A DNA stretch of 64,000 nt from Devosia sp. 67-54 (GTDB lineage: Bacteria > Pseudomonadota > Alphaproteobacteria > Rhizobiales > Devosiaceae). Every line of letters begins with the position of its first letter. Within the stretch, counting starts at the first letter, position 1. The position numbers and the translations under genes are program-made. Under the pieces are notes generated by a model, which was given only the letters and a program-made list of their open reading frames with translations, was not told the DNA's origin and made no database searches. Location: assembly GCF_001899075.1 (NCBI RefSeq), contig NZ_MKVA01000011.1, forward strand, positions 62,001 to 126,000, written 5' to 3'. This document shows, piece by piece, positions 1-64,000 of the stretch.

Positions 1-2
1 TC

Positions 3-389
3 TTCCAGATGGACCTTTTCGCCGTGCCGGAGGGGACACCCGAGATGATCAAGGCCGGTGAGGAATTCGTGACCACCGTGGCGTCGGCGAAAGCACAGGA
101 GGCCTTCGCGACGAACAAGGGTTCGATCTCGCCGAGCACCGAGGTCGACCCCTCGGTCTACGACGTCGATTTTGCCAAGTTCGCGACGCAACTCGCCACT
201 GCGAGCAAGGCGAATGCCGTGCTCCCCAATCTCTTCTTCCTCCTGCCCACTGATGTCGGCACCGAGCTCGGCAACCAGATCGAGAAGTTTGCCATCGATC
301 CGTCCGATGCAACGGAGCACGACGTCATCAGCACCCTGGAAGCCGCTCGCCAGAAGGCGATGGCCGACAACGCCTATACCAGTTGGTGA
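3..389 (+). CDS. Sugar ABC transporter substrate-binding protein, C-terminal part (cut by window edge)
   Basis: The reading frame is open to the left edge, so only the last ~129 residues are present. The visible part is typical of the C-terminal lobe of family 1 (MalE/UgpB-like) solute-binding proteins: an ITKAGEEF-like stretch, alternating helices, and a final segment where such proteins end in a helix and short tail. It lies 58 bp upstream of two MalF/MalG-type permease genes, which supports the role: periplasmic capture of a sugar for the importer. The signal peptide would lie outside the window. The substrate cannot be told from this piece. Confidence 0.75.
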   Translation, partial: FQMDLFAVPEGTPEMIKAGEEFVTTVASAKAQEAFATNKGSISPSTEVDPSVYDVDFAKFATQLATASKANAVLPNLFFLLPTDVGTELGNQIEKFAIDPSDATEHDVISTLEAARQKAMADNAYTSW

Positions 390-447
390 TTATCTGGCGC
401 CCGGCCTCGCCGGGCGCCCGACTACACGTTTTGAAGCAGAGACACAC

Positions 448-1365
448 ATGACATCCGTCGCTCCTGCACGCCGCCGGTTCTATTTCTCGCAGCGCGCCGT
501 GCATTTGCTGTTTCTGGTGCTGCCCGTCCTGCTGTTCGTCACCTTTTTCATCTATCCCATCATTTCGACGTTCTACCTGTCCCTGCAGGACTGGGACGGC
601 ATTTCGAAATCCATGAAATTCATCGGCATGGCGAACTATGTCGAGCTGCTGCACGAGCCGCGGTTCTTTCATGCGGTTCTGAACAACGTCACCTGGCTGA
701 TCTTCCTGCTGCTCGGTCCCACCGGACTTGGTTTGCTGCTTGCCGCGATTCTTGATCGCGGCCTGCGCGGCGAGCGTGTGTTTCGCATCGTTTATTTCCT
801 GCCGTTTACCATCCCCGCCGTCGCGGTCGCCGCTATCTGGCGCTGGGTCTACGAACCGACGAGCGGCCTGCTGACCACGGTGCTCAACGTCGTTGGCCTC
901 GGCAGTCTGGCGCAGAACTGGCTCGGCGATCCGCATGTCGTCAATTTCGCCCTGATGGGCGCCGTCATGTGGTGGATGACGGGCTTCTCGTTCCTCGTTT
1001 TCTTTGCCGGACTGCGCAACATTCCGGTCGAATGCATCGAGGCGGCGCGGATCGAGGGAGCCACGCCCTGGCAGATCTTCTGGAAGGTGAGCTTCCCGCT
1101 GCTGTGGCCCTCGACCATCGTCGTGCTGGGAATATCGGCCGTGGATGCGATGCGCCTGTTCGATGTCGTGTGGGCAACGACCAATGGCGGCCCCGCCTAC
1201 GCCTCCGAGGTGCTTGCCACCCAGATGTACGACGTTGCCTTTGGCCGCTTCGACATGGGCCGGGCAAGCGCGATCTCGGTCTACCTTCTGATCCTCGCCG
1301 GCGCGGTAATCATGCCATACCTCTACTATATGTCCCTGCGCGTGCAGGCCAGCGAGGCGGAGTGA
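448..1365 (+). CDS. Sugar ABC transporter permease, MalF/UgpA type
   Basis: Inner-membrane permease of 305 residues with about six hydrophobic segments. The first follows a short basic N-terminus (residues ~20-45). The EAA loop that contacts the ATPase reads EAARIEGATPWQIFWKVSFP at about residues 197-217. The ATG at 448 gives the normal family length; the frame is open further upstream but runs into the binding-protein gene. The stop overlaps the next permease start (TGATG), so the two subunits are probably translationally coupled. No ATP-binding subunit gene follows; it may lie left of the window or be shared. Confidence 0.92.
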   Translation: MTSVAPARRRFYFSQRAVHLLFLVLPVLLFVTFFIYPIISTFYLSLQDWDGISKSMKFIGMANYVELLHEPRFFHAVLNNVTWLIFLLLGPTGLGLLLAAILDRGLRGERVFRIVYFLPFTIPAVAVAAIWRWVYEPTSGLLTTVLNVVGLGSLAQNWLGDPHVVNFALMGAVMWWMTGFSFLVFFAGLRNIPVECIEAARIEGATPWQIFWKVSFPLLWPSTIVVLGISAVDAMRLFDVVWATTNGGPAYASEVLATQMYDVAFGRFDMGRASAISVYLLILAGAVIMPYLYYMSLRVQASEAE

Positions 1366-2183
1366 TGGCGACGCGCGTTTCGGCCGGCCGCGTCTCGGCC
1401 TATTTCATCGCCATAGTGGTCGCAGTGATCTTCCTCGCGCCTCTGGTCGTCGCAACGCTGACGGCGTTCAAGTCGCCGCGCGAGATTACGCAGGTTCTGT
1501 CGTTCCCGACTCAGCTCTACCTCGACAATTTCGTGGTGGCGGCGAACCAGATGGGGCGTAGCTTCCTCAACTCGCTGGCGATCACGATACCGGCGGTAAT
1601 CTTCTCGGTCGTCCTCGGCGCGATCGGCGGCTATCCGCTCGCCTATATGCGGGGCGGCTCGAGCCGCTGGATCTATTTCTTTCTGCTGACGGGTATGCTG
1701 GTACCGTTTCAGATCGTGCAGATCCCGCTGTTCATCTTCATTCGCACCATTGGCCTCTACGATACCATTCCCGGCATGTGGCTCACCCACACGGCCTATT
1801 CCGTGCCGTTCTGCACGTTCTTCATGCGCAACTTCTTCGCGTCGGTTCCGCGCTCGATGTACGAGGCGGCGCTGATCGAGGGATGCGGCCCATTCGGCTA
1901 TTTCTGGCGTCTGCTGCTGCCTGCCTCGACCTCTGGTCTGTCGGCGCTGGCGATCATTCAAAGCCGCTACATCTGGAACGATCTGCTGTTCGGCATCACC
2001 CTGACGAACGGCGATGAGGCGCAGCCGGCCACGGTGGCGATCGCCGGCTTCGTCAGTGGCGTCCAGGTTCAGTACGGTCCCCTGATGGCTGCCACCTTGG
2101 TGTCCGTGGTGCCGGTCATGGCCGCCTACCTGATCTTTCAAAAATCGTTCGTGCGTGGCCTGCTGGGCGGAGCCGGCAAATGA
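1365..2183 (+). CDS. Sugar ABC transporter permease, MalG/UgpE type
   Basis: Second transmembrane subunit of the same importer, 272 residues, about six membrane segments. It starts with ATG overlapping the upstream stop by one base. The EAA motif YEAALIEGCGPFGYFWRLLLP is at about residues 165-186. It ends in ATGA, overlapping the next gene by 4 bp, so the dehydrogenase that follows is part of the same operon and probably acts on the imported sugar or its derivative. Family assignment is secure; substrate is unknown. Confidence 0.92.
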   Translation: MATRVSAGRVSAYFIAIVVAVIFLAPLVVATLTAFKSPREITQVLSFPTQLYLDNFVVAANQMGRSFLNSLAITIPAVIFSVVLGAIGGYPLAYMRGGSSRWIYFFLLTGMLVPFQIVQIPLFIFIRTIGLYDTIPGMWLTHTAYSVPFCTFFMRNFFASVPRSMYEAALIEGCGPFGYFWRLLLPASTSGLSALAIIQSRYIWNDLLFGITLTNGDEAQPATVAIAGFVSGVQVQYGPLMAATLVSVVPVMAAYLIFQKSFVRGLLGGAGK

Positions 2184-4237
2184 GCAGGATGATTTCACCG
2201 GCGATCGCCACCCTGTTGGATCGTCTCATTGACAGAATGGCTTCGACGGAACTTGGACTCACCGCGCATGAGCTGGGGGTTGGGGGATACGTCCTCGATC
2301 GCTTGCTGGCGGGCGACGCCCCCGAAGCGGCCGAGATCGTGGCGGGGCTGCAAAAGATCGTCGGGGAGGGGACGCACGCTGTCGCGACCGAAGCCCAGCT
2401 CGAGGCGCACGCACGCGAGCCCTGGTTTACGAGCCTCGCTCGCCTCGTCGCAGAGGGCGTCTATGCGAACCCGGGCAATGGCGGCAACCGGAATGCGGCA
2501 TCCTGGGACGTGATCGGCTATGAGCATGGGCTGCCCGAAGGCCCTGACGGACCGCCGCCGTCTCGCCCTCTCCCCATACGGCGGCTCGACGCCGACCAGC
2601 TGGACTTCGACGCCATCGTCGTTGGAGCCGGCGCCGCGGGTGGCATCGTCGCCCACAGCCTGGCGCAGGCAGGCCGAACGGTTCTGCTGGTCGAGCGCGG
2701 ACACGAGCGGGGCTACGCCGAGGGTGGGTATCGCGACCATCTGCGCAACCAGCGATACGCCCGATACGGAATGAACACGGATCCGGCCCTCGAAGGCAAT
2801 CCCCGTATCGGGATCGACCCCGAGGGCCGGGCGGTTGTCGCCCGTCCGTATGAATGGGCCTATCATCACAGTGCCGGCGGCGTCGGCTCCGGCACGACGG
2901 TTTTCGGTGGGCTCGCCTGGCGCTTTCATCCCGACGACTTTCGAATGGCCAGCCGCTATGGCGTGCCCGACGGGTCCTCGCTCGCCGATTGGCCGATCGG
3001 ATACGCCGATCTTGAGCCCTGGTATGACAGGGCAGAAAACGACATCGGTGTCAGCGGCGAGGCAGGCAATCCTCACGAAGGGCATCGGAGCCGCGGCTAT
3101 CCAATGCCGCCGCTGCCGCGTCGGCTTGCCGGCGACCGGCTGGCCGAAGGCGCGCGACGGCTGGGGCTCGATACCTTCCATCCGCCGCTGCTCGTCAATA
3201 GCGTTCCGCGCGACGGCCGCGGCGCCTGCATCGAATGCGGCAGCTGTGTCGGCTTCCAATGCCCCTCCAATGCCAAGAACGGCACTTACGCCACCGCGAT
3301 CCCCAGGGCGCTCGCGACCGGGCGATGCCATCTGATCACCGAGGCCATGGTGACCTCGATCGAGCATGACGACACGGGTCAGGTGTCCGGGGTACGGCTC
3401 GTTCAGCCGCAGGCCGATGGCAGCATGGTGGCGACCTCGGTGCGGGCCCGTCTCGTCGTCGTCAGCGCCGGCGCGATTGAAACGGCGCGGCTCCTGCTGG
3501 CGTCGCGGTCCGATTTCTACCCGAACGGCCTTGGCAATGATCACGATCAGGTGGGCCGGCATCTGCAGGGACACACCTACCCAACAGCGTTCGGGCTGTT
3601 CGATGACGAGGTTCACAGCTCGCGCGGACCGGGTGTGACGATCGCGACCTGTGACTACAACCACGGCAATCCCGGCGTCATTGGCGGCGCCATGCTGGCC
3701 GACGACTTCGTCATGCCGCCGATCATGTTCTGGGAAAACGCTTTGCCCCCGGCTCTTCCCCGCTGGGGAGCCGAAGCTCACCGCTTCATGCGCGACAACT
3801 ACAAGCGGGTTCTGCAGGTCAAAGGGCCCGTCCATGAAATACCGAACCCGGATTGCCGGGTGACCCTGGCCGCGCTCACCGATCGATGCGGCATGCCCGT
3901 GGCGCACCTGCACGGAACCACCCACCCCGAAACCGTCAGGACGGCGCGCTTCATCCTCGGCAAAGCCAAGGAATGGATCGAGGCCTCGGGCGCCCGCGCC
4001 GTGTGGGGCGCGGAGCCGCGGCTTCACATGTCGGCCGGCCAGCATCAGGCCGGAACATGCCGCATGGGCCTCGATCCCCGGACCTCGGTCACCGACTCGT
4101 ATGGTCGCGTCTGGGGACACGAAAACCTCTTCGTCTGCGACGCATCGCTGCATCCGACCAATGGCGGCTTCAACCCAGTGCTGACCATCATGGCGATGGC
4201 GTTCCGCAACGCCGATCATATCCTGCGCTCCACGTGA
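2180..4237 (+). CDS. GMC-family FAD oxidoreductase with N-terminal gluconate 2-dehydrogenase subunit 3-like domain
   Basis: Protein of 685 residues. Residues ~12-120 resemble the small subunit (subunit 3) of gluconate 2-dehydrogenase-type enzymes, ending in the signature YANPGNGGNRNAASWDVIGY. A GMC flavoprotein follows: Rossmann motif VVGAGAAGG at about residue 146, a cysteine-rich stretch CIECGSCVGFQCPSN near residue 355, and C-terminal GMC motifs HQAGTCRMG (~620) and DASLHPTNGGFNPVLTIMAM (~653) with the catalytic His region. In known glucoside 3-dehydrogenases and gluconate dehydrogenases these two parts are separate polypeptides, so a fusion is notable. No Tat or Sec signal is visible, which suggests cytoplasmic action. 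It overlaps the permease gene by 4 bp. Inferred job: oxidation of an imported sugar or glycoside, perhaps at C3. Confidence 0.88.
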   Translation: MSRMISPAIATLLDRLIDRMASTELGLTAHELGVGGYVLDRLLAGDAPEAAEIVAGLQKIVGEGTHAVATEAQLEAHAREPWFTSLARLVAEGVYANPGNGGNRNAASWDVIGYEHGLPEGPDGPPPSRPLPIRRLDADQLDFDAIVVGAGAAGGIVAHSLAQAGRTVLLVERGHERGYAEGGYRDHLRNQRYARYGMNTDPALEGNPRIGIDPEGRAVVARPYEWAYHHSAGGVGSGTTVFGGLAWRFHPDDFRMASRYGVPDGSSLADWPIGYADLEPWYDRAENDIGVSGEAGNPHEGHRSRGYPMPPLPRRLAGDRLAEGARRLGLDTFHPPLLVNSVPRDGRGACIECGSCVGFQCPSNAKNGTYATAIPRALATGRCHLITEAMVTSIEHDDTGQVSGVRLVQPQADGSMVATSVRARLVVVSAGAIETARLLLASRSDFYPNGLGNDHDQVGRHLQGHTYPTAFGLFDDEVHSSRGPGVTIATCDYNHGNPGVIGGAMLADDFVMPPIMFWENALPPALPRWGAEAHRFMRDNYKRVLQVKGPVHEIPNPDCRVTLAALTDRCGMPVAHLHGTTHPETVRTARFILGKAKEWIEASGARAVWGAEPRLHMSAGQHQAGTCRMGLDPRTSVTDSYGRVWGHENLFVCDASLHPTNGGFNPVLTIMAMAFRNADHILRST

Positions 4238-4245
4238 GAATCTCG

Positions 4246-5025
4246 ATGCCGTCCACGCTTTCGTTTCAGCTCTGGTCCTCGCGCGACGATCCTTCGCTGC
4301 GCCGGCAGCTCGATGTCCTCAAAAGCGCGGGATACACGGACGTGCAGCCCCATCATGCGCAGTATGGCGATCCGGCGGAGCTGCGCCGGCAGCTCGACGA
4401 GGTGGGGCTGACCGCCAAGTCCTCGCACATCCACTACGACATGCTGCGCGAAGCGAGCTTTGACGAGACAGTAAGGACAATGCGCACGATCGGGACCGAG
4501 CTGGTAATCATGCCCTGGCTTCCGAATCCGCTCATTCCTACAGACGCCGCCGGATGGCGTGCCATCGGCAGGGAGATGGCGGTCGCCGCAAAGCGTTTGG
4601 CCGGCGAGGGGCTGAGCTTTGCCTGGCACAATCACGGCGCGGAAGTGACGGCATTGCCGGATGGAACATATCCCATCGAGCATTTGCTCGGTGACGACCT
4701 GCAGTGGGAGATCGACATCGGGTGGACCGTTTCCGCGGGATCAGACCCATCCACCTGGCTCGACCGCTACGCAGGGCGAATACCGGCTATCCATGTCAAG
4801 GACGTCCCGGCACCTGGCCAAGGCATCCCGGAAGAGTTGGGGCAGACGACCATCGGTGCGGGCGTTGTCCCGTGGGATATGCTCTGGAACCAATGTATCC
4901 GTGCCGGAGCCTGGCTGATGGTTGCCGAGCACGATCAACCCTTAGACTATGCCCGCTTTGCGCGCGAAAGCGCCGCCAGAATGAAGTCCCTTCAACGTGT
5001 CGAGGTGGAAAATCCGACTGTCTAG
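4246..5025 (+). CDS. Sugar phosphate isomerase/epimerase-like TIM-barrel protein
   Basis: 259 residues, member of the AP-endonuclease-2/xylose-isomerase-like TIM barrel superfamily (IolE/IolI-like). Motifs include WHNHGAEV, WEIDIGW and HVKDV, which usually supply metal-binding Glu, Asp and His residues. ATG at 4246 is chosen; an in-frame GTG at 4234 overlapping the upstream stop is an alternative giving four more residues. Last metabolic gene of the plus-strand operon. Together with a GMC dehydrogenase, such proteins are known in pathways that oxidise a glycoside at C3 and then cleave or isomerise the keto-sugar. The exact reaction here is inference. Confidence 0.85.
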   Translation: MPSTLSFQLWSSRDDPSLRRQLDVLKSAGYTDVQPHHAQYGDPAELRRQLDEVGLTAKSSHIHYDMLREASFDETVRTMRTIGTELVIMPWLPNPLIPTDAAGWRAIGREMAVAAKRLAGEGLSFAWHNHGAEVTALPDGTYPIEHLLGDDLQWEIDIGWTVSAGSDPSTWLDRYAGRIPAIHVKDVPAPGQGIPEELGQTTIGAGVVPWDMLWNQCIRAGAWLMVAEHDQPLDYARFARESAARMKSLQRVEVENPTV

Positions 5026-5400
5026 TCGGGCAAGCTCCCGGAATTGCCACCATTCCCGAAGCGCGGACCATCTTTCCCGCCAAGACGGCCGACGGAGCTC
5101 TCGATCCTTTCGCCAGCGCCACGAACTGTCTTCGCATCCACGGGCTGGCCCGGCGCTGATGCAAGCGGGACAGCGAACCTTCCCGGCTCACGATCGAGCC
5201 TGGCGTTCTCAACGGCGGCGCCAATCCACAGAAGCGTGTGCAAGTCGGTTGACCTCTTTATTCTTGAATGAAGAATATGATGTCGTACTGCTATTCTTGT
5301 CAATTGTCCGCGTTGGCCTGTATCGCGACCTGCGACGCAGAATGCTTCACGTCAACTATCTAGAATGGCGGTACAGATTCTGAAGAGAGCTATTTGATCG
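5026..5400. other. Intergenic region ahead of the ROK regulator gene
   Basis: 375 bp without a gene I can support. Several short open frames exist on both strands but none has a recognisable product or ribosome-binding site. The right half holds the promoter and palindrome listed separately. A second half-site TATTCTTG lies at 5292-5299, 33 bp after the first copy at 5259. Confidence 0.5.
5249..5276 (+). promoter_or_regulatory. Candidate promoter overlapped by a palindromic operator (5259-5277)
   Basis: TTGACC (5249-5254), 16 bp spacer, AAGAAT (5271-5276) resembles a sigma70 promoter. A perfect palindrome, TATTCTT-gaatg-AAGAATA at 5259-5277, covers the spacer and the -10. Such placement suits a repressor that controls its own gene, and the ROK regulator starts at 5401. 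The half-site is repeated at 5292. Promoter strength and the binding protein are inferred. Confidence 0.45.
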
Positions 5401-6561
5401 ATGCATAAATCCTATATCCGCCGATTTCACGCGAACGAGATTTTCCACCGGATCCGGATTGAACCGCAGATCTCCCAGCGGGACATCATTGCCAGGACGG
5501 GCTTCGACAAGTCTACGGTGTCCTCCATCGTCAACCGCTTCGACGAGTTGGGTCTGATCCGCAGATCGTCCAATGGTCCTGGCTCGAAACGGGGTCGCCC
5601 GGCCGAAGGGTTGTCGATCTCTCCCGATAAGGGCCTGCTGATTGGCGTCCAGGTCGAGAGGACAGCGCTTTCGTTCGTGATTTCCGCGCTGGATGGACAA
5701 CCGCTCGTCACCCAGCAGCAGCGGTTCGATGGTGGCGTTGGCAAGCTCGACACTCTGATCGCTAGGGGCATCGCCAAGGTGCGCGCGGCCTGCGACAGAC
5801 CAGGAGAGATCCTCGGGGTGGGTGTCTCTCTGCCTGGCCTGGTGACGGATGAGGGCCTGCTCGTTCATGCGCCCATCGTTGGCTGGCACGACGTTCCAGT
5901 CTTCGACCTGCTCAGCTCCAAGGTGCATTACCCGCTGTTCATCGGCAACGACGTGAAGGCGGCCGCGATGGCCGAGCACATGTTTGGCGATTGCGTTGAC
6001 GAGGATGATTTCATCTACCTGTTTTCAGGCTCCGGTGTCGGCGGCGCCCTTTTCCTGGGGGGCGAGATGTATGGTGGAGCGACTGGCCTGGCCGGCGAAC
6101 TGGGGCACGTTAAAGTGGTGCCACAGGGGCGGCCGTGCTCATGCGGGTCCTACGGTTGCTTGTCCGCCTACGTCGCGGGATATGCGATGACCTCCGAGGT
6201 CCAGCATCTTGGGATCGAGGGCGTTTCGGAGTTTGGAGATGTCCTGAAGCAGGCCGCGGGCGGCAATCTCGTCGTGCTCGACGTCCTGAATCGCGCGGCG
6301 TTGATGCTTGGCGCCGGCATCGCCAACTTTATCAATATTTTCAACCCTCCTCTGGTGATGCTCGGTGGCGACCTCGCTCGCGCCGAAGCATATCTTCGTC
6401 CGGCCACGGAGCAGGAGGCTCGCCGACTTGCGCATCCTTCGATGTTCGCACAAACGCGGATCACCTTCTCCAAGATCTCCGCATCGAAGTCCTATCTCGG
6501 CGGCGTTGCCCTCGCCTTGGATGGCGTCACGGGCCTGGACGCATCGCACGTCCTTCCCTGA
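5401..6561 (+). CDS. ROK-family transcriptional regulator (NagC/Mlc/XylR type)
   Basis: 386 residues. An N-terminal winged HTH (residues ~10-62; ISQRDIIARTGFDKSTVSSI is the helix-turn-helix) is followed by a ROK sugar-kinase-like domain. The ROK zinc site CSCGSYGC is near residue 246. The phosphate-binding DxGxT motif expected of active kinases is degenerate (GVQVERT), as in sugar-sensing repressors. It lies 375 bp downstream of the sugar operon on the same strand, with its own promoter-like region, so it probably represses the operon and itself until the sugar binds. Confidence 0.88.
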   Translation: MHKSYIRRFHANEIFHRIRIEPQISQRDIIARTGFDKSTVSSIVNRFDELGLIRRSSNGPGSKRGRPAEGLSISPDKGLLIGVQVERTALSFVISALDGQPLVTQQQRFDGGVGKLDTLIARGIAKVRAACDRPGEILGVGVSLPGLVTDEGLLVHAPIVGWHDVPVFDLLSSKVHYPLFIGNDVKAAAMAEHMFGDCVDEDDFIYLFSGSGVGGALFLGGEMYGGATGLAGELGHVKVVPQGRPCSCGSYGCLSAYVAGYAMTSEVQHLGIEGVSEFGDVLKQAAGGNLVVLDVLNRAALMLGAGIANFINIFNPPLVMLGGDLARAEAYLRPATEQEARRLAHPSMFAQTRITFSKISASKSYLGGVALALDGVTGLDASHVLP

Positions 6562-6740
6562 GGAGCGCATTCAGGCGATCGGTTTCCGCACCGGTTCGCG
6601 ACTAAAGCGAAGTGCATAGGACAGATCGATAAAAACGCCTGAGTCTGGTGGCCCAAAAGGCTGCTCAGCCGCCTGTCCGCTAGGTGTCTCGTTGTGTGTG
6701 ATGGAATCAGCTTGGCCGATCCTTGTTGGAGAGATCGGCT

Positions 6741-6826
6741 ATGGGACAGATATTTGGGCCGGCGGCCCCTCTTCGAGCTACCGAAGCGCCGCATCATCGT
6801 CGACGCGGGCAACCCAGCAGTTTCCG
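6741..6826 (+). pseudogene. Possible remnant of an IS481-type transposase N-terminus
   Basis: A stretch starting ATGGGACAGATATT resembles the usual MGQ(I/V)L start of IS481-family transposases. Just upstream is GATCGGCT-type sequence I associate with such elements. The frame then degrades: in another frame residues like RRIIVDAGNPAVSVSRKARR recall the RRAIQxSQxSxxxLAxR segment of those proteins. Nothing of the rest of the element follows, because the amidohydrolase gene begins at 6827. The remainder of the 265 bp gap (6562-6740) holds nothing I recognise. This is a weak call from memory. Confidence 0.25.
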
Positions 6827-8443
6827 TCAGCCGAAAAGCCCGTCGGGGTCGTGTGATGCTTCGCCCCCCACCACAGTCGCCCGCACGCCGATGTCAGAGA
6901 TGGCGGAGCTGGCGACAACACACGGATCGGCGTCTAGCACAACCAGGTCGGCGAGCTGGCGAGACGCGATGGTACCGACCTCTTGCTCGACGCCGGCCGC
7001 ATAGGCTGCAGCCTGGGTATAAAGGCGCAACGCCTCCGCCGCTGTAATAATCTCGTCGGCCCCGTAGGCGGCGCCAGACGCGGTGCGGCGCTCGAGCAGA
7101 GCCTGGATGCCGACCAGAGGCGCACCGGGGGCCACGGGGCGGTCGGAACTCGCGGCCACGGCTATGCCGGCGTCGAGCAAGCTGCGGGCGCGGATCGACC
7201 AGGGAACGTGGTTCGCGCCGAAGTGATGTGCGAGCGCATCGCCAAACTCCGAAATGAACACCGGCTGGATCACGACCACGACGCCAAGACGCTTGATCCG
7301 TGCGAGCTGGTCGGGCCGGAGCAGGCCCCCATGCTCGATGCGGTGCCGCCTGGAACGCACCTCGGCCTCCGGACCGGCCGCCTCAATTGCATCGAGGAAG
7401 AGGTCGGCCGCGTGGTCGCCCATGGCGTGGACGGCGACCTGCCAGCCCGAACGATGGGCTTCGATGATGTGGCGGCGCAACCGGGCCGGGTCGTCGACCA
7501 GCGCGGTGTCGTCGTGATTGGTGGCGTGCTTGCCGGCCGAACCGGCCCCGTCGAGCCAGACCTTCATCGCCGAGATTCGGACACGATCGCTGCCCATCCC
7601 GGTGTGCAATCCCAGGTCGAGCCCGAATGATCCTGGATCGTCGGGATGGTGGAGAACATCGTGAAAGAGCTCGTTGTAGACCATCAGATTGGCGCGGGTG
7701 TGCGTACGCCCGGTGCGCGCGGCAAGTTGCCAGGCACCAATCTCCTGCGGGCTATGGTCGACACCGGGGCAGCCGATGCCGGCGTCGGTGAGGCTGGTCA
7801 CGCCTTCGCTGGCGTATTGCCGCGTCGCCACCTCGATCGCGTCGACGATCTGCGCCACCGAACCTGGGCCAACAGCGACCTTCACCGGCTCCATCGCGGC
7901 CTCTTCAAGGAGGCCGGTCGGGACGCCCGAAGCGTCGCGATGGACGTATTCTTCCGCGCCTTCCGGCAGGGGCGACGGCAGTAACTGCAGCACCGCAGAC
8001 GAGACCGCGCACATATGCCCGGACCGGTGCGTCAGCCACACCGGCCGGCCGCCGGCCGCACGGTCCAGCTCAGCCGCCGTGGGGTGCCGGCCCAGACCGG
8101 ACCGGTCGAGGTAGCCGACGCCGATCACCCAGCTCTCCTTCGAGAGCTTGGAAGCATACGCGGCCACCCGGTCGAGCACCACATCGATCGTCGGGGCGTC
8201 GCTGAGCTCGAGCTGCTTGGCCGCAACGCCGTAGGAGGTCGGGTGACAGTGCGCGTCGTGGAAGCCGGGCAGCAGCGTCGCGCCATCGAGGTCGATCACC
8301 CGCGTCGCGGGAAGCGAGTCGACCTGCTCGTCCACGCCGACAATTCGGCCGTTCCAGACTCCAACGCTGCGCGCCGCGGGGCGAGCAGTGTCCATCGTGT
8401 GCACGGTCGCGCCGCGCAACAGCAGATCCAGCTTGAAGCCCAT
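6827..8443 (-). CDS. Amidohydrolase family protein, YtcJ/NfdA-like (Amidohydro_3)
   Basis: 538 residues from the ATG at 8443, chosen because GGGAGG lies 9 bases upstream; ATG at 8452 and an open frame up to 8515 are alternatives. Metal-dependent hydrolase of the YtcJ group: GFHDAHCHP at residues 60-68 gives the HxH pair, VHAMGDHA and HRIEHGG supply further metal ligands, and SSDRPVAPGAPL is the terminal Asp motif. Relatives remove formyl or other acyl groups from nitrogen or cleave amide or ester bonds. It is the last gene of the minus-strand operon, after nagA, so an N-acyl or amide substrate linked to the imported sugar is likely. No signal peptide. Confidence 0.85.
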   Translation of the reverse strand: MGFKLDLLLRGATVHTMDTARPAARSVGVWNGRIVGVDEQVDSLPATRVIDLDGATLLPGFHDAHCHPTSYGVAAKQLELSDAPTIDVVLDRVAAYASKLSKESWVIGVGYLDRSGLGRHPTAAELDRAAGGRPVWLTHRSGHMCAVSSAVLQLLPSPLPEGAEEYVHRDASGVPTGLLEEAAMEPVKVAVGPGSVAQIVDAIEVATRQYASEGVTSLTDAGIGCPGVDHSPQEIGAWQLAARTGRTHTRANLMVYNELFHDVLHHPDDPGSFGLDLGLHTGMGSDRVRISAMKVWLDGAGSAGKHATNHDDTALVDDPARLRRHIIEAHRSGWQVAVHAMGDHAADLFLDAIEAAGPEAEVRSRRHRIEHGGLLRPDQLARIKRLGVVVVIQPVFISEFGDALAHHFGANHVPWSIRARSLLDAGIAVAASSDRPVAPGAPLVGIQALLERRTASGAAYGADEIITAAEALRLYTQAAAYAAGVEQEVGTIASRQLADLVVLDADPCVVASSAISDIGVRATVVGGEASHDPDGLFG

Positions 8444-8483
8444 CACACCCATCCTCCCGATCCTGGCATTCTGTTCGGCCGAC

Positions 8484-9635
8484 TTACGCCGCTGCCGGCT
8501 CGTGCAGTGCGCCACCCACCATCGTCCAGAGCAGGCGATGGTCGGAGTCGAACGCCGTCAGATCGGCATCGCGGCCCTGCGAGATCCGTCCGCGTGTCGA
8601 CGACAGGCCGATCACACGGGCAGGCACTTCAGTGGCCGACCGCACCGCATCGGCGAGCGGCACCTTGGCCCATTCGGCGAAATTGGCGACCCCTCGTTCG
8701 AGAGTCAGCATGCTGCCAGCGAGCGTGCCGTCCGCCAGCCGCGCGGAGCGGGCCGAGATGATGACGTGCTGCTCCTCGAGCTCGTATTCGCCGTCCGGCA
8801 TTCCGGCTGCGGAAATCGAATCGGTGACGAGGGCGACACCGTCGATCCCCTTGGCCACGGCCGCCAGCGCCACTGCTCTGGGATGGACATGGATGCCGTC
8901 GACGATCAGCTCGCAGACCAGCCGGGGATCGGTGAGGCCGGCGCCGATCAGCCCTGGTTCGCGATGCCGGAACGGGCTCATGCCGTTGAAGAAGTGGGTT
9001 ACCGACCGCGCTCCGATGTCGACCGCGTGATCGACCTGGGCGAGGGTCGCCACCGAGTGTCCGATGGTGCAGGCGATGCCCTCGGCGAGAGCGCGTTCGA
9101 TGATGGCATCCGCCCCCTCGAGTTCGGGGGCAATCGTCATCAGTCGGATATGTCCGCCGGCAGCGTCCAGCACCTCGGCGAAAAGCTCGGCATCAGGGGC
9201 GAGAGCCGACTCCGGACGGAAAGCGCCGAGCGCGTGCGGGCTGATGAAGGGACCTTCGAGGTGCACCCCGAGGCATCGCGCTCCACCGCTCGGCGATGCC
9301 GCGAGATACGAGCGGACGGCGCCCAGGCCGGCCAGGATGTGCTCCCGGCTGCCGCCAATCGTCGCGAGGAAGCCGGTGACGCCGTGCGCGGCGTAGAATC
9401 GGGCGAGCCGATCCATGTCGGCGGCCGGACCGTCGATGACCTGAACGCCGCCGCCGCCATGCGTGTGGATGTCGAGCAGACCCGGCACAACCGTCGCTGC
9501 GGACGCATCGATGACGCCCTCGGTGCGTGGCGGATCAATCGATGCGATGCGGCCGTCCGCGATCGTCAGCGTGACCGGCCCGGTAAGCTGGCCATCGACG
9601 ACAGCCTGGCCGGCCAAGACTGCCAGATCAGCCAA
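8484..9635 (-). CDS. nagA: N-acetylglucosamine-6-phosphate deacetylase
   Basis: 383 residues. Hydrolyses GlcNAc-6-phosphate to glucosamine-6-phosphate and acetate in the cytoplasm. Motifs: DIHTH at residues 55-59 (both His present, unlike E. coli NagA), HLEGPFISP with the metal-binding Glu, GHSVAT, THFFNGMSPF, DGIHVHP and LVTDSISAAG with the catalytic Asp. The start is read as TTG at 9635: GGAGG sits 5 bases upstream, and the upstream gene's stop falls inside the first codons (8 bp overlap), which implies coupling. The frame is open further upstream but has no motif there. nagB is absent from the operon, so the product may take another route, or the true substrate may be a different N-acetyl-hexosamine phosphate. 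Confidence 0.88.
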   Translation of the reverse strand: MADLAVLAGQAVVDGQLTGPVTLTIADGRIASIDPPRTEGVIDASAATVVPGLLDIHTHGGGGVQVIDGPAADMDRLARFYAAHGVTGFLATIGGSREHILAGLGAVRSYLAASPSGGARCLGVHLEGPFISPHALGAFRPESALAPDAELFAEVLDAAGGHIRLMTIAPELEGADAIIERALAEGIACTIGHSVATLAQVDHAVDIGARSVTHFFNGMSPFRHREPGLIGAGLTDPRLVCELIVDGIHVHPRAVALAAVAKGIDGVALVTDSISAAGMPDGEYELEEQHVIISARSARLADGTLAGSMLTLERGVANFAEWAKVPLADAVRSATEVPARVIGLSSTRGRISQGRDADLTAFDSDHRLLWTMVGGALHEPAAA

Positions 9636-10653
9636 GATCGCCTCCGGCCGTCGGCACGAAAGCCTCGGATTTGACCGAGACATAGGCCGCGCATGCGACC
9701 TCGACGGCGCGCAGTCCGTCTTCGCCGGTGGCGCAGGGGTGGAGCACCCGTCCTTCGGCCAGCGATTGCAGGAACCCCTCGACCATCGCTTGGTCAACGT
9801 CCGGCTCGAACGGTGCCAGCGCGTGCGTGCGCACACCGTGCTGACCTGATATCTGCAGCGCCTCGCGGCCGCTGGCGATGGTCAACGATCCCTCGGTGCC
9901 GACCAGGCGCAGGTAGAAATCGTAGTCCCACACATTGGTCGGCGTCACCGACCAGCTCGGATCGACGCTAGCCGGCACGTCGTCGCCGAACACCACCGAG
10001 ACCAGCGCGCTGTCCTCTACCTTGAGATTGGTGAAGAGCGTGCCGGTTTCGGCCAGCACCTCCTTCGCCTCGAGGCCGGAGACGAACCGCATGGCATCGA
10101 CGACATGCACCGAGTGGTCGATCAGCGCGCCGCCGCCGGCCGCTTCGGCGTCCGTGATCCAGGCGGGATAGCGTGGAGGTAGCGGAGGGCGGCCGCGATT
10201 GCCGCCGACCATGCCGCGCAACGTGCCGATCTCGCCGCGCGCCAAGATATCGCGCGCCTGCATCACAATGGGATAGAACCGGGTGACGAACGCCGTGTGC
10301 AACTGCACGCCGTGCGTCCTGCACACCTCGACCATCGCCGCGGCGTCGTCAACATTGGTGGCGAGCGGCTTCTCGCTCAGCACGTGCAGCCCGCGCGCGG
10401 CCGCCAACTCGACAAGCTCGCGATGCCGGTTGGTTGCACTGCAGACGATCGCGGCGGCCGGATGCGTCGTCTCGATCAACTGCACGGCATCAGCGAAATA
10501 CGGGACGCCCAGATCGGACGCCACCGGCGTCCCGAGTTCGGGCGAGGAATCGTAGACGCCAACCAGCCGGCCGAGCCCACTGCGGCCGAGGGCGCCAGCG
10601 TAGGACCTGGCGTGCGGGCCGTGCTCGACGCCCAAGATCACAACATCGATCAT
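9628..10653 (-). CDS. Gfo/Idh/MocA family NAD(P)-dependent oxidoreductase (first copy)
   Basis: 341 residues. N-terminal Rossmann fold and C-terminal Gfo/Idh/MocA dimer domain; SEKPLATN near residue 95 is the family EKP motif. The dinucleotide loop is atypical, reading LGVEHGPHA instead of GxGxxG. Relatives oxidise or epimerise sugars, inositols and amino sugars. It overlaps the second Gfo/Idh gene by 4 bp (ATGA) and nagA by 8 bp. Two paralogous dehydrogenases side by side suggest an oxidation followed by reduction, or two subunits. The specific substrate is not predictable. Confidence 0.85.
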   Translation of the reverse strand: MIDVVILGVEHGPHARSYAGALGRSGLGRLVGVYDSSPELGTPVASDLGVPYFADAVQLIETTHPAAAIVCSATNRHRELVELAAARGLHVLSEKPLATNVDDAAAMVEVCRTHGVQLHTAFVTRFYPIVMQARDILARGEIGTLRGMVGGNRGRPPLPPRYPAWITDAEAAGGGALIDHSVHVVDAMRFVSGLEAKEVLAETGTLFTNLKVEDSALVSVVFGDDVPASVDPSWSVTPTNVWDYDFYLRLVGTEGSLTIASGREALQISGQHGVRTHALAPFEPDVDQAMVEGFLQSLAEGRVLHPCATGEDGLRAVEVACAAYVSVKSEAFVPTAGGDLG

Positions 10654-11648
10654 CGCGCTGCCTCCTTGCTGCCCGTGAGGTGCACCACGCGCCTGGTGCG
10701 CAGCGACTCGACCGCTGCCAGCGCCACCTCGAGCGCAAGCAGGCCGTCTTCGGCCGGCACCGGGCTCGGCCCGCCCGACTCGACGGCATCGAGGAACGCC
10801 TTGATCTGGGCGACGAAGCCGCGATTGCCGAGCTGGCTCATGGCCCGCGCCGGAGCTCCGGCGCGTTTCAGGCTGGCGACCGCGGTGCCGGCGTAATCCC
10901 AGGTAATCCGGCCGGCGCTGCCGGTGAGCTCGGTCGTCAGCTCGAGCCCATGGCCGGCGGGGTGCCCCCAGCTGGTTTCGACCACCGCCATCGCGCCATT
11001 GTCGTAGCGCACGGTGGCGATGGCGTAGTCGACCACGCCGTCGGCCCGGGCCGAGCCGATCGCATGCACGCGCACCGGCCGGGCGCCGCTGACCCAGTTG
11101 AGATAGTCGAAGGAATGGATCGCCAGATCGACCAGAGGTCCGCCTGACTGGTCGGCATCGCCGAGCCAGTCATGCTCGCTCCATGTCGGCCGCTCGCCAA
11201 CCAGCGACTGCGACATCATCCGCAGCTCGCCGATCCGCCCGGCGCGCACCGCGCGATAGGCCGCGTCATGGTCGGGCTCGAAACGCGAGACGTGCCCGAT
11301 CATCAGCAGCCCCGGTCCGCGCCGTCCGGCCGCGACGATCCGCTCGCCATCGGCCATGGTGCGGGCCACGGGCTTCTCGCAGAGCACGTGCTTACCGGCT
11401 CCAAGCGCCGCGACCGCCAGGTCGGCGTGGGTGGGCGAGGGCGTGCAGATGCTGACCACCTCCACATCGGAGGCGAGCAGGGCATCGAGAGAAGGAAGGA
11501 CGCGCGCGCCATATTTCCCCGCGAGGGCGGCTGCCTTCTCGGCCACGGGCTCGACGACGTAGGCCAGTTCGGCACGCGGATCGGCGGCATAGCCGCGGGC
11601 ATGAGACTGCGCGATATAGCCCGCGCCAACTATTCCGATCTTCACCAT
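10650..11648 (-). CDS. Gfo/Idh/MocA family NAD(P)-dependent oxidoreductase (second copy)
   Basis: 332 residues from ATG 11648, which begins MVKIGIVGAGYIAQSHARGY with a canonical GxGxxA/G nucleotide loop at residues 8-13. The EKP motif (CEKPVARTMADGERI) is near residue 93, and a catalytic-type stretch GPLVDLAIHSFDYLNWVSG is in the middle of the protein (~residue 180). The frame is open upstream to 11732 but overlaps the ROK kinase gene, so the internal ATG is preferred. It is separated from the ROK gene by 4 bp and overlaps the next dehydrogenase by 4 bp, so it is inside the operon. Role: sugar or amino-sugar oxidation in the imported-substrate pathway (inferred). Confidence 0.87.
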   Translation of the reverse strand: MVKIGIVGAGYIAQSHARGYAADPRAELAYVVEPVAEKAAALAGKYGARVLPSLDALLASDVEVVSICTPSPTHADLAVAALGAGKHVLCEKPVARTMADGERIVAAGRRGPGLLMIGHVSRFEPDHDAAYRAVRAGRIGELRMMSQSLVGERPTWSEHDWLGDADQSGGPLVDLAIHSFDYLNWVSGARPVRVHAIGSARADGVVDYAIATVRYDNGAMAVVETSWGHPAGHGLELTTELTGSAGRITWDYAGTAVASLKRAGAPARAMSQLGNRGFVAQIKAFLDAVESGGPSPVPAEDGLLALEVALAAVESLRTRRVVHLTGSKEAAR

Positions 11649-11652
11649 GATA

Positions 11653-12591
11653 TCACCACCGGGTTCTGCGGCGGTCGTCGCGCAGCAGCTGCGAGCGATG
11701 TGCGGCGCCAAGAACGCCGGACTCTCCGCCAAGCGCCGCGGGGACGACCCGTACCGTCGCCTCGACGTCGGCGAGCTGTTCGTCGAATACCTCCTGCAGC
11801 CGGTCGAGCAGGAGCGGTCCGACCTCGGACACCCCGCCGCCCACCATCAGCAATTGCAGGTCGAGCACGGTCATGTAGTCGGCCAGCACGCGGCCAAGAT
11901 GTCCCGCAGCATCATGGATGGCGTTGATGGCCCGCGCGTCGCCTTTGGCGGCCGCGGCGGCGACCGCTTCCACACCGCCGACCGTGATGCCGGCGGCCCG
12001 CGCGATCGCCGGTCCGGACGCGACGGTTTCGAGGCAGCCATAGCGGCCGCAGTTGCATTGGATGCCGTCGGCGACGGCGCGCACATGGCCGATCTCGCCA
12101 GCCAGGCCCCTGACGCCGCGGTACACCTGCCAGTCGAAGACGAAGGACATCGACACGCCGGTGCCGATGTTGAGATAGGCCACGTCGGCCTGGCCGATCC
12201 CCGCACCGGCGATCAACTCGCCGAACGCCGCGGCCTTCACGTCGTGGATCACCGTGGTCGGGTGGCCCACGGCGCTCTGCACCTCGGCTACGACCTCGTA
12301 GTTGACGATCTTGAGGACCGGCGCGTCGCGCACGATGCCGCGGACCGAATCGACGGTCCCCGGCATCCCGATCACCACCGGACCCACCGCGATGCCGCCG
12401 GCCCTGGCCACCTCGAGCAGCCCCGAGGCGACCGAGATGCAGGCCTCGACCACCGCGCGACCGCCTTCCTTCGGCGTCGGCATCCACTTGCGGGCCACCA
12501 CCGAGCCCGACGGTTCTATTACGACACCGGCGATCTTCGAACCGCCGACATCGATGCCGATCCCGCCAGACGGCGATCCCGTCTCTGTCAT
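11653..12591 (-). CDS. ROK-family sugar kinase
   Basis: 312 residues, no N-terminal HTH, so probably a kinase rather than a regulator. Motifs: GIDVGGSKIAG (phosphate-binding, residues 12-22), GMPGTVD, HDVKAAAFGE (catalytic Asp; family usually ND), GLAGEIGHV and the zinc site CNCGRYGCLE. The glycine-rich loop usually written GTGxGGG reads GTGVSMS, so activity should not be taken for granted. ATG at 12591 chosen; the frame runs on upstream without ROK sequence. It lies between the permease gene and the dehydrogenases. A GlcNAc- or other amino-sugar-kinase role would supply the phosphorylated substrate of NagA. Confidence 0.82.
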   Translation of the reverse strand: MTETGSPSGGIGIDVGGSKIAGVVIEPSGSVVARKWMPTPKEGGRAVVEACISVASGLLEVARAGGIAVGPVVIGMPGTVDSVRGIVRDAPVLKIVNYEVVAEVQSAVGHPTTVIHDVKAAAFGELIAGAGIGQADVAYLNIGTGVSMSFVFDWQVYRGVRGLAGEIGHVRAVADGIQCNCGRYGCLETVASGPAIARAAGITVGGVEAVAAAAAKGDARAINAIHDAAGHLGRVLADYMTVLDLQLLMVGGGVSEVGPLLLDRLQEVFDEQLADVEATVRVVPAALGGESGVLGAAHRSQLLRDDRRRTRW

Positions 12592-12641
12592 AGTCACGTC
12601 TATGTCGCTCCCTTTGCGCGCTGCGGCGATGTTCCCGGGTC

Positions 12642-13469
12642 TCACTTCAACCCCGTCGTGGCCATGCCTTCGATGAAGCGCCGCTGCATGAACAGGAAAA
12701 CGATGAGCAGCGGCAGCACCGTCATCGTGGCCGCTGCCATCTGCAGATCGGTGCGGGTGAGGAACCGTCCCGCGAACTGCGCCAGCCCCAGCGGCAGGGT
12801 GTACATGTCGGGAGACGAGGCCACGAGCAGCGGCCAGAGAAACGACTCCCAACTCGTCACCAGCGTGAAGATCGTGAGCGCAGACAGCGCGGGCCTCGTC
12901 AGTGGCAGCACGATCTGGAAGAAGATTCGGAGCTCACCGGCGCCGTCGACCCGGGCGCTCTCGATCAGCTGAGTCGGGATCGACATCATGTACTGCCGCA
13001 TCAGGAAGATGCCGAACGCATCGACGAGCGACGGCAGCACCATGCCGCCATAGGTATTGAGCAGATTGAGGTCGCTGGCCAGCACATAGAGCGGGATCAC
13101 CCGCACCTGGAACGGGATCATCAGCGTTGCCAGAACGACGACGAAGAGCACGTCGCGGCCGGGAAAGCGGAACTTGGCAAACGCATATCCCGCCAGCGAA
13201 CTGGTCAGCAGGACACTCACGACGCTGATCGCCGAGATGATCACGCTGTTGATGAAATAGCGGACGAAATCGGCGGTCTTGAAGACCGCCTTGTAGTTGT
13301 CAAGATTGACATGCTTGGGCAGGATGGTCGGCGGAAAAGCGAGAATTTCCGGCAACGTCTTTAACGAGGCCAGCACCATCCAGATGAGCGGCGTGAGCAT
13401 GGTGACCGCGCCCACGAGCAGCAGCATGTACTTGGCGACGTCAACGGATCGCTTCGCTCCGGTTTGCAT
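12642..13469 (-). CDS. Sugar ABC transporter permease, MalG/UgpE type (second importer)
   Basis: 275 residues, about six membrane segments. The EAA loop reads ESARVDGAGELRIFFQIVLP. The ATG at 13469 overlaps the stop of the other permease by one base (TGATG). Together with the two genes upstream it forms a binding-protein-dependent importer; no ATPase gene is present anywhere in this operon. It is followed by a 50 bp gap and the ROK kinase. Confidence 0.92.
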   Translation of the reverse strand: MQTGAKRSVDVAKYMLLLVGAVTMLTPLIWMVLASLKTLPEILAFPPTILPKHVNLDNYKAVFKTADFVRYFINSVIISAISVVSVLLTSSLAGYAFAKFRFPGRDVLFVVVLATLMIPFQVRVIPLYVLASDLNLLNTYGGMVLPSLVDAFGIFLMRQYMMSIPTQLIESARVDGAGELRIFFQIVLPLTRPALSALTIFTLVTSWESFLWPLLVASSPDMYTLPLGLAQFAGRFLTRTDLQMAAATMTVLPLLIVFLFMQRRFIEGMATTGLK

Positions 13470-14401
13470 CAGTACTCGAACTTCCGTTGGATCAGGCGAA
13501 ACTGGATGAGCGTGACGATCATGATGAGGACGAAGAGCAGGAACGCCGCGGCCGAGCCATAACCCATCTCGAGCGGTCGGAACGTCTGCTCGACGATGTA
13601 CAGGACCACCGAACGTGTACTGCCGAGCGGACCACCGGGAAGCCGCTGCGGCGAGCCGGTCATAACGTAGGTCTGGGTAAACAGCTGCAGCCCGTTGATG
13701 ACACCGATCACGGCCGCCAGAACGATACTCGGGTTGAGCAGCGGCAGCGTGACATACCAGAAGCTGCGCCACGGCCCGGCCCCGTCGATGCGCGCCGCAT
13801 CGGTCACTTCGCGCGGGATCGCCTGCAGGCCCGCGAGGAAGATCACCATGTAAAAGCCCATGTCGCGCCAGATGGTCATCAGCGCGATGCCCGGAAGCGC
13901 CCAGTCGGGCGACGCGAGCCATCCGGGCCCGTTGATGCCGACCCAGCCCAACACGGTGTTGACCAGCCCGAACGAGGGCTCGAGAAGCGCGCGCCAAACA
14001 AACGCGACCGCGACCAGAGAGGTCACCACGGGGACGAAATAGATCGTCCGGAAGATCCCCCGAAACCGCAGGCCGGCACCGTTGAGCAGCACCGCCACGA
14101 ACAGTGCCAGCGCGATCGCGGGCAGCACGCTGAGTACCGTGAAGTACAGCGTCACCAGGACCGATTTGTGGAAGTCGCCATCTTCGAAGATCAGCCGGCG
14201 ATAATTGTCCAGCCCAACGAAGGTCTTTTCGGCACCGAGAAGCCATTTGTAGAGACTGAACTGCAGGGCCCGCGCCATCGGATAGAAGACGGTCAGCCCA
14301 AGAAGGATGAGGGCAGGAGCCAGGAAGAGGAAGGCCCAGCGTGTCTCATGACGACGCAGCGCACCACCCGTCCCAGTCCCCCGCCCTCGCCGCAATATCA
14401 C
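13469..14401 (-). CDS. Sugar ABC transporter permease, MalF/UgpA type (second importer)
   Basis: 310 residues. Starts with GTG at 14401, overlapping the TGA of the binding-protein gene by 4 bases (GTGA); no in-frame ATG gives a better start. The first membrane segment is WAFLFLAPALILLGLTVFYP, and the EAA loop reads TDAARIDGAGPWRSFWYVTLP. It pairs with the MalG-type permease to form the membrane channel. The operon position suggests translation coupled to the binding protein. Confidence 0.92.
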   Translation of the reverse strand: MILRRGRGTGTGGALRRHETRWAFLFLAPALILLGLTVFYPMARALQFSLYKWLLGAEKTFVGLDNYRRLIFEDGDFHKSVLVTLYFTVLSVLPAIALALFVAVLLNGAGLRFRGIFRTIYFVPVVTSLVAVAFVWRALLEPSFGLVNTVLGWVGINGPGWLASPDWALPGIALMTIWRDMGFYMVIFLAGLQAIPREVTDAARIDGAGPWRSFWYVTLPLLNPSIVLAAVIGVINGLQLFTQTYVMTGSPQRLPGGPLGSTRSVVLYIVEQTFRPLEMGYGSAAAFLLFVLIMIVTLIQFRLIQRKFEY

Positions 14402-15654
14402 TTCAGCAGGCCCTTGCTGCGGTACAGAGCCCGCTCGTCGGCAGCGCCCTTGTCGACGGCGGTCTTCACGTCGACTCCCTTGAGGACGATCTCGTCCCAG
14501 ATCTCCTGCTGGATCGCATAGGCGTCATCCCAGCCTTTGGAGTCATAGGGCATGGCGCTCTGCAGTGCCTTGAAGCCGGCGGCAACATTGGGGTCTTGCT
14601 GCAGGGTCTGGTCGCTGAGCAGCGCTATCCGCGACGGCAGCTCCGCGCCACCCGCGATCCACTTCTTCTGGGCGTCCTCGGAGGTGAGATAGGCAACCCA
14701 CTTCCAGGCGTCGTCCTTGACGGCACACTTGGACGACACGGCGTACGACCATGAGGTGCTCGCCACCTTGCCGGGAGCATTGTCGGCAAATGGCGGCGCG
14801 GGATGGACACTGAAGTGCAGATCGTCGGACGCCAGGCGGTAGACGCCGTCGAAGGTGAATTCCTTGAACGTCATGGCGGCCTTGCCGATCGTGAACTTGC
14901 TCTGCTCGGCGAGGAACTGCGGGTCGTCCACGTGGTCCTTGGCCACCAGGCTGGTGATCCGGTCCCACGCCAGGTAACCGGGGTCGGAATCGTAGTTGAT
15001 GTCGCCGGTGGTGTCATTGACCAGGCCGTCGGCATAAGCGAGCGTCGGCACGGCGTAGAACCACTGGTACGGCGAGGCCGCGATGTCGATGCCGGCCTGG
15101 GTCATCTTGCCGTTCTCGACCGTCGTCAGCTTCTTGGCGGCGTCGACCAGGTCGCTCCAGGTCGCGAAGTCCTTGGACGGATCGAGACCGGCCTGCTTGA
15201 ACAGATCGTCGTTATAGAAGAGCATGAACGTCTGCACGTCGGTGGGCAGCGCGTAGTACGAGCCATCGATCTTGAGCAATTTGATGGAGGCCGGCGTGAA
15301 CGTCGATTCAATGTCCGCAGTCGACATGATGGAGGCCGGCACGGGGTCGAGCTCACCGCGCTTGTAGAATTCGGCGAGAATGTTGGCGGGAAGCTGGAAA
15401 ACGCACGGGCCGTTGCCGGCCTCGAGCGCGGCGCCCAGTTTCTGGAAGTAAGACGAATAGGGGATCGACTGAAAATCGATCTTGGCGTCTCCATAGCTAT
15501 CCGCGAATTCCTGCACCATCTTGGCGCGTGCGTCGCTCTGGTGCTGCCAATGGCTGATGGTCACATCGGCCGCGGCTGCTGGCGAGAGCGGAATAGCGGC
15601 CATGCTGAGCGCAAGGGGGAGAACGACGACTACTCTTATGCTGTTTAGGCGCAT
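14398..15654 (-). CDS. Sugar ABC transporter periplasmic substrate-binding protein
   Basis: 418 residues with a Sec signal peptide: basic start, hydrophobic core and an AAA-type cleavage region near residue 29 (SPAAAADVT). The mature part matches family 1 extracellular binding proteins (MalE/UgpB), with ALPTDVQTFMLFYNDDLFKQ and TWSDLVDAAKKL as typical elements. A strong Shine-Dalgarno, GGAGGAGG, lies 7 bases before the ATG at 15654. First transport gene of the minus-strand operon, preceded by the promoter and tandem operators listed separately. Confidence 0.93.
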   Translation of the reverse strand: MRLNSIRVVVVLPLALSMAAIPLSPAAAADVTISHWQHQSDARAKMVQEFADSYGDAKIDFQSIPYSSYFQKLGAALEAGNGPCVFQLPANILAEFYKRGELDPVPASIMSTADIESTFTPASIKLLKIDGSYYALPTDVQTFMLFYNDDLFKQAGLDPSKDFATWSDLVDAAKKLTTVENGKMTQAGIDIAASPYQWFYAVPTLAYADGLVNDTTGDINYDSDPGYLAWDRITSLVAKDHVDDPQFLAEQSKFTIGKAAMTFKEFTFDGVYRLASDDLHFSVHPAPPFADNAPGKVASTSWSYAVSSKCAVKDDAWKWVAYLTSEDAQKKWIAGGAELPSRIALLSDQTLQQDPNVAAGFKALQSAMPYDSKGWDDAYAIQQEIWDEIVLKGVDVKTAVDKGAADERALYRSKGLLK

Positions 15655-15685
15655 CTGGACCCTCCTCCGGGCTGCTGTCCAACAA

Positions 15686-15722
15686 TGTCTGTATTGCAGA
15701 CACTGTGTCTGTAAAACAGACG
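15686..15722. promoter_or_regulatory. Tandem palindromic operators ahead of the binding-protein gene
   Basis: Two 17-base near-palindromes begin at 15686 (TGTCTGTATTGCAGACA) and 15706 (TGTCTGTAAAACAGACG). They share TGTCTGTA-N2-N-CAGAC and sit 20 bp apart, about two helical turns, on the same DNA face. They lie between the -10 of the promoter below and the start codon of the binding-protein gene. The adjacent IclR-type regulator is the obvious candidate ligand; IclR proteins commonly bind such paired inverted repeats as dimers of dimers. Confidence 0.65.
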
Positions 15723-15726
15723 ACGC

Positions 15727-15755
15727 ACCCTAAGAGCCAGATTTTTGATCGTCAA
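15727..15755 (-). promoter_or_regulatory. Candidate sigma70 promoter for the amino-sugar operon
   Basis: On the minus strand TTGACG (15755-15750), a 17 bp spacer and TAGGGT (15732-15727) form a promoter-like pair, with the -35 good and the -10 weak. It overlaps the stop codon of the iclR-type gene and leads directly into the two operators, which would cover the transcription start. So the transport genes probably have their own repressed promoter in addition to read-through from the regulator gene. Confidence 0.4.
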
Positions 15756-16531
15756 TAGCGAGCGCGACCTCCGATCGCTTTGCTGATCGTGGCGGCAGCG
15801 CTTAGTAGGTCGGGCAGGAAGGCCTCGACCCGCTCCTGCGTGAGCCGGCTCGCCGGGCCCGCCACGGTGAGGGCCGCGATGGTCTGATTGTCCGGGCCGT
15901 GCACAGGCACCGAGGCGCTGGACAGGTCGGGGTCGAGGTCCTGTACCGAGGTGACAAACCCGCGCGCAACGATCTCGGTGATACGCTGCTCCAGTTTGCG
16001 CCGGCTTGCCTTGTGCTCGATCATGTATCGTTCGCGTAGCGCCGGACTGGCGTATGCAAGAAGCACCATGCCAGTGACCGACTCGTGCAGCGGCAGCCGG
16101 CGCCCTGGCGCCTCGACCATTCGGACCGACCGGCGGCTCTCTGCCTTCTCGACGTATATCACCGAGTCCTGGTCGAGCACGCCGAGCAGTACGGTCTCGC
16201 CGGTGCCCTCGGCAAGATCCTCGACGACCGGGCGCGCGACGTCGTTCAGATCGGAACGGGAGTGGACTTTCTCGCCGAGTTCGAAAAGTCCCCAGCCGAG
16301 TTCGTACCGGCTATGCGAGTCGCGGCGGACCAGGCCGCGAATCTCGTAGGTGGTGACTACGTTGTAGGCCGCAGTGCGCGAGAAACCCGTCCGCGTGACG
16401 ATCTCGCTCAGCGTCAGGGGACGGTCACTCTGGGCAAGCGCCGAAAGGATATCCAGAGCGCGCAGCAGCGATTTCACCGGCCGCAACCGCCGGCCGTCGT
16501 CGCTCACGACGACGTCGTCGTCTTCCTCCAC
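15752..16531 (-). CDS. IclR-family transcriptional regulator
   Basis: 259 residues from a GTG at 16531 with GGAGG 7 bases upstream; the frame continues far upstream without homology. N-terminal winged HTH (residues ~15-75; LTLSEIVTRTGFSRTAAYNV is the recognition region) and C-terminal IclR effector domain containing VIYVEKAESRR and LPLHESVTGMVLLAY. It is the first gene of the minus-strand cluster. The paired palindromes just downstream suggest that it represses the transporter and catabolic genes until a pathway intermediate binds. Confidence 0.9.
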   Translation of the reverse strand: MEEDDDVVVSDDGRRLRPVKSLLRALDILSALAQSDRPLTLSEIVTRTGFSRTAAYNVVTTYEIRGLVRRDSHSRYELGWGLFELGEKVHSRSDLNDVARPVVEDLAEGTGETVLLGVLDQDSVIYVEKAESRRSVRMVEAPGRRLPLHESVTGMVLLAYASPALRERYMIEHKASRRKLEQRITEIVARGFVTSVQDLDPDLSSASVPVHGPDNQTIAALTVAGPASRLTQERVEAFLPDLLSAAATISKAIGGRARY

Positions 16532-16750
16532 GCGATGTCCTCCAGGTCCTCTTGCCGTCGCCTCGCTGTAACCGACGAGCGATCTCCGCGACAAGGGCCG
16601 CGGCAGGGCTGGCGGTCCTATGGCGGCGTTGCGATTGACGAGCGCCTGAGGCGCGTTGTTGTAGCGATGGCGTTGTGGTAGAGGCCGTTTCAAAGCAGTT
16701 TGTTCAGCCTTTGGACATGGCTGAGGCCTCGATAGCTGGAAACGAGTTTC

Positions 16751-17641
16751 ATGTCGCTCCGACAGAAGCTGCCTCCGCTCAACGCGCTTGAGGTGTTTGA
16801 GGCGGCGGTGAAATTCGGCAGCTTCTCGCGCGCGGGGCTCAAGCTGGGTCTGACTCAGAGCGCCGTCAGTCGACAGATCAGCAAGCTCGAGACCTACACT
16901 GGCACCAAGCTCTTCATGCGTGAAGCGCATGGGGTGTGCCCGACCCCCGCCGGTGAGCATTATGCGGCCGATATCAGCCGCCTGCTTGGCGAGATCGCCG
17001 CTGTCACTGAAGATTTCCGTGGCTGGTCGGGGCCCCGACAGATCACCATCGCCTGCTCGCGTGGCATTGCCGATCAATGGTTCATGGCCAGGCTCAACCA
17101 ACTGAAGCTCGAGATTTCCGAGCTCGAACTCAAGCTCAAGGTCACCGACGACATCGCCCATCTGCGTCTCGACGAGTTCGACCTTGCCATCTTTTATCGC
17201 AGCGAGCGGCCTGCGGGTGTGCAGTTGACTACGCTTGGCCATGAGGAAATCGTGCCGGTCGGCGCACAGACAACGCCGATGCTCGGGGCGACAGACGACC
17301 CCATCCTGATCGGCATCCTGGACTCTATGCGCGAATGGCAGGACTGGCCGCACTGGTGGTCTAGCGCCCAGCTGACGCCGCCGGCAAACATGCGCCGCTG
17401 GCTGCTCGGCGACTACGGACTCTGCACGACGGCGGCAGTACAGGGAGTCGGCCTGACGCTAGGCTGGACCTGGCTGATCCGCGATCAACTCGCCAGCGGG
17501 ATACTGCTGCCCAAGCACGCTCATGTCATGCGTTCGGAAGGCCGGTTTTATCTGATGCGCCCGCTCGACCGACATCAACGTCGGATCGTGCGCGAGGTCT
17601 CGGATTGGCTCGTCGCCAGCAATGGCGGCACGCTGGACTAG
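16751..17641 (+). CDS. LysR-family transcriptional regulator (GcvA-like)
   Basis: 296 residues. N-terminal HTH starts PPLNALEVFEAAVKFGSFSR, with LGLTQSAVSRQISKLETYTG as the recognition helix region (residues ~10-65). The C-terminal substrate-binding domain is of the GcvA/AmpR group (LATLGHE-like and GVGLTLGWTWL segments). The gene points away from iclR across a 219 bp gap in which I see no other gene. Its target is unclear: there is no adjacent metabolic gene on its strand, and it converges with a small membrane-protein gene 3 bp away. Confidence 0.88.
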   Translation: MSLRQKLPPLNALEVFEAAVKFGSFSRAGLKLGLTQSAVSRQISKLETYTGTKLFMREAHGVCPTPAGEHYAADISRLLGEIAAVTEDFRGWSGPRQITIACSRGIADQWFMARLNQLKLEISELELKLKVTDDIAHLRLDEFDLAIFYRSERPAGVQLTTLGHEEIVPVGAQTTPMLGATDDPILIGILDSMREWQDWPHWWSSAQLTPPANMRRWLLGDYGLCTTAAVQGVGLTLGWTWLIRDQLASGILLPKHAHVMRSEGRFYLMRPLDRHQRRIVREVSDWLVASNGGTLD

Positions 17642-17644
17642 ACG

Positions 17645-17893
17645 TCAAGCCGGCCCGGACACTTGCCGCCCTCGGACATATCCAACCACGGTGAATAGCA
17701 GCCAGGCAATCTGCGTGATGAACGATCCGAGGTTGAAATTCCAGCTCAGGGAATAGACCAACGCCACCCCGCCAACGATATTGAGCAACGCGTAGCGGCC
17801 GTCCCCTAGCGACAGAACGCGCATTTGAAGCAACGCATAGGCCAGTAGATAGGCACCGGCACCAATGAGCCCAACCAGGTTTGCCGCGTCCAT
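17645..17893 (-). CDS. Small membrane protein of the CBU_0592-like type
   Basis: 82 residues from ATG 17893, chosen for the GGAAGGA upstream; an open frame extends to 17992. Three hydrophobic segments: LVGLIGAGAYLLAYALLQ, ALLNIVGGVALVYSLSW and FITQIAWLLFTVVGYV. The pattern (NLVGxxGxxxYLxAYxLLQ... YxxLNxxGxxL...NxxSxxxQxxW) fits a widespread family of unknown function. No operon partner is evident. Confidence 0.7.
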   Translation of the reverse strand: MDAANLVGLIGAGAYLLAYALLQMRVLSLGDGRYALLNIVGGVALVYSLSWNFNLGSFITQIAWLLFTVVGYVRGRQVSGPA

Positions 17894-18434
17894 CCCGCGT
17901 CCTTCCGCTGCACCTCTCGCGCGGGTCAATATAGCGGCAGGACCGACAAGATCAGACGGCCAATTTCGTATGACCATATGAAAACCAGTCATGTCTCTTC
18001 GAACCCTTGCTCGCCGAACTCTCGGCTTTGATCATTGATGACATCGATGCCGAAGGTGAGGTGGATGCTTTCGTTCGCGCAGAATGTATTGATACTGTTT
18101 GGCGATGCCGACCACGCCGAGTTCAACGACATCATGCCGGCCATCGCCGAGATGGATGCCAACGCGAAGGCGCGATGCTTCCGCCATGTCGTCGGCGAGT
18201 CGCTTCGCCAGTGACCGGATCAGCTCGCGGTCGGAGTTTCGGCCGAGCACGTCAAAACGCGTCAGGCCTTTGAAGGCAGGGATAGAGCATTTGGGCATCG
18301 CAGGAGCGTCGATGGCCCGTCGGGATGCGCTGCGACTTGCTTTCCCGTGCCTCCCCACGTTTCGCCAAGAGAGCCGGGGAAGCAGAAAACGCCCCGAAGG
18401 GCGTTTGCTAAGTCATTGATTTCAATTATGTTTT
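17894..18434. other. Gene-poor region without a confident gene
   Basis: 540 bp between the small membrane protein and tRNA-Gly. On the minus strand an 88-codon frame (18298-18032) starts MPKCSIPAFKGLTRFDVLGR and contains NSDRELIRSLAKRLADD, which is helix-like. On the plus strand a 49-codon frame (18065-18214) starts MLSFAQNVLILFGDADHAEF. They overlap, so at most one is real. Neither has a clear ribosome-binding site or a product I recognise; a decayed small gene, perhaps antitoxin-like, is possible. The tRNA terminator is at 18387-18406. Confidence 0.35.
18387..18406 (-). terminator. Probable terminator of tRNA-Gly
   Basis: Stem AAACGCCC / GGGCGTTT closed by a UUCG tetraloop when transcribed on the minus strand, followed by TTTC. 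It lies 29 bp beyond the 3' end of the tRNA gene, in the right orientation for intrinsic termination. Confidence 0.7.
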
Positions 18435-18509
18435 TGGAGCGGGCGAAGGGATTCGAACCCTCGACCCTAACCTTGGCAAGGTTATGCTCTACCCCTGAGC
18501 TACACCCGC
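18435..18509 (-). tRNA. tRNA-Gly, anticodon GCC
   Basis: On the minus strand the sequence folds as a full cloverleaf. Acceptor GCGGGTG pairs with CGCCCGC, the D-arm contains AGCTCAGGGGTAGAGC, the anticodon stem-loop is CCTTGCCAAGG with GCC in the anticodon position, and the T-arm has GGTTCGAATCC. CCA is encoded at the 3' end (18437-18435). 75 nt including CCA. Confidence 0.96.
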
Positions 18510-18689
18510 GCTCCACGCCCCGTCCATGCCGCCAATCTCTTGGCAGCGGCCGAAGCGCGGCCTATATGCCCAATCGAAACCGCCTTTGCAACCCTGAATC
18601 CCACTCTGGCTGCATCGTCTCCGGGCGCCGCTGGCGCGAGCCCCCGGCGGCATGCGACAAGGGTGGGCCCGTTCGGAAAGAGCCGACCC

Positions 18690-19628
18690 GTGAACGTCAA
18701 TCTGTCTTCGCCCACGCCCGCCGCCCCGCCGGCCGAGCTGATCAAGGAATCGTCCGACCGCGCCTTCAAGGCCGACGTCATCGACGCCTCGCTGGAGGCG
18801 CCGGTGCTGGTGGATTTCTGGGCCCCCTGGTGCGGCCCCTGCCGGGCCCTGACCCCCACCATCGAGAAGGTGATCAGGGAAAAGGCCGGCAAGATCCGGC
18901 TGGTCAAGATCAACATCGACGAGAACCCGCAGATCGCCGGCCAGCTCGGCGTGCAGTCGATCCCCAACGTCTTCGCCTTCGCCGGCGGCCGCCCGGTCGA
19001 CATGTTCTTGGGCAATTTGCCCGAGACCGAAGTGCGCAAATTCGCCGACCGGGTGATCGCCGCCGCCGGGCCGGGCAAGCCGCGCGCCGGCTCGATCGAG
19101 GAAGAGATCAAGAACGCGCTGGGTGCGGCCAAGGCGGCGCTAGATGGCGGCGACCTCGGCACCGCCGCGCAGATCTACGGCATGGTGCTGCAGCATCAGG
19201 CCGACAACAGCGAGGCGCTGCTCGGCATGGCCCGCGTCTATTTGAAGGCCGGCGAGGCCGAGCAGGCGCAGGCCGTGCTCGACACCGTGCCCGAGGCGGC
19301 GCGCACCGGCGCCGACTACCTCTCGATCGCCGCCGAGCTGAAGCTGCTCGCCGAGGCGGCGGCGCTGGGCGGCACCGCCGATCTCGCCCACAAGGTCGAG
19401 GCGGCGCCCGACGACCACCAGGCCCGCTTCGATCTCGCCATCGCCCTCAACGCCGAGGGCAAGCGCGCCGAGGCCGCCGAGCAATTGGTGACGCTGCTGC
19501 GCCGCGACCGTACCTGGGAGGACGACCGCGCCCGCAAGAAGCTGCTGGAATTTTTCGAGGCCTGGGGCGCCAAGGACCCGGCCACGCTCAAGGGACGGCG
19601 ACTGCTGTCGTCGCTGCTGTTTTCGTAG
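18690..19628 (+). CDS. Thioredoxin-domain protein with C-terminal TPR-like region (CnoX/YbbN type)
   Basis: 312 residues from a GTG at 18690; another GTG at 18663 is possible and no ATG fits well. Residues ~15-120 are a thioredoxin fold with active-site WCGPC (Cys48, Cys51) and the cis-proline region SIPNVFAF. The remainder is helical with tetratricopeptide character (GDLGTAAQIYGMVLQHQADN and similar). This is the architecture of CnoX/YbbN, a chaperedoxin that protects client proteins during oxidative stress. It abuts the Lon-domain gene with no gap, indicating co-transcription. Confidence 0.88.
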   Translation: MNVNLSSPTPAAPPAELIKESSDRAFKADVIDASLEAPVLVDFWAPWCGPCRALTPTIEKVIREKAGKIRLVKINIDENPQIAGQLGVQSIPNVFAFAGGRPVDMFLGNLPETEVRKFADRVIAAAGPGKPRAGSIEEEIKNALGAAKAALDGGDLGTAAQIYGMVLQHQADNSEALLGMARVYLKAGEAEQAQAVLDTVPEAARTGADYLSIAAELKLLAEAAALGGTADLAHKVEAAPDDHQARFDLAIALNAEGKRAEAAEQLVTLLRRDRTWEDDRARKKLLEFFEAWGAKDPATLKGRRLLSSLLFS

Positions 19629-20294
19629 ATGGTCAAGACTCCGACCGCGCCGGCCGAGCTGCCCGAGCACATCCCGCTGTTCCCGCTGAGCGGCGCGCTG
19701 CTGCTGCCGTTCTCGCACCGGCCGCTCAACATCTTCGAGCCGCGCTATCTGGCCATGGTGGACGATGCGCTGGCCGGCAACCGGCTGATCGGGCTGATCC
19801 AGCCCGAGGACACCAGCGAGGAGAGCCCGCGCGGGAGAGCGCCGCTCCAGAAGATCGGCACGCTCGGCCGCCTCACCCATTGGGAGGAGCATGGCGAGGG
19901 CCGCTATTTCATCATCCTCGAAGGCGTCACCCGCTTCGAGCTGGGCACCGAGCTCACGGTGATGACGCCGTACCGGCAGGCGAGCATCTCGGCCGAACGC
20001 TTCGCCCTCGATTTCGAGCACGCCCATGGCGAGGATAAGGTCGACCGCGAGCGCTTCCTCAAGATGATGAAGGACTATGCCGAGTTCGCCAATTTCGAGC
20101 TTAACTGGGACGAGATCAACAAGACCGGCACGGCCGATCTGGTGAATTTCTGCTGCATGGTGTCGCCCTATGGCGCCCGTGAAAAGCAGGTGCTGCTCGA
20201 AGCGACCTCGTTGCAGGATCGCGCCGAAACCCTGATCGCGCTCGCCGAGTTCGAGATGGCCAAGGGCTCGAGCGCCGGCGTGCCGCTGAACTGA
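19629..20294 (+). CDS. LON substrate-binding-domain protein
   Basis: 221 residues covering only the N-terminal domain found in Lon protease: LPEHIPLFPLSGALLLPFSHRPLNIFEPRY at the start, an internal GRYFIILEGVTRF, and no ATPase or peptidase domain. Standalone versions are common in alphaproteobacteria next to the thioredoxin-TPR gene. The start codon directly follows the upstream stop. Function is unknown beyond probable protein or ligand binding. Confidence 0.9.
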   Translation: MVKTPTAPAELPEHIPLFPLSGALLLPFSHRPLNIFEPRYLAMVDDALAGNRLIGLIQPEDTSEESPRGRAPLQKIGTLGRLTHWEEHGEGRYFIILEGVTRFELGTELTVMTPYRQASISAERFALDFEHAHGEDKVDRERFLKMMKDYAEFANFELNWDEINKTGTADLVNFCCMVSPYGAREKQVLLEATSLQDRAETLIALAEFEMAKGSSAGVPLN

Positions 20295-20299
20295 CGGTC

Positions 20300-20539
20300 A
20301 TGGCTGATGTGGCCGACACCTCCGGACGCCGCTACGAGGTCGATCCGCGCACCCTCGAAATGCTGGTCTGCCCGCTGACCAAGACCCGCCTGGTGCTGAG
20401 CGCCGACCGCACCGAGCTGATCTCGGTGGCGGCGCACCTCGCCTTCCCCATCCGCGACGGCGTGCCGATGCTGAGCCTCGACGAAGCCCGCGACGTCGAC
20501 CCCGACGAAATGCGCGTGCAATTCCCCCCGGCGGTGTGA
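20300..20539 (+). CDS. Trm112-like (UPF0434) protein
   Basis: 79 residues. Core VDPRTLEMLVCPLTKTRLVL and HLAFPIRDGVPMLSLDEAR match the Trm112/YcaR family, whose eukaryotic members activate methyltransferases. Only one of the usual cysteines is present, so zinc binding is doubtful, as in many alphaproteobacterial members. It follows the Lon-domain gene by 5 bp, so it is the third gene of that operon. Confidence 0.88.
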   Translation: MADVADTSGRRYEVDPRTLEMLVCPLTKTRLVLSADRTELISVAAHLAFPIRDGVPMLSLDEARDVDPDEMRVQFPPAV

Positions 20540-20649
20540 CGGCTCAGGCCCTGTCCGGCAGCAGCACGCGCGGGTCGGGCTAGCAATAGAGCACGCTGCG
20601 GATCGCCAGCCGGCGGCGTGGATCTCGGCGATGCGGCCGGCGTCGGCGC

Positions 20650-21045
20650 CTATTTCGGCGGCTGCACCAGATATTGCGCCACGCCATTGCCGAACGACCA
20701 GTCGCCCAGCGTATCCTCGACGAGGTTGATGATCACGTCCTCGCGCCGGATGCCGACCCGCTCGTGCAGGCCATCGGCGATGAACTTGAAGAAGGCCTGC
20801 TTGACCTCGTTGCTGCGGCCCTCGCGCAGCGTCACCTGGATGATCATCGCCTCACCGCTGCGCTCGATGCCGAGGAAGTGCCGGTCGATGAACAGCGTTT
20901 CGGGCTGGTGCTCGGTGATGACGTGGAAGCGGTCGCCGTCCGGCGCCTTCAGCACGCCGACGATCGCTTCGTAGATCACGTCGGAGACGTGGCGCTTGTA
21001 CTGGGCCGATGTTCCGGCCGGCATGTCGATGCGGGCGAGCGGCAT
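20650..21045 (-). CDS. Tautomerase-family protein
   Basis: 131 residues starting MPLARIDMPAG, so a proline would be exposed at the N-terminus after methionine removal, as in 4-oxalocrotonate tautomerase-type enzymes. The length and the sequence HRFHVITEHQPETLFIDRHF-like middle fit the two-repeat Tautomerase_2 group. It converges on the Trm112 gene across a 110 bp gap and lies 33 bp downstream of the UbiH-type gene. The substrate is unknown. Confidence 0.85.
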   Translation of the reverse strand: MPLARIDMPAGTSAQYKRHVSDVIYEAIVGVLKAPDGDRFHVITEHQPETLFIDRHFLGIERSGEAMIIQVTLREGRSNEVKQAFFKFIADGLHERVGIRREDVIINLVEDTLGDWSFGNGVAQYLVQPPK

Positions 21046-21078
21046 GGCAGTCTCTCCTGGCTGGATCGGGGCGCCGCT

Positions 21079-22296
21079 CTAGAGCGGCAATCCACGCGTG
21101 AGGCGCGGACCGTGATGGTCGAGGCCGGCGGCGCGGCCGATCAGCGCCGACTTGACCGGGCGCATGCGATCGACGAGGCCGAGCCCGACGTCGCGCAGCG
21201 CCCTGAGCGGCGCCAGATCGTTGGAGAACAGCCGGTTGAGGCTGTCGGTCACCGCCGCCATCAGCGCCGTGTCGAGCCGGCGCGACGCCTGGTAGCGGGC
21301 CAGCATGTCGGGCGCGCCATGGTCGAGCCCGAGCCGCAGCGCGTCGATCACCGCCTCGCTCAGCGCCGCCACGTCCTTGAGCCCGAGATTGAGCCCCTGC
21401 CCGGCCAGCGGATGGATGACATGCGCCGCATCGCCGATGATGGCGAGCCGCGGCGCGACGAAACTGCGCGCCAGCTGCAGCCGCAGCGGAAAGCTCTGCA
21501 GCGGCTCTTCGAGCCGCACCGCGCCGAGGCACGAGCCCATCGCCGCCTCGATCTCGGCCGCCGCCGCCTCGGGCGGCAGCGCCTTGAGCCGCACCGCTTC
21601 CGCCGTCGCTTCGGTCCACACCAGCGACGAGCGGTTGCCGCTGAGCGGCAGGCTCGCGAACGGCCCCGCCGGGCGGAAATGCTCGTAGGCCGTGCCCTCG
21701 TGCGGCAGTTCGTGCGCGATGGTGGTGACCACGCCCGCCTGCCGGTAGTCGTGGCTGACGACCCCGATCCCCGCCATCTGCCTCAGCCCCGACATGGCGC
21801 CGTCGGCGGCGATCAGCAGCGGCGCGGCGAGCGTGCGGCCGTCCTTGAGGCTGAGCGTCGCCAGCGCCGGCTCGGCGCTGTAGCCGGCGACCTCCGCCGG
21901 CGCGATGAATTCCACCCGCGCTTCGGCCGCCGCCAGCAGCGCCGCCGTCAGCACCCGGTTGGGCACCATATGCGCATAGGGCTCGCCGGGCGCGACGTCG
22001 CCCTCGAAGCTTAGGAACACCGGGCGGGACAGATCGTCCGCGCCGGAATCGGAGATCTTCATGGCGCGGATCGGCGTCGCCTCGTCGCCCAGCGCCCCCC
22101 AGACCCCCAGTGCCTCGAGCACCCGCCGCACCCCGGCGCTGAGCGCGAAGGCCCGCTTGTCGTCGGGCACGCTGAACGGCCGCCGGTCCACCAGCGCCAC
22201 CCGCATGTCCTTCTGGAAGCGGGTCAGCGCCAGCGCCTGCGACAGGCCGACCGGCCCGCCGCCCACGATTATGACGTCATAGGGCTTGTCGCTCAT
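21079..22296 (-). CDS. UbiH/UbiF/VisC/COQ6-family FAD-dependent hydroxylase
   Basis: 405 residues from ATG 22296; the open frame reaches 22350. FAD-binding Rossmann motif IIVGGGPVGLSQALAL near the N-terminus, middle DGAMSGLRQMAG motif, and the second FAD motif GDAAHVIHPLAGQGLNLGLKD (~residue 275). These enzymes hydroxylate the ring of the ubiquinone precursor at C5, C6 or C1, and which position cannot be told by eye. It is divergent from glnK, an arrangement common in Hyphomicrobiales. Confidence 0.9.
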   Translation of the reverse strand: MSDKPYDVIIVGGGPVGLSQALALTRFQKDMRVALVDRRPFSVPDDKRAFALSAGVRRVLEALGVWGALGDEATPIRAMKISDSGADDLSRPVFLSFEGDVAPGEPYAHMVPNRVLTAALLAAAEARVEFIAPAEVAGYSAEPALATLSLKDGRTLAAPLLIAADGAMSGLRQMAGIGVVSHDYRQAGVVTTIAHELPHEGTAYEHFRPAGPFASLPLSGNRSSLVWTEATAEAVRLKALPPEAAAAEIEAAMGSCLGAVRLEEPLQSFPLRLQLARSFVAPRLAIIGDAAHVIHPLAGQGLNLGLKDVAALSEAVIDALRLGLDHGAPDMLARYQASRRLDTALMAAVTDSLNRLFSNDLAPLRALRDVGLGLVDRMRPVKSALIGRAAGLDHHGPRLTRGLPL

Positions 22297-22569
22297 CGCT
22301 CTCGTCTCGCCGCGTGCGACGGTTGTGCCGCGCGGGCCCGGCCGGCGCAAGGGTCACGGCGATGCCCAACATTTGTGCAGCGAGACATCATCCGCTCAAA
22401 AAATAGGCGCAATCGCGGGCGTGAACCGGGCTTCGTTTCCCATCGATATCGCCACCGGGCCGATTCTCGAAGCGGAATCATGGACTTGGCGAACCGGCGC
22501 CGGGCTTGGCACGGCGTTTGAGTCTCTTGCCGGCATTGCAGACCAAGCAGTCAGTCGAAAGGGGCATCC
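22297..22569. promoter_or_regulatory. Divergent ubiH-type/glnK control region with sigma54-like promoter (22506-22521)
   Basis: 273 bp gap. Near glnK, TTGGCACG (22506-22513), four bases and TTGA (22518-22521) match the sigma54 consensus TTGGCACG-N4-TTGC except for the last base. glnK-amtB operons are classically sigma54/NtrC controlled, so this is the probable nitrogen-regulated promoter, about 50 bp before the start codon. I did not find a clear NtrC palindrome upstream. Confidence 0.6.
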
Positions 22570-22908
22570 ATGAAACTGGTGATCGCAATCATCAAGCCGT
22601 CACGGCTTGAGGAGGTGCGTCAGGCGCTGAATTCGCTCGACGTGCACGGCATGACCGTGACCGAAGTCAAAGGCTATGGCCGCCAGAAGGGCCATTCCGA
22701 AATCTACCGCGGCACCGAATACGCGGTGCACTTCCTGCCCAAGCTCAAGATCGAGATCGCCGTCGACGACGGCCAGTCCGACGCCATCGTCGCCGCCATT
22801 CGCGACAGCGCCCAGACCGGCCGCATCGGCGACGGCAAGATCTTCGTCCTCGATCTGCTCGCAGTCACCCGCATCCGCACCGGCGAGACCGGCGCGGCGG
22901 CCCTCTAG
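22570..22908 (+). CDS. glnK: Nitrogen regulatory protein PII (GlnK)
   Basis: 112 residues, exact PII length. T-loop KGHSEIYRGTEYAVHFLPK carries Tyr51, the uridylylation site, and the C-terminal pattern GRIGDGKIFVLDL with VTRIRTGETG is the second PII signature. GlnK senses 2-oxoglutarate, ATP/ADP and glutamine, and blocks its partner AmtB when ammonium is plentiful. amtB follows after 24 bp, so they form the usual glnK-amtB operon. Confidence 0.97.
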   Translation: MKLVIAIIKPSRLEEVRQALNSLDVHGMTVTEVKGYGRQKGHSEIYRGTEYAVHFLPKLKIEIAVDDGQSDAIVAAIRDSAQTGRIGDGKIFVLDLLAVTRIRTGETGAAAL

Positions 22909-22932
22909 CCGGTGCGATCCCAGGAGAACATG

Positions 22933-24246
22933 ATGAAACTCAACACGACTTTGACCGCGGCGGGATCGGCGCTGGGAGCCTTTGCGCTGGCGACGCTTCC
23001 CGTCTTCGCCCAGGACGCGGCCCCCGCCGCCCCGGCGGCGCCCACGCTCGATGCCGGCAACACCGCCTGGATGCTCACCTCCACCCTTCTGGTGCTGATG
23101 ATGACCATTCCAGGCCTGGCGCTGTTCTACGGCGGCATGGTGCGCAAGAAGAACGTCCTGGCGACGGTGATGCAGTCCTTCGCCATCACCTGCGCCATCA
23201 CCATCGTCTGGTTCGTCGTCGGCTATTCCATCGCCTTCACCGATGGCGGCCCGACCCAGGCGTGGCTCGGCGGCTTCTCGAAGCTGTTCCACAACGGCGT
23301 CACGGTGAGCTCGCTCTGGGGCAGCATCCCCGAATACGTGTTCTCCACCTTCCAGATGACCTTCGCCATCATCACCCCGGCGCTCATCGCCGGCGCCTTC
23401 GCCGAGCGCATGAAGTTCTCGGCCATGCTGATCTTCATGGTGCTGTGGTCGATCTTCGTCTATTCGCCCATCGCCCATTGGGTGTGGGGCGGCGGCTTCC
23501 TCGGCGGCCTGGGCGTGCTCGATTTCGCCGGCGGCACCGTGGTGCACATCAACGCCGGCGTCGCCGGCCTCGTCTGCGCCCTCGTCCTCGGCAAGCGCAA
23601 GGGGTTCGGCAGCACCAACATGGCGCCGCACAACCTCGTCTATTCGGTGATCGGCGCAGCGCTGCTGTGGGTCGGCTGGTTCGGCTTCAACGCCGGCTCG
23701 GAGCTGGCGGCCGACGGCCTTGCCGGCGCCGCGATGATCAACACCCAGGTGGCCACCGCCGCGGCGGCGCTCGCCTGGATGTTCGCCGAATGGATCGTGG
23801 TCAAGAAGCCCTCCGTCCTCGGCATCATCTCGGGCGCCGTGGCCGGCCTCGTTGCCGTCACCCCGGCGGCGGGCTTCGTCAACCCGACCGGCGCGCTGGT
23901 CATCGGCCTCGTCGCCGGTGTCCTCTGCTACGTCGCCGCCGCGCATGTGAAGCGCCGGCTCGGCTACGACGATTCGCTCGATGCCTTCGGCGTGCACGGC
24001 GTCGGCGGCATCATCGGCGCGCTGTTGACCGGCGTCTTCGCCGATCCGGCCATCAACCCGCTGGGCGAGAACCATTCGATCGTCACCCAGTTCTACGGCA
24101 TCGTCGCCACCATCGCCTGGACCGCCATCGCCTCCTTCATCATCCTGATGATCGTCAAGGTCCTGGTGGGAGGCCTCCGCCCCTCCGAGCAGGAGGAGGA
24201 AGAGGGCCTCGACATCACCCAGCACGGCGAATCGGTGAACGAATAG
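22933..24246 (+). CDS. amtB: Ammonium transporter AmtB
   Basis: 437 residues. AGGAG lies 6 bases before the ATG at 22933; ATG 22930 is an alternative. Signal-peptide-like N-terminus (to about FAQDAAPAA) followed by 11 membrane helices. Conserved Amt features: NTAWMLTSTLLVLMMTIPGL, DFAGGTVVHINAGVAGLV with the first pore His and DAFGVHGVGGIIGALLTG with the second. Trimeric ammonium channel in the inner membrane gated by GlnK, whose gene is immediately upstream. Confidence 0.96.
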   Translation: MKLNTTLTAAGSALGAFALATLPVFAQDAAPAAPAAPTLDAGNTAWMLTSTLLVLMMTIPGLALFYGGMVRKKNVLATVMQSFAITCAITIVWFVVGYSIAFTDGGPTQAWLGGFSKLFHNGVTVSSLWGSIPEYVFSTFQMTFAIITPALIAGAFAERMKFSAMLIFMVLWSIFVYSPIAHWVWGGGFLGGLGVLDFAGGTVVHINAGVAGLVCALVLGKRKGFGSTNMAPHNLVYSVIGAALLWVGWFGFNAGSELAADGLAGAAMINTQVATAAAALAWMFAEWIVVKKPSVLGIISGAVAGLVAVTPAAGFVNPTGALVIGLVAGVLCYVAAAHVKRRLGYDDSLDAFGVHGVGGIIGALLTGVFADPAINPLGENHSIVTQFYGIVATIAWTAIASFIILMIVKVLVGGLRPSEQEEEEGLDITQHGESVNE

Positions 24247-24287
24247 GCACCCCACCGGCGCGGGCAGCCGTCCGCGCCGGACCGCCG

Positions 24288-24376
24288 GTTCGATCCGGCG
24301 TGCAGTCCGCGCGCCTCTTGGCCCGCCACAGAGGCTTCCCACTCGCAACCCGCGTGGACTGCACCCCCGATCGAAC
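24288..24376. repeat. Nested inverted repeat, 21-base arms
   Basis: Arms 24288-24308 and 24356-24376 are complementary at 19 of 21 positions (outer GTTCGATC / GATCGAAC, inner TGCAGTCC / GGACTGCA). The 47-base interior contains its own hairpin GCCTCT (24313-24318) / AGAGGC (24330-24335). The size and structure resemble a miniature palindromic intergenic element. Confidence 0.7.
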
Positions 24377-24410
24377 GGAATCGACGATCGCCCGCGCCGG
24401 CGTCCCCGCC

Positions 24411-24446
24411 CACCGGGTCATTCCCGCGCAAGCGGGAACCTCCGTT
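24411..24446 (+). repeat. Hairpin repeat, copy 1 (CACCGGGTCATTCCCGC type)
   Basis: 36 bases matching 49105-49140 at 34 positions. The hairpin ATTCCCGC-gcaa-GCGGGAA differs from the other copy (ATCCCCGC-gcaa-GCGGGGA) by a paired change that keeps the stem. Confidence 0.7.
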
Positions 24447-24661
24447 GGCTGACGTCGAGATGAGCAGGGTAGATAAGACCGGGCGTCGCCCGGCAAGTCA
24501 CCACACCGCCGACGGATGACAGGAGAGTGCGCCCAATGCGTGGGCATTCTCGTCATCGTTCGTGCCGGTTTTTTGGGCGTCCTGCCGTCCGGCGCCGCCC
24601 CGTCGACCGCCACCCCCGCATAACTCCCTCCATCGACACGGCTTTTTCCTGACCCAGCCGC

Positions 24662-24676
24662 TGGCACGATCCTTGA
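24662..24676 (+). promoter_or_regulatory. Sigma54-like promoter of the second amt gene
   Basis: TGGCACG (24662-24668), four bases and TTGA (24673-24676), about 80 bp before the start codon. It has the same variant -12 box (TTGAG) as the glnK promoter. Context (an ammonium transporter) makes nitrogen control likely. Confidence 0.55.
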
Positions 24677-24756
24677 GTGCCTGCCCGGTACATGACCGGT
24701 TGCGAGCCGGACTTGGGAAGCAAAGCGGCACGTGTGGCCGCGTGGGGGAGGCCGTG

Positions 24757-25965
24757 ATGACTCAGTCCGCCATCGGACTCGACGTGTTTTTTCTGCTGGT
24801 CGGCGCCGTGCTGGTGTTCTCGATGCATGGCGGCTTCGCCTTCCTCGAGCTCGGCACCGTGCGCGGCAAGAACCAGGTCAACGCCCTGGTCAAGATCATG
24901 GTCGATTTCGCCTTCTCGACCCTGGCCTACTTCTTCGTCGGCTACTGGATCGCCTATGGCGTCGAATTCTTCGCCAGCGCCAGAACCCTCTCCGGCGATG
25001 GCGGCGGCTTCGCCCTGCAGGGGCTGAGCCTCGTGCGCTTCTTCTTTCTTGCGACCTTCGCCGCGGCGGTGCCGGCCATCATTTCCGGCGGCATCGCCGA
25101 GCGCGCGAAATTCTGGCCGCAGGTGGCCATCGCCTCGCTGATCGTCGGCCTCGTCTATCCGCTGAGCGAGGGCATCGTCTGGCACGGCAATTACCGTATC
25201 CAGGCTTGGCTCGCCGCCAGCTTCGGCGCGCCGTTCCACGACTTCGCCGGCTCGGTCGTCGTCCACGCCGTGGGCGGCTGGCTGGCGCTCGCCGCGGTGC
25301 GCGCGCTGGGCCCGCGCATCGGCCGCTACGGCCCGCACGGCCGGCCCTTCCCGCCCTCGTCGATCCCCTGGCTGGCGCTCGGCACCTGGATGCTGTCGAT
25401 CGGCTGGTTCGGCTTCAACGTCATGTCGGCGCAATCAACCGCCGCGGTCTCCGGCCTCGTCGCCATCAATTCGCTGCTCGCGATGGTCGGCGGCATCGCC
25501 GCGGCGGCCATCGCCAGCCGCGCCGACCCCGGCTTCGTGCACAATGGCGCGCTGGCGGGACTGGTGGCCGTGTGCGCCGGCTCCGACGTCATGCATCCGC
25601 TCGGGGCGCTCGCGACCGGCGCCATCGCCGGCGTGATCTTCGTGCGCGGCTTTACCCTGACGCAGGAGCGGCTGCAGCTCGACGACGTGCTCGGCGTCTG
25701 GCCGCTGCACGGCCTGTGCGGTCTGTGGGGCGGCATCGCCGCCGGCATTTTCGGCCTCGCCCAGCTCGGCGGCATGGGCGGCGTGTCGCTGCCGGTGCAG
25801 CTCGTCGGCGCGCTCGCCGTCTCCGCTTACGCCTTCGCCCTCGGCAGCCTGATCTACGCCATCGCCCGGCGCACCGTCGGTATCCGCCTCGGCGACGAGC
25901 AGCAGCGCCGCGGCGCCGACCTCACCGTGCACTCCATCGGCGCCCTGCCGGAGGGGGAAATCTGA
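24757..25965 (+). CDS. Second, divergent ammonium transporter-family protein
   Basis: 402 residues from ATG 24757 with GGGGAG 6 bases upstream; no cleaved signal peptide is evident. About 11 membrane helices. Amt hallmarks: GKNQVNALVKIMVDFAFSTL, FAGSVVVHAVGGWLALAA with the first pore His, WFGFNVMSAQS, and VWPLHGLCGLWGGIAAGIFG with the second His in a non-standard setting (usually GVHGVGG). Probably a separate Amt clade, possibly of different affinity or a sensor-like role. No PII gene is attached. The sigma54-like promoter suggests nitrogen control. Confidence 0.9.
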   Translation: MTQSAIGLDVFFLLVGAVLVFSMHGGFAFLELGTVRGKNQVNALVKIMVDFAFSTLAYFFVGYWIAYGVEFFASARTLSGDGGGFALQGLSLVRFFFLATFAAAVPAIISGGIAERAKFWPQVAIASLIVGLVYPLSEGIVWHGNYRIQAWLAASFGAPFHDFAGSVVVHAVGGWLALAAVRALGPRIGRYGPHGRPFPPSSIPWLALGTWMLSIGWFGFNVMSAQSTAAVSGLVAINSLLAMVGGIAAAAIASRADPGFVHNGALAGLVAVCAGSDVMHPLGALATGAIAGVIFVRGFTLTQERLQLDDVLGVWPLHGLCGLWGGIAAGIFGLAQLGGMGGVSLPVQLVGALAVSAYAFALGSLIYAIARRTVGIRLGDEQQRRGADLTVHSIGALPEGEI

Positions 25966-25969
25966 GTGG

Positions 25970-26032
25970 GGTGCATGGTGAATGGCGGCAGGGCGGCACC
26001 GGATACCTGCCATTCGCCACGCATCATTCACC
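25970..26032. repeat. Imperfect inverted repeat of the GGTGAATGGC family
   Basis: GGTGAATGGCGGCAGG on the left is matched, imperfectly, by CCTGCCATTCGCCACGC and CATTCACC on the right. Related sequence occurs at 31241-31271 and 44836-44907. Confidence 0.5.
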
Positions 26033-26041
26033 GCCACATGG

Positions 26042-26057
26042 TTAGCTCGGGATTAAC
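26042..26057 (+). promoter_or_regulatory. CtrA-like binding box ahead of ftsK
   Basis: TTAG-CTCGGGA-TTAAC matches the CtrA consensus TTAA-N7-TTAAC with one mismatch, 47 bp upstream of the ftsK start codon. CtrA controls cell-cycle and division genes in alphaproteobacteria. Confidence 0.5.
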
Positions 26058-26103
26058 CACGTCCACCTAGGATCGGCGCTCAAGTTTAGTTCAGAGTGTT
26101 GCG

Positions 26104-28653
26104 ATGCCGGCTCGTCCCCTGCTCGAAGACCAATCCGCTGCGCCAGCGCCCGCCATCGCCATCACCATTCCAGTCCGCCTGATCGGCATGATCGTCCTGG
26201 CGCTGGTCGCCGTCATGATGGTGGCGCTCGCCTCGTGGTCGGTGGACGATCCGTCCTTTTCCTATGCGACCAGCAAGCCTGTCGCCAACTGGCTCGGCTT
26301 TCCCGGCGCCGTGATCGCCGATTTCAGCTTCCAGGTGCTCGGCCTCGGCATCATCGTGCTGCTGATTCCGCCGGCCTTGTGGGGCTGGAGCTTCCTGCGC
26401 CGCCGCGTGCCCTCGCGCATGGGGCTGCGCCTCATCGCCTGGATCGGCGCCAGCGGCCTCGCCACCGGCGTCTTGACCTTCCTGCCGGCGCCCGCCAGCT
26501 GGCCGCTGCCCACCGGCCTCGGCGGCCTGATCGGCACCGGCTTTTCCAACCTCGCCGCGCTGGTCACCGGCGCCGAGCCGCAGCCGGTGACGGCCTGGCT
26601 GTTCGCCATCATCCTGATGGCGCCGACCCTGGCGCTGTTCTGGCTGGCGCTCGGCCTCGGCGCCATCGCCATGCCCAAGGCCCAGGGCAAGGCAAGGGGT
26701 AAGGACGTCCCCGAGCGGAACGGCATTCTTGACGTCGCCATCGGCGCGCTGGTGCATCTGGGCTTTTCCGCCCAGACCGCTTTCCGCCGCGCCATCGCGC
26801 AGGCCCGCGCCAACGCCGCGGCCAAGCGCGAGGCGGAGGCAGCCGAATGGCGCGACGGCGCCGCCGAGCCGAGCCTCGCCGCCCGCGCGCCGACGGTGTC
26901 GGTGCTGCCCGACGAGCGGCGCGAGCCCTCGCTGGGCGCCGGCCTGACCGTCGAGCGCCGCATCTTCGCCCCCGTCGCCGAGCCGGCCGCCGAGGACGAT
27001 TACGCCGAGGATGAGGACGACGACGAGGAGCTTCCCCCCATCGCGCCGGCGCGCAGCCCGCGCGTGGCGCCGCCCGCCCGCCGTCCTGCCCCTGGCGCCC
27101 GCGCCGGGCGCGAAGCGCAGGGCTCGCTGCTCGACGATCCGAGCGGCTTCGAGCTGCCGGCGCTAAGCCTGCTGGCCGAGCCCAGGCAGCGCGGCATGTC
27201 CGACGAGATGCGGCCCGAGCGGCTCGAGGCCATGGCCCGCCGGCTCGAAGGCGTGCTCGAGGATTTCGGCGTCAAGGGCGACATCATCAATGTCCGCCCC
27301 GGCCCGGTGGTCACCCTGTACGAGCTCGAGCCGGCCCCCGGCATCAAGTCGAGCCGGGTGATCTCGCTCGCCGACGACATCGCCCGCTCGATGAGCGCCA
27401 TCTCCGCCCGCGTCGCTGTGGTGCCCGGCCGCAACGCCATCGGCATCGAGCTGCCCAACGAGCACCGCGAGACCGTCTATCTGCGCGAGATGCTGGCCAG
27501 CTCCGATTTCGAGAAGATGAAGGGCAAGCTCCCCATCTGCCTCGGCAAGACCATCGGTGGCGAGCCGATCATCGCCGACCTCGCGCGCATGCCGCATCTG
27601 CTCATCGCCGGCACCACCGGCTCGGGCAAGTCGGTGGGCATCAACACCTTCATTCTGTCGCTGCTTTACCAGATGACGCCGGAGAAATGCCGGCTGATCA
27701 TGATCGACCCCAAGATGCTGGAGCTCTCGATCTACGACGGCATTCCACACCTCTTGACGCCGGTGGTCACCGATCCGGCCAAGGCCGTCACCGCGCTCAA
27801 ATGGGCGGTGCGCGAGATGGAAGACCGCTATCGCAAGATGAGCAAGATCGGCGTGCGCAACATCGACGGCTTCAACCAGCGCGTCACCGAAGCGGCGCAG
27901 AAGGGCGAGACCATCACCCGCACCGTGCAGACCGGCTTCGACCGCGACACCGGCGAGGCCATCTACGAGAGCGAGGAGTTCAACCTCGAGCCGCTGCCCT
28001 TCATCGTCATCGTCATCGACGAGATGGCCGATCTGATGATGGTCGCCGGCAAGGACATCGAGGGCGCCGTGCAGCGCCTGGCGCAGATGGCGCGTGCCGC
28101 CGGCATCCACGTCATCATGGCGACGCAGCGTCCCTCGGTCGACGTCATCACCGGCACCATCAAGGCCAATTTCCCCACCAGAATTTCGTTCCAGGTGACC
28201 TCCAAGATCGACAGCCGCACCATCCTGGGCGAGCAGGGCGCCGAGCAATTGCTGGGCAATGGCGACATGCTCTACATGGCCGGCGGCGGCCGCATCCGGC
28301 GCCTGCACGGCCCGTTCGTCTCCGACGGCGAGGTCGAGAGCATCGTCAAGCATCTGAAGATGCAGGGCACGCCCGACTACCTCGACTCGATCACCGCCGA
28401 CGAGGACGACGAGTTCGATCCCGCCTCGGCGCTGGGCGAAGATGGCGGCGGCTCCGGCGACGAGCTCTACGACAAGGCCGTCAACATCGTGCTCAACGAC
28501 AAGAAGGCCTCCACCTCCTACGTCCAGCGCCGCCTCGCCATCGGCTACAACAAGGCGGCGAGCCTGATCGAGCGCATGGAAAAGGAAGGCGTCATCTCCC
28601 CCGCCAACCACTCCGGCAAGCGCGAAATTCTTGTCGGCAACGACGCGTATTAG
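26104..28653 (+). CDS. ftsK: DNA translocase FtsK
   Basis: 849 residues. Four membrane segments in the first ~200 residues, an acidic and proline-rich linker (~290-345), then the motor: Walker [13 protein letters not shown] at about residue 500, Walker [15 protein letters not shown] near 632, [20 protein letters not shown], and the C-terminal winged-helix gamma domain (~residues 787-849) that reads KOPS sites. It couples septum formation to chromosome resolution at dif. A CtrA-like box precedes the gene. Confidence 0.97.
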
Positions 28654-28670
28654 CCCCAACCAGCGGTTGG

Positions 28671-28713
28671 CCGAACGAGCCGTCTTCGGGTCGTTCGGTC
28701 AGCAAAGCTGACC
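28671..28713. terminator. Overlapping hairpins in the convergent ftsK gap
   Basis: CCGAACGA (28671-28678) / TCGTTCGG (28691-28698) and GGTCAGC-aaa-GCTGACC (28697-28713) overlap by two bases, so only one can form at a time. They lie between the stops of ftsK and the convergent ATP-grasp gene. No T-run, so terminator function is only suggested. Confidence 0.35.
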
Positions 28714-28730
28714 GGAAGGGGCGGCCCCGC

Positions 28731-29603
28731 TTACCGGCTCCGGCCGCCACCTCGCACCGGCGGCTGCGCCTCGCGCACGATGATCCCCAGCGCCGCGTCG
28801 AGGTCGGCCGCAAACTCCGGCCGCATCAGCGAGCCGCCGAGCCGCGGATTGATCTCGAGGAGGGCGAGGCGCCCGTCGGCACGCCGGCGGAAGTCGATAT
28901 TGGCCGGGCCCTGATAGTCGAGCGGCGCAAGGAAGCGCTCGAACACCGCGAGGTCGGCGGCGCCGAGGCGCGCCGGCTCGATGGCGAGCCCTTCCACCGG
29001 CCCGCGCACCACGCGCCTGTGCGCCAGCGGATAGGCATAGGCCCGCGACCAGACGATGCGGCCGCCGGCGCGCACCAGATGCGCCACGTACTCCACCTCC
29101 GCCTCGACGCACTCCTGCAGCAGCACGGGCTCACCGGCCCATGGCGGCTCGGCCAGCCGGGCCATAAGCTCGGCGCGGCTCGAGACCACCGCGACACCGT
29201 GGCCGGCATTGAGGTCGCACCGCTTCAGCACGACCGGAAAACTTGCGGTTTCGGGCGAGGCGTAGGTCGCCGGCACGAACGCGCCCAGCCCCTGCGCGGC
29301 GGCATAGCGGGCGAACCGGCCCTTGTCGGCCAGGACGCGCATCGCCTCCGGCGGCGGCAGCAGCGTCCAGGTGCCCGGCCCCACCGCCGGTACATGCGCC
29401 TCAAGCAGCGGAATGCTGACGATTCGCCGCAACTGGCCGGGGCGCAGCGGCCGCTCGGTGGGCCTGAGCCCGAGCCGCCGCCAGGTCGGCGCCTCGGGGC
29501 CGAGCGCCGCGGCCCAGGCCGGACCGTTCGAGCCGACCACCAGGATTTCGGTCGGGCAGCGGGCGCGGGCGGTATCGAGGAGCGAACGGAGCAGGCGGAA
29601 CAT
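28731..29603 (-). CDS. ATP-grasp-domain protein of unknown specificity
   Basis: 290 residues from ATG 29603, the only ATG in the area; no good ribosome-binding site is seen. The C-terminal two thirds are an ATP-grasp fold: FPVVLKRCDLNAGHGVAVV (first lysine lobe), PVLLQECVEAEVEYVAHLV, and GRLALLEINPRLGGSL, whose Glu and Asn bind Mg-ATP. The N-terminus (ILVVGSNGPAWAAAL) looks like a pre-ATP-grasp nucleotide-like fold. Such enzymes join a carboxylate to an amine. It is a single gene with no biosynthetic neighbour, so the substrate is unknown. Confidence 0.8.
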   Translation of the reverse strand: MFRLLRSLLDTARARCPTEILVVGSNGPAWAAALGPEAPTWRRLGLRPTERPLRPGQLRRIVSIPLLEAHVPAVGPGTWTLLPPPEAMRVLADKGRFARYAAAQGLGAFVPATYASPETASFPVVLKRCDLNAGHGVAVVSSRAELMARLAEPPWAGEPVLLQECVEAEVEYVAHLVRAGGRIVWSRAYAYPLAHRRVVRGPVEGLAIEPARLGAADLAVFERFLAPLDYQGPANIDFRRRADGRLALLEINPRLGGSLMRPEFAADLDAALGIIVREAQPPVRGGGRSR

Positions 29604-29714
29604 GCTGGACAGGAGGTGCCGGCGCGGCAGGCGCCGCGGCCGGGGGAACCGAATCCCGCTCTTGCCGTAATTGCCTGAGATGCTTAGCTCAAGTGACCAG
29701 CAGAGGATTTGCCC

Positions 29715-30356
29715 ATGCGTCGTCGTTCCGTCCTGGCCCTGATCGCGGTTGCCGCCGCTTTGCCCGCTGCCCCGGTTTTCGCCGAGGGCGAGCCGCGGCG
29801 GCTGACGCAGGACGAGATCGACCTCATCAACAAGGTGTCGGCGCACAATTCGGCGATCACCACCATGGTCGGCCGCTTCCTGCAGGTCGACACCCAGGGC
29901 CAGCGCATCGAGGGCACCTTCTATCTGCAGCGGCCGGGCAAGATCCGCTTCCGCTACGCCCCGCCCTCGCACCAGGAGATCCTGTCGATCGGCAACGGCT
30001 TTTACGTCATCGACCGCGAGGAGAAGACGCAATACGCCTACCCGCAGGACAAGGTGCCGCTGCGCCAGTTCCTCGACAGCAACATCGACCTGCTGCATGC
30101 CGGGCTCGTCGCCATCGACCAGTCGGCCAATTATCTCGAGCTGACGCTGCAGGACGATACGCCGGTCGGCACCGTCAAGGTGGCGCTGGTGTTCGACAAG
30201 CAGAGCCTCGATTTGGTGCAATGGGTGCTGACCAACCCCGACCGCACCGAGCTCACCTTCTCGATCTACGATGTGCAGAAGGGCGTCGATATCCCCAAGG
30301 CGACGTTCTACCTCAACATCAACGACTACAACAAAGTGCAGGGCCCCAACGGATGA
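29715..30356 (+). CDS. lolA: Outer-membrane lipoprotein carrier protein LolA-like
   Basis: 213 residues from ATG 29715, with AGAGGA 7 bases before it; TTG 29709 is an alternative. Signal peptide MRRRSVLALIAVAAALPAAPVFA, then the LolA fold with VGRFLQVDTQGQRIEGTFYLQRPGKIRFRY. The periplasmic carrier takes lipoproteins from LolCDE to the outer membrane. The gene order ftsK-lolA-xth is common in Hyphomicrobiales. Confidence 0.92.
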   Translation: MRRRSVLALIAVAAALPAAPVFAEGEPRRLTQDEIDLINKVSAHNSAITTMVGRFLQVDTQGQRIEGTFYLQRPGKIRFRYAPPSHQEILSIGNGFYVIDREEKTQYAYPQDKVPLRQFLDSNIDLLHAGLVAIDQSANYLELTLQDDTPVGTVKVALVFDKQSLDLVQWVLTNPDRTELTFSIYDVQKGVDIPKATFYLNINDYNKVQGPNG

Positions 30357-30361
30357 CGTGA

Positions 30362-30430
30362 GGCAGTCGGCAATAGGCAACCGGCAGACGATGGGTTAGT
30401 ACGACTGCCGATTGCCCATTGCCGACTGCC
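30362..30430. repeat. Inverted repeat with 29-base arms between lolA and xth
   Basis: Arms 30362-30390 and 30402-30430 are complementary except for about three mismatches (GGCAGTCGGCAAT ... ATTGCCGACTGCC at the outer ends), with an 11-base loop. It starts 5 bases after the lolA stop and ends just before the xth start, so the transcript would carry a large hairpin. Confidence 0.75.
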
Positions 30431-30437
30431 ATCCCTC

Positions 30438-31241
30438 ATGCCCTCCCTCGCCACCTGGAACATCAACTCCGTCCGGCTGCGCCTGCCGCTGGTCCTGCGC
30501 TTCCTCAAGGCCCACCCCGTCGATGTCCTGTGCCTGCAGGAGATCAAATGCCTCAACGAACAGTTTCCGGCCAAGCCGCTGGCCAGGGCCGGCTACCCCT
30601 ACCAGGCGGTGCACGGGCAGAAGGGCTATCACGGCGTCGCCATCGTCTCGCGCCATCCGCTGGCCGACATTTCGAGCCGCGTCTTCTGCGACATCGCCGA
30701 CTGCCGGCACGTCTCGGCCATGCTGGATTTCGGCCGCGGCCCGCTGACGGTGCATTCGATCTACATCCCGGCCGGCGGCGACATCCCCGACCCCGAGCTC
30801 AACCCGAAATTCCGCCACAAGCTCGACTTCCTCAAGGAGCTGAAGGCCTGGTTCGGCGAGGCGCATTTCAGGGACCGCCAGCTCATCTGCGGCGATTTCA
30901 ACGTCGCCCCGCACCCCGATGACGTGTGGAGCCACAAGCAATTGCTGAAGGTGGTGAGCCACACCCCGGTCGAGACCGAAGCGCTCGACGATCTGCTGAC
31001 CGCCAATCACGGCTGGACCGATCTGGTGCGCAAGCACCATCCGTTCGGCGAAAAGCTGTCGTCCTGGTGGAGCTATCGCGCCGCCGACTGGCAGGCCTCC
31101 AACCGCGGTCGCCGCCTCGACCACATCTGGTCCACCGCCGATATCGCCGCGCACTCGACCGCCGCCGAGATCATCGCCCCCGCCCGCGGCTGGGGCAGCA
31201 AGCCCTCCGACCACGTGCCGGTGATCGCGCATTTCCAGTGA
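30438..31241 (+). CDS. xth: Exodeoxyribonuclease III
   Basis: 267 residues. AP endonuclease/3'-exonuclease of base-excision repair. Motifs of the EEP nuclease fold: ATWNINSVRLR, CLQEIKC with the metal-binding Glu, SIYIPAGGD, ICGDFNVAPHPDDVW, RRLDHIWST and the final KPSDHVPVIAHF with the catalytic Asp-His. Normal length. It lies in the same direction as lolA behind the inverted repeat. Confidence 0.95.
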   Translation: MPSLATWNINSVRLRLPLVLRFLKAHPVDVLCLQEIKCLNEQFPAKPLARAGYPYQAVHGQKGYHGVAIVSRHPLADISSRVFCDIADCRHVSAMLDFGRGPLTVHSIYIPAGGDIPDPELNPKFRHKLDFLKELKAWFGEAHFRDRQLICGDFNVAPHPDDVWSHKQLLKVVSHTPVETEALDDLLTANHGWTDLVRKHHPFGEKLSSWWSYRAADWQASNRGRRLDHIWSTADIAAHSTAAEIIAPARGWGSKPSDHVPVIAHFQ

Positions 31242-31264
31242 ATGCTGAATGGCCACGCTGCCAT

Positions 31265-31720
31265 TCACCGACTGCCGATCTTGCCCTTCACCTGCTCCAC
31301 CGCGCTCAGATACCCCGTGAGCTCGGCGCGGATGCGGTCGGCGGCACGGCGGGCGAGGTCGGGCGCCTGGTTGGCGAGCTTCATGAACGCCGAGCGCGGC
31401 ACGAACAGCGTCTCGACATTGTCCACCGCCTTGATGGTCACCGGCCGCGGCCTGGCCACCACCAGCGACATGGCGCCCAGCACCGCGCCCGGCGTGGTGA
31501 TGACGAACGGGTTGGCCTCGTCGCCCTCCTGGTAGGAGGCGACGGTGCCGCGCACCAGCACATGCGCGCCCTCGGGCACGTCGCCGGCGGTATAGAGCAC
31601 GTTCCCGGCGCGGTATTTCTTGCGCTCGCTGGCGAAGGCCAGCAGCCGACGCTGCTCGGCGTCGCAGACCTCAAAGAAGTCCGCGCGCCCGAGGATCGTG
31701 GTCGCGTCGTCGAGCTGCAT
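31265..31720 (-). CDS. Stand-alone cyclic-nucleotide-binding-domain protein
   Basis: 151 residues, a single Crp/Fnr-type cNMP-binding beta-roll (GNVLYTAGDVPEGAHVLVRG, GAVLGAMSLVVARPRPVTIKA) followed by one helix. There is no HTH, so it does not bind DNA by itself. The canonical cAMP phosphate-binding RSA motif is not clear (RPRPVT stands there). Convergent with xth; the 23 bp gap includes the GAATGGC...GCCATTC palindrome. The 246 bp upstream (31721-31966) holds no gene I can support. Confidence 0.85.
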   Translation of the reverse strand: MQLDDATTILGRADFFEVCDAEQRRLLAFASERKKYRAGNVLYTAGDVPEGAHVLVRGTVASYQEGDEANPFVITTPGAVLGAMSLVVARPRPVTIKAVDNVETLFVPRSAFMKLANQAPDLARRAADRIRAELTGYLSAVEQVKGKIGSR

Positions 31721-31966
31721 TTGGCCCCGAATCCATGGTCACGGCGAGCCGCCGCCACGGCTCGGCGCCTGATATAGACCATGCGGAGGCGTTCGGAAGA
31801 AGGCTTTTTGCCCGCTCCGCCCCGATTTCTGGGACTTAACCCTAAAAGCGCGCCGTGGCGCGCCGGCGCCTTTCCGCGAAAAGTGGCTCCGGTTTTCCGC
31901 GTCGGAAAACGCGACCGGACAAGACCTTGGATCAACTGATCCGATCCGGCGGATCGGCGAGCTGAT

Positions 31967-32650
31967 CTAGGGCACCAACCGGTAGCCGCCCTCCTCCGTC
32001 ACCAGCAGCCGGGCGTTGGACGGATCGCGCTCGATCTTCTGGCGCAGCCGGTAGATGTGGGTTTCGAGCGTATGCGTGGTGACCCGGTTATTGTAGCCCC
32101 ACACCTCTTTCAGCAGCACGTCGCGCGTGATGGTCTTGGGGCCCTGCCGGTAGAGATATTTGAGGATCGAGGTTTCCTTGTCGGTGAGCCGCACCTTGCC
32201 GCCGTCCGCCGCCTCGAGCAGCTTGGCCGCCGGCTGGAAGCTGTAGGGCCCGATGGTGAACACCACGTCCTCGGACTGGTCGTGCTGCCGGAGCTGCGCC
32301 CGGATGCGGGCAAGCAGCACCGAGAAGCGGAACGGCTTGGTGATGTAGTCGTTGGCGCCCGATTCGAGCCCCAGGATCTCGTCGGAATCGCTGTCGTGCC
32401 CGGTGAGCAGCAGGATCGGGCTCTTGAACCCGTCGCGGCGGAGGATCTTCACCGCCTCGCGCCCGTCCATGTCGGGCAGCCCGACGTCGAGGATCATCAG
32501 GTCGACATGGCCGTCGCGCACCATGCGCAGCGCGTCGCCCGCCGTGCCGGCCTCGCTGAGCTCGAACTCGCGGTAATGCATGAGCTGGTCGACGAGGGTT
32601 TTCCTGAGCTCGGCGTCGTCGTCGACGAGGAAAATCCGGCGTCGGATCAT
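31967..32650 (-). CDS. OmpR-family response regulator (CenR-like), orphan
   Basis: 227 residues from ATG 32650. The receiver domain (residues 1-120) has acidic pocket DDD near residue 10, phospho-acceptor in LMILDVGLPDMDGREAV (~54), and the LLLTGHD and KPF switch residues. The winged-helix DNA-binding domain ends ETHIYRLRQKIERDPSNARL. The closest family I recall is CenR of the alphaproteobacterial envelope pathway, but I cannot confirm this. No histidine kinase is adjacent. Confidence 0.9.
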   Translation of the reverse strand: MIRRRIFLVDDDAELRKTLVDQLMHYREFELSEAGTAGDALRMVRDGHVDLMILDVGLPDMDGREAVKILRRDGFKSPILLLTGHDSDSDEILGLESGANDYITKPFRFSVLLARIRAQLRQHDQSEDVVFTIGPYSFQPAAKLLEAADGGKVRLTDKETSILKYLYRQGPKTITRDVLLKEVWGYNNRVTTHTLETHIYRLRQKIERDPSNARLLVTEEGGYRLVP

Positions 32651-32774
32651 GGCTCGAAACCTCTGGGTCTGGTGGTCCGTGAGTAGGCTGGCCGCCGGAC
32701 ACCGGCCAATCACATCCTGGTGACGCGGCCAGCAACGTGATTTGACATCATATAGTTTCGGTGGGCGGCCGAAA

Positions 32775-33440
32775 CTAGCCGCGGTGCCCGAACAGCGCGC
32801 TGCCGACCCGCACATGCGTGGCGCCCATGGCGATGGCCGTCTCGAAATCGCCGCTCATCCCCATCGACAGCAGCGCAACGCCAGCCTCGCGCGCCAGTAT
32901 CGCCAATTGCGCGAAATACGGCCCCGGCGGCACGCCGTCGGGCGGGATCGCCATCAGCCCGTCGATCGTGAGACCATGCACGTCGCGGCAGCGGGCGACG
33001 AACGCCACCGCCTCGGCCGGCGCGATCCCCGCCTTCTGCGGCTCGAGCCCGATATTGACCTGCACCAAGAGCCGCGGCGTCCGCCCCTGTCGCACCATCT
33101 CGGCCTTCAGCGCGCCGGCGATCTTGTCGCGGTCGACGGTTTCGATCACGTCGAACAGCGCCACCGCCTCGCGCGCCTTGTTGGATTGCAGCGGCCCGAT
33201 CAGGTGCAATTCTATGCCGTCATAGGAGGTCCGCAATCCGGGCCATTTCGCCTCGGCCTCCTGCACCCGGTTCTCGCCGAAGACGCGCTGGCCCGCCTCG
33301 AGGAACGGCACGATCGCCGCCGCCGGGAAGGTCTTGCTGACCGCGACCAGCGTCACCGTCTCGGGCGGCGGCCCGAAGCGGCGGCGCGCCCGCTCGATAC
33401 GGGTGCGGATGATATCGAGCCGTTCCGCCGCGTTGTCCAT
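32775..33440 (-). CDS. YggS/PROSC-family pyridoxal-phosphate homeostasis protein
   Basis: 221 residues from ATG 33440. Alanine-racemase-like single-domain TIM barrel: LVAVSKTFPAAAI with the PLP-binding Lys, FGENRVQEAEAKW, ELHLIGPLQSNKAREA, SMGMSGDFETAI and HVRVGSALFG. It buffers free PLP and affects amino-acid metabolism. Divergent from leuS, with about 100 bp between the preferred starts. Confidence 0.94.
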   Translation of the reverse strand: MDNAAERLDIIRTRIERARRRFGPPPETVTLVAVSKTFPAAAIVPFLEAGQRVFGENRVQEAEAKWPGLRTSYDGIELHLIGPLQSNKAREAVALFDVIETVDRDKIAGALKAEMVRQGRTPRLLVQVNIGLEPQKAGIAPAEAVAFVARCRDVHGLTIDGLMAIPPDGVPPGPYFAQLAILAREAGVALLSMGMSGDFETAIAMGATHVRVGSALFGHRG

Positions 33441-33541
33441 CGCCTTGCTGTTGACCGGATTCGTCTTTTCTGATGATGGTCCGCTACGCTGAAATTCCCC
33501 GGCAAAGCAAGGCCTTTGCCGCCGCAAGGACGTATCCGGAC

Positions 33542-36160
33542 GTGAAACCCATCGAGCGTTACAACCCGCGGGTCGAGGAACCGCGCTGGCAGAAGGCCTG
33601 GGAGGACAGCAAATCCTTCGTGGTCGCCAACAACGATCCGCGCGAGCCCTATTACGTGCTCGAGATGTTCCCCTATCCCTCGGGGCGCATCCATATGGGC
33701 CATGTGCGCAATTATTCGATGGGCGACGTGCTGGCCCGCTACAAGCGCGCCAGGGGCTTCAACGTGCTGCATCCGATGGGCTGGGACGCCTTCGGCCTGC
33801 CGGCCGAGAACGCCGCCAAGCAGACCGGCAGCCACCCCAAGGCGTGGACCTACGCCAATATCGATACCATGCGCACCCAGCTCAAATCCATGGGGCTGAG
33901 CTTCGACTGGACGCGCGAATTCGCCACCTGCGACGTCGAATATTACCAGCGCCAGCAGCAGCTGTTCCTCGATTTCCTCAAGGCCGGGCTGGTGACGCGC
34001 AAATCCGCCAAGGTCAATTGGGACCCGGTGGACGAGACCGTGCTCGCCAACGAGCAGGTGATCGACGGCCGCGGCTGGCGCTCCGGCGCCATCGTCGAGC
34101 AGCGCGAGCTGACCCAGTGGTTCCTGAAGATCTCCGACTATTCCGAGGAGCTGCTGGAGGCGCTGGACGGCCTCGCCGGCTGGCCCGACAAGGTGCGCAC
34201 CATGCAGCGCAACTGGATCGGCAAATCCGAGGGCCTGCGCCTGCTGTTCGAGCTCGAGCCGTCGCCCGACGTCTCGGCCACCGCCATCGAGGTGTTCACC
34301 ACCCGTCCCGACACGATTTTCGGGGCGAGCTTCATCGCCCTGTCGCCCGACCATCCGCTGGCCGCCGAGCTGGCGCAGCGCCGCCCGGCGATCCGCGACT
34401 TCATCGACGAATTCCACCGCCAGGGCACCGCCACCGAGGCGCTGGAGAAGGCCGAAAAGCAGGGCGTCTTCACCGGGCTCAGGGTGCGTCACCCGGTCAG
34501 GCCGGGCGAGACGCTGCCGGTCTACGTCGCCAATTTCGTGCTCATGGACTACGGCACCGGCGCCATCTTCGGCTGTCCCGCGCACGACCAGCGCGACTTC
34601 GATTTTGCCCGCAAATACGGGCTGAACGTGATCCCCGTGGTGCTGCCGCCCGACACCGACCCGGACGAGTTCGCGGTGGCCGACGAAGCCTATGTCGGAC
34701 CCGGCACCCTCTATCACTCAGACTTCCTCGACGGCCTGCCAGTGGACGCGGCCAAGCGGGAGATCGCGCGTTATTTCGGCGCCCGCCAGGTGGGCAACCG
34801 CCCGCAGGGCACGGTCGAGACCAATTACCGCCTGCGCGATTGGGGCGTGTCGCGGCAACGCTATTGGGGCTGCCCGATCCCCGTGATCCATTGCGACGAG
34901 CACGGCGTGGTGCCGGTTCCGGACGCCGACCTGCCCGTCAAGCTGCCGGACGATGTCACCTTCGACCGTCCCGGCAACCCGCTCGACCACCATCCGACCT
35001 GGAAGCACGTGCCCTGCCCGATCTGCGGCAAGCCGGCGCGGCGCGAAACCGACACCATGGACACCTTCGTCGATTCGTCCTGGTACTTCGCCCGCTTCAC
35101 CGAACCGCACGCGGCGGCGCCCACGGTGCCCGCCATCGCCGATCGCTGGCTGCCCGTCGATCAGTATATCGGCGGCATAGAACACGCTATTTTGCATCTC
35201 CTCTACAGCCGCTTCTTCGCCCGGGCCATGCACAAGACCGGCCATCTGGGGATCGACGAGCCGTTCAAGGGCCTGTTCACCCAGGGCATGGTGGTGCACG
35301 AAACCTATCGCGACCAGAACGGCGACTGGGTGCTGCCGGCCGACGTGACGCTGGAGGGCATGGGCGACACCCGCCAGGCCCGGCTCACCGCCACCGGCGC
35401 GCCGGTCGTCATCGGCTCCATCGAAAAGATGAGCAAGTCCAAGAAGAACGTGGTCGATCCCGACGAGATCGTCCGCACCTATGGCGCCGACACCGCCCGC
35501 TGGTTCATGCTCTCGGACTCCCCGCCCGAGCGCGACGTGCAGTGGACCGAGGCCGGCATCGAGGGCGCCTCGCGCTTCCAGCAGCGCATCTGGAAGCTGG
35601 TGCAGGAGACGCTGCAGATCGCCGAGCTGCCCGCCAGCGGCGATACCGCGCCGGCCGAGATCGAGGCAACCCGCAAGCTGGTGCATCGCGCCGTCAAGGC
35701 GGTGGGCGACAACATCGAGGCGCTGCGCTTCAACAGCGCCGTGGCCCAGATCTACGAGCTCAGCAACGGGCTGGGCAAGTTCGCGGCGACGCTCGAGACG
35801 GCGCCCACCGCCAATGGCGTCGCCGTGCTGCGCGACGGCGTCACCCGGCTGGTGCAGCTCATCGCCCCGATGATGCCGCATCTGGCCGAAAGCTGCTGGG
35901 CCGCCCTCGGCGGCTCGGGCATGGTGGCCGACGCCGGCTGGCCCGAGATCGATCCGGCGCTGCTGGTGGATTCGGCGGTCACCGTCGCCGTGCAGGTCAA
36001 TGGCAAGCGCCGCGCCGAGATCACCCTGCCCAAGGGTGCCGCCGGACCCGAGGTGGAGCGGCAGGTCTTGTCACTGGACGCGATTGCCAGCATGCTGGAC
36101 GGCAAGCCGCCCAGGAAAATCATCATCGTGCCCGACAGGATCGTGAATGTGGTCATCTAA
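33542..36160 (+). CDS. leuS: Leucyl-tRNA synthetase
   Basis: 872 residues from GTG 33542, chosen because the product then starts [18 protein letters not shown], like other bacterial LeuRS. An ATG at 33473 would add 23 residues with no family match. Class I synthetase: HIGH-type [21 protein letters not shown]1 editing domain with the T-rich [12 protein letters not shown], zinc-region [18 protein letters not shown], and [12 protein letters not shown]. The C-terminal anticodon-binding region is complete. It overlaps lptE by 14 bp, so leuS, lptE and holA form one operon. Confidence 0.96.
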
Positions 36161-36656
36161 CCGGACCGTGCGGGCTGCCGGAGCCGTGGTGGCGCTGGCG
36201 CTGCTGCCGGCGCTCGGCGCCTGCAGCGGCCTGACCCCGGTCTATGGCCCGGGCCAGTTCACCACCGACCGGGTCGAGCTCGCGATGTCGCCGCCGACCA
36301 ACCGCGTCGAACAGATCATCTATCAGGATCTGGCGCTGCATTTCACCCGCGTCAGCCGTCCGGGCGCCCCCAAGCTCACCGTCACCGCGGGCGCCGGCGC
36401 GCGCCAGCTCACCGACACCCAGAACGTCGTCACCACCGCGCAGCGGCCCGACGAAATGGTGGTGAGCGCCAGCGTCACGCTGGTCGGCAGCGACGGCAAG
36501 GTGCTGCTCTCGGGCACCCGCTCGCAGAGCGCCGACTACAATTCCGGCTCGCAGGTGATCGCCAACAACCAGGCCGCGACCGACGCCCAGGCCCGCGCCG
36601 CCCACCTCCTCGCCGACACCATCCGCCTCTCCGTCCTCGGCGCCCTCGCCAAATGA
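36147..36656 (+). CDS. lptE: LPS-assembly lipoprotein LptE
   Basis: 169 residues with a lipoprotein signal: lipobox LGAC with Cys26. The mature part has the LptE fold features PVYGPG...[23 protein letters not shown]. It plugs the LptD outer-membrane barrel that inserts lipopolysaccharide. It overlaps leuS by 14 bp and lies 10 bp before holA; this leuS-lptE-holA order is standard in alphaproteobacteria and supports the call despite low sequence conservation. Confidence 0.88.
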
Positions 36657-36666
36657 TCGGGACCGC

Positions 36667-37689
36667 ATGACCGCGCTCAAGGCGCATGAGGTCGAGCGTT
36701 TCGTCAGGCGGCCCGACCTCGAGGCCGGGGTGATTCTGGTTTATGGCCCCGACACCGGCCTCGTGCGCGAAACGGCGCAGCGGCTGGCGGCGCATTATGC
36801 CGGCCGCGACGGCGACGGCATGGGGCTGGTGACACTCGACGGCGGCGAGATCGACGCCGATCCGGGGCGGCTGCTGGTCGAAGCCCGCACCTCGTCGCTG
36901 TTCGGCGAGCGCCGCGTGGTGCGCGTGCGCGGCGCCGGCAAATCGATCGCCGTGCCGCTGAGCGAGCTCGCGGCCGATCCCTCGGGGGCCGTGATCATCG
37001 TCGAGGCCGGCAATCTGCCGCCGCGCGACGCGCTGCGGGCGCTGGTTGAGGGCGCCAGGGCCGGTCGTGCCCTGCCCTGCTATGCCGACAGCGACGAGAC
37101 CATCCTGCGGCTCATCACCGAGACCTTCAACGCCACCCAGATCCGCGCCGAACCCGACGTGCCGGCGCTGCTGCGCGACATTCTGGGCAACGATCGCGAG
37201 GTCACCCGCCGCGAGCTCGAAAAGCTCAGCCTCTATGCCGCCGAGAGCAAGCTGCTCACCGCCGCCGACGTGCTGACGCTCTGCGCCGACAATGCCGCCC
37301 TGGTGCTCGACGAGGTGGCCGACGCCATCGGTACCGGCCATCCCGACCGGCTCGACGCGGCGCTGAGCCGGGCCCTCGCCGCCGCCGTCAATCCGCAGCA
37401 ATTGCTGGCGTCGCTGACCCAGCATTTCACCCAGCTCCGCCGCTGGCGCACGGTGGTCGACAGTGGCGCGTCGGTGCGCGAGGTGCTCGACGGCGCCCGG
37501 CCGAAGCCGCATTTTTCCCGCCGCGCCGCACTCGAGCAGCAGCTTCGCCTGTGGTCCGACGCCTCCCTCGCCCTCGCCCTCGACCGGCTGCTGCGCGCCA
37601 CCGGCGACAGCCGCAAGAGCTACGGCAGCGCCGAAACCCTCACCCGCCGCACCTTCCTGGCGCTGGCCCAGATGGCCGCGCAGCACTGA
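36667..37689 (+). CDS. holA: DNA polymerase III delta subunit
   Basis: 340 residues. Clamp-loader delta subunit that opens the sliding clamp. N-terminal FVRRPDLEAGVILVYGPDTGLVRETAQRL, then RRVVRVRGAGK, and C-terminal AAVNPQQLLASLTQHFTQLRRW. It lacks a functional Walker motif, as expected for delta. Its stop (37687-37689) directly abuts the parB stop on the other strand, so the operons meet with no spacer. Confidence 0.93.
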   Translation: MTALKAHEVERFVRRPDLEAGVILVYGPDTGLVRETAQRLAAHYAGRDGDGMGLVTLDGGEIDADPGRLLVEARTSSLFGERRVVRVRGAGKSIAVPLSELAADPSGAVIIVEAGNLPPRDALRALVEGARAGRALPCYADSDETILRLITETFNATQIRAEPDVPALLRDILGNDREVTRRELEKLSLYAAESKLLTAADVLTLCADNAALVLDEVADAIGTGHPDRLDAALSRALAAAVNPQQLLASLTQHFTQLRRWRTVVDSGASVREVLDGARPKPHFSRRAALEQQLRLWSDASLALALDRLLRATGDSRKSYGSAETLTRRTFLALAQMAAQH

Positions 37690-38571
<882 letters not shown>

Positions 38572-38579
38572 GGTCGGCC

Positions 38580-39380
38580 TCACGCGGCATTCAATTGGCG
38601 TTCGCGGCGGATCACTTCGGTCGCCAGCCGCAAATACGCCTGGCTCCCCGCGCATTTGAGATCGTAGAGCAGCGCCGGCTTGCCGTAGGACGGCGCCTCG
38701 CTCAGCCGGACATTGCGTGGAATAACAGTATCATAGACCAAATTGCCCATGGTCCCGCGCACATCGTTCAGCACCTGTTCGCTGAGCGAATTGCGGCGGT
38801 CGAACATGGTCATCACCACGCCCTGGATGGCGAGGCGCGGGTTGAGATTGGTGCGGATCTGCTCGATGGTCTGCAGCAATTGGCTGAGGCCCTCGAGCGC
38901 GAAGAACTCGCACTGCATCGGGACCAGCACCGCGTCGGCCGCAACCAGCGCGTTCACCGTCAGCAGGTTCAGCGAGGGCGGGCAGTCGATGATGACATAG
39001 GAGATCGGCTGCTCTTCGATGGCGAGCTCGCCCAGGGCCTTGAAGGCGTTGCGCAATTTGAAGGCGCGGTCGGGCTGCTGCGAAATTACCTGCTCCACCC
39101 CGAGCAGGTCCAGCGTCGACGGCACGATGGCCACCCGCGGCACGTCGGTCATGATCGCGGCGCGCGCCACGGTGGCATCGCCGACCATCAGATCGTAGGA
39201 CGAGACCTCGCGGTCGGTGCGGCTAACCCCAAGCCCCGTCGACGCATTTCCCTGCGGGTCGAGGTCGACGATAAGCACCCGCTCGCCGATGGCGGCCAGC
39301 GCCGTGGCGAGGTTGATGGCGGTGGTGGTCTTGCCCACGCCGCCCTTCTGATTGGCGAGAGTGATGATGCGCGGCGCCAA
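38580..39380 (-). CDS. parA: Chromosome-partitioning ATPase ParA
   Basis: 266 residues. Deviant Walker A ANQKGGVGKTT at residues 9-19, Walker A' DLDPQGNAST, and DCPPSLNLL. The start is read as TTG at 39380 because AGGAGG (39392-39387) lies 6 bases upstream. The in-frame GTG at 39410 would overlap rsmG by 20 bp with no such site. The rsmG stop lies within the Shine-Dalgarno, which suggests coupling. It moves ParB-bound origins to the cell pole. Confidence 0.96.
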   Translation of the reverse strand: MAPRIITLANQKGGVGKTTTAINLATALAAIGERVLIVDLDPQGNASTGLGVSRTDREVSSYDLMVGDATVARAAIMTDVPRVAIVPSTLDLLGVEQVISQQPDRAFKLRNAFKALGELAIEEQPISYVIIDCPPSLNLLTVNALVAADAVLVPMQCEFFALEGLSQLLQTIEQIRTNLNPRLAIQGVVMTMFDRRNSLSEQVLNDVRGTMGNLVYDTVIPRNVRLSEAPSYGKPALLYDLKCAGSQAYLRLATEVIRRERQLNAA

Positions 39381-39390
39381 TAAGGGCCTC

Positions 39391-39978
39391 CTAAGCGACT
39401 GACTTCGCACGCAGATGTGAAATCTCGAGAATGACGCCGGAGGAGTCGGTCTCGCTGGGGTGGACTAGCATATCGAAGTCGAAATGGGCAGCGGCCCGTG
39501 ACACTTCTTCACGATATGTCTGGCCCTTGTGCAGCAAAAGATGGCCATTCGGACGGAGGAAACGAGCCGCGAGAGCGAGGAGGTCGGGCAGCGCCGCCAG
39601 CGCCCGCGACGTCACCAGATCGAATGTTTCACGTGAATCAATCTGCTCGGCGCGGCAGACCTCTACAATGACCGGCAGCCGCAGCTCCCGCGCCACGGTC
39701 CGCAGGAACGCGGCCTTCTTGGCGATGGGCTCGACCAGGGTGAATCGCCGTTCCGTTCCGCGTGAGGCGATGGCCAGCGGAATCGCGGGAAAGCCGCCGC
39801 CGGAGCCGAGATCGATGATGTCGCGATCCTCGGGCCGGAGCAGCGGCAGAAGCTGCAGACTGTCCTCGATGTGACGGGGCCACAGCGTGTCCACTGTTTC
39901 ACGTGAAACGAGATTCTGGACGGCATTCCATTTGCGCAGCAGCGCGGCGAAGGCTTCGAGATCGTCGCGCTGGCTCAT
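39391..39978 (-). CDS. rsmG: 16S rRNA (guanine527-N7)-methyltransferase RsmG (GidB)
   Basis: 195 residues from ATG 39978, overlapping the mnmG stop by 4 bp. SAM-binding motif [17 protein letters not shown] and early [21 protein letters not shown] are diagnostic. It methylates G527 of 16S rRNA; loss gives low-level streptomycin resistance. Two parS-like sites (39625 and 39895) are embedded in its coding sequence. Confidence 0.96.
39625..39640. other. parS-like site 1 (in rsmG)
   Basis: TGTTTCACGTGAATCA, 15 of 16 bases as in the bacterial parS consensus TGTTTCACGTGAAACA. Confidence 0.8.
39895..39910. other. parS-like site 2 (in rsmG)
   Basis: TGTTTCACGTGAAACG, 15 of 16 bases as in the parS consensus. 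Confidence 0.85.
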
Positions 39979-41846
39979 CCGGCTTTGCGCAGCGCCCCGC
40001 GGCGGATGATGGCGAGCAACAACGTCGCGGCCGCCGGCGTCATGCCTTCGAGCGCCTGCGCCTGCGCCAGAGTGGCCGGACGCGCCGCCATCAGCTTCTG
40101 CCGGATCTCGTTGGAAAGCCCTGGAATTTGGGCGTAATCGAGCCAATCCGGAATGGCGACGCTCTCGTCACGCCGCAGCGCCTCGACATCGGCCCGCTGC
40201 CGCTCGAGATAGACGGCATATTGGGCGTCGATGGAGAGCTGTTCCAGAATCGGCGTTCCAATATTGCCGATCTCCGGCCATAGCGCCGTGATCTCGGCGG
40301 GCCCGACATTGGGATAGGCCAGTAGATCGAAGGCGCTGCGGTGTTGCCCGTCGGCATTGACGACAATCCCCGCTTTGCGGGCGACCGATGGCGTGGCGCG
40401 CAGCCCGTGGAGCAGCGTTTTGGCGTCATCAAGTGCCTTGACCTTTGTTCGGAAAGCATCTTGACGATTACGGCCGACGAGGCCCCTGGCGATGCCGAGC
40501 GGCGTCAGCCGCTGGTCGGCATTGTCGCTGCGCAAATGCAGCCGGAACTCGGCGCGCGAGGTGAACATGCGATAAGGCTCGGCCACGCCGCGCGTGACTA
40601 GGTCGTCGACCATGACGCCGAGATAGGAGTCGGTGCGCGAGAGGATGATCTGCTCGTCGCCTCTGGCCCGGAGCGCCGCATTGGCGCCGGCCAGCAGCCC
40701 CTGCGCCGCCGCCTCCTCATAGCCGGTGGTGCCGTTGATCTGGCCGGCGAGGAACAGTCCCGGCAGCCGCTTTAGCTCCAGCGTCGCCTTCAGCTCGCGG
40801 GGATCGACATAGTCGTATTCGATGGCATAGCCCGGCCTGAGGATGCGCACCGCGCCGAGCCCCGGCATGGTCTTGAGGAACGCCTCCTGCACCTCGGCCG
40901 GCAACGAGGTGGAGAGCCCGTTGGGGTAGATGGTGGGATCGTCGAGCCCCTCCGGCTCGAGGAAGATCTGGTGGCTGTCGCGGTCGGCGAAGCGCACGAT
41001 CTTGTCTTCGATCGACGGGCAATAGCGCGGCCCACGGCTCTGGATGCGGCCGGAGTACATGGCCGAGCGATGCAGATTGTCGGCGATGATGCGGTGCGTC
41101 TCGCCCGTCGTATGCGTGATATAGCAACTGATCTGGGGCGTCGTGATCGCCGTCGTCAGCGACGAGAACGGCTCCGGCGGATCGTCGCCGGGCTGTGCCT
41201 CGAGCACGGTAAAGTCGATTGACGACCGATCGAGTCGCGCCGGCGTCCCGGTTTTCAGGCGACCGAGCCGCAATCCCAGGGCCTCCAGCCGCGTCGACAG
41301 GCCGAGCACCGGCGCTTCGCCGACCCGCCCGGCCGGAATGGTCTCCTCGCCGCGATGGATCAGCCCGCGCAGGAAGGTGCCGGTGGTCAAGACGACCGAA
41401 TGCGTACTGAAGCGGCGGCCGTCCAGCAGGATGACTCCTGTTATATTACCGGCGTCGACGACCAGGTCGTCGACCTCGCCCTCGATGATGGTGAGGTTCG
41501 GCTGCGCCGCCAGGGCCGCCTGCATCGCCTGGCGATAGAGCTTGCGGTCGGCCTGGGCGCGCGGTCCGCGCACCGCCGGCCCCTTGCGCCGGTTGAGCAC
41601 GCGGAACTGGATGCCCGCTGCATCGGCGACGCGGCCCATCAAACCGTCCAGCGCGTCGATCTCGCGAACCAGATGTCCCTTGCCCAGCCCACCGATCGCC
41701 GGGTTGCAGCTCATCTCGCCGATGGTGGCGAAGCGGTGCGTGATCAGCGCCGTCGGCACGCCGAGCCGCGCCGCGGCCGCCGCCGCTTCCGAACCAGCAT
41801 GGCCGCCGCCGACGATGATGACGCCGAAATCGCGTGAGTTACTCAT
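39975..41846 (-). CDS. mnmG: tRNA uridine-5-carboxymethylaminomethyl modification enzyme MnmG (GidA)
   Basis: 623 residues. FAD site [21 protein letters not shown] at the N-terminus, [37 protein letters not shown] and [20 protein letters not shown], all GidA signatures. It works with MnmE to put the cmnm5 group on U34 of certain tRNAs. It is coupled to rsmG by ATGA and follows mnmE after a 68 bp gap. Confidence 0.98.
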
Positions 41847-41901
41847 GGCCGGCGGGTGTAGTGGAGGCGGCGGGCAAGTTCAATGGTGCGCGCGGCGGCA
41901 C

Positions 41902-41917
41902 TGTTTCACGTGAATCA
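41902..41917. other. parS-like site 3 (mnmE-mnmG gap)
   Basis: TGTTTCACGTGAATCA, identical to site 1. It overlaps the mnmE stop codon. Confidence 0.8.
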
Positions 41918-43216
41918 TTTGCCGATGCAGAAGCTCGCGAACAGCCGGTCAAGTACGTGCTCGGTATCGATGCGGCCGAGCAGGCGCTCGAGCGCCAGCG
42001 AGGCCTGGCGCAGATGCTCGGCGGCGATCTCGTCGGTGGCGCCTTCGGAGAGGAAGCGATCGAGCGCCGCCTGTGCCGATTGCAGCGCCGCCAGGTCGCG
42101 CTCGCGGCTGACGAGGGCAGGGGGACCGGACCCCGCAGCAGCGGCGGCAAACCCGGCCAGCGCCGCCAGCAGTTCGTCGACGCCGACATCGCTCTGCACC
42201 GACAGCGAGTACTGCGCCGGCACCGGCCCCAGATCGGCTTTGGTCCCCACCGTCCACAGCGCCGGCTGCGGCGGCGGATCGAGCGGCGGCACATCGGGGG
42301 CAACGAGCCACAGCACCAGATCGGCGCGGGCGATCTCCACCTCGGCGCGCCGCACGCCCTCCGCCTCTGCGCGGCTATCGGTGGGCCTGAGGCCCGCCAT
42401 GTCGACCAGCACCACCAGCCGCCCGCCAAGATCAAGCGCCACCTCGCGCACGTCGCGCGTGGTGCCCGGCTCGTCCGAGACGATGGCGAGGTCCGAGCGG
42501 CTGAGCGCATTGAGCAGCGACGACTTGCCGACATTGGGCGGGCCGGCCAGCGCGACGCGCAACCCCTCGCGCACGATACGGCCGCGGCCGACCGCGTCGA
42601 TGGCGGAAGTCAGCTCGCTGGAAAGCCGCTCCATATTGCGCAGCACCGAGTCCGGCAGCACGTCGGACACATCGCTCTCGTCGGAGAAGTCGAGTCGTGC
42701 CTCGATCTCGGCACGCGCGTCGAGCAGCGTCTCGCGCCAGCGGCCGATCTCGGCCGATACGCCGCCGGCGAGCCGCGCCACCGCCTGCTGCCGCTGCGTT
42801 TCGGTTTCGGCCTCGATGAGATCGCCAAGCCCTTCGACCTCGGTCAGATCGAGCTTGCCGTTGAGGAAAGCGCGGCGGGTGAACTCGCCCGCCTCCGCGA
42901 GGCGCACGCCGGGAAGTGCGGCGATGGTTCGGAGCAGCGTTCTAACCACGGCAGGCGAACCATGCACCTGCAGCTCGGCGGTGTCCTCGCCAGTGAAGGA
43001 ATGCGGCGCGGGCATCCAGGCGACGAGGCCGGTATCGATGAGCTGGTTGTCGAGACGGATGGCGGCGAGGGTAAGGTGGCGCGGTGGCGGACGCGCTATG
43101 GAAAGATGTTCCAGAACGGCGCTCGTGTGCGGGCCGGAAATGCGAACGATGGCCACGCCGGACGGAAGGGCGCCGGAAGAAAGGGCGACGATGGTGTCGG
43201 CAGCGGGGGCGGTCAT
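41915..43216 (-). CDS. mnmE: tRNA modification GTPase MnmE (TrmE)
   Basis: 433 residues from ATG 43216; ATG 43240 is possible. N-terminal tetrahydrofolate domain starts DTIVALSSGALPSGVAIVRISGP. The inserted G domain has G1 GPPNVGKSSLLNAL and G2 EPGTTRD. G3 reads DMAGLR (usually DTAG) and G4 TKAD (usually NKxD). The protein ends CIGK, the conserved CxGK. Partner of MnmG. A parS-like site lies across its stop. Confidence 0.96.
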   Translation of the reverse strand: MTAPAADTIVALSSGALPSGVAIVRISGPHTSAVLEHLSIARPPPRHLTLAAIRLDNQLIDTGLVAWMPAPHSFTGEDTAELQVHGSPAVVRTLLRTIAALPGVRLAEAGEFTRRAFLNGKLDLTEVEGLGDLIEAETETQRQQAVARLAGGVSAEIGRWRETLLDARAEIEARLDFSDESDVSDVLPDSVLRNMERLSSELTSAIDAVGRGRIVREGLRVALAGPPNVGKSSLLNALSRSDLAIVSDEPGTTRDVREVALDLGGRLVVLVDMAGLRPTDSRAEAEGVRRAEVEIARADLVLWLVAPDVPPLDPPPQPALWTVGTKADLGPVPAQYSLSVQSDVGVDELLAALAGFAAAAAGSGPPALVSRERDLAALQSAQAALDRFLSEGATDEIAAEHLRQASLALERLLGRIDTEHVLDRLFASFCIGK

Positions 43217-43250
43217 GGGGTGACGGCGCGGGGCTTGCATGGCCGCCCCT

Positions 43251-43380
43251 CACCCGCCTCGCTACGCGAGGCACCCTCTCCCCAGAGGGGAGAGGGGAGG
43301 GCGGAGCCGCGGGTCTTGCAGTCGGGACCCCCCTCGCCCCTTTGGGGAGAGGGTGGCCGCGCAGCGGCCGGGTGAGGGGC
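43251..43380. repeat. Intergenic palindromic repeat (CCCTCACCC / CTCTCCCC family), copy 1
   Basis: Fills the mnmE-rho gap. Outer CCCCTCACCCG pairs with CGGGTGAGGGG; inner hairpins CCTCGCTACGCGAGG and CCCTCTCCCC-aga-GGGGAGAGGG and their partner CCTTTGGGGAGAGGG. A second, partial copy is at 58387-58490. This type of element is scattered through many alphaproteobacterial genomes. Confidence 0.7.
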
Positions 43381-43404
43381 CGCGCAGGACACGCCCTTTC
43401 CCCG

Positions 43405-44670
<1,266 letters not shown>

Positions 44671-44814
44671 GCGGCGAATGACCCTGGAGATAGACTGGAG
44701 ATGTGTGAGGGGGGTTTGCACCGCGCTTTCGCCGGGCGGCGCGCGTTTGTCGGTGCGACGCGCCTCAGATAGCCCGAAGCGGTGTCGTATTCAAGAGCCG
44801 GCTGGTCTCGGGAC

Positions 44815-44830
44815 GGATTCACGTGAAACG
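44815..44830. other. parS-like site 4 (rho-hemJ gap)
   Basis: GGATTCACGTGAAACG, 13 of 16 bases as in the parS consensus and identical to site 5 at 46934. Confidence 0.65.
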
Positions 44831-44835
44831 CCCGT

Positions 44836-44907
44836 GGTGAATGGTGAATGGCAAAATGGTGAATGGTCGAACGGCGCCGCCGGTCCGCGCGACCGTTCAC
44901 CACTTCC
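44836..44907. repeat. GGTGAATGG repeats with partial inverted partner
   Basis: GGTGAATGG occurs at 44836, 44843 and 44858. The right side carries the inverted CCGTTCACCAC and CCCATTC near 44898-44920. Similar units occur at 25970-26032 and 31241-31271. Confidence 0.5.
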
Positions 44908-44918
44908 CATTCGCCGCC

Positions 44919-45365
44919 TCAGAACGGCTTCACGATCACCATGATCACGATGATGATGACCAGAACGAAGGGCAGCTCGTTGACGATGCGCCAGAAGCGG
45001 GTGGGGCGGTCGTTCCGGTCGGCGGCGAATTTGCGGATCTGGGTGCCGTAAAAGCCGTGGATGGCGGTAAGGAGCAGCACCGCCGCCGCCTTGACCCAGG
45101 GCCAGCCCTGCGACCAGTCGACGAGGCCCGGGGTGAACACCATCATCAGCCCGAACACGAAGGTCAGCACCATCGCCGGCCGGATGATGCCGCGATACAG
45201 CCGCCGCTCCATGATCTTGAAGGTTTCCGACTGGATCGAGCCCTTCTCGGCGGCGCTGTGATAGACGAAGAGCCGCGGCAGATACATCATGCCGGCGATC
45301 CAGGCGATCACCGAAATGACGTGCAGGGCCTTGACCCACGTCGTCGCAAACAGCACCCAATCCAT
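44919..45365 (-). CDS. hemJ: Protoporphyrinogen IX oxidase HemJ
   Basis: 148 residues, four membrane helices. HemJ signature near the start, VKALHVISVIAWIAGMMYLPRLFVYH, with the conserved His residues, and FKIMERRLYRGIIRPAM. It catalyses the penultimate step of heme synthesis. It follows hemE by 3 bp, so the two form an operon. Many rhizobia have hemH at this place; hemJ here is a variation. Confidence 0.93.
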   Translation of the reverse strand: MDWVLFATTWVKALHVISVIAWIAGMMYLPRLFVYHSAAEKGSIQSETFKIMERRLYRGIIRPAMVLTFVFGLMMVFTPGLVDWSQGWPWVKAAAVLLLTAIHGFYGTQIRKFAADRNDRPTRFWRIVNELPFVLVIIIVIMVIVKPF

Positions 45366-45368
45366 CGC

Positions 45369-46400
45369 TCAGCCCCCTTTGACGCGCCTGACCAGCCGCT
45401 CGACGTTGGCGATCGGCGTTTGCGGCAATATCCCATGCCCGAGATTGAAGATATGCGGCCGATTGCCGAAGGCCGCGATGATGCCGTCGATCGCCAGATC
45501 GAGCTGGGGGCCGCCGGCGAGCAGCCGGATCGGGTCGAGATTGCCTTGCACCGGCAGCGATCTGGGCAAGGCCCTGTCGGCGAAATCCGGCGGCGTTCCG
45601 TAATCGAGTCCGAGCGCATCCGGGCGGACGGCGGCGGCATAGGCCGGCAGCATCGCCGCGGCGCCGCGGGGAAAACCGATGAAAGCGGCGTCCGGGATGC
45701 GGGCCCGCACGCCCTCGACGATTTTCCGGTTTGGCGCGATGACGTAATCGCGGAACTGCTGCTCGTCGAGGTTCATGGCCCAGCTCTCGAACAGCTGCAC
45801 CACGTCGGCACCGGCCTCGAACTGGCGGACCAGATAGGCGATCGAGGCCTCGACCAGGATATCAATGAGCGCCGCGAACGCCTGCGGCTGGGTGAGGGCG
45901 AAGATGCGTGCCGCGGCCTGGTCGGTGGAGCCCGCGCCGGCGATCATGTAGGTGGCGACCGTCCAGGGCGAGCCGCAAAAGCCGATCAGCGTCTTGCCGG
46001 GGGGCAGGGCGCCCCTGATCCGCTCCAACGTCTCGAACACCGGAGCCAGCCGCTCGAGCACCGCATCCGGCCTGAGCTTCCCCAGCCCTTCCGGAGTGAT
46101 CGGTTCGAGCCGTGGACCCTCCCCGGCCTCGAACCGCACCTCCTGACCCAGCGCGTCCGGGATCACCAGGATATCGGAGAACAGGATCGCCGCATCGAGG
46201 TCGAAACGGCGGAGCGGCTGCAGGGTGACTTCGGCGGCGAGCGCCGGGGTGTAGCAGAGCTCGAGGAAGCTGCCGGCGCGAGCCCGTAGCTCGCGATATT
46301 CCGGCAGATAGCGGCCGGCCTGCCGCATGATCCAGAGCGGCGGCCGGGCCTGGCGCGCACCGCGGATCGTGTCGAGCAGCGGTTTGGCCACCGGGCTCAC
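45369..46400 (-). CDS. hemE: Uroporphyrinogen decarboxylase
   Basis: 343 residues from a GTG at 46400 with GAGGGAA 8 bases upstream. PPLWIMRQAGRYLPEYRELR is the N-terminal signature, GFCGSPWTVATYMIAG the second. It removes four carboxyl groups from uroporphyrinogen III. It is the first gene leftward from the putative origin, as in Caulobacter and Rickettsia, where oriC also lies beside hemE. Confidence 0.97.
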   Translation of the reverse strand: MSPVAKPLLDTIRGARQARPPLWIMRQAGRYLPEYRELRARAGSFLELCYTPALAAEVTLQPLRRFDLDAAILFSDILVIPDALGQEVRFEAGEGPRLEPITPEGLGKLRPDAVLERLAPVFETLERIRGALPPGKTLIGFCGSPWTVATYMIAGAGSTDQAAARIFALTQPQAFAALIDILVEASIAYLVRQFEAGADVVQLFESWAMNLDEQQFRDYVIAPNRKIVEGVRARIPDAAFIGFPRGAAAMLPAYAAAVRPDALGLDYGTPPDFADRALPRSLPVQGNLDPIRLLAGGPQLDLAIDGIIAAFGNRPHIFNLGHGILPQTPIANVERLVRRVKGG

Positions 46401-46579
46401 GACCGGGTTCCCTCAAAGAGATAAGATTCTTTTATCATCAGTATCATAGCCGTGTTTTGCAGGAATTCTTCGGCGCCGGATAGCCGGAAGGGCGCCAGCC
46501 GGCAGATACCAAGAGTCGCATCCGCAAGCTGGGGATTGCCGGCGGTTGAGGGCGAAGAACATCGCCGGACTCGGGCGGA

Positions 46580-46595
46580 TTAACGAAGCGTTAAC
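46580..46595. promoter_or_regulatory. CtrA box 1
   Basis: TTAA-CGAAGCG-TTAAC, perfect match to the CtrA consensus, inside the putative origin. Confidence 0.75.
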
Positions 46596-46677
46596 CATTT
46601 CCATCCGCCCCGGGCGGCTGGGGATAAGCTGGGGACGGCAGGGCCCGCCTGGAATCATGTTATCCCCGATTCCGCCG

Positions 46678-46693
46678 TTAAGCTTTTGTTAAC
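46678..46693. promoter_or_regulatory. CtrA box 2
   Basis: TTAA-GCTTTTG-TTAAC, perfect match to the CtrA consensus, 98 bp from box 1 and next to the DnaA-like TTATCCCCG. Confidence 0.75.
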
Positions 46694-46933
46694 CGTCCCG
46701 GCGGGTCAGGGTGTGGACGCCGATCCCGGGGAGGGGGACAACCCGCCAGCGCCCCCGGCCGCCGCCGGATTTCCCCTGGCCGGATTATCCGCCAGCAACG
46801 ACTCTGTGGATTGGCCGCCCCGCCCGGCTGCGAGATCGGCCGCCACGATCGCGGGGGGAAGGGATTGCGGGGCGGACTCGAAATTGCGAGTCGTGTCGAG
46901 TCGGCGCCGCGCGCCGCCTGCACCCTGTGGAAA

Positions 46934-46949
46934 GGATTCACGTGAAACG
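46934..46949. other. parS-like site 5 (at the aroE start)
   Basis: GGATTCACGTGAAACG, identical to site 4. It contains the GTG start codon of aroE and overlaps the last DnaA-like box and GANTC site of the putative origin. Confidence 0.65.
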
Positions 46950-47763
46950 CGCCTTCGTCATCGGCCACCCGATCGCCCATTCGCGCTCGCCGCTGATCCA
47001 CGGCCACTGGATCGACACCTACCGGGTCGGCGGCAGCTACGAGGCGATCGACGTGGCGCCGGCGGCGCTGCCCGATTTCTTCGAGCGTCTGAAGGGCGGC
47101 GAGTTCGTCGGCGGCAACGTCACCATCCCGCACAAGGAACAGGTGGTGGCGCTGGTCGACGAGCTCGACCCGCTGGCCGAGGAGATCGGCGCGGTCAACA
47201 CGCTGGTGCTCCGCGACGCCGGGGTCCGGGGGTTCAACACCGACTATATGGGCTTTCTTGGCAATCTCGACCAGAACGCCCCCGGCTGGGACCTGGGGCT
47301 CGACGAGGTGGTGGTGCTGGGCGCGGGCGGCGCGTCGCGCGCCATCCTCGTGGCGCTCAAATCGCGCGCCGTCGGCAAGATCCACCTGCTCAACCGCACC
47401 GTCGGCAAGGCCGAGGACCTGGCGATCGAGCTCGGCGGGCCCATCGCCTGCGGCGGGCTCGACGAATTCGCCGCCCGGGCCGGCGGCGCCAGGCTCATCG
47501 TCAACACCAGCTCGGTCGGCATGAAGGACACGCGCTTCGAGGGCCTCGACCTGTCGGTCGTGCCCGCCGATGCGGTGGTGACCGATCTCGTCTACGTGCC
47601 GCTCGTCACCCCGCTGCTGGCCGATGCACGGCAGCGCGGCCTGCGCACCGTGGACGGGCTCGGCATGCTGCTGCACCAGGCGGTGCCCGGGTTCGAGGCG
47701 TGGTTCGGGGTCAGGCCCGAGGTGACGCCGGAGCTGCGGGCGCTGGTCGAGGCAACGCTCTGA
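46942..47763 (+). CDS. aroE: Shikimate dehydrogenase
   Basis: 273 residues from GTG 46942, with AAAGGA 5 bases upstream; upstream frame lacks homology. N-terminal IGHPIAHSRSPLIHGHW binds shikimate, GGNVTIPHKEQV holds the catalytic Lys, FNTDYMGFL the Asp, and VVLGAGGASRAIL is the NADP loop. Fourth-from-last step to chorismate. First gene right of the origin; its stop overlaps the coaE start (TGATG). Confidence 0.96.
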   Translation: MKRAFVIGHPIAHSRSPLIHGHWIDTYRVGGSYEAIDVAPAALPDFFERLKGGEFVGGNVTIPHKEQVVALVDELDPLAEEIGAVNTLVLRDAGVRGFNTDYMGFLGNLDQNAPGWDLGLDEVVVLGAGGASRAILVALKSRAVGKIHLLNRTVGKAEDLAIELGGPIACGGLDEFAARAGGARLIVNTSSVGMKDTRFEGLDLSVVPADAVVTDLVYVPLVTPLLADARQRGLRTVDGLGMLLHQAVPGFEAWFGVRPEVTPELRALVEATL

Positions 47764-48374
47764 TGTGGCGGCTCGGGCTCACCGGCTCCATCGCCTCGGG
47801 CAAATCCACCGTCGGCCGGATGTTCGAGGAGCTGGGCGTGCCGGTGTTTTCCGCCGATGCGGCGGTGCATGCGCTCTATCGCGGCGCGGCCGTTGCGCCG
47901 ATCGAGGCGGCGTTTCCCGGAACCACCCGCAAAAGCGAGGTGGACCGCACCGCCCTCAGCGCCCGCCTGCTCGCCGAGCCCCGCCGGCTGGCCGAGCTCG
48001 AGGCCATCGTCCATCCGCTGGTCCGGGCGAAGATCGCCGATTTCCTCGCCGCGGCCGAGGCGGGCGGCGCGCCGCTGGCGGTGGTCGATATCCCGCTGTT
48101 GTTCGAGGGCGGCCATCCCTATGGGCTCGACCGCGTGGCGGTGGCCGTCGCCGCCGACGCCACCATCCGCGCGCGGGCGCTGGCGCGACCGGGCATGAGT
48201 GTGGAAAAGCTGGACGCCATCCTTGCCCGGCAGCTGCCCCAGGCCGAGAAAAAACGCCGCGCCGACTATATCTTCGACACCGACCGGCCGCTGGCGCAGA
48301 CCCGCGCCGACGTGGCGGCGCTGGTCGAGGAGCTGCGCGCAACGCCGAAGACCGGTGCGAGGACGACGAGATGA
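47763..48374 (+). CDS. coaE: Dephospho-CoA kinase
   Basis: 203 residues. P-loop GLTGSIASGKSTVGRMF at the very start, FSADAAVHALY, and VVDIPLLFEGG are CoaE motifs. Last step of coenzyme A synthesis. It overlaps aroE by one base and dnaQ by four (ATGA). A maf gene often found before aroE in relatives is absent. Confidence 0.96.
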   Translation: MWRLGLTGSIASGKSTVGRMFEELGVPVFSADAAVHALYRGAAVAPIEAAFPGTTRKSEVDRTALSARLLAEPRRLAELEAIVHPLVRAKIADFLAAAEAGGAPLAVVDIPLLFEGGHPYGLDRVAVAVAADATIRARALARPGMSVEKLDAILARQLPQAEKKRRADYIFDTDRPLAQTRADVAALVEELRATPKTGARTTR

Positions 48375-49075
48375 GCCGCGAAATCGTGATGGACACCGAA
48401 ACCACTGGGCTCAACCCGCTGACCGGGGACCGGGTGGTCGAGATCGGCGCCGTCGAGCTGTTCAACCACGTCCCGACCGGCCGGCACTTCCACAAATACA
48501 TCAACCCGGAACGGCGCATGACCGAGGAAGCCTTCCAGGTGCACGGGCTTTCCGACGAGTTCCTCGCCGACAAGCCGCGCTTCGCCGAGATCATCGACGA
48601 GATGCTGGAGTTCTTCGGCGACGCCACGCTGATCGCCCACAATGCCCCCTTCGACGTGCAGTTCCTCAATTTCGAGCTGGAAAAGGCACGCCGGCCGAGC
48701 CTCGGCAACGCCATCGTCGACACCGTGGTGCTGGCGCGCGAAAAGCATCCGGGCGCCCGCGTCAGCCTCGATGCGCTGTGCAAGCATTACGGCATCGACA
48801 ATTCCCGCCGCGCCCTGCATGGGGCGCTGCTCGACAGCGAAATCCTCGCCGACGTCTATCTGGAGCTGATCGGCGGCCGCCAGGTGACGCTGGCGCTGGT
48901 CGAGGAGACCCGGGTGGCCACCGCCGGCGCCGCGCTGGTCGCGCACCACGCCCCGCAGCGCCCGACCCCGCTGCCGCCCCGGCTCGACGCCGACCAGCTC
49001 GCCGCGCATCTGGGCCTGATCAAGACCATGGGCGAGGCGGCGCTGTGGGGGTATTACCAGGACGAAGCGGCGTAG
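48371..49075 (+). CDS. dnaQ: DNA polymerase III epsilon subunit (proofreading exonuclease)
   Basis: 234 residues. DEDDh exonuclease: ExoI VMDTETTGLNP (Asp8, Glu10), ExoII IAHNAPFDVQFLN, ExoIII RRALHGALLDSEILADVY with the catalytic His and Asp. Edits replication errors as part of the polymerase III core. The rightmost gene of aroE-coaE-dnaQ; a strong bidirectional terminator follows about 290 bp later. Confidence 0.96.
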   Translation: MSREIVMDTETTGLNPLTGDRVVEIGAVELFNHVPTGRHFHKYINPERRMTEEAFQVHGLSDEFLADKPRFAEIIDEMLEFFGDATLIAHNAPFDVQFLNFELEKARRPSLGNAIVDTVVLAREKHPGARVSLDALCKHYGIDNSRRALHGALLDSEILADVYLELIGGRQVTLALVEETRVATAGAALVAHHAPQRPTPLPPRLDADQLAAHLGLIKTMGEAALWGYYQDEAA

Positions 49076-49104
49076 GCAGATTTCCCCCCGGAAATCCCAT
49101 TTTT

Positions 49105-49257
49105 CACCGGGTCATCCCCGCGCAAGCGGGGACCTCCGTTTGCCCTGGTGCAGTCGGCGGTGCGGGGACGAGCCGGGCAACGCCCGGCCCGATCCATCCA
49201 GTTCCGGCACGCTGCCCGGCCAACAGAGGTCCCCGCTTACGCGGGGATGACCCGGTG
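49105..49257. repeat. Long palindromic element with 36-base arms (CACCGGGTCAT type), copy 2
   Basis: Arms 49105-49140 and 49222-49257 are complementary at 34 of 36 positions. Each arm folds on its own (CCCCGC-gcaa-GCGGGG). The middle has GCCGGGCAACGCCCGGC. Together with the terminator it fills the 337 bp dnaQ-secB gap; no gene lies there. Confidence 0.8.
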
Positions 49258-49365
49258 GTTGGACAGGGTCTTGCTTGCCGCGTCGTCGTCCGGCGCATTT
49301 GTCTGGCACCGCGCCGGCGGCACCCCCTCCCCCGTAAACGGGAGAGGAATCCCGACTGCCAAAAC

Positions 49366-49393
49366 AAAAGGCCGCCTCGAGGGGCGGCCTTTT
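49366..49393. terminator. Bidirectional terminator between dnaQ and secB
   Basis: AAAAGGCCGCC-tcgagg-GGCGGCCTTTT: perfect 11-bp stem with A-run on one side and T-run on the other, placed between two convergent genes. Confidence 0.85.
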
Positions 49394-49412
49394 CGTTCGC
49401 GTCTGGCGAAAA

Positions 49413-49913
49413 TCAGTTGGTGACGGTCGGGGTCGGGGTGCCGTCGGGCGACGCGGCTTGCGCGTCCTGCAGGGCCTTGAGGTTCTGCACGTAGATGGCG
49501 CGGAAATCGACCGGCTCCATCATCAGCGGCGGGAAGCCGCCCTGCTGGGTGATGGTGGCGAGCACCTGGCGGGCGAACGGGAAGATCAGCCGCGGGCATT
49601 CGACCAGGAGCAGCTCGGCCAGACTGGCTTCCGGGATGTTGTTCATCCGGAACACGCCGCCATAGATCAGCTCGACGTTGAACAGCACGTTCTTTTCGCG
49701 GTCGGCCTTGGCGTTGAGGGTGATCTCGACGGCGTAGAGGTTGTCGGCCTGCTTCTTGACGCCGACATTGATGCCAACCTGAAAGTTCGGGTTGGGTCCG
49801 CCCAGCATGATCGAAGCCGGGGCGCCCGGGTTCTCGAAGCTCATGTCGCGGATGTACTGGCCGATGAGGTTGAAGCTCGGGGCAGTCGCGTTCGCCGCGG
49901 TATCGTCGGCCAT
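49413..49913 (-). CDS. secB: Protein-export chaperone SecB
   Basis: 166 residues. Core SFNLIGQYIRDMSFENPGAP, NVLFNVELIYGGVFRMNNIP and LLLVECPRLIFPFARQVLAT are SecB signatures. Cytoplasmic tetramer that keeps preproteins unfolded for SecA. Divergent from the tim44-like gene, another standard feature of this rhizobial neighbourhood. Confidence 0.97.
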   Translation of the reverse strand: MADDTAANATAPSFNLIGQYIRDMSFENPGAPASIMLGGPNPNFQVGINVGVKKQADNLYAVEITLNAKADREKNVLFNVELIYGGVFRMNNIPEASLAELLLVECPRLIFPFARQVLATITQQGGFPPLMMEPVDFRAIYVQNLKALQDAQAASPDGTPTPTVTN

Positions 49914-50128
49914 ACTTTAGTACCTCGTCCTGAAAAGGGGCGGGCGCGGGCCTAGCAGTTTTGCCGTTTCGTCACAAGACGGACGCGGGGCGCGCGATTG
50001 CTGCGGCGGGCGGGCCGGGCGGTTTGCCGCGCGCCTCTACCATTCGTGAACTGGTTTCAGGCTACGGCATTGCCTATATAGGCTTCAATACGGCCAGCCG
50101 GCCGCCCCGCCACCGGAATTGCGCGCGC

Positions 50129-50848
50129 ATGGATGAGTTCTTCGACATTCCCACCGTTATCGTGATCGTCATCGCGATCGTGGTGCTGTTCCGCCTGCGC
50201 TCGGTGCTGGGCACGCGCACCGGCAATGAGCGCTCGCCCTTGCAGCGCGCCCAGCAGAACCAGGTGAAGCCGGCCAATGACGAGAAGGTGACGCCGCTGC
50301 GGCCGGCGCCGGCGGCGCCCCCCGCCAATGGCGACGCCGAACGGCGCGCCCTCAAGCTCGAAACCGAGATCGAGCAGATGAGCCATGGCGACGCCGCCGT
50401 GGCCGGCGGGCTCAAGGCCATCGCCGCCGCCGATGCCGGCTTTTCGCCCAAGGCGTTCCTCGAAGGCGCCAAATCCGCCTATGAGATGATCGTCACCGCC
50501 TTCGCCACCGGCGACCGCAAGACGCTCAGGACCCTGCTCGACAAGGACGTCTATGACGGCTTCGAGCAGGCCATCGCCGCCCGCGAGGCGGCCGGCAGCA
50601 AGGTCGATTTCACCTTCGTCGGCCTGCCCAAGGTCGAGATCTCCGACGCCGAGATCGACCGCCGCGACGCCCGTGTCGCCGTGCGCTTCACCGCCGAAGT
50701 GGTGCAGGCCACCCGCGACAAAGACGGCACCCTGATCGAAGGCAATGCCGACCAGGTGCAGACCATCGCCGACGAATGGACCTTCGCGCGCAGCCCCAAA
50801 TCGCGCGATCCCAACTGGAAGCTGGTTGCGACCAACCAGCTCTCCTGA
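50129..50848 (+). CDS. Tim44-domain membrane-anchored protein
   Basis: 239 residues from ATG 50129; the frame is open upstream to 49961 without homology. One N-terminal helix, TVIVIVIAIVVLFRLRSVLG, then a linker and the Tim44-like domain (~95-239; GFSPKAFLEGAKSAYEMIVTAFATGD, DRKTLRTLLDKDVYDGFEQAI). Bacterial homologue of the mitochondrial import-motor anchor; role in inner-membrane protein handling is likely. It precedes an Smr gene, as is usual in alphaproteobacteria. Confidence 0.9.
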   Translation: MDEFFDIPTVIVIVIAIVVLFRLRSVLGTRTGNERSPLQRAQQNQVKPANDEKVTPLRPAPAAPPANGDAERRALKLETEIEQMSHGDAAVAGGLKAIAAADAGFSPKAFLEGAKSAYEMIVTAFATGDRKTLRTLLDKDVYDGFEQAIAAREAAGSKVDFTFVGLPKVEISDAEIDRRDARVAVRFTAEVVQATRDKDGTLIEGNADQVQTIADEWTFARSPKSRDPNWKLVATNQLS

Positions 50849-50864
50849 GGCCGGCGAGGGCGCC

Positions 50865-51434
50865 ATGGCACGGACGGGCGGAGGCAGGAAACCGCCCCTT
50901 GCCGACTTCCATCTATGGACGGAAGTGACCGAGAGCGTGCTGCCGCTGAAGCCGCGGCGGCGCGTCCGGCTCAAGGCGCCGCTGCCGCTGCCGCCGGCGG
51001 TGCCGCCGCTGCCGAAAGCGCCGAAAATCATCGCTATGCCGTCATACCAATCGCCGGAGACGCCCGGATCGCAGGCGCCCGGCGTGATCGAGCCGCGGCT
51101 CCGCCAGAAGCTCGGCCGCGGCCGGGTGCCGATCGACGGCACGCTCGATCTGCACGGCATGCGCCAGGACGAGGCCTTCGCCGCGCTTCACCGCTATCTG
51201 CATGTCCGCGCCGGGCGGGGCGACCGCACCGTGCTGGTCATCACCGGCAAGGGGCTGAAGAAGCTCAACGGCGATCCGACCTCGATCGTCGAGCGCGGCG
51301 TGCTGCGCACCATGCTGCCGATCTGGCTCAATTCGCCTGAGCTGAGGCCGCTCGTCGCCGGCTGGGACCAGTCGGCGCAGGGCCATGGCGGCGAAGGCGC
51401 CTGGTATGTGCGCCTCAGGCGGCCGGCGCGATGA
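50865..51434 (+). CDS. Smr-domain protein
   Basis: 189 residues from ATG 50865. The N-terminal third is basic and proline-rich. The C-terminal Smr/MutS2-type nuclease domain has GTLDLHGMRQDEAFAALHRYL and TVLVITGKGLKKLNG, with DLHGM and TGKG the two signature boxes, and it ends GAWYVRLRRP. Probable nicking or RNA endonuclease. Its stop overlaps the next gene by 4 bp (ATGA). Confidence 0.92.
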   Translation: MARTGGGRKPPLADFHLWTEVTESVLPLKPRRRVRLKAPLPLPPAVPPLPKAPKIIAMPSYQSPETPGSQAPGVIEPRLRQKLGRGRVPIDGTLDLHGMRQDEAFAALHRYLHVRAGRGDRTVLVITGKGLKKLNGDPTSIVERGVLRTMLPIWLNSPELRPLVAGWDQSAQGHGGEGAWYVRLRRPAR

Positions 51435-51790
51435 CCCCGCTCGGCCTCAAGATGCGGGAAATGCGCGAGGCGCGCGGCGTCACCCTCAAGCAGATGGCGG
51501 CGGCGCTCAACGTGTCGAGCGCCTATCTCAGCGCCCTCGAGCACGGCCGGCGCGGCAAGCCGACCTGGATCCTGCTGCAGCGCATCATCCACTATTTCAA
51601 CGTCATCTGGGACGAGGCCGAGGAATTGCAGCGGCTGGCCGAGCTCTCCGACCCCAAGGTGACCATCGAGACCGGCGGCTTGTCGCCGGAGGCCACCGAG
51701 CTCGCCAACCGCCTCGCCCGCGACATTTCCCGGCTGAGCCCCGAGGACCTGGGGGCGCTCAAGGCCGAGCTGATCAAGCGGGCGCGGTAG
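51431..51790 (+). CDS. XRE-family helix-turn-helix protein
   Basis: 119 residues. HTH MREMREARGVTLKQMAAALN-VSSAYLSALEHGRRGKP near the start; the remainder is helical with no known ligand domain. Coupled to the Smr gene by ATGA. The same tim44-smr-xre order is seen in other rhizobia, so it is a conserved but uncharacterised small regulator. Confidence 0.9.
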   Translation: MTPLGLKMREMREARGVTLKQMAAALNVSSAYLSALEHGRRGKPTWILLQRIIHYFNVIWDEAEELQRLAELSDPKVTIETGGLSPEATELANRLARDISRLSPEDLGALKAELIKRAR

Positions 51791-51846
51791 ATTTTCCCCA
51801 TTGTGCGGCCCCCGGCCGGCGTCTTACCAAAGACCAGGGGGCATCG

Positions 51847-52286
51847 ATGATCCGGGACTTCTTTCGCGACAAGCCGGGACCGCAGCGCTGGATGCTGGGC
51901 GCCATCGTGCTCAATTTCCTGTCGCAGTTCCTGCTCTATTCCGACGCGCCGGTGAGCGTGCCGACCTACCGCACCGACGGCTATGGGGCGCTGTGGGTCA
52001 TCCTGCCCGAGGGCTATGGCAGCGCCTCGGGCTGGGAGCTGCATTGGCATGCCGCGCCGATCCTGCTGCTGCTGGCCGTCTTCTTCGCCAATGACGAGTT
52101 CCCGCATGGAAAATCGTTCGCCCGCTTCGGCTGGTGGGCGGCGGCCGCGCTGCTCTTCGCCGCGTGCCTGCCGACGGCGCTCGAGGTCTGGGGCTTCGGC
52201 ACCATGTGGGGGTTCGTCTCGGTCCTGGTGGCGCTGGGCGCGGCGGCGTTCAACGCCCGCAGTCCGCGGCCGGCCAAGCCAACGGC

Positions 52287-52290
<4 letters not shown>
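51847..52290 (+). CDS. Membrane protein of unknown function
   Basis: 147 residues from ATG 51847 with AGGGGG upstream. Three hydrophobic segments: [27 protein letters not shown] and the [20 protein letters not shown] / [16 protein letters not shown] pair. Between the first two is a loop with [20 protein letters not shown] do not recognise a family. Its stop overlaps the recQ stop on the other strand (CTAG). Confidence 0.7.
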
Positions 52291-54104
<1,814 letters not shown>

Positions 54105-54143
54105 CGCCGGTATTGATCACGGGCGCCGATGCGGACGCAACCG

Positions 54144-55580
54144 TCAGGGGTGGCGGCTCTCGAGACTCACTTCGGCGAAGGCCGGTGACGGGCCGGCGAG
54201 CAGCGGCGCGTCCTTTGCCTTGAGGTGACGGTCGAAGAAGGCGAGCGCATAGGCGTCGACAATGTCGTGGCCGCGCCGCCAGTCGATCGGCCCGATGAGG
54301 TGCAGCGCCCGCGCGATCGGTGTCGCCAGCGTGTAGGGGAAGTCGGTGAAATTGAGGTGGAACATCCCCGGCACGTGCACGAAATAGGCGTCGGCGCGCG
54401 CCGCCTCGTAGGCCGCCCGCATGGTCTGCTGGTGCAGATCGACCTCCCATTGCGGCCAGCCCTCCCGGGCCATGCTGGCGGCGTCGCTGGCGAGCCACAT
54501 CGCCGGCTGTGCGAGGCCGGCTGCGATCACGTCGCGCGGCACGAATACGTCCTCGGTCAGGCAGGCCTTGAGCCGTGGATCGGTGCGGCAGGCCTCGGCG
54601 CCCACGAGGCCGCCGAGCGACACGCCGAGCATGCCGGCTCGGCCGACATCGAGCCGCCCGGTGAGGATGCCGTTGGGATCGGCGGCGTCGAGCGCCGTCA
54701 TCCGGTCGAGCACGAACGACACGTCGCCCGCGAGGTAATTGTAGATGCGCTCGCCGAAGGCCTCGTCGCGCAGGAAGCGGGGCACGTCGACCAGTTGCGG
54801 GTCGAATTCGACACAGCGGCCGTCGGGAAACACCACCTCGCGCGCGGCGCGCGGATGGTCGATGCCGATGACGGCGTAGCCGTGCGACACGAGGCTCTCG
54901 ACCTCGAAGGTGTTGTGCTGGCGGAAGCCCTCGGCGCCGGGCGAAAACACCAGCACCGGGAACGGCCCGCCGGCGGCGGCCGGCGCCGCCTTCAGCGCGT
55001 TGGTGCGCACCTGGTTGAGGTGGCTGGAAAAGATCGCCGGGAACGGCGTGCCCGGCAGCGGGCCGAAATGCATGTCGTCCTGGATGTAGGTATCGTGCTC
55101 GGCGCCGGGCGTGGGCACGGCCGGATACCAGATCTGCGCCATCAGCTCGCGCGGCGCGTTCGGGGCGCCGAAATCGGCGCGGCTGCGGTCGACCCAATGA
55201 TAGGTCAGCGTGCCGACGGCATAGGGCCCGGAAGGCGCCGGAAAGCGGAACATCGGCAACGCCGCCGGCAGGAGTGCCGCAACGGCGAAGAGCAGCGCGG
55301 CCAGCGCAAGAACGAGGCCGGTCGCGACGCGCCGGAGCGGCGTTCTGCTGCCGGCGGGGCGGCGCCAGAAGACGAAGGCCACGACCAGCAGCAGCGCCGT
55401 CAGCACATCGGCCGGCAGCATCTGCCAGCGCGCGCCCTCGACGATGCGCTGGACGATGGCAAGGAGCGCGGCGAGGAGGCCGGCGCCGAGCGGCCAGCAG
55501 GTGTGGCGCAGGCGCGGCAACGCGAGCAGGACCAGGGTCAGCAGGTCGGCGGCGAGCAGCGCGAGTTCGAGCGGTCTCAT
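54144..55580 (-). CDS. Membrane-anchored alpha/beta hydrolase (PAF-acetylhydrolase-like)
   Basis: 478 residues from ATG 55580. Four hydrophobic segments in the first ~115 residues, then an alpha/beta hydrolase: PFPVLVFSPGAEGFRQHN (oxyanion region), AVIGIDHPRAA, nucleophile elbow GMLGVSLGG, and a C-terminal MFHLNFTDFPY with candidate His. The pattern (long insert VRTNALKAAP and FSPG box) fits the platelet-activating-factor acetylhydrolase group of lipases. The catalytic site is probably periplasmic. No operon partner. Confidence 0.78.
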   Translation of the reverse strand: MRPLELALLAADLLTLVLLALPRLRHTCWPLGAGLLAALLAIVQRIVEGARWQMLPADVLTALLLVVAFVFWRRPAGSRTPLRRVATGLVLALAALLFAVAALLPAALPMFRFPAPSGPYAVGTLTYHWVDRSRADFGAPNAPRELMAQIWYPAVPTPGAEHDTYIQDDMHFGPLPGTPFPAIFSSHLNQVRTNALKAAPAAAGGPFPVLVFSPGAEGFRQHNTFEVESLVSHGYAVIGIDHPRAAREVVFPDGRCVEFDPQLVDVPRFLRDEAFGERIYNYLAGDVSFVLDRMTALDAADPNGILTGRLDVGRAGMLGVSLGGLVGAEACRTDPRLKACLTEDVFVPRDVIAAGLAQPAMWLASDAASMAREGWPQWEVDLHQQTMRAAYEAARADAYFVHVPGMFHLNFTDFPYTLATPIARALHLIGPIDWRRGHDIVDAYALAFFDRHLKAKDAPLLAGPSPAFAEVSLESRHP

Positions 55581-55692
55581 GCGCGCCAGTGTAGTGCCGC
55601 GATCAGGCGAGGATAGGGCAGCCGAATCCGGCTGTCGAAATGACAAGGGCGACGCCGTGGCGCCGCCCTTGTCTGAATCGGTGTTTCAGTGC

Positions 55693-56985
<1,293 letters not shown>

Positions 56986-57087
56986 CGATCCGCCTTTCCG
57001 GACGCCTTCGGGGTGAAGCGCGTCGTCATTCCCGCCGTAGCCGGCCGGGCTGTTGGGTTCATTCAGCATGATAGTCCTCTATCTGTC

Positions 57088-57130
57088 GCGGGATCGAACC
57101 GGAAAAGTCTGCAACTTTTCCTGATCCCGC
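57088..57130 (-). other. Two-tier hairpin between hslV and hslU
   Basis: Outer arms GCGGGATC / GATCCCGC (57088-57095, 57123-57130) enclose inner arms GGAAAAGT / ACTTTTCC (57101-57108, 57114-57121). It lies 3 bp beyond the hslV stop at 57134 and about 100 bp ahead of hslU on the same strand. It could slow or end part of the transcription from hslV, or stabilise the hslV mRNA. Confidence 0.6.
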
Positions 57131-57133
57131 TCC

Positions 57134-57691
57134 TCAGAGCTCGATCGCTTCGAGCGTCACGTTCTCGTTGGTATAGATGCAGATTTCGGCGGCGATCTTC
57201 ATCGCCTTGCGGGCGATGGTCTCGGCGTCGAGATCAGTGTTGTCGGCCAGCGCCAGCGCCGCGCTCTGCGCGTAATTGCCGCCCGAGCCGATGGCGATGA
57301 CGCCGTGGTCGGGCGTCAGCACGTCGCCATTGCCGGTCAGGACCAGCGTGTCGGTCTTGTCGGCGACGATCATCATCGCCTCGAGATGGCGCAGATAGCG
57401 GTCGGTCCGCCAGTCCTTGGCCAGCTCGACCGCGGCGCGCATCAGCTGGTCGGGGTATTGCTCGAGCTTTTTCTCGAGCCGCTCGAACAGGGTGAAGGCG
57501 TCGGCGGTGGCGCCGGCAAAGCCGCCGATCACCTTGTCGCCGGCCAGCCGCCGCACCTTGCGCGCGTGGTGCTTCATCACCGTATTGCCGACGCTGACCT
57601 GCCCGTCGCCGGCAATGACAACCTTGTTGCCCTTGCGCACCGAGACGATGGTGGTGCCGTGCCAGCCCGGAAAGTCGTTGTTTGTGGGCAT
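57134..57691 (-). CDS. hslV: ATP-dependent protease peptidase subunit HslV
   Basis: 185 residues. [25 protein letters not shown]: cleavage after HG exposes the catalytic N-terminal Thr. [20 protein letters not shown] and [18 protein letters not shown] follow. Proteasome-like core of HslUV. Divergent from hisB with about 105 bp between starts, which must hold both promoters. Confidence 0.97.
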
Positions 57692-57796
57692 TCAACACTC
57701 CAAAAGGATTTTTCCGTATTTAGGGTGCTGTTGCCGGAATTCAATCATCGCCTTTTGCCGATGAACCTGCCGCACCGATGACATCGAGGTTAGGGC

Positions 57797-58384
57797 ATGC
57801 GCCGCGCGGAGATCAAAAGAAAGACCAACGAGACCGACATCGTCGTGGCGGTGAACCTCGACGGCACCGGCGTCTACGACATCGAGACCGGCATCGGCTT
57901 TCTCGACCACATGCTGGACCAATTGTCCAAGCACTCGCTGATCGACATCGACGTGCGGGCCAAGGGCGACCTGCACATCGATTTCCACCACACCGCCGAG
58001 GATGTCGGCATCGCGCTGGGCGAGGCGGTCAAAAAGGCGCTGGGCGACAAGAAAGGCATCCGCCGCTACGCCAGCGCCGACCTGGTGATGGACGGCACGC
58101 TGACCCGGGTGGCGCTCGACGTGTCCGGCCGGCCGTTCCTCGTCTGGCAGGTGGAGTTCAGCCGCGACAAGGTCGGCGACATGGACACCGAGCTGTTTCG
58201 CGAGTGGTTCCAGGCCTTTGCCATGAATGCCGGGATCACGCTGCACGTCGAAACGCCGTATGGCGACAACAACCACCACATCGCCGAATCGGCGTTCAAG
58301 GCGCTGGCGCGGGCGCTGCGCGATGCGGTGGAGATCGATCCCCGGGCCAAGGACCGGATTCCGTCGACCAAGGGGACGCTGTAG
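57797..58384 (+). CDS. hisB: Imidazoleglycerol-phosphate dehydratase
   Basis: 195 residues, monofunctional form. [16 protein letters not shown] and [16 protein letters not shown], plus [17 protein letters not shown], contain the metal-binding His and Glu residues. Sixth step of histidine synthesis. First gene of the his cluster hisB-(two small genes)-hisH-hisA-...-hisF-hisE. Confidence 0.97.
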
Positions 58385-58386
58385 GC

Positions 58387-58490
58387 TCTCACGCGCCTCG
58401 CCATGCGAGGCACCCTCTCCCCGGAAGGGAGAGCAGGGGAGAACTCGGAGTTTTGGTCAGTCTGCCCCGTAGCGGCCCGGCGAGGGCGCC
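58387..58490. repeat. Intergenic repeat (CTCTCCCC family), copy 2
   Basis: CGCCTCGCCATGCGAGG and CACCCTCTCCCCGGAAGGGAGAG match the element at 43251. It is shorter and lies directly after the hisB stop. Confidence 0.55.
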
Positions 58491-58499
58491 GTCCGCGGC

Positions 58500-58655
58500 T
58501 TACTGCCAGCCGTGGCTGGCGCCGGCGTAGAGGCCGAAAGCGGCGACGGCGACGGCGAAAATGAACAGCACCAGGGCCAGCCGGCCGATGAAGATGCCCT
58601 GGCTCGGGGTTTCCCGGGGCTCGGTGGGCGCGGGGCTGTTGCTCGGGGTGGCCAT
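58500..58655 (-). CDS. Small single-span membrane protein (51 aa)
   Basis: Starts MATPSNSPAPTEPRETPSQG, then a hydrophobic helix GRLALVLFIFAVAVAAFGLY, and ends in GWQ. ATG at 58655 has GGAG nine bases upstream. It runs against the his genes between hisB and the DUF2628 gene. Short single-helix proteins at this place occur in other rhizobia; function unknown. Confidence 0.65.
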   Translation of the reverse strand: MATPSNSPAPTEPRETPSQGIFIGRLALVLFIFAVAVAAFGLYAGASHGWQ

Positions 58656-58731
58656 GCTCGTCGTCTCCATCAAAACCTGCCCGGCGCGCGCCTCGCTTCC
58701 ATGCGCGGCTGATTTGCTCTAAGGCGGTGCC

Positions 58732-59121
58732 ATGACCGTCTACTCTATCTTCGAAAAACCGCAAGGGAAGGCGGCAAAGAACCGCGCGCCCCGGCCCGTG
58801 CTGCCGGTGGCGGTGGCCGACCGCTTCTCCTGGACGGCGATGCTGTTCACCCCGCTGTTCGCGCTGTTCAACGGGCTGTGGCTGCTGCTGGTGTTCTGGA
58901 TCGCGCTGGTGCTGGGCCTGGCCTACGTGTCGCGCGTCATCGGCCCCGACGCCGCCGTCGCGCTCTATGCGCTGGTGGCGCTGTTCCTCGGCTTCGAGGC
59001 GCCGGCCTTCCGCCGCGACGGGCTCCTGGCCCGCGGCTTCGTCTGGCGCGGCGACGTGGTGGCGAGCGGCGAGGATCTCGCGACGCACGACTATCTGGCG
59101 GTCACGGCCGGCCCGAAATGA
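58732..59121 (+). CDS. DUF2628-family membrane protein
   Basis: 129 residues. [10 protein letters not shown] start, [30 protein letters not shown], then [27 protein letters not shown]: the pattern of DUF2628, whose members sit beside hisH in Hyphomicrobiales. Two to three membrane helices. It overlaps hisH by 4 bp, so co-translated. Function unknown. Confidence 0.85.
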
Positions 59122-59771
59122 CAGCCAGCGTCGCCATCATCGACTACGGCTCGGGCAATCTGCGCTCGGCCGCCAAAGCCTTCGAGCGCTCGGTCAGGGC
59201 GCTGCGCGCCGACGCCGACGTCGCCGTCACCGCCGACCCGGATGTCGTGCGCCGCGCCGACCGCATCGTGCTGCCGGGCGTCGGCGCCTTCGAGGACTGC
59301 ATGAACGGGCTGCTGGCGGTGCGCGGCATGCGCCAGGCGCTGGACGAGCGCGTGATCCAGGGCGGCGCGCCGTTCCTCGGCATCTGCGTCGGCATGCAAT
59401 TGATGGCCACCGAAGGCCACGAGAAGGGCGTCTTCGCCGGCCTCAACTGGATCATGGGGCCGGTGGTGCGGCTCGAGCCGCGCGGCGGCCTCAAGGTGCC
59501 GCATATGGGCTGGAACACGCTGCGCATCACGCAACCCCACCCGCTGCTGGCCAACATCCCCGACGGCGAGGCCGGGCTGCACGCCTATTTCGTCCACTCC
59601 TACCATCTCGTCACCGCCGACGACCGCCAGCTCTTCGCCGTCGCCGAATACGGCCAGCAGGTCACCGCCTGCGTCGGCCGCGACAATCTGTTCGGAACGC
59701 AGTTCCACCCGGAAAAGAGCCAGACCCTCGGCCTGACCCTGATCGAGAATTTCCTGGAGTGGCGGCCGTGA
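59118..59771 (+). CDS. hisH: Imidazole glycerol phosphate synthase, glutamine amidotransferase subunit
   Basis: 217 residues. Class I amidotransferase: [15 protein letters not shown], nucleophile in [11 protein letters not shown], and the His-Glu pair in [11 protein letters not shown]. It supplies ammonia to HisF. Overlaps the DUF2628 gene; a perfect palindromic repeat lies between it and hisA. Confidence 0.97.
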
Positions 59772-59798
59772 CGATGATGAGTTTCGACGTCATCCCAA

Positions 59799-59884
59799 CG
59801 TCATTCCCGCGAAAGCGGGAATCCAGACCAGGCTCGCGGACGTCCGAAAGCTCCGTCTGGATTCCCGCTTTCGCGGGAATGACG
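59799..59884. repeat. Palindromic repeat with perfect 30-base arms between hisH and hisA
   Basis: Arms 59799-59828 and 59855-59884 are exact reverse complements (outer CGTCATTCCCGCGAAAGCGG / CCGCTTTCGCGGGAATGACG). Each arm also folds alone. It shares the GTCATyCCCGC...GCGGGrA core with 24411 and 49105. The transcript of the his operon would carry it. Confidence 0.85.
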
Positions 59885-59928
59885 ATGCGGGCCGATGCGT
59901 CCTCCGTGGCCTTTCCCGGAGGCGCATC

Positions 59929-60663
59929 GTGATCCTCTTCCCCGCCATCGACCTCAAGGCCGGGCAGGCGGTGCGGCTGAAGCTCGGCGACATGGCGCAG
60001 GCGACGGTGTTCAACGACGATCCGGCGGCGCAGGCGAAACTGTTCGAGGCGCAGGGGTTCGAGTACCTGCACGTCGTTGACCTCGACGGCGCCCTTGCCG
60101 GCGAGAGCCGCAACAGCCGCGCCATCGAGGCTATCCTCGCTGCGGTCAAGATGCCGGTGCAGCTCGGCGGCGGCATCCGTACCCTCGCCCACGTCGAGGG
60201 TTGGCTCGGCAAGGGTCTGAGCCGGGTGATCCTCGGCACCGTGGCGCTGCGCGACCCGGACCTGGTCCGGGAAGCCGCGCGAAAATTCCCCGGCCGCATC
60301 GCCGTCGGCATCGACGCGCGCGGCGGCAGGGTGGCGGTCGAAGGCTGGGCCGAAACCTCCGAGCTGACGGCCATCGAGCTGGCCCAGCGCTTCGAGGGCG
60401 CCGGCGTTGCTGCCATCATCTATACCGACATCGACCGCGACGGCGTGCTGAGCGGCATCAATTGGGATGGCACCCTGGCGCTCGCCCGCGCCGTCTCCAT
60501 TCCGGTGATCGCCTCGGGCGGCCTCGCCTCGATGGCCGATATCGAGCGACTGAGCCGGCCCGACTGCCGCATCCTCGCCGGCGCCATCACCGGCCGCGCC
60601 CTCTATGACGGCCGCATCGACCCTGCGGCGGCGCTGGCGCTGCTCAAGGGCGTGCCGGCGTGA
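59929..60663 (+). CDS. hisA: HisA: phosphoribosylformimino-5-aminoimidazole carboxamide ribotide isomerase
   Basis: 244 residues from GTG 59929 with GGAGG 6 bases upstream. TIM barrel: [15 protein letters not shown] (catalytic Asp), [23 protein letters not shown] and [13 protein letters not shown] phosphate loops. Fourth step of histidine synthesis. Its stop overlaps the GTG of the next gene by 4 bp. Confidence 0.97.
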
Positions 60664-60983
60664 GCAGCACGCCGGCCCCGTCGCGGCGCCGCTTTCCCTG
60701 GCCGATCTATCTCGTCGTGCTGGCGGGGATCGTGCTGCTGGCGGCGCTGCCGGTGCTCAGCGTCACCCTGGCCGGCATGGTGGCCTCGGCCAATGGCTGC
60801 CGGCTCGACGAGGGCTCGGCCCATCCCTGCCTCATCGCCGGCACCGATTATGGCGAAACCCTCTATACGCTGGGCGTGCTCGGCTGGCTGATGCTGGCGA
60901 GCCTGCCGCTCGGGGTCGTTGCCATTCTTGCCTGGGCCGTGGTGCTGGGTATCCACCTGTTCGCCCGGAGCCGGCGGCCATGA
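60660..60983 (+). CDS. Small membrane protein inserted in the his cluster (first)
   Basis: 107 residues, GTG start overlapping hisA by 4 bp (GTGA). Two membrane helices, [20 protein letters not shown] and [21 protein letters not shown], around a loop with two Cys ([15 protein letters not shown]) that could form a disulfide outside the cytoplasm. No family recognised. It is followed by a second membrane gene with 4 bp overlap. Confidence 0.75.
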
Positions 60984-61417
60984 GTCAGGACGCATCGAGC
61001 CAGGACCCCACGGGCGCCCCGCCGGTCGGGCGGTTCCGCATGCGCGCCTACTGGCTGGCGCTGGCGGCGATTGCGGTCTTCGCCCTCTGGCCGCTGCCGT
61101 TCGGGCTGAAAAGCCTCGCCGCGGTGTCGCTGCCCATGGGCGCGCTCGCCGCGGCGCTCTGGCTGGTGGTGCTGATGATCGCCTGGAACGCCTATGTCCG
61201 CCGCCGGGCCGGCGTGGCGACGGCCTCGACGGCGCGGATCAATTTCCTCTATTACGCGCTGGCGCTGGCGGTCATCCTCGCGCTCGGCTATGCGACGCTC
61301 AGCGCCTGGCTGCCGGCGCCGGTCTTGCTGCTGGTCGCCTTCGCCGCCATCTTCTGGCTGTTCTCGTTCGTCTTCGCGCTGGTTGCCACCCTGCGCCGCA
61401 AATCCAGGGCCAAATGA
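60980..61417 (+). CDS. Small membrane protein inserted in the his cluster (second)
   Basis: 145 residues, ATG overlapping the previous stop. About four membrane helices ([72 protein letters not shown]) and a basic tail. It overlaps hisF by 4 bp, so all three are coupled. No known histidine-related role; function unknown. Confidence 0.75.
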
Positions 61418-62202
61418 CACTCAAGACCCGCATCATTCCGTGTTTGGATGTCAAAGATGGACGCGTCGTGAAAGGCGTGCAGTTCGTCGACCTCGTCGAC
61501 GCCGGCGATCCGGTGGCGGCGGCGATCGCCTACGACGCGGCGGGCGCCGACGAGCTCTGCTTTCTCGACATCACCGCCAGCGCCGAAAACCGCGACACCA
61601 TCTTCGACGTGGTGGCACGCACCGCCGAGCAATGCTTCATGCCGGTGACGGTGGGCGGCGGCGTGCGCACCATCGAGGATATCAGGAAGCTCCTGCTCAG
61701 CGGCGCCGACAAGGTGTCGATCAACACCGCGGCGGTGAACGACCCCGATTTCGTCGAGCGCGCTGCCGACAAGTTCGGCGACCAGTGCATCGTCGTTTCG
61801 GTCGATGCGCGCCGCCGCCAGACCGTCAGTGTCGGCGGCGCCAACCGCTCCGACTGGGAGGTGTTCACCCATGGCGGCCGCAACCCTACCGGGCTCGACG
61901 CGGTGGAGTTCGCCGTGCGCATGGTGCAGCGCGGCGCCGGCGAATTGCTGGTGACCTCGATGGACCGCGACGGCACCAAGGCGGGCTTCGACCTCGAGCT
62001 GACCCGCACCATCGCCGACGCCGTGCACGTGCCGGTGATCGCCTCGGGCGGCGTCGGCTCGCTCGACGATTTGGTCGACGGCGTCCGCATCGGCCACGCC
62101 AACGCCGTGCTCGCCGCCTCGATCTTCCATTTCGGCACCTTCACCATCGCCGAGGCGAAGGCGTATCTCGCCGAACACGGCATCCCCATGCGGCTCGACT
62201 GA
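61414..62202 (+). CDS. hisF: Imidazole glycerol phosphate synthase, cyclase subunit
   Basis: 262 residues. [20 protein letters not shown] (catalytic Asp), [22 protein letters not shown]-like [20 protein letters not shown] and [12 protein letters not shown] are HisF signatures. It uses ammonia channelled from HisH. 17 bp before hisE. Confidence 0.98.
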
Positions 62203-62219
62203 AACGAGGTTCGACTGAA

Positions 62220-62537
62220 ATGGCGTTCTCAATCGCAGAGCTCGACGCGCGCCTGGCCGAACGGGCCAAGGCCTCGCCCGACGAAAGCTACACCGCCAAG
62301 CTGTTGCGCGACGGCGTCGACCGCTGCGCCCGCAAGTTCGGCGAGGAGGCGGTGGAGGCCATCGTCGCCGCCGTGTCGCGCGACACTGCCGGGCTCACCG
62401 GCGAGGCGGCCGACGTGATCTATCATCTGCTGGTGCTGCTGCGCGCCGCCGATGTGCCGCTCGCCCAGGTGCTGGCCGAGCTCGAACGCAGAACCGGACA
62501 ATCCGGCCTTGCCGAAAAGGCCTCGCGGACCAAGTAG
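62220..62537 (+). CDS. hisE: Phosphoribosyl-ATP pyrophosphatase
   Basis: 105 residues. [37 protein letters not shown] and [13 protein letters not shown] carry the acidic metal-binding residues of the MazG-like all-alpha NTP pyrophosphatase fold. Second step of histidine synthesis; hisI (the hydrolase) is not in this cluster. coaA starts right after the stop. Confidence 0.96.
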
Positions 62538-63491
62538 ATGACCGAAAAGCGCAAGCTCGACCTCAACCCCTATCACCGCTTCTCCAAGGCCGAATGGGCG
62601 AAATACCGCGACGGCGAGCCGATGACGCTCACCGCCGCCGACATCGAGCGGCTGCGCGCGCTGACCGATCCGATCTCGCTGACCGAGGCCGAGCAGATCT
62701 ACCTGCCGCTGAGCCGCCTCATCTCGTTCTATGTCGAGGCGGCGCAGGCGGTGCATCGCGTCTCGACGCGGTTCCTCGGCACCGAGGATACCAAGGTGCC
62801 CTTCATCATCGGTGTCGCCGGCTCGGTGGCGTCGGGCAAGTCGACCACCTCGCGCATCCTGCGCGCCCTGCTGCAGCGCTGGCGCACCTCGCCCAAGGTC
62901 GACCTCATCACCACCGACGGCTTCCTGCTGCCGAACGCCGTTCTGGAGGAGCGTCGGCTCGCCGAGCGCAAGGGCTTCCCCGAAAGCTACGACCGCGCCG
63001 CGCTGCTGGCCTTCCTCTCCGACATCAAATCGGGCAAGGCCGAGGTCAGGGTGCCGGTCTATTCGCACCTCATCTACGACGTGCTGCCCGACCAGTTCAT
63101 CACCGTCGACCGGCCCGACATCCTCATCGTCGAAGGCCTCAACATCCTGCAGCCGGGGGAATTGCCGCGCACCGGCCGGCCGATCCTGTTCGCTTCGGAT
63201 TTTATCGACTTTTCCATCTATATCGACGCCGACGAGGCCGATCTGCGCGACTGGTTCATGGTGCGCTTCCGCGCCCTGCGCGAGAGCGCCTTCACCGACC
63301 CCAAGAGCTTCTTCCGCCGGCTCGCCGAGATGCCTGCCGCCGAGGCGGAGAAGTTCGCCCTGCAGGCCTGGGACAGCATCAACCTGCCGAATCTGCGCGA
63401 CAACATCCTGCCCACCCGCGGCCGCGCCGACCTCATCCTCAAGAAGGCCGGCAACCACGCGGTGGCCGAGGTCCAGCTCCGCCGCGTCTAG
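62538..63491 (+). CDS. coaA: Pantothenate kinase, type I (CoaA)
   Basis: 317 residues. P-loop [18 protein letters not shown] near residue 95, [22 protein letters not shown], and RVRADLIL-like [14 protein letters not shown] at the end. First committed step of coenzyme A synthesis, usually inhibited by CoA. The hisE-coaA pair is conserved in rhizobia. Confidence 0.97.
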
Positions 63492-63583
63492 GCCGCTCGC
63501 GGGCCCGGCGCATTTGCGTGATCGGTAAGTGTCTTGAACGATCTTTCGCTTGGCCTTTAGGTGGGGCCGAGAGGAGATTGCTT

Positions 63584-64000
63584 ATGACCTTTGCATCGAA
63601 CGCGCCGAAGGCGCTTGCCGTTGGCGCCGTATTGCTCGGCGCCCTGACCGTCACCGGGCCGGCCGCGGCCGCCGACAAGACGCAGATCCGGCATTTCGTC
63701 GACTGCCTGGGCTGGATGCTGTCCGACCCGGCGCTGCACGCCGCCAATTGCACGGCCGGCGGGGCGGCCGCCGCGCCCGACGGCGTCGCTATCGGCGATG
63801 CCGGCCATATGGGTTCGCCGATGAGCGGCAGCGCCATGGGTTCCGGCGGCTTCGGCGGCCTGATGGGCATGATGTTCGGCATGGGCAATACCGGCGGCAC
63901 GGGTGGCACGGGTGGTCCCGCGGCGGCAGGCGGCAATGGCGCGATGGCCGGACATGGCGGCACTGGCGGCGCCGGGGGCAGCGGCGGCAATGGTGGCGGC
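63584..64000 (+). CDS. Secreted glycine-rich protein, truncated by window edge
   Basis: 139 codons visible, frame still open at the right edge. GAGGAG lies 7 bases before the ATG. Signal peptide MTFASNAPKALAVGAVLLGA...AAAADK, a short segment with two Cys (FVDCLGWM, AANCTAGG), then Met/Gly-rich repeats ending in GGTGGTGGPA and GGTGGAGGSGGNGGG. Probably exported and disordered. No family recognised; it could be surface or matrix material. Confidence 0.7.
   Translation, partial: MTFASNAPKALAVGAVLLGALTVTGPAAAADKTQIRHFVDCLGWMLSDPALHAANCTAGGAAAAPDGVAIGDAGHMGSPMSGSAMGSGGFGGLMGMMFGMGNTGGTGGTGGPAAAGGNGAMAGHGGTGGAGGSGGNGGG

Follow-up and report, generated by a model that had tools for sequence, protein, structure and literature searches.

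A probable chromosomal origin of replication with paired CtrA boxes in the hemE-aroE gap of a Devosia genome

The window analyzed here is a 64-kb stretch (C11:62001-126000, on contig C11) of a Devosiaceae-like genome, G000, whose draft assembly totals 4.21 Mb and consists of 12 contigs. Within it, hemE and aroE, the latter beginning with GTG at 46942, are separated by 541 bp of 64% GC (Table 1). This gap is divergent, as the initial annotation had read it: eight genes on its left (hemE, hemJ, rho, mnmE, mnmG, rsmG, parA and parB) run leftward, and three beyond it (aroE, coaE and dnaQ) run rightward. Ten of these 11 flanking genes have a suitable Pfam match, rsmG being the only one without a fitting match. 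By hemE, the closest named relatives are a Hyphomicrobiales MAG (75%) and Devosia sp. 66-22 (73%). A secondary replicon of the repABC type, which would be without core chromosomal genes, is improbable given rho, mnmG, mnmE and secB in the window and dnaA on the same contig, 115 kb from the gap.

The gap was compared with its counterparts at other hemE loci. From 112 loci we dropped L002 (a dnaA locus without hemE) and L083-L085 (repeats of L001, L004 and L008), which left 108, namely 43 Devosiaceae (L001, L003-L017 and L086-L112) and 65 others (L018-L082), a division made by locus number, a break in identity and the same-family label rather than by a tree. Synteny and octamer polarity were compared in eight Devosiaceae genomes (this one, G006, G010, G018, G020, G022, G026 and G038). 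Across these eight, the surroundings of hemE are collinear from about -13 to +1.5 kb, and the right flank is shuffled. The gene past the gap varies: it is aroE here, maf in Devosia L008, and in Shinella a Kinase-PPPase gene, which we take to be COG1806, followed by maf. The hemE and aroE genes lie 536-543 bp apart in 4 of the 43 Devosiaceae and 1012-1240 bp apart in the other 39, a distance with room for maf, as seen in L008.

Table 1. Features of the hemE-aroE gap and its left flank, in window coordinates.
Feature	Position	Strand	Basis
parB	37690..38655	-	Pfam ParB_N, HTH_ParB, ParB_C
parA (5' end provisional)	38580..39410	-	Pfam AAA_31
parS-like site	39625..39640		<=3 mismatches; genome pattern search
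parS-like site, palindromic core GTTTCACGTGAAAC	39895..39910		<=3 mismatches; genome pattern search
parS-like site	41902..41917		<=3 mismatches; genome pattern search
parS-like site	44815..44830		<=3 mismatches; genome pattern search
hemE	45369..46400	-	Pfam URO-D
hemE-aroE gap, probable chromosomal origin	46401..46941		sequence scan; counterpart read in 43 Devosiaceae
AT-rich stretch, 70% AT, candidate unwinding element	46419..46458		composition; function inferred
Ten GANTC (CcrM) sites: 46425, 46513, 46568, 46652, 46668, 46800, 46875, 46888, 46898, 46935	46425..46939		motif scan
DnaA-like box, 2 mismatches, inside AT-rich stretch	46432..46440	+	motif scan
Devosiaceae element TATCATRGCNGTGTTTTGCANGAATTC, 27 bp, beside hemE	46442..46468		alignment of relatives
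CtrA box 1, TTAA-N7-TTAAC, TTAACGAAGCGTTAAC	46580..46595	+	motif scan; box 170-240 bp from hemE in 34/43 Devosiaceae
DnaA-like box, 1 mismatch, TTATCCCCA	46619..46627	-	motif scan
DnaA-like box TTATCCCCG, 2 mismatches, fits Devosiaceae alignment consensus	46660..46668	+	motif scan, alignment
CtrA box 2, TTAA-N7-TTAAC, TTAAGCTTTTGTTAAC (matches both strands)	46678..46693	+	motif scan; box 241-305 bp from hemE in 17/43 Devosiaceae
DnaA-like box, 2 mismatches	46785..46793	+	motif scan
DnaA-like box, 2 mismatches	46805..46813	-	motif scan; TGTGGAAAA near same offset in 24/43 Devosiaceae
DnaA-like box, 2 mismatches	46926..46934	-	motif scan
parS-like site at aroE start, overlapping a GANTC	46934..46949		<=3 mismatches; genome pattern search
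aroE	46942..47763	+	Pfam Shikimate_dh_N

The two perfect CtrA boxes named in the initial annotation are present in the gap, and they are the only occurrences of TTAA-N7-TTAA in the whole window. In the 4.21 Mb genome, TTAA-N7-TTAAC occurs at 16 distinct sites (25 matches, nine sites being counted on both strands; 8 matches for the control), and the next closest pair is 12.9 kb apart, so that the gap holds the genome's only close CtrA pair. Among relatives, 39 of 43 Devosiaceae have a CtrA box within 520 bp of hemE, vs. 9 of 65 other loci; the rest of the Devosiaceae loci, 234 kb in all, contains none. The box falls 170-305 bp from hemE in 37 of the 43, and 18 have at least two boxes; four (L095, L097, L111 and L112) have none within 520 bp. 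The nine non-Devosiaceae loci with a box comprise four Cohaesibacter, two Bartonella, one Afifella, one Phyllobacteriaceae MAG and one other alphaproteobacterium. In this genome ccrM, too, is preceded by a CtrA box, 30 bp before its open frame, which suggests that TTAA-N7-TTAAC is a CtrA site here. In Caulobacter, ccrM is under CtrA control (PMC10073500, in excerpt). Six loci of Rhodoplanes, Afipia, Nitrobacter and Xanthobacteraceae type (L018, L019, L020, L022, L023 and L030) have no CtrA box and nearly no TTATCC upstream of hemE, and no aroE match in the locus; judging from these sequences, their origin may lie elsewhere than at hemE.

Candidate DnaA sites in the gap are degenerate. Six sites on both strands match TTATCCACA with at most 2 mismatches, where 0.43 would be expected (p 6e-6), which agrees with the earlier count of at least six DnaA-box-like sequences. 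One of the six has a single mismatch, none is a perfect DnaA box, and the strict form TTATNCACA gave 0 matches in the gap. Several of these sites have counterparts in the family: GTTATCCCC occurs in 10 of 43 Devosiaceae and TTATCC[AC]C in 21 of 43 as the counterpart of the 46660 box, and TGTGGAWAA, also DnaA-like, is found in 26 of 43, in most cases 400-440 bp away from hemE. No IHF site was found in the gap with either of two consensus forms, including WATCAN5WTR, which is present within 520 bp in 3 of 43 Devosiaceae. The AT-rich stretch that had been noticed beside hemE does stand out, its AT content being matched by 0.0125% of the window's 40-bp stretches, and the gap as a whole is 35.9% AT vs. 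33.1% for the window. Of the 43 Devosiaceae, 25 have the core GTGTTTTGCA of the 27-bp element near hemE and 9 have the full pattern; the core occurs there in 0 of 65 others. The element may be an unwinding element or the hemE promoter.

The gap is also rich in GANTC, the CcrM target. The enrichment claimed by the initial annotation holds, but its count of nine must be corrected to ten, whereas 541 bp contain on average 0.87 sites across the window and 0.68 across 400 kb of C11 (Poisson p ~1e-8, for a place picked after the fact). In those 400 kb of C11, only two places have at least six GANTC per 541 bp, the gap and the region upstream of dnaA, with ten each. Across the loci, GANTC is 5.5-fold denser at hemE than in the rest of the locus in the 43 Devosiaceae, with a median of 5 per 500 bp in the gap vs. 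1.77 per kb elsewhere, and 4.1-fold denser in the 65 others. When the 16 pentamers of the form XYNY'X' are ranked, GANTC comes out top in the 65 others, and in Devosiaceae the rare TANTA alone is ahead of it. The hemE gap is the densest GANTC cluster of the stretch fetched, or tied for it, in G000, G038, G022, G020 and G010; as a rule for all genomes this fails in G018, G006 and G026. Upstream of the dnaA open frame there are 3-8 GANTC per 500 bp in 18 of 18 relatives (mean 4.8), and G010 and G020 reach no more than 5 and 4 per 541 bp, respectively; G022 and G018 were left out of this count, as only 201 bases and 1 base of contig, respectively, precede the frame.

Taken by themselves, CtrA and GANTC motifs could also mark an ordinary divergent promoter of hemE and its neighbor under CtrA and CcrM control. 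GANTC is over-represented more than 1.5-fold on average in intergenic DNA of Alphaproteobacteria (PMC3973325, in excerpt), and ccrM too has a CtrA box upstream in this genome. The Devosiaceae boxes, however, stay by hemE whether the neighbor is aroE or the longer spacing with room for maf, GANTC clusters of this density number just two in 400 kb, and neither a parS cluster nor DnaA-like boxes are expected of such a promoter. We therefore consider a mere promoter very improbable.

The partition genes and their sites lie close by. The parA and parB genes were confirmed by Pfam, and exact matches to KKTTCACGTGAAWC in the whole genome fall in 5 distinct places, all within 7.3 kb (C11:101626-108948; window 39626-46948), which bears out the earlier statement that parAB and parS-like sites adjoin the gap. 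Over six genomes, all 43 distinct exact matches (38 of them from the five relatives) lie at -28 to +88 kb of hemE, and the reversed KKTTCACGTGAAWC gave 0 matches in the same six; these counts are of exact matches, so weaker sites are missed. Some of the sites reach +64 to +88 kb of hemE in the set G018, G006 and G022, in which the octamer switch described below is displaced. In Caulobacter crescentus, parS lies within ~10 kb of the origin, Cori, as in the present genome. A GANTC falls in one arm (GTTTCACGTGAATC) of four of the five parS sites here (39625, 41902, 44815 and 46934) and of 30 of 38 in the five relatives; from the sequence, CcrM could methylate half-sites of parS.

The genome encodes DnaA, CcrM, GcrA, ParA, ParB and CtrA, the CtrA gene being cut by the end of contig C9. 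Two of the NCBIfam scores are below the curated cut-offs, those of CcrM (622 bits of 830) and of the CtrA fragment (278 of 350). The gcrA match (G000:C6:119009-119560) has one in-frame TAG within the stretch searched, which may be due to an error in the assembly or fall beyond the gene itself.

Strand polarity gave a less uniform picture. The initial annotation had proposed GC skew as a check, and no minimum was found at the gap: over the 400 of 840 kb of C11 covered, cumulative skew falls on to ~320 kb. GC skew was rejected as an origin locator, as there was no minimum at hemE in C11, in 20 samples of G018 or in 200 kb of G006; in G022, whose stretch contains 22,500 N (masked bases), it forms two clear halves at coarse scale and is flat around hemE. 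The octamer GGGCAGGG, which came out on top when the two halves of G022 were compared (31 vs. 1), fits the KOPS motif GGGNAGGG (PMC2443382 and PMC13342612, both in excerpt). In C11:1-400000 it occurs 3 times on the plus and 6 times on the minus strand left of the gap, and 18 and 3 times, respectively, right of it (Fisher p 0.008). The best position for its switch in this genome is -9.3 to -4.3 kb from hemE, near parAB (26 of 30 sites concordant), and a split at hemE itself leaves 24 of 30 concordant. The switch is similarly placed in G026 (-17 to -5.2 kb; 17 of 24) and G038 (-9.5 to -3.0 kb; 11 of 13), lies at +2.4 to +11.2 kb in G010 (20 of 26) and has three equally good positions in G020 (11 of 15). 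In Shinella, used as a control, GGGCAGGG is on the minus strand at 5 of 5 sites in the last 40 kb of the record, up to 3 kb before its end, and on the plus strand from base 31,426 onward at 100 of 100 among the sites listed; with hemE starting at 32,387 and the gap at ~31,981-32,386, one plus site lies on the far side of the gap, which puts the switch next to it.

In 3 of the 8 Devosiaceae genomes the switch is displaced by ~50-100 kb to the right of hemE: +77 to +80 kb in G018 (33 of 39), +51 to +55 kb in G006 (19 of 22), and +78 to +89 or +101 to +104 kb in G022 (34 of 37); the stretches of these genomes are L151, L172-L190 and L193-L212. Inversions in the right flank could lie behind the displacement, given the synteny, but block orientation explains it weakly (18+/10- vs. 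13+/19-, p 0.077).

These positions bear on whether replication might start at another place in the region, either close to parAB-rsmG or in the interval from hemE to dnaA, with the gap as a mere landmark. The best switch here (window 37070-42115) and the window's local cumulative-skew minimum near 37-39 kb both fall on the parAB side, the switch is 51-104 kb right of hemE in three relatives, and dnaA is ~94-195 kb from hemE in six genomes (our own and five relatives). Against this, when CtrA, DnaA-like and GANTC motifs were combined in a joint score, an ad hoc measure devised for the present analysis, the top place of the fetched stretch was at hemE in 4 of 4 genomes (centered at +0.45 kb in G018), and nowhere else in these stretches, including the right side of hemE, was there a second cluster that scored as high. 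In G018, the gene downstream of the GANTC cluster at +77 kb has a dihydropyrimidine dehydrogenase domain, and the cluster may be its promoter; the gaps from parB to hemE are all shorter than 200 bp. An origin outside the gap is thus improbable in our judgment.

We instead consider it likely, with good confidence, that the hemE-aroE gap is the chromosomal origin, which would be initiated by DnaA, repressed by CtrA and methylated by CcrM. That the gap is an origin, already put forward as probable in the initial annotation, is supported by the conserved CtrA and DnaA-like boxes, the confinement of parS, the collinear surroundings of hemE and, in this genome, a KOPS-like switch no more than ~10 kb away. 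DnaA would load on the degenerate boxes at 46619-46668 and 46785-46813 and open the AT-rich stretch beside hemE. Phosphorylated CtrA, bound to the boxes at 46580 and 46678 that flank the 46619-46668 pair, would keep the origin shut until CtrA is removed. The copied origin would then be segregated by ParB on the parS cluster, of which four sites lie in 7 kb leftward and the fifth at the gap's right-hand end. CcrM would methylate the ten GANTC, which would be hemimethylated after fork passage until CcrM acts late in the cycle.

The position agrees with known origins. Those of Caulobacter and Rickettsia are at hemE, as the initial annotation said and as an excerpt of PMC1914354 states, and those of several Hyphomicrobiales and of Caulobacter sit within a conserved 12-gene cluster (PMC2443382, in excerpt). 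Measured against the in-silico features given for hemE-type origins in the excerpt of PMC1914354, the gap has the hemE flank and two TTAA-N7-TTAA boxes but 0 matches to the strict DnaA and IHF patterns, and we therefore propose that it functions as such an origin would and call it a variant of the hemE-type origin. Like Caulobacter crescentus Cori, it adjoins hemE and has TTAA-N7-TTAA boxes and several GANTC (excerpts of PMC1914354 and PMC3973325). Cori has five CtrA boxes, vs. two here, and its other flank is COG1806 rather than aroE; unlike Cori, the Devosia gap lacks an IHF consensus and a perfect DnaA box. Sinorhizobium meliloti and Brucella abortus belong to the same order, Hyphomicrobiales, and their origins are in the 12-gene cluster (PMC2443382, in excerpt). 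Excerpts of PMC4433202 for S. meliloti and PMC2877005 for B. abortus, however, report these origins to be without CtrA motifs or binding, in contrast to the CtrA box of 39 of 43 Devosiaceae. In Caulobacter, CtrA binds the origin, and in Hyphomonas it binds a site adjoining the origin (PMC7200025, in excerpt). For Devosia itself, a literature search combining CtrA and origin of replication gave a match that, in its available part, dealt with c-di-GMP genes. The place of this very probable origin is the one expected for the class, and the new twist would be its CtrA sites, reported missing in two relatives of the same order.

With one GANTC-dense cluster in the hemE-aroE gap and a second before dnaA, the genome resembles E. 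coli, where 11 GATC lie in oriC and 8 upstream of dnaA (PMC10073500, in excerpt), compared with 10 and 10 GANTC per 541 bp here; E. coli uses GATC and Dam, whereas the Devosia gap has GANTC and CcrM. Conceivably, Devosiaceae maintain this pair as a CcrM counterpart of E. coli oriC/dnaA sequestration, in which a putative reader of hemimethylated GANTC would shut both places after initiation, beside direct repression by CtrA. We regard this as improbable. The pairing is at most suggestive, because Caulobacter origins hold several GANTC (PMC3973325, in excerpt) and intergenic DNA is enriched in general.

The analysis thus places the probable origin of a little-studied family. It suggests that CtrA directly controls the origin in this family, although such control is reported to be missing in Sinorhizobium and Brucella of the same order, so that its loss or regain could be traced. 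The GANTC density shared by the origin and dnaA would make a model of methylation-based timing or sequestration testable in cultivable Devosia.
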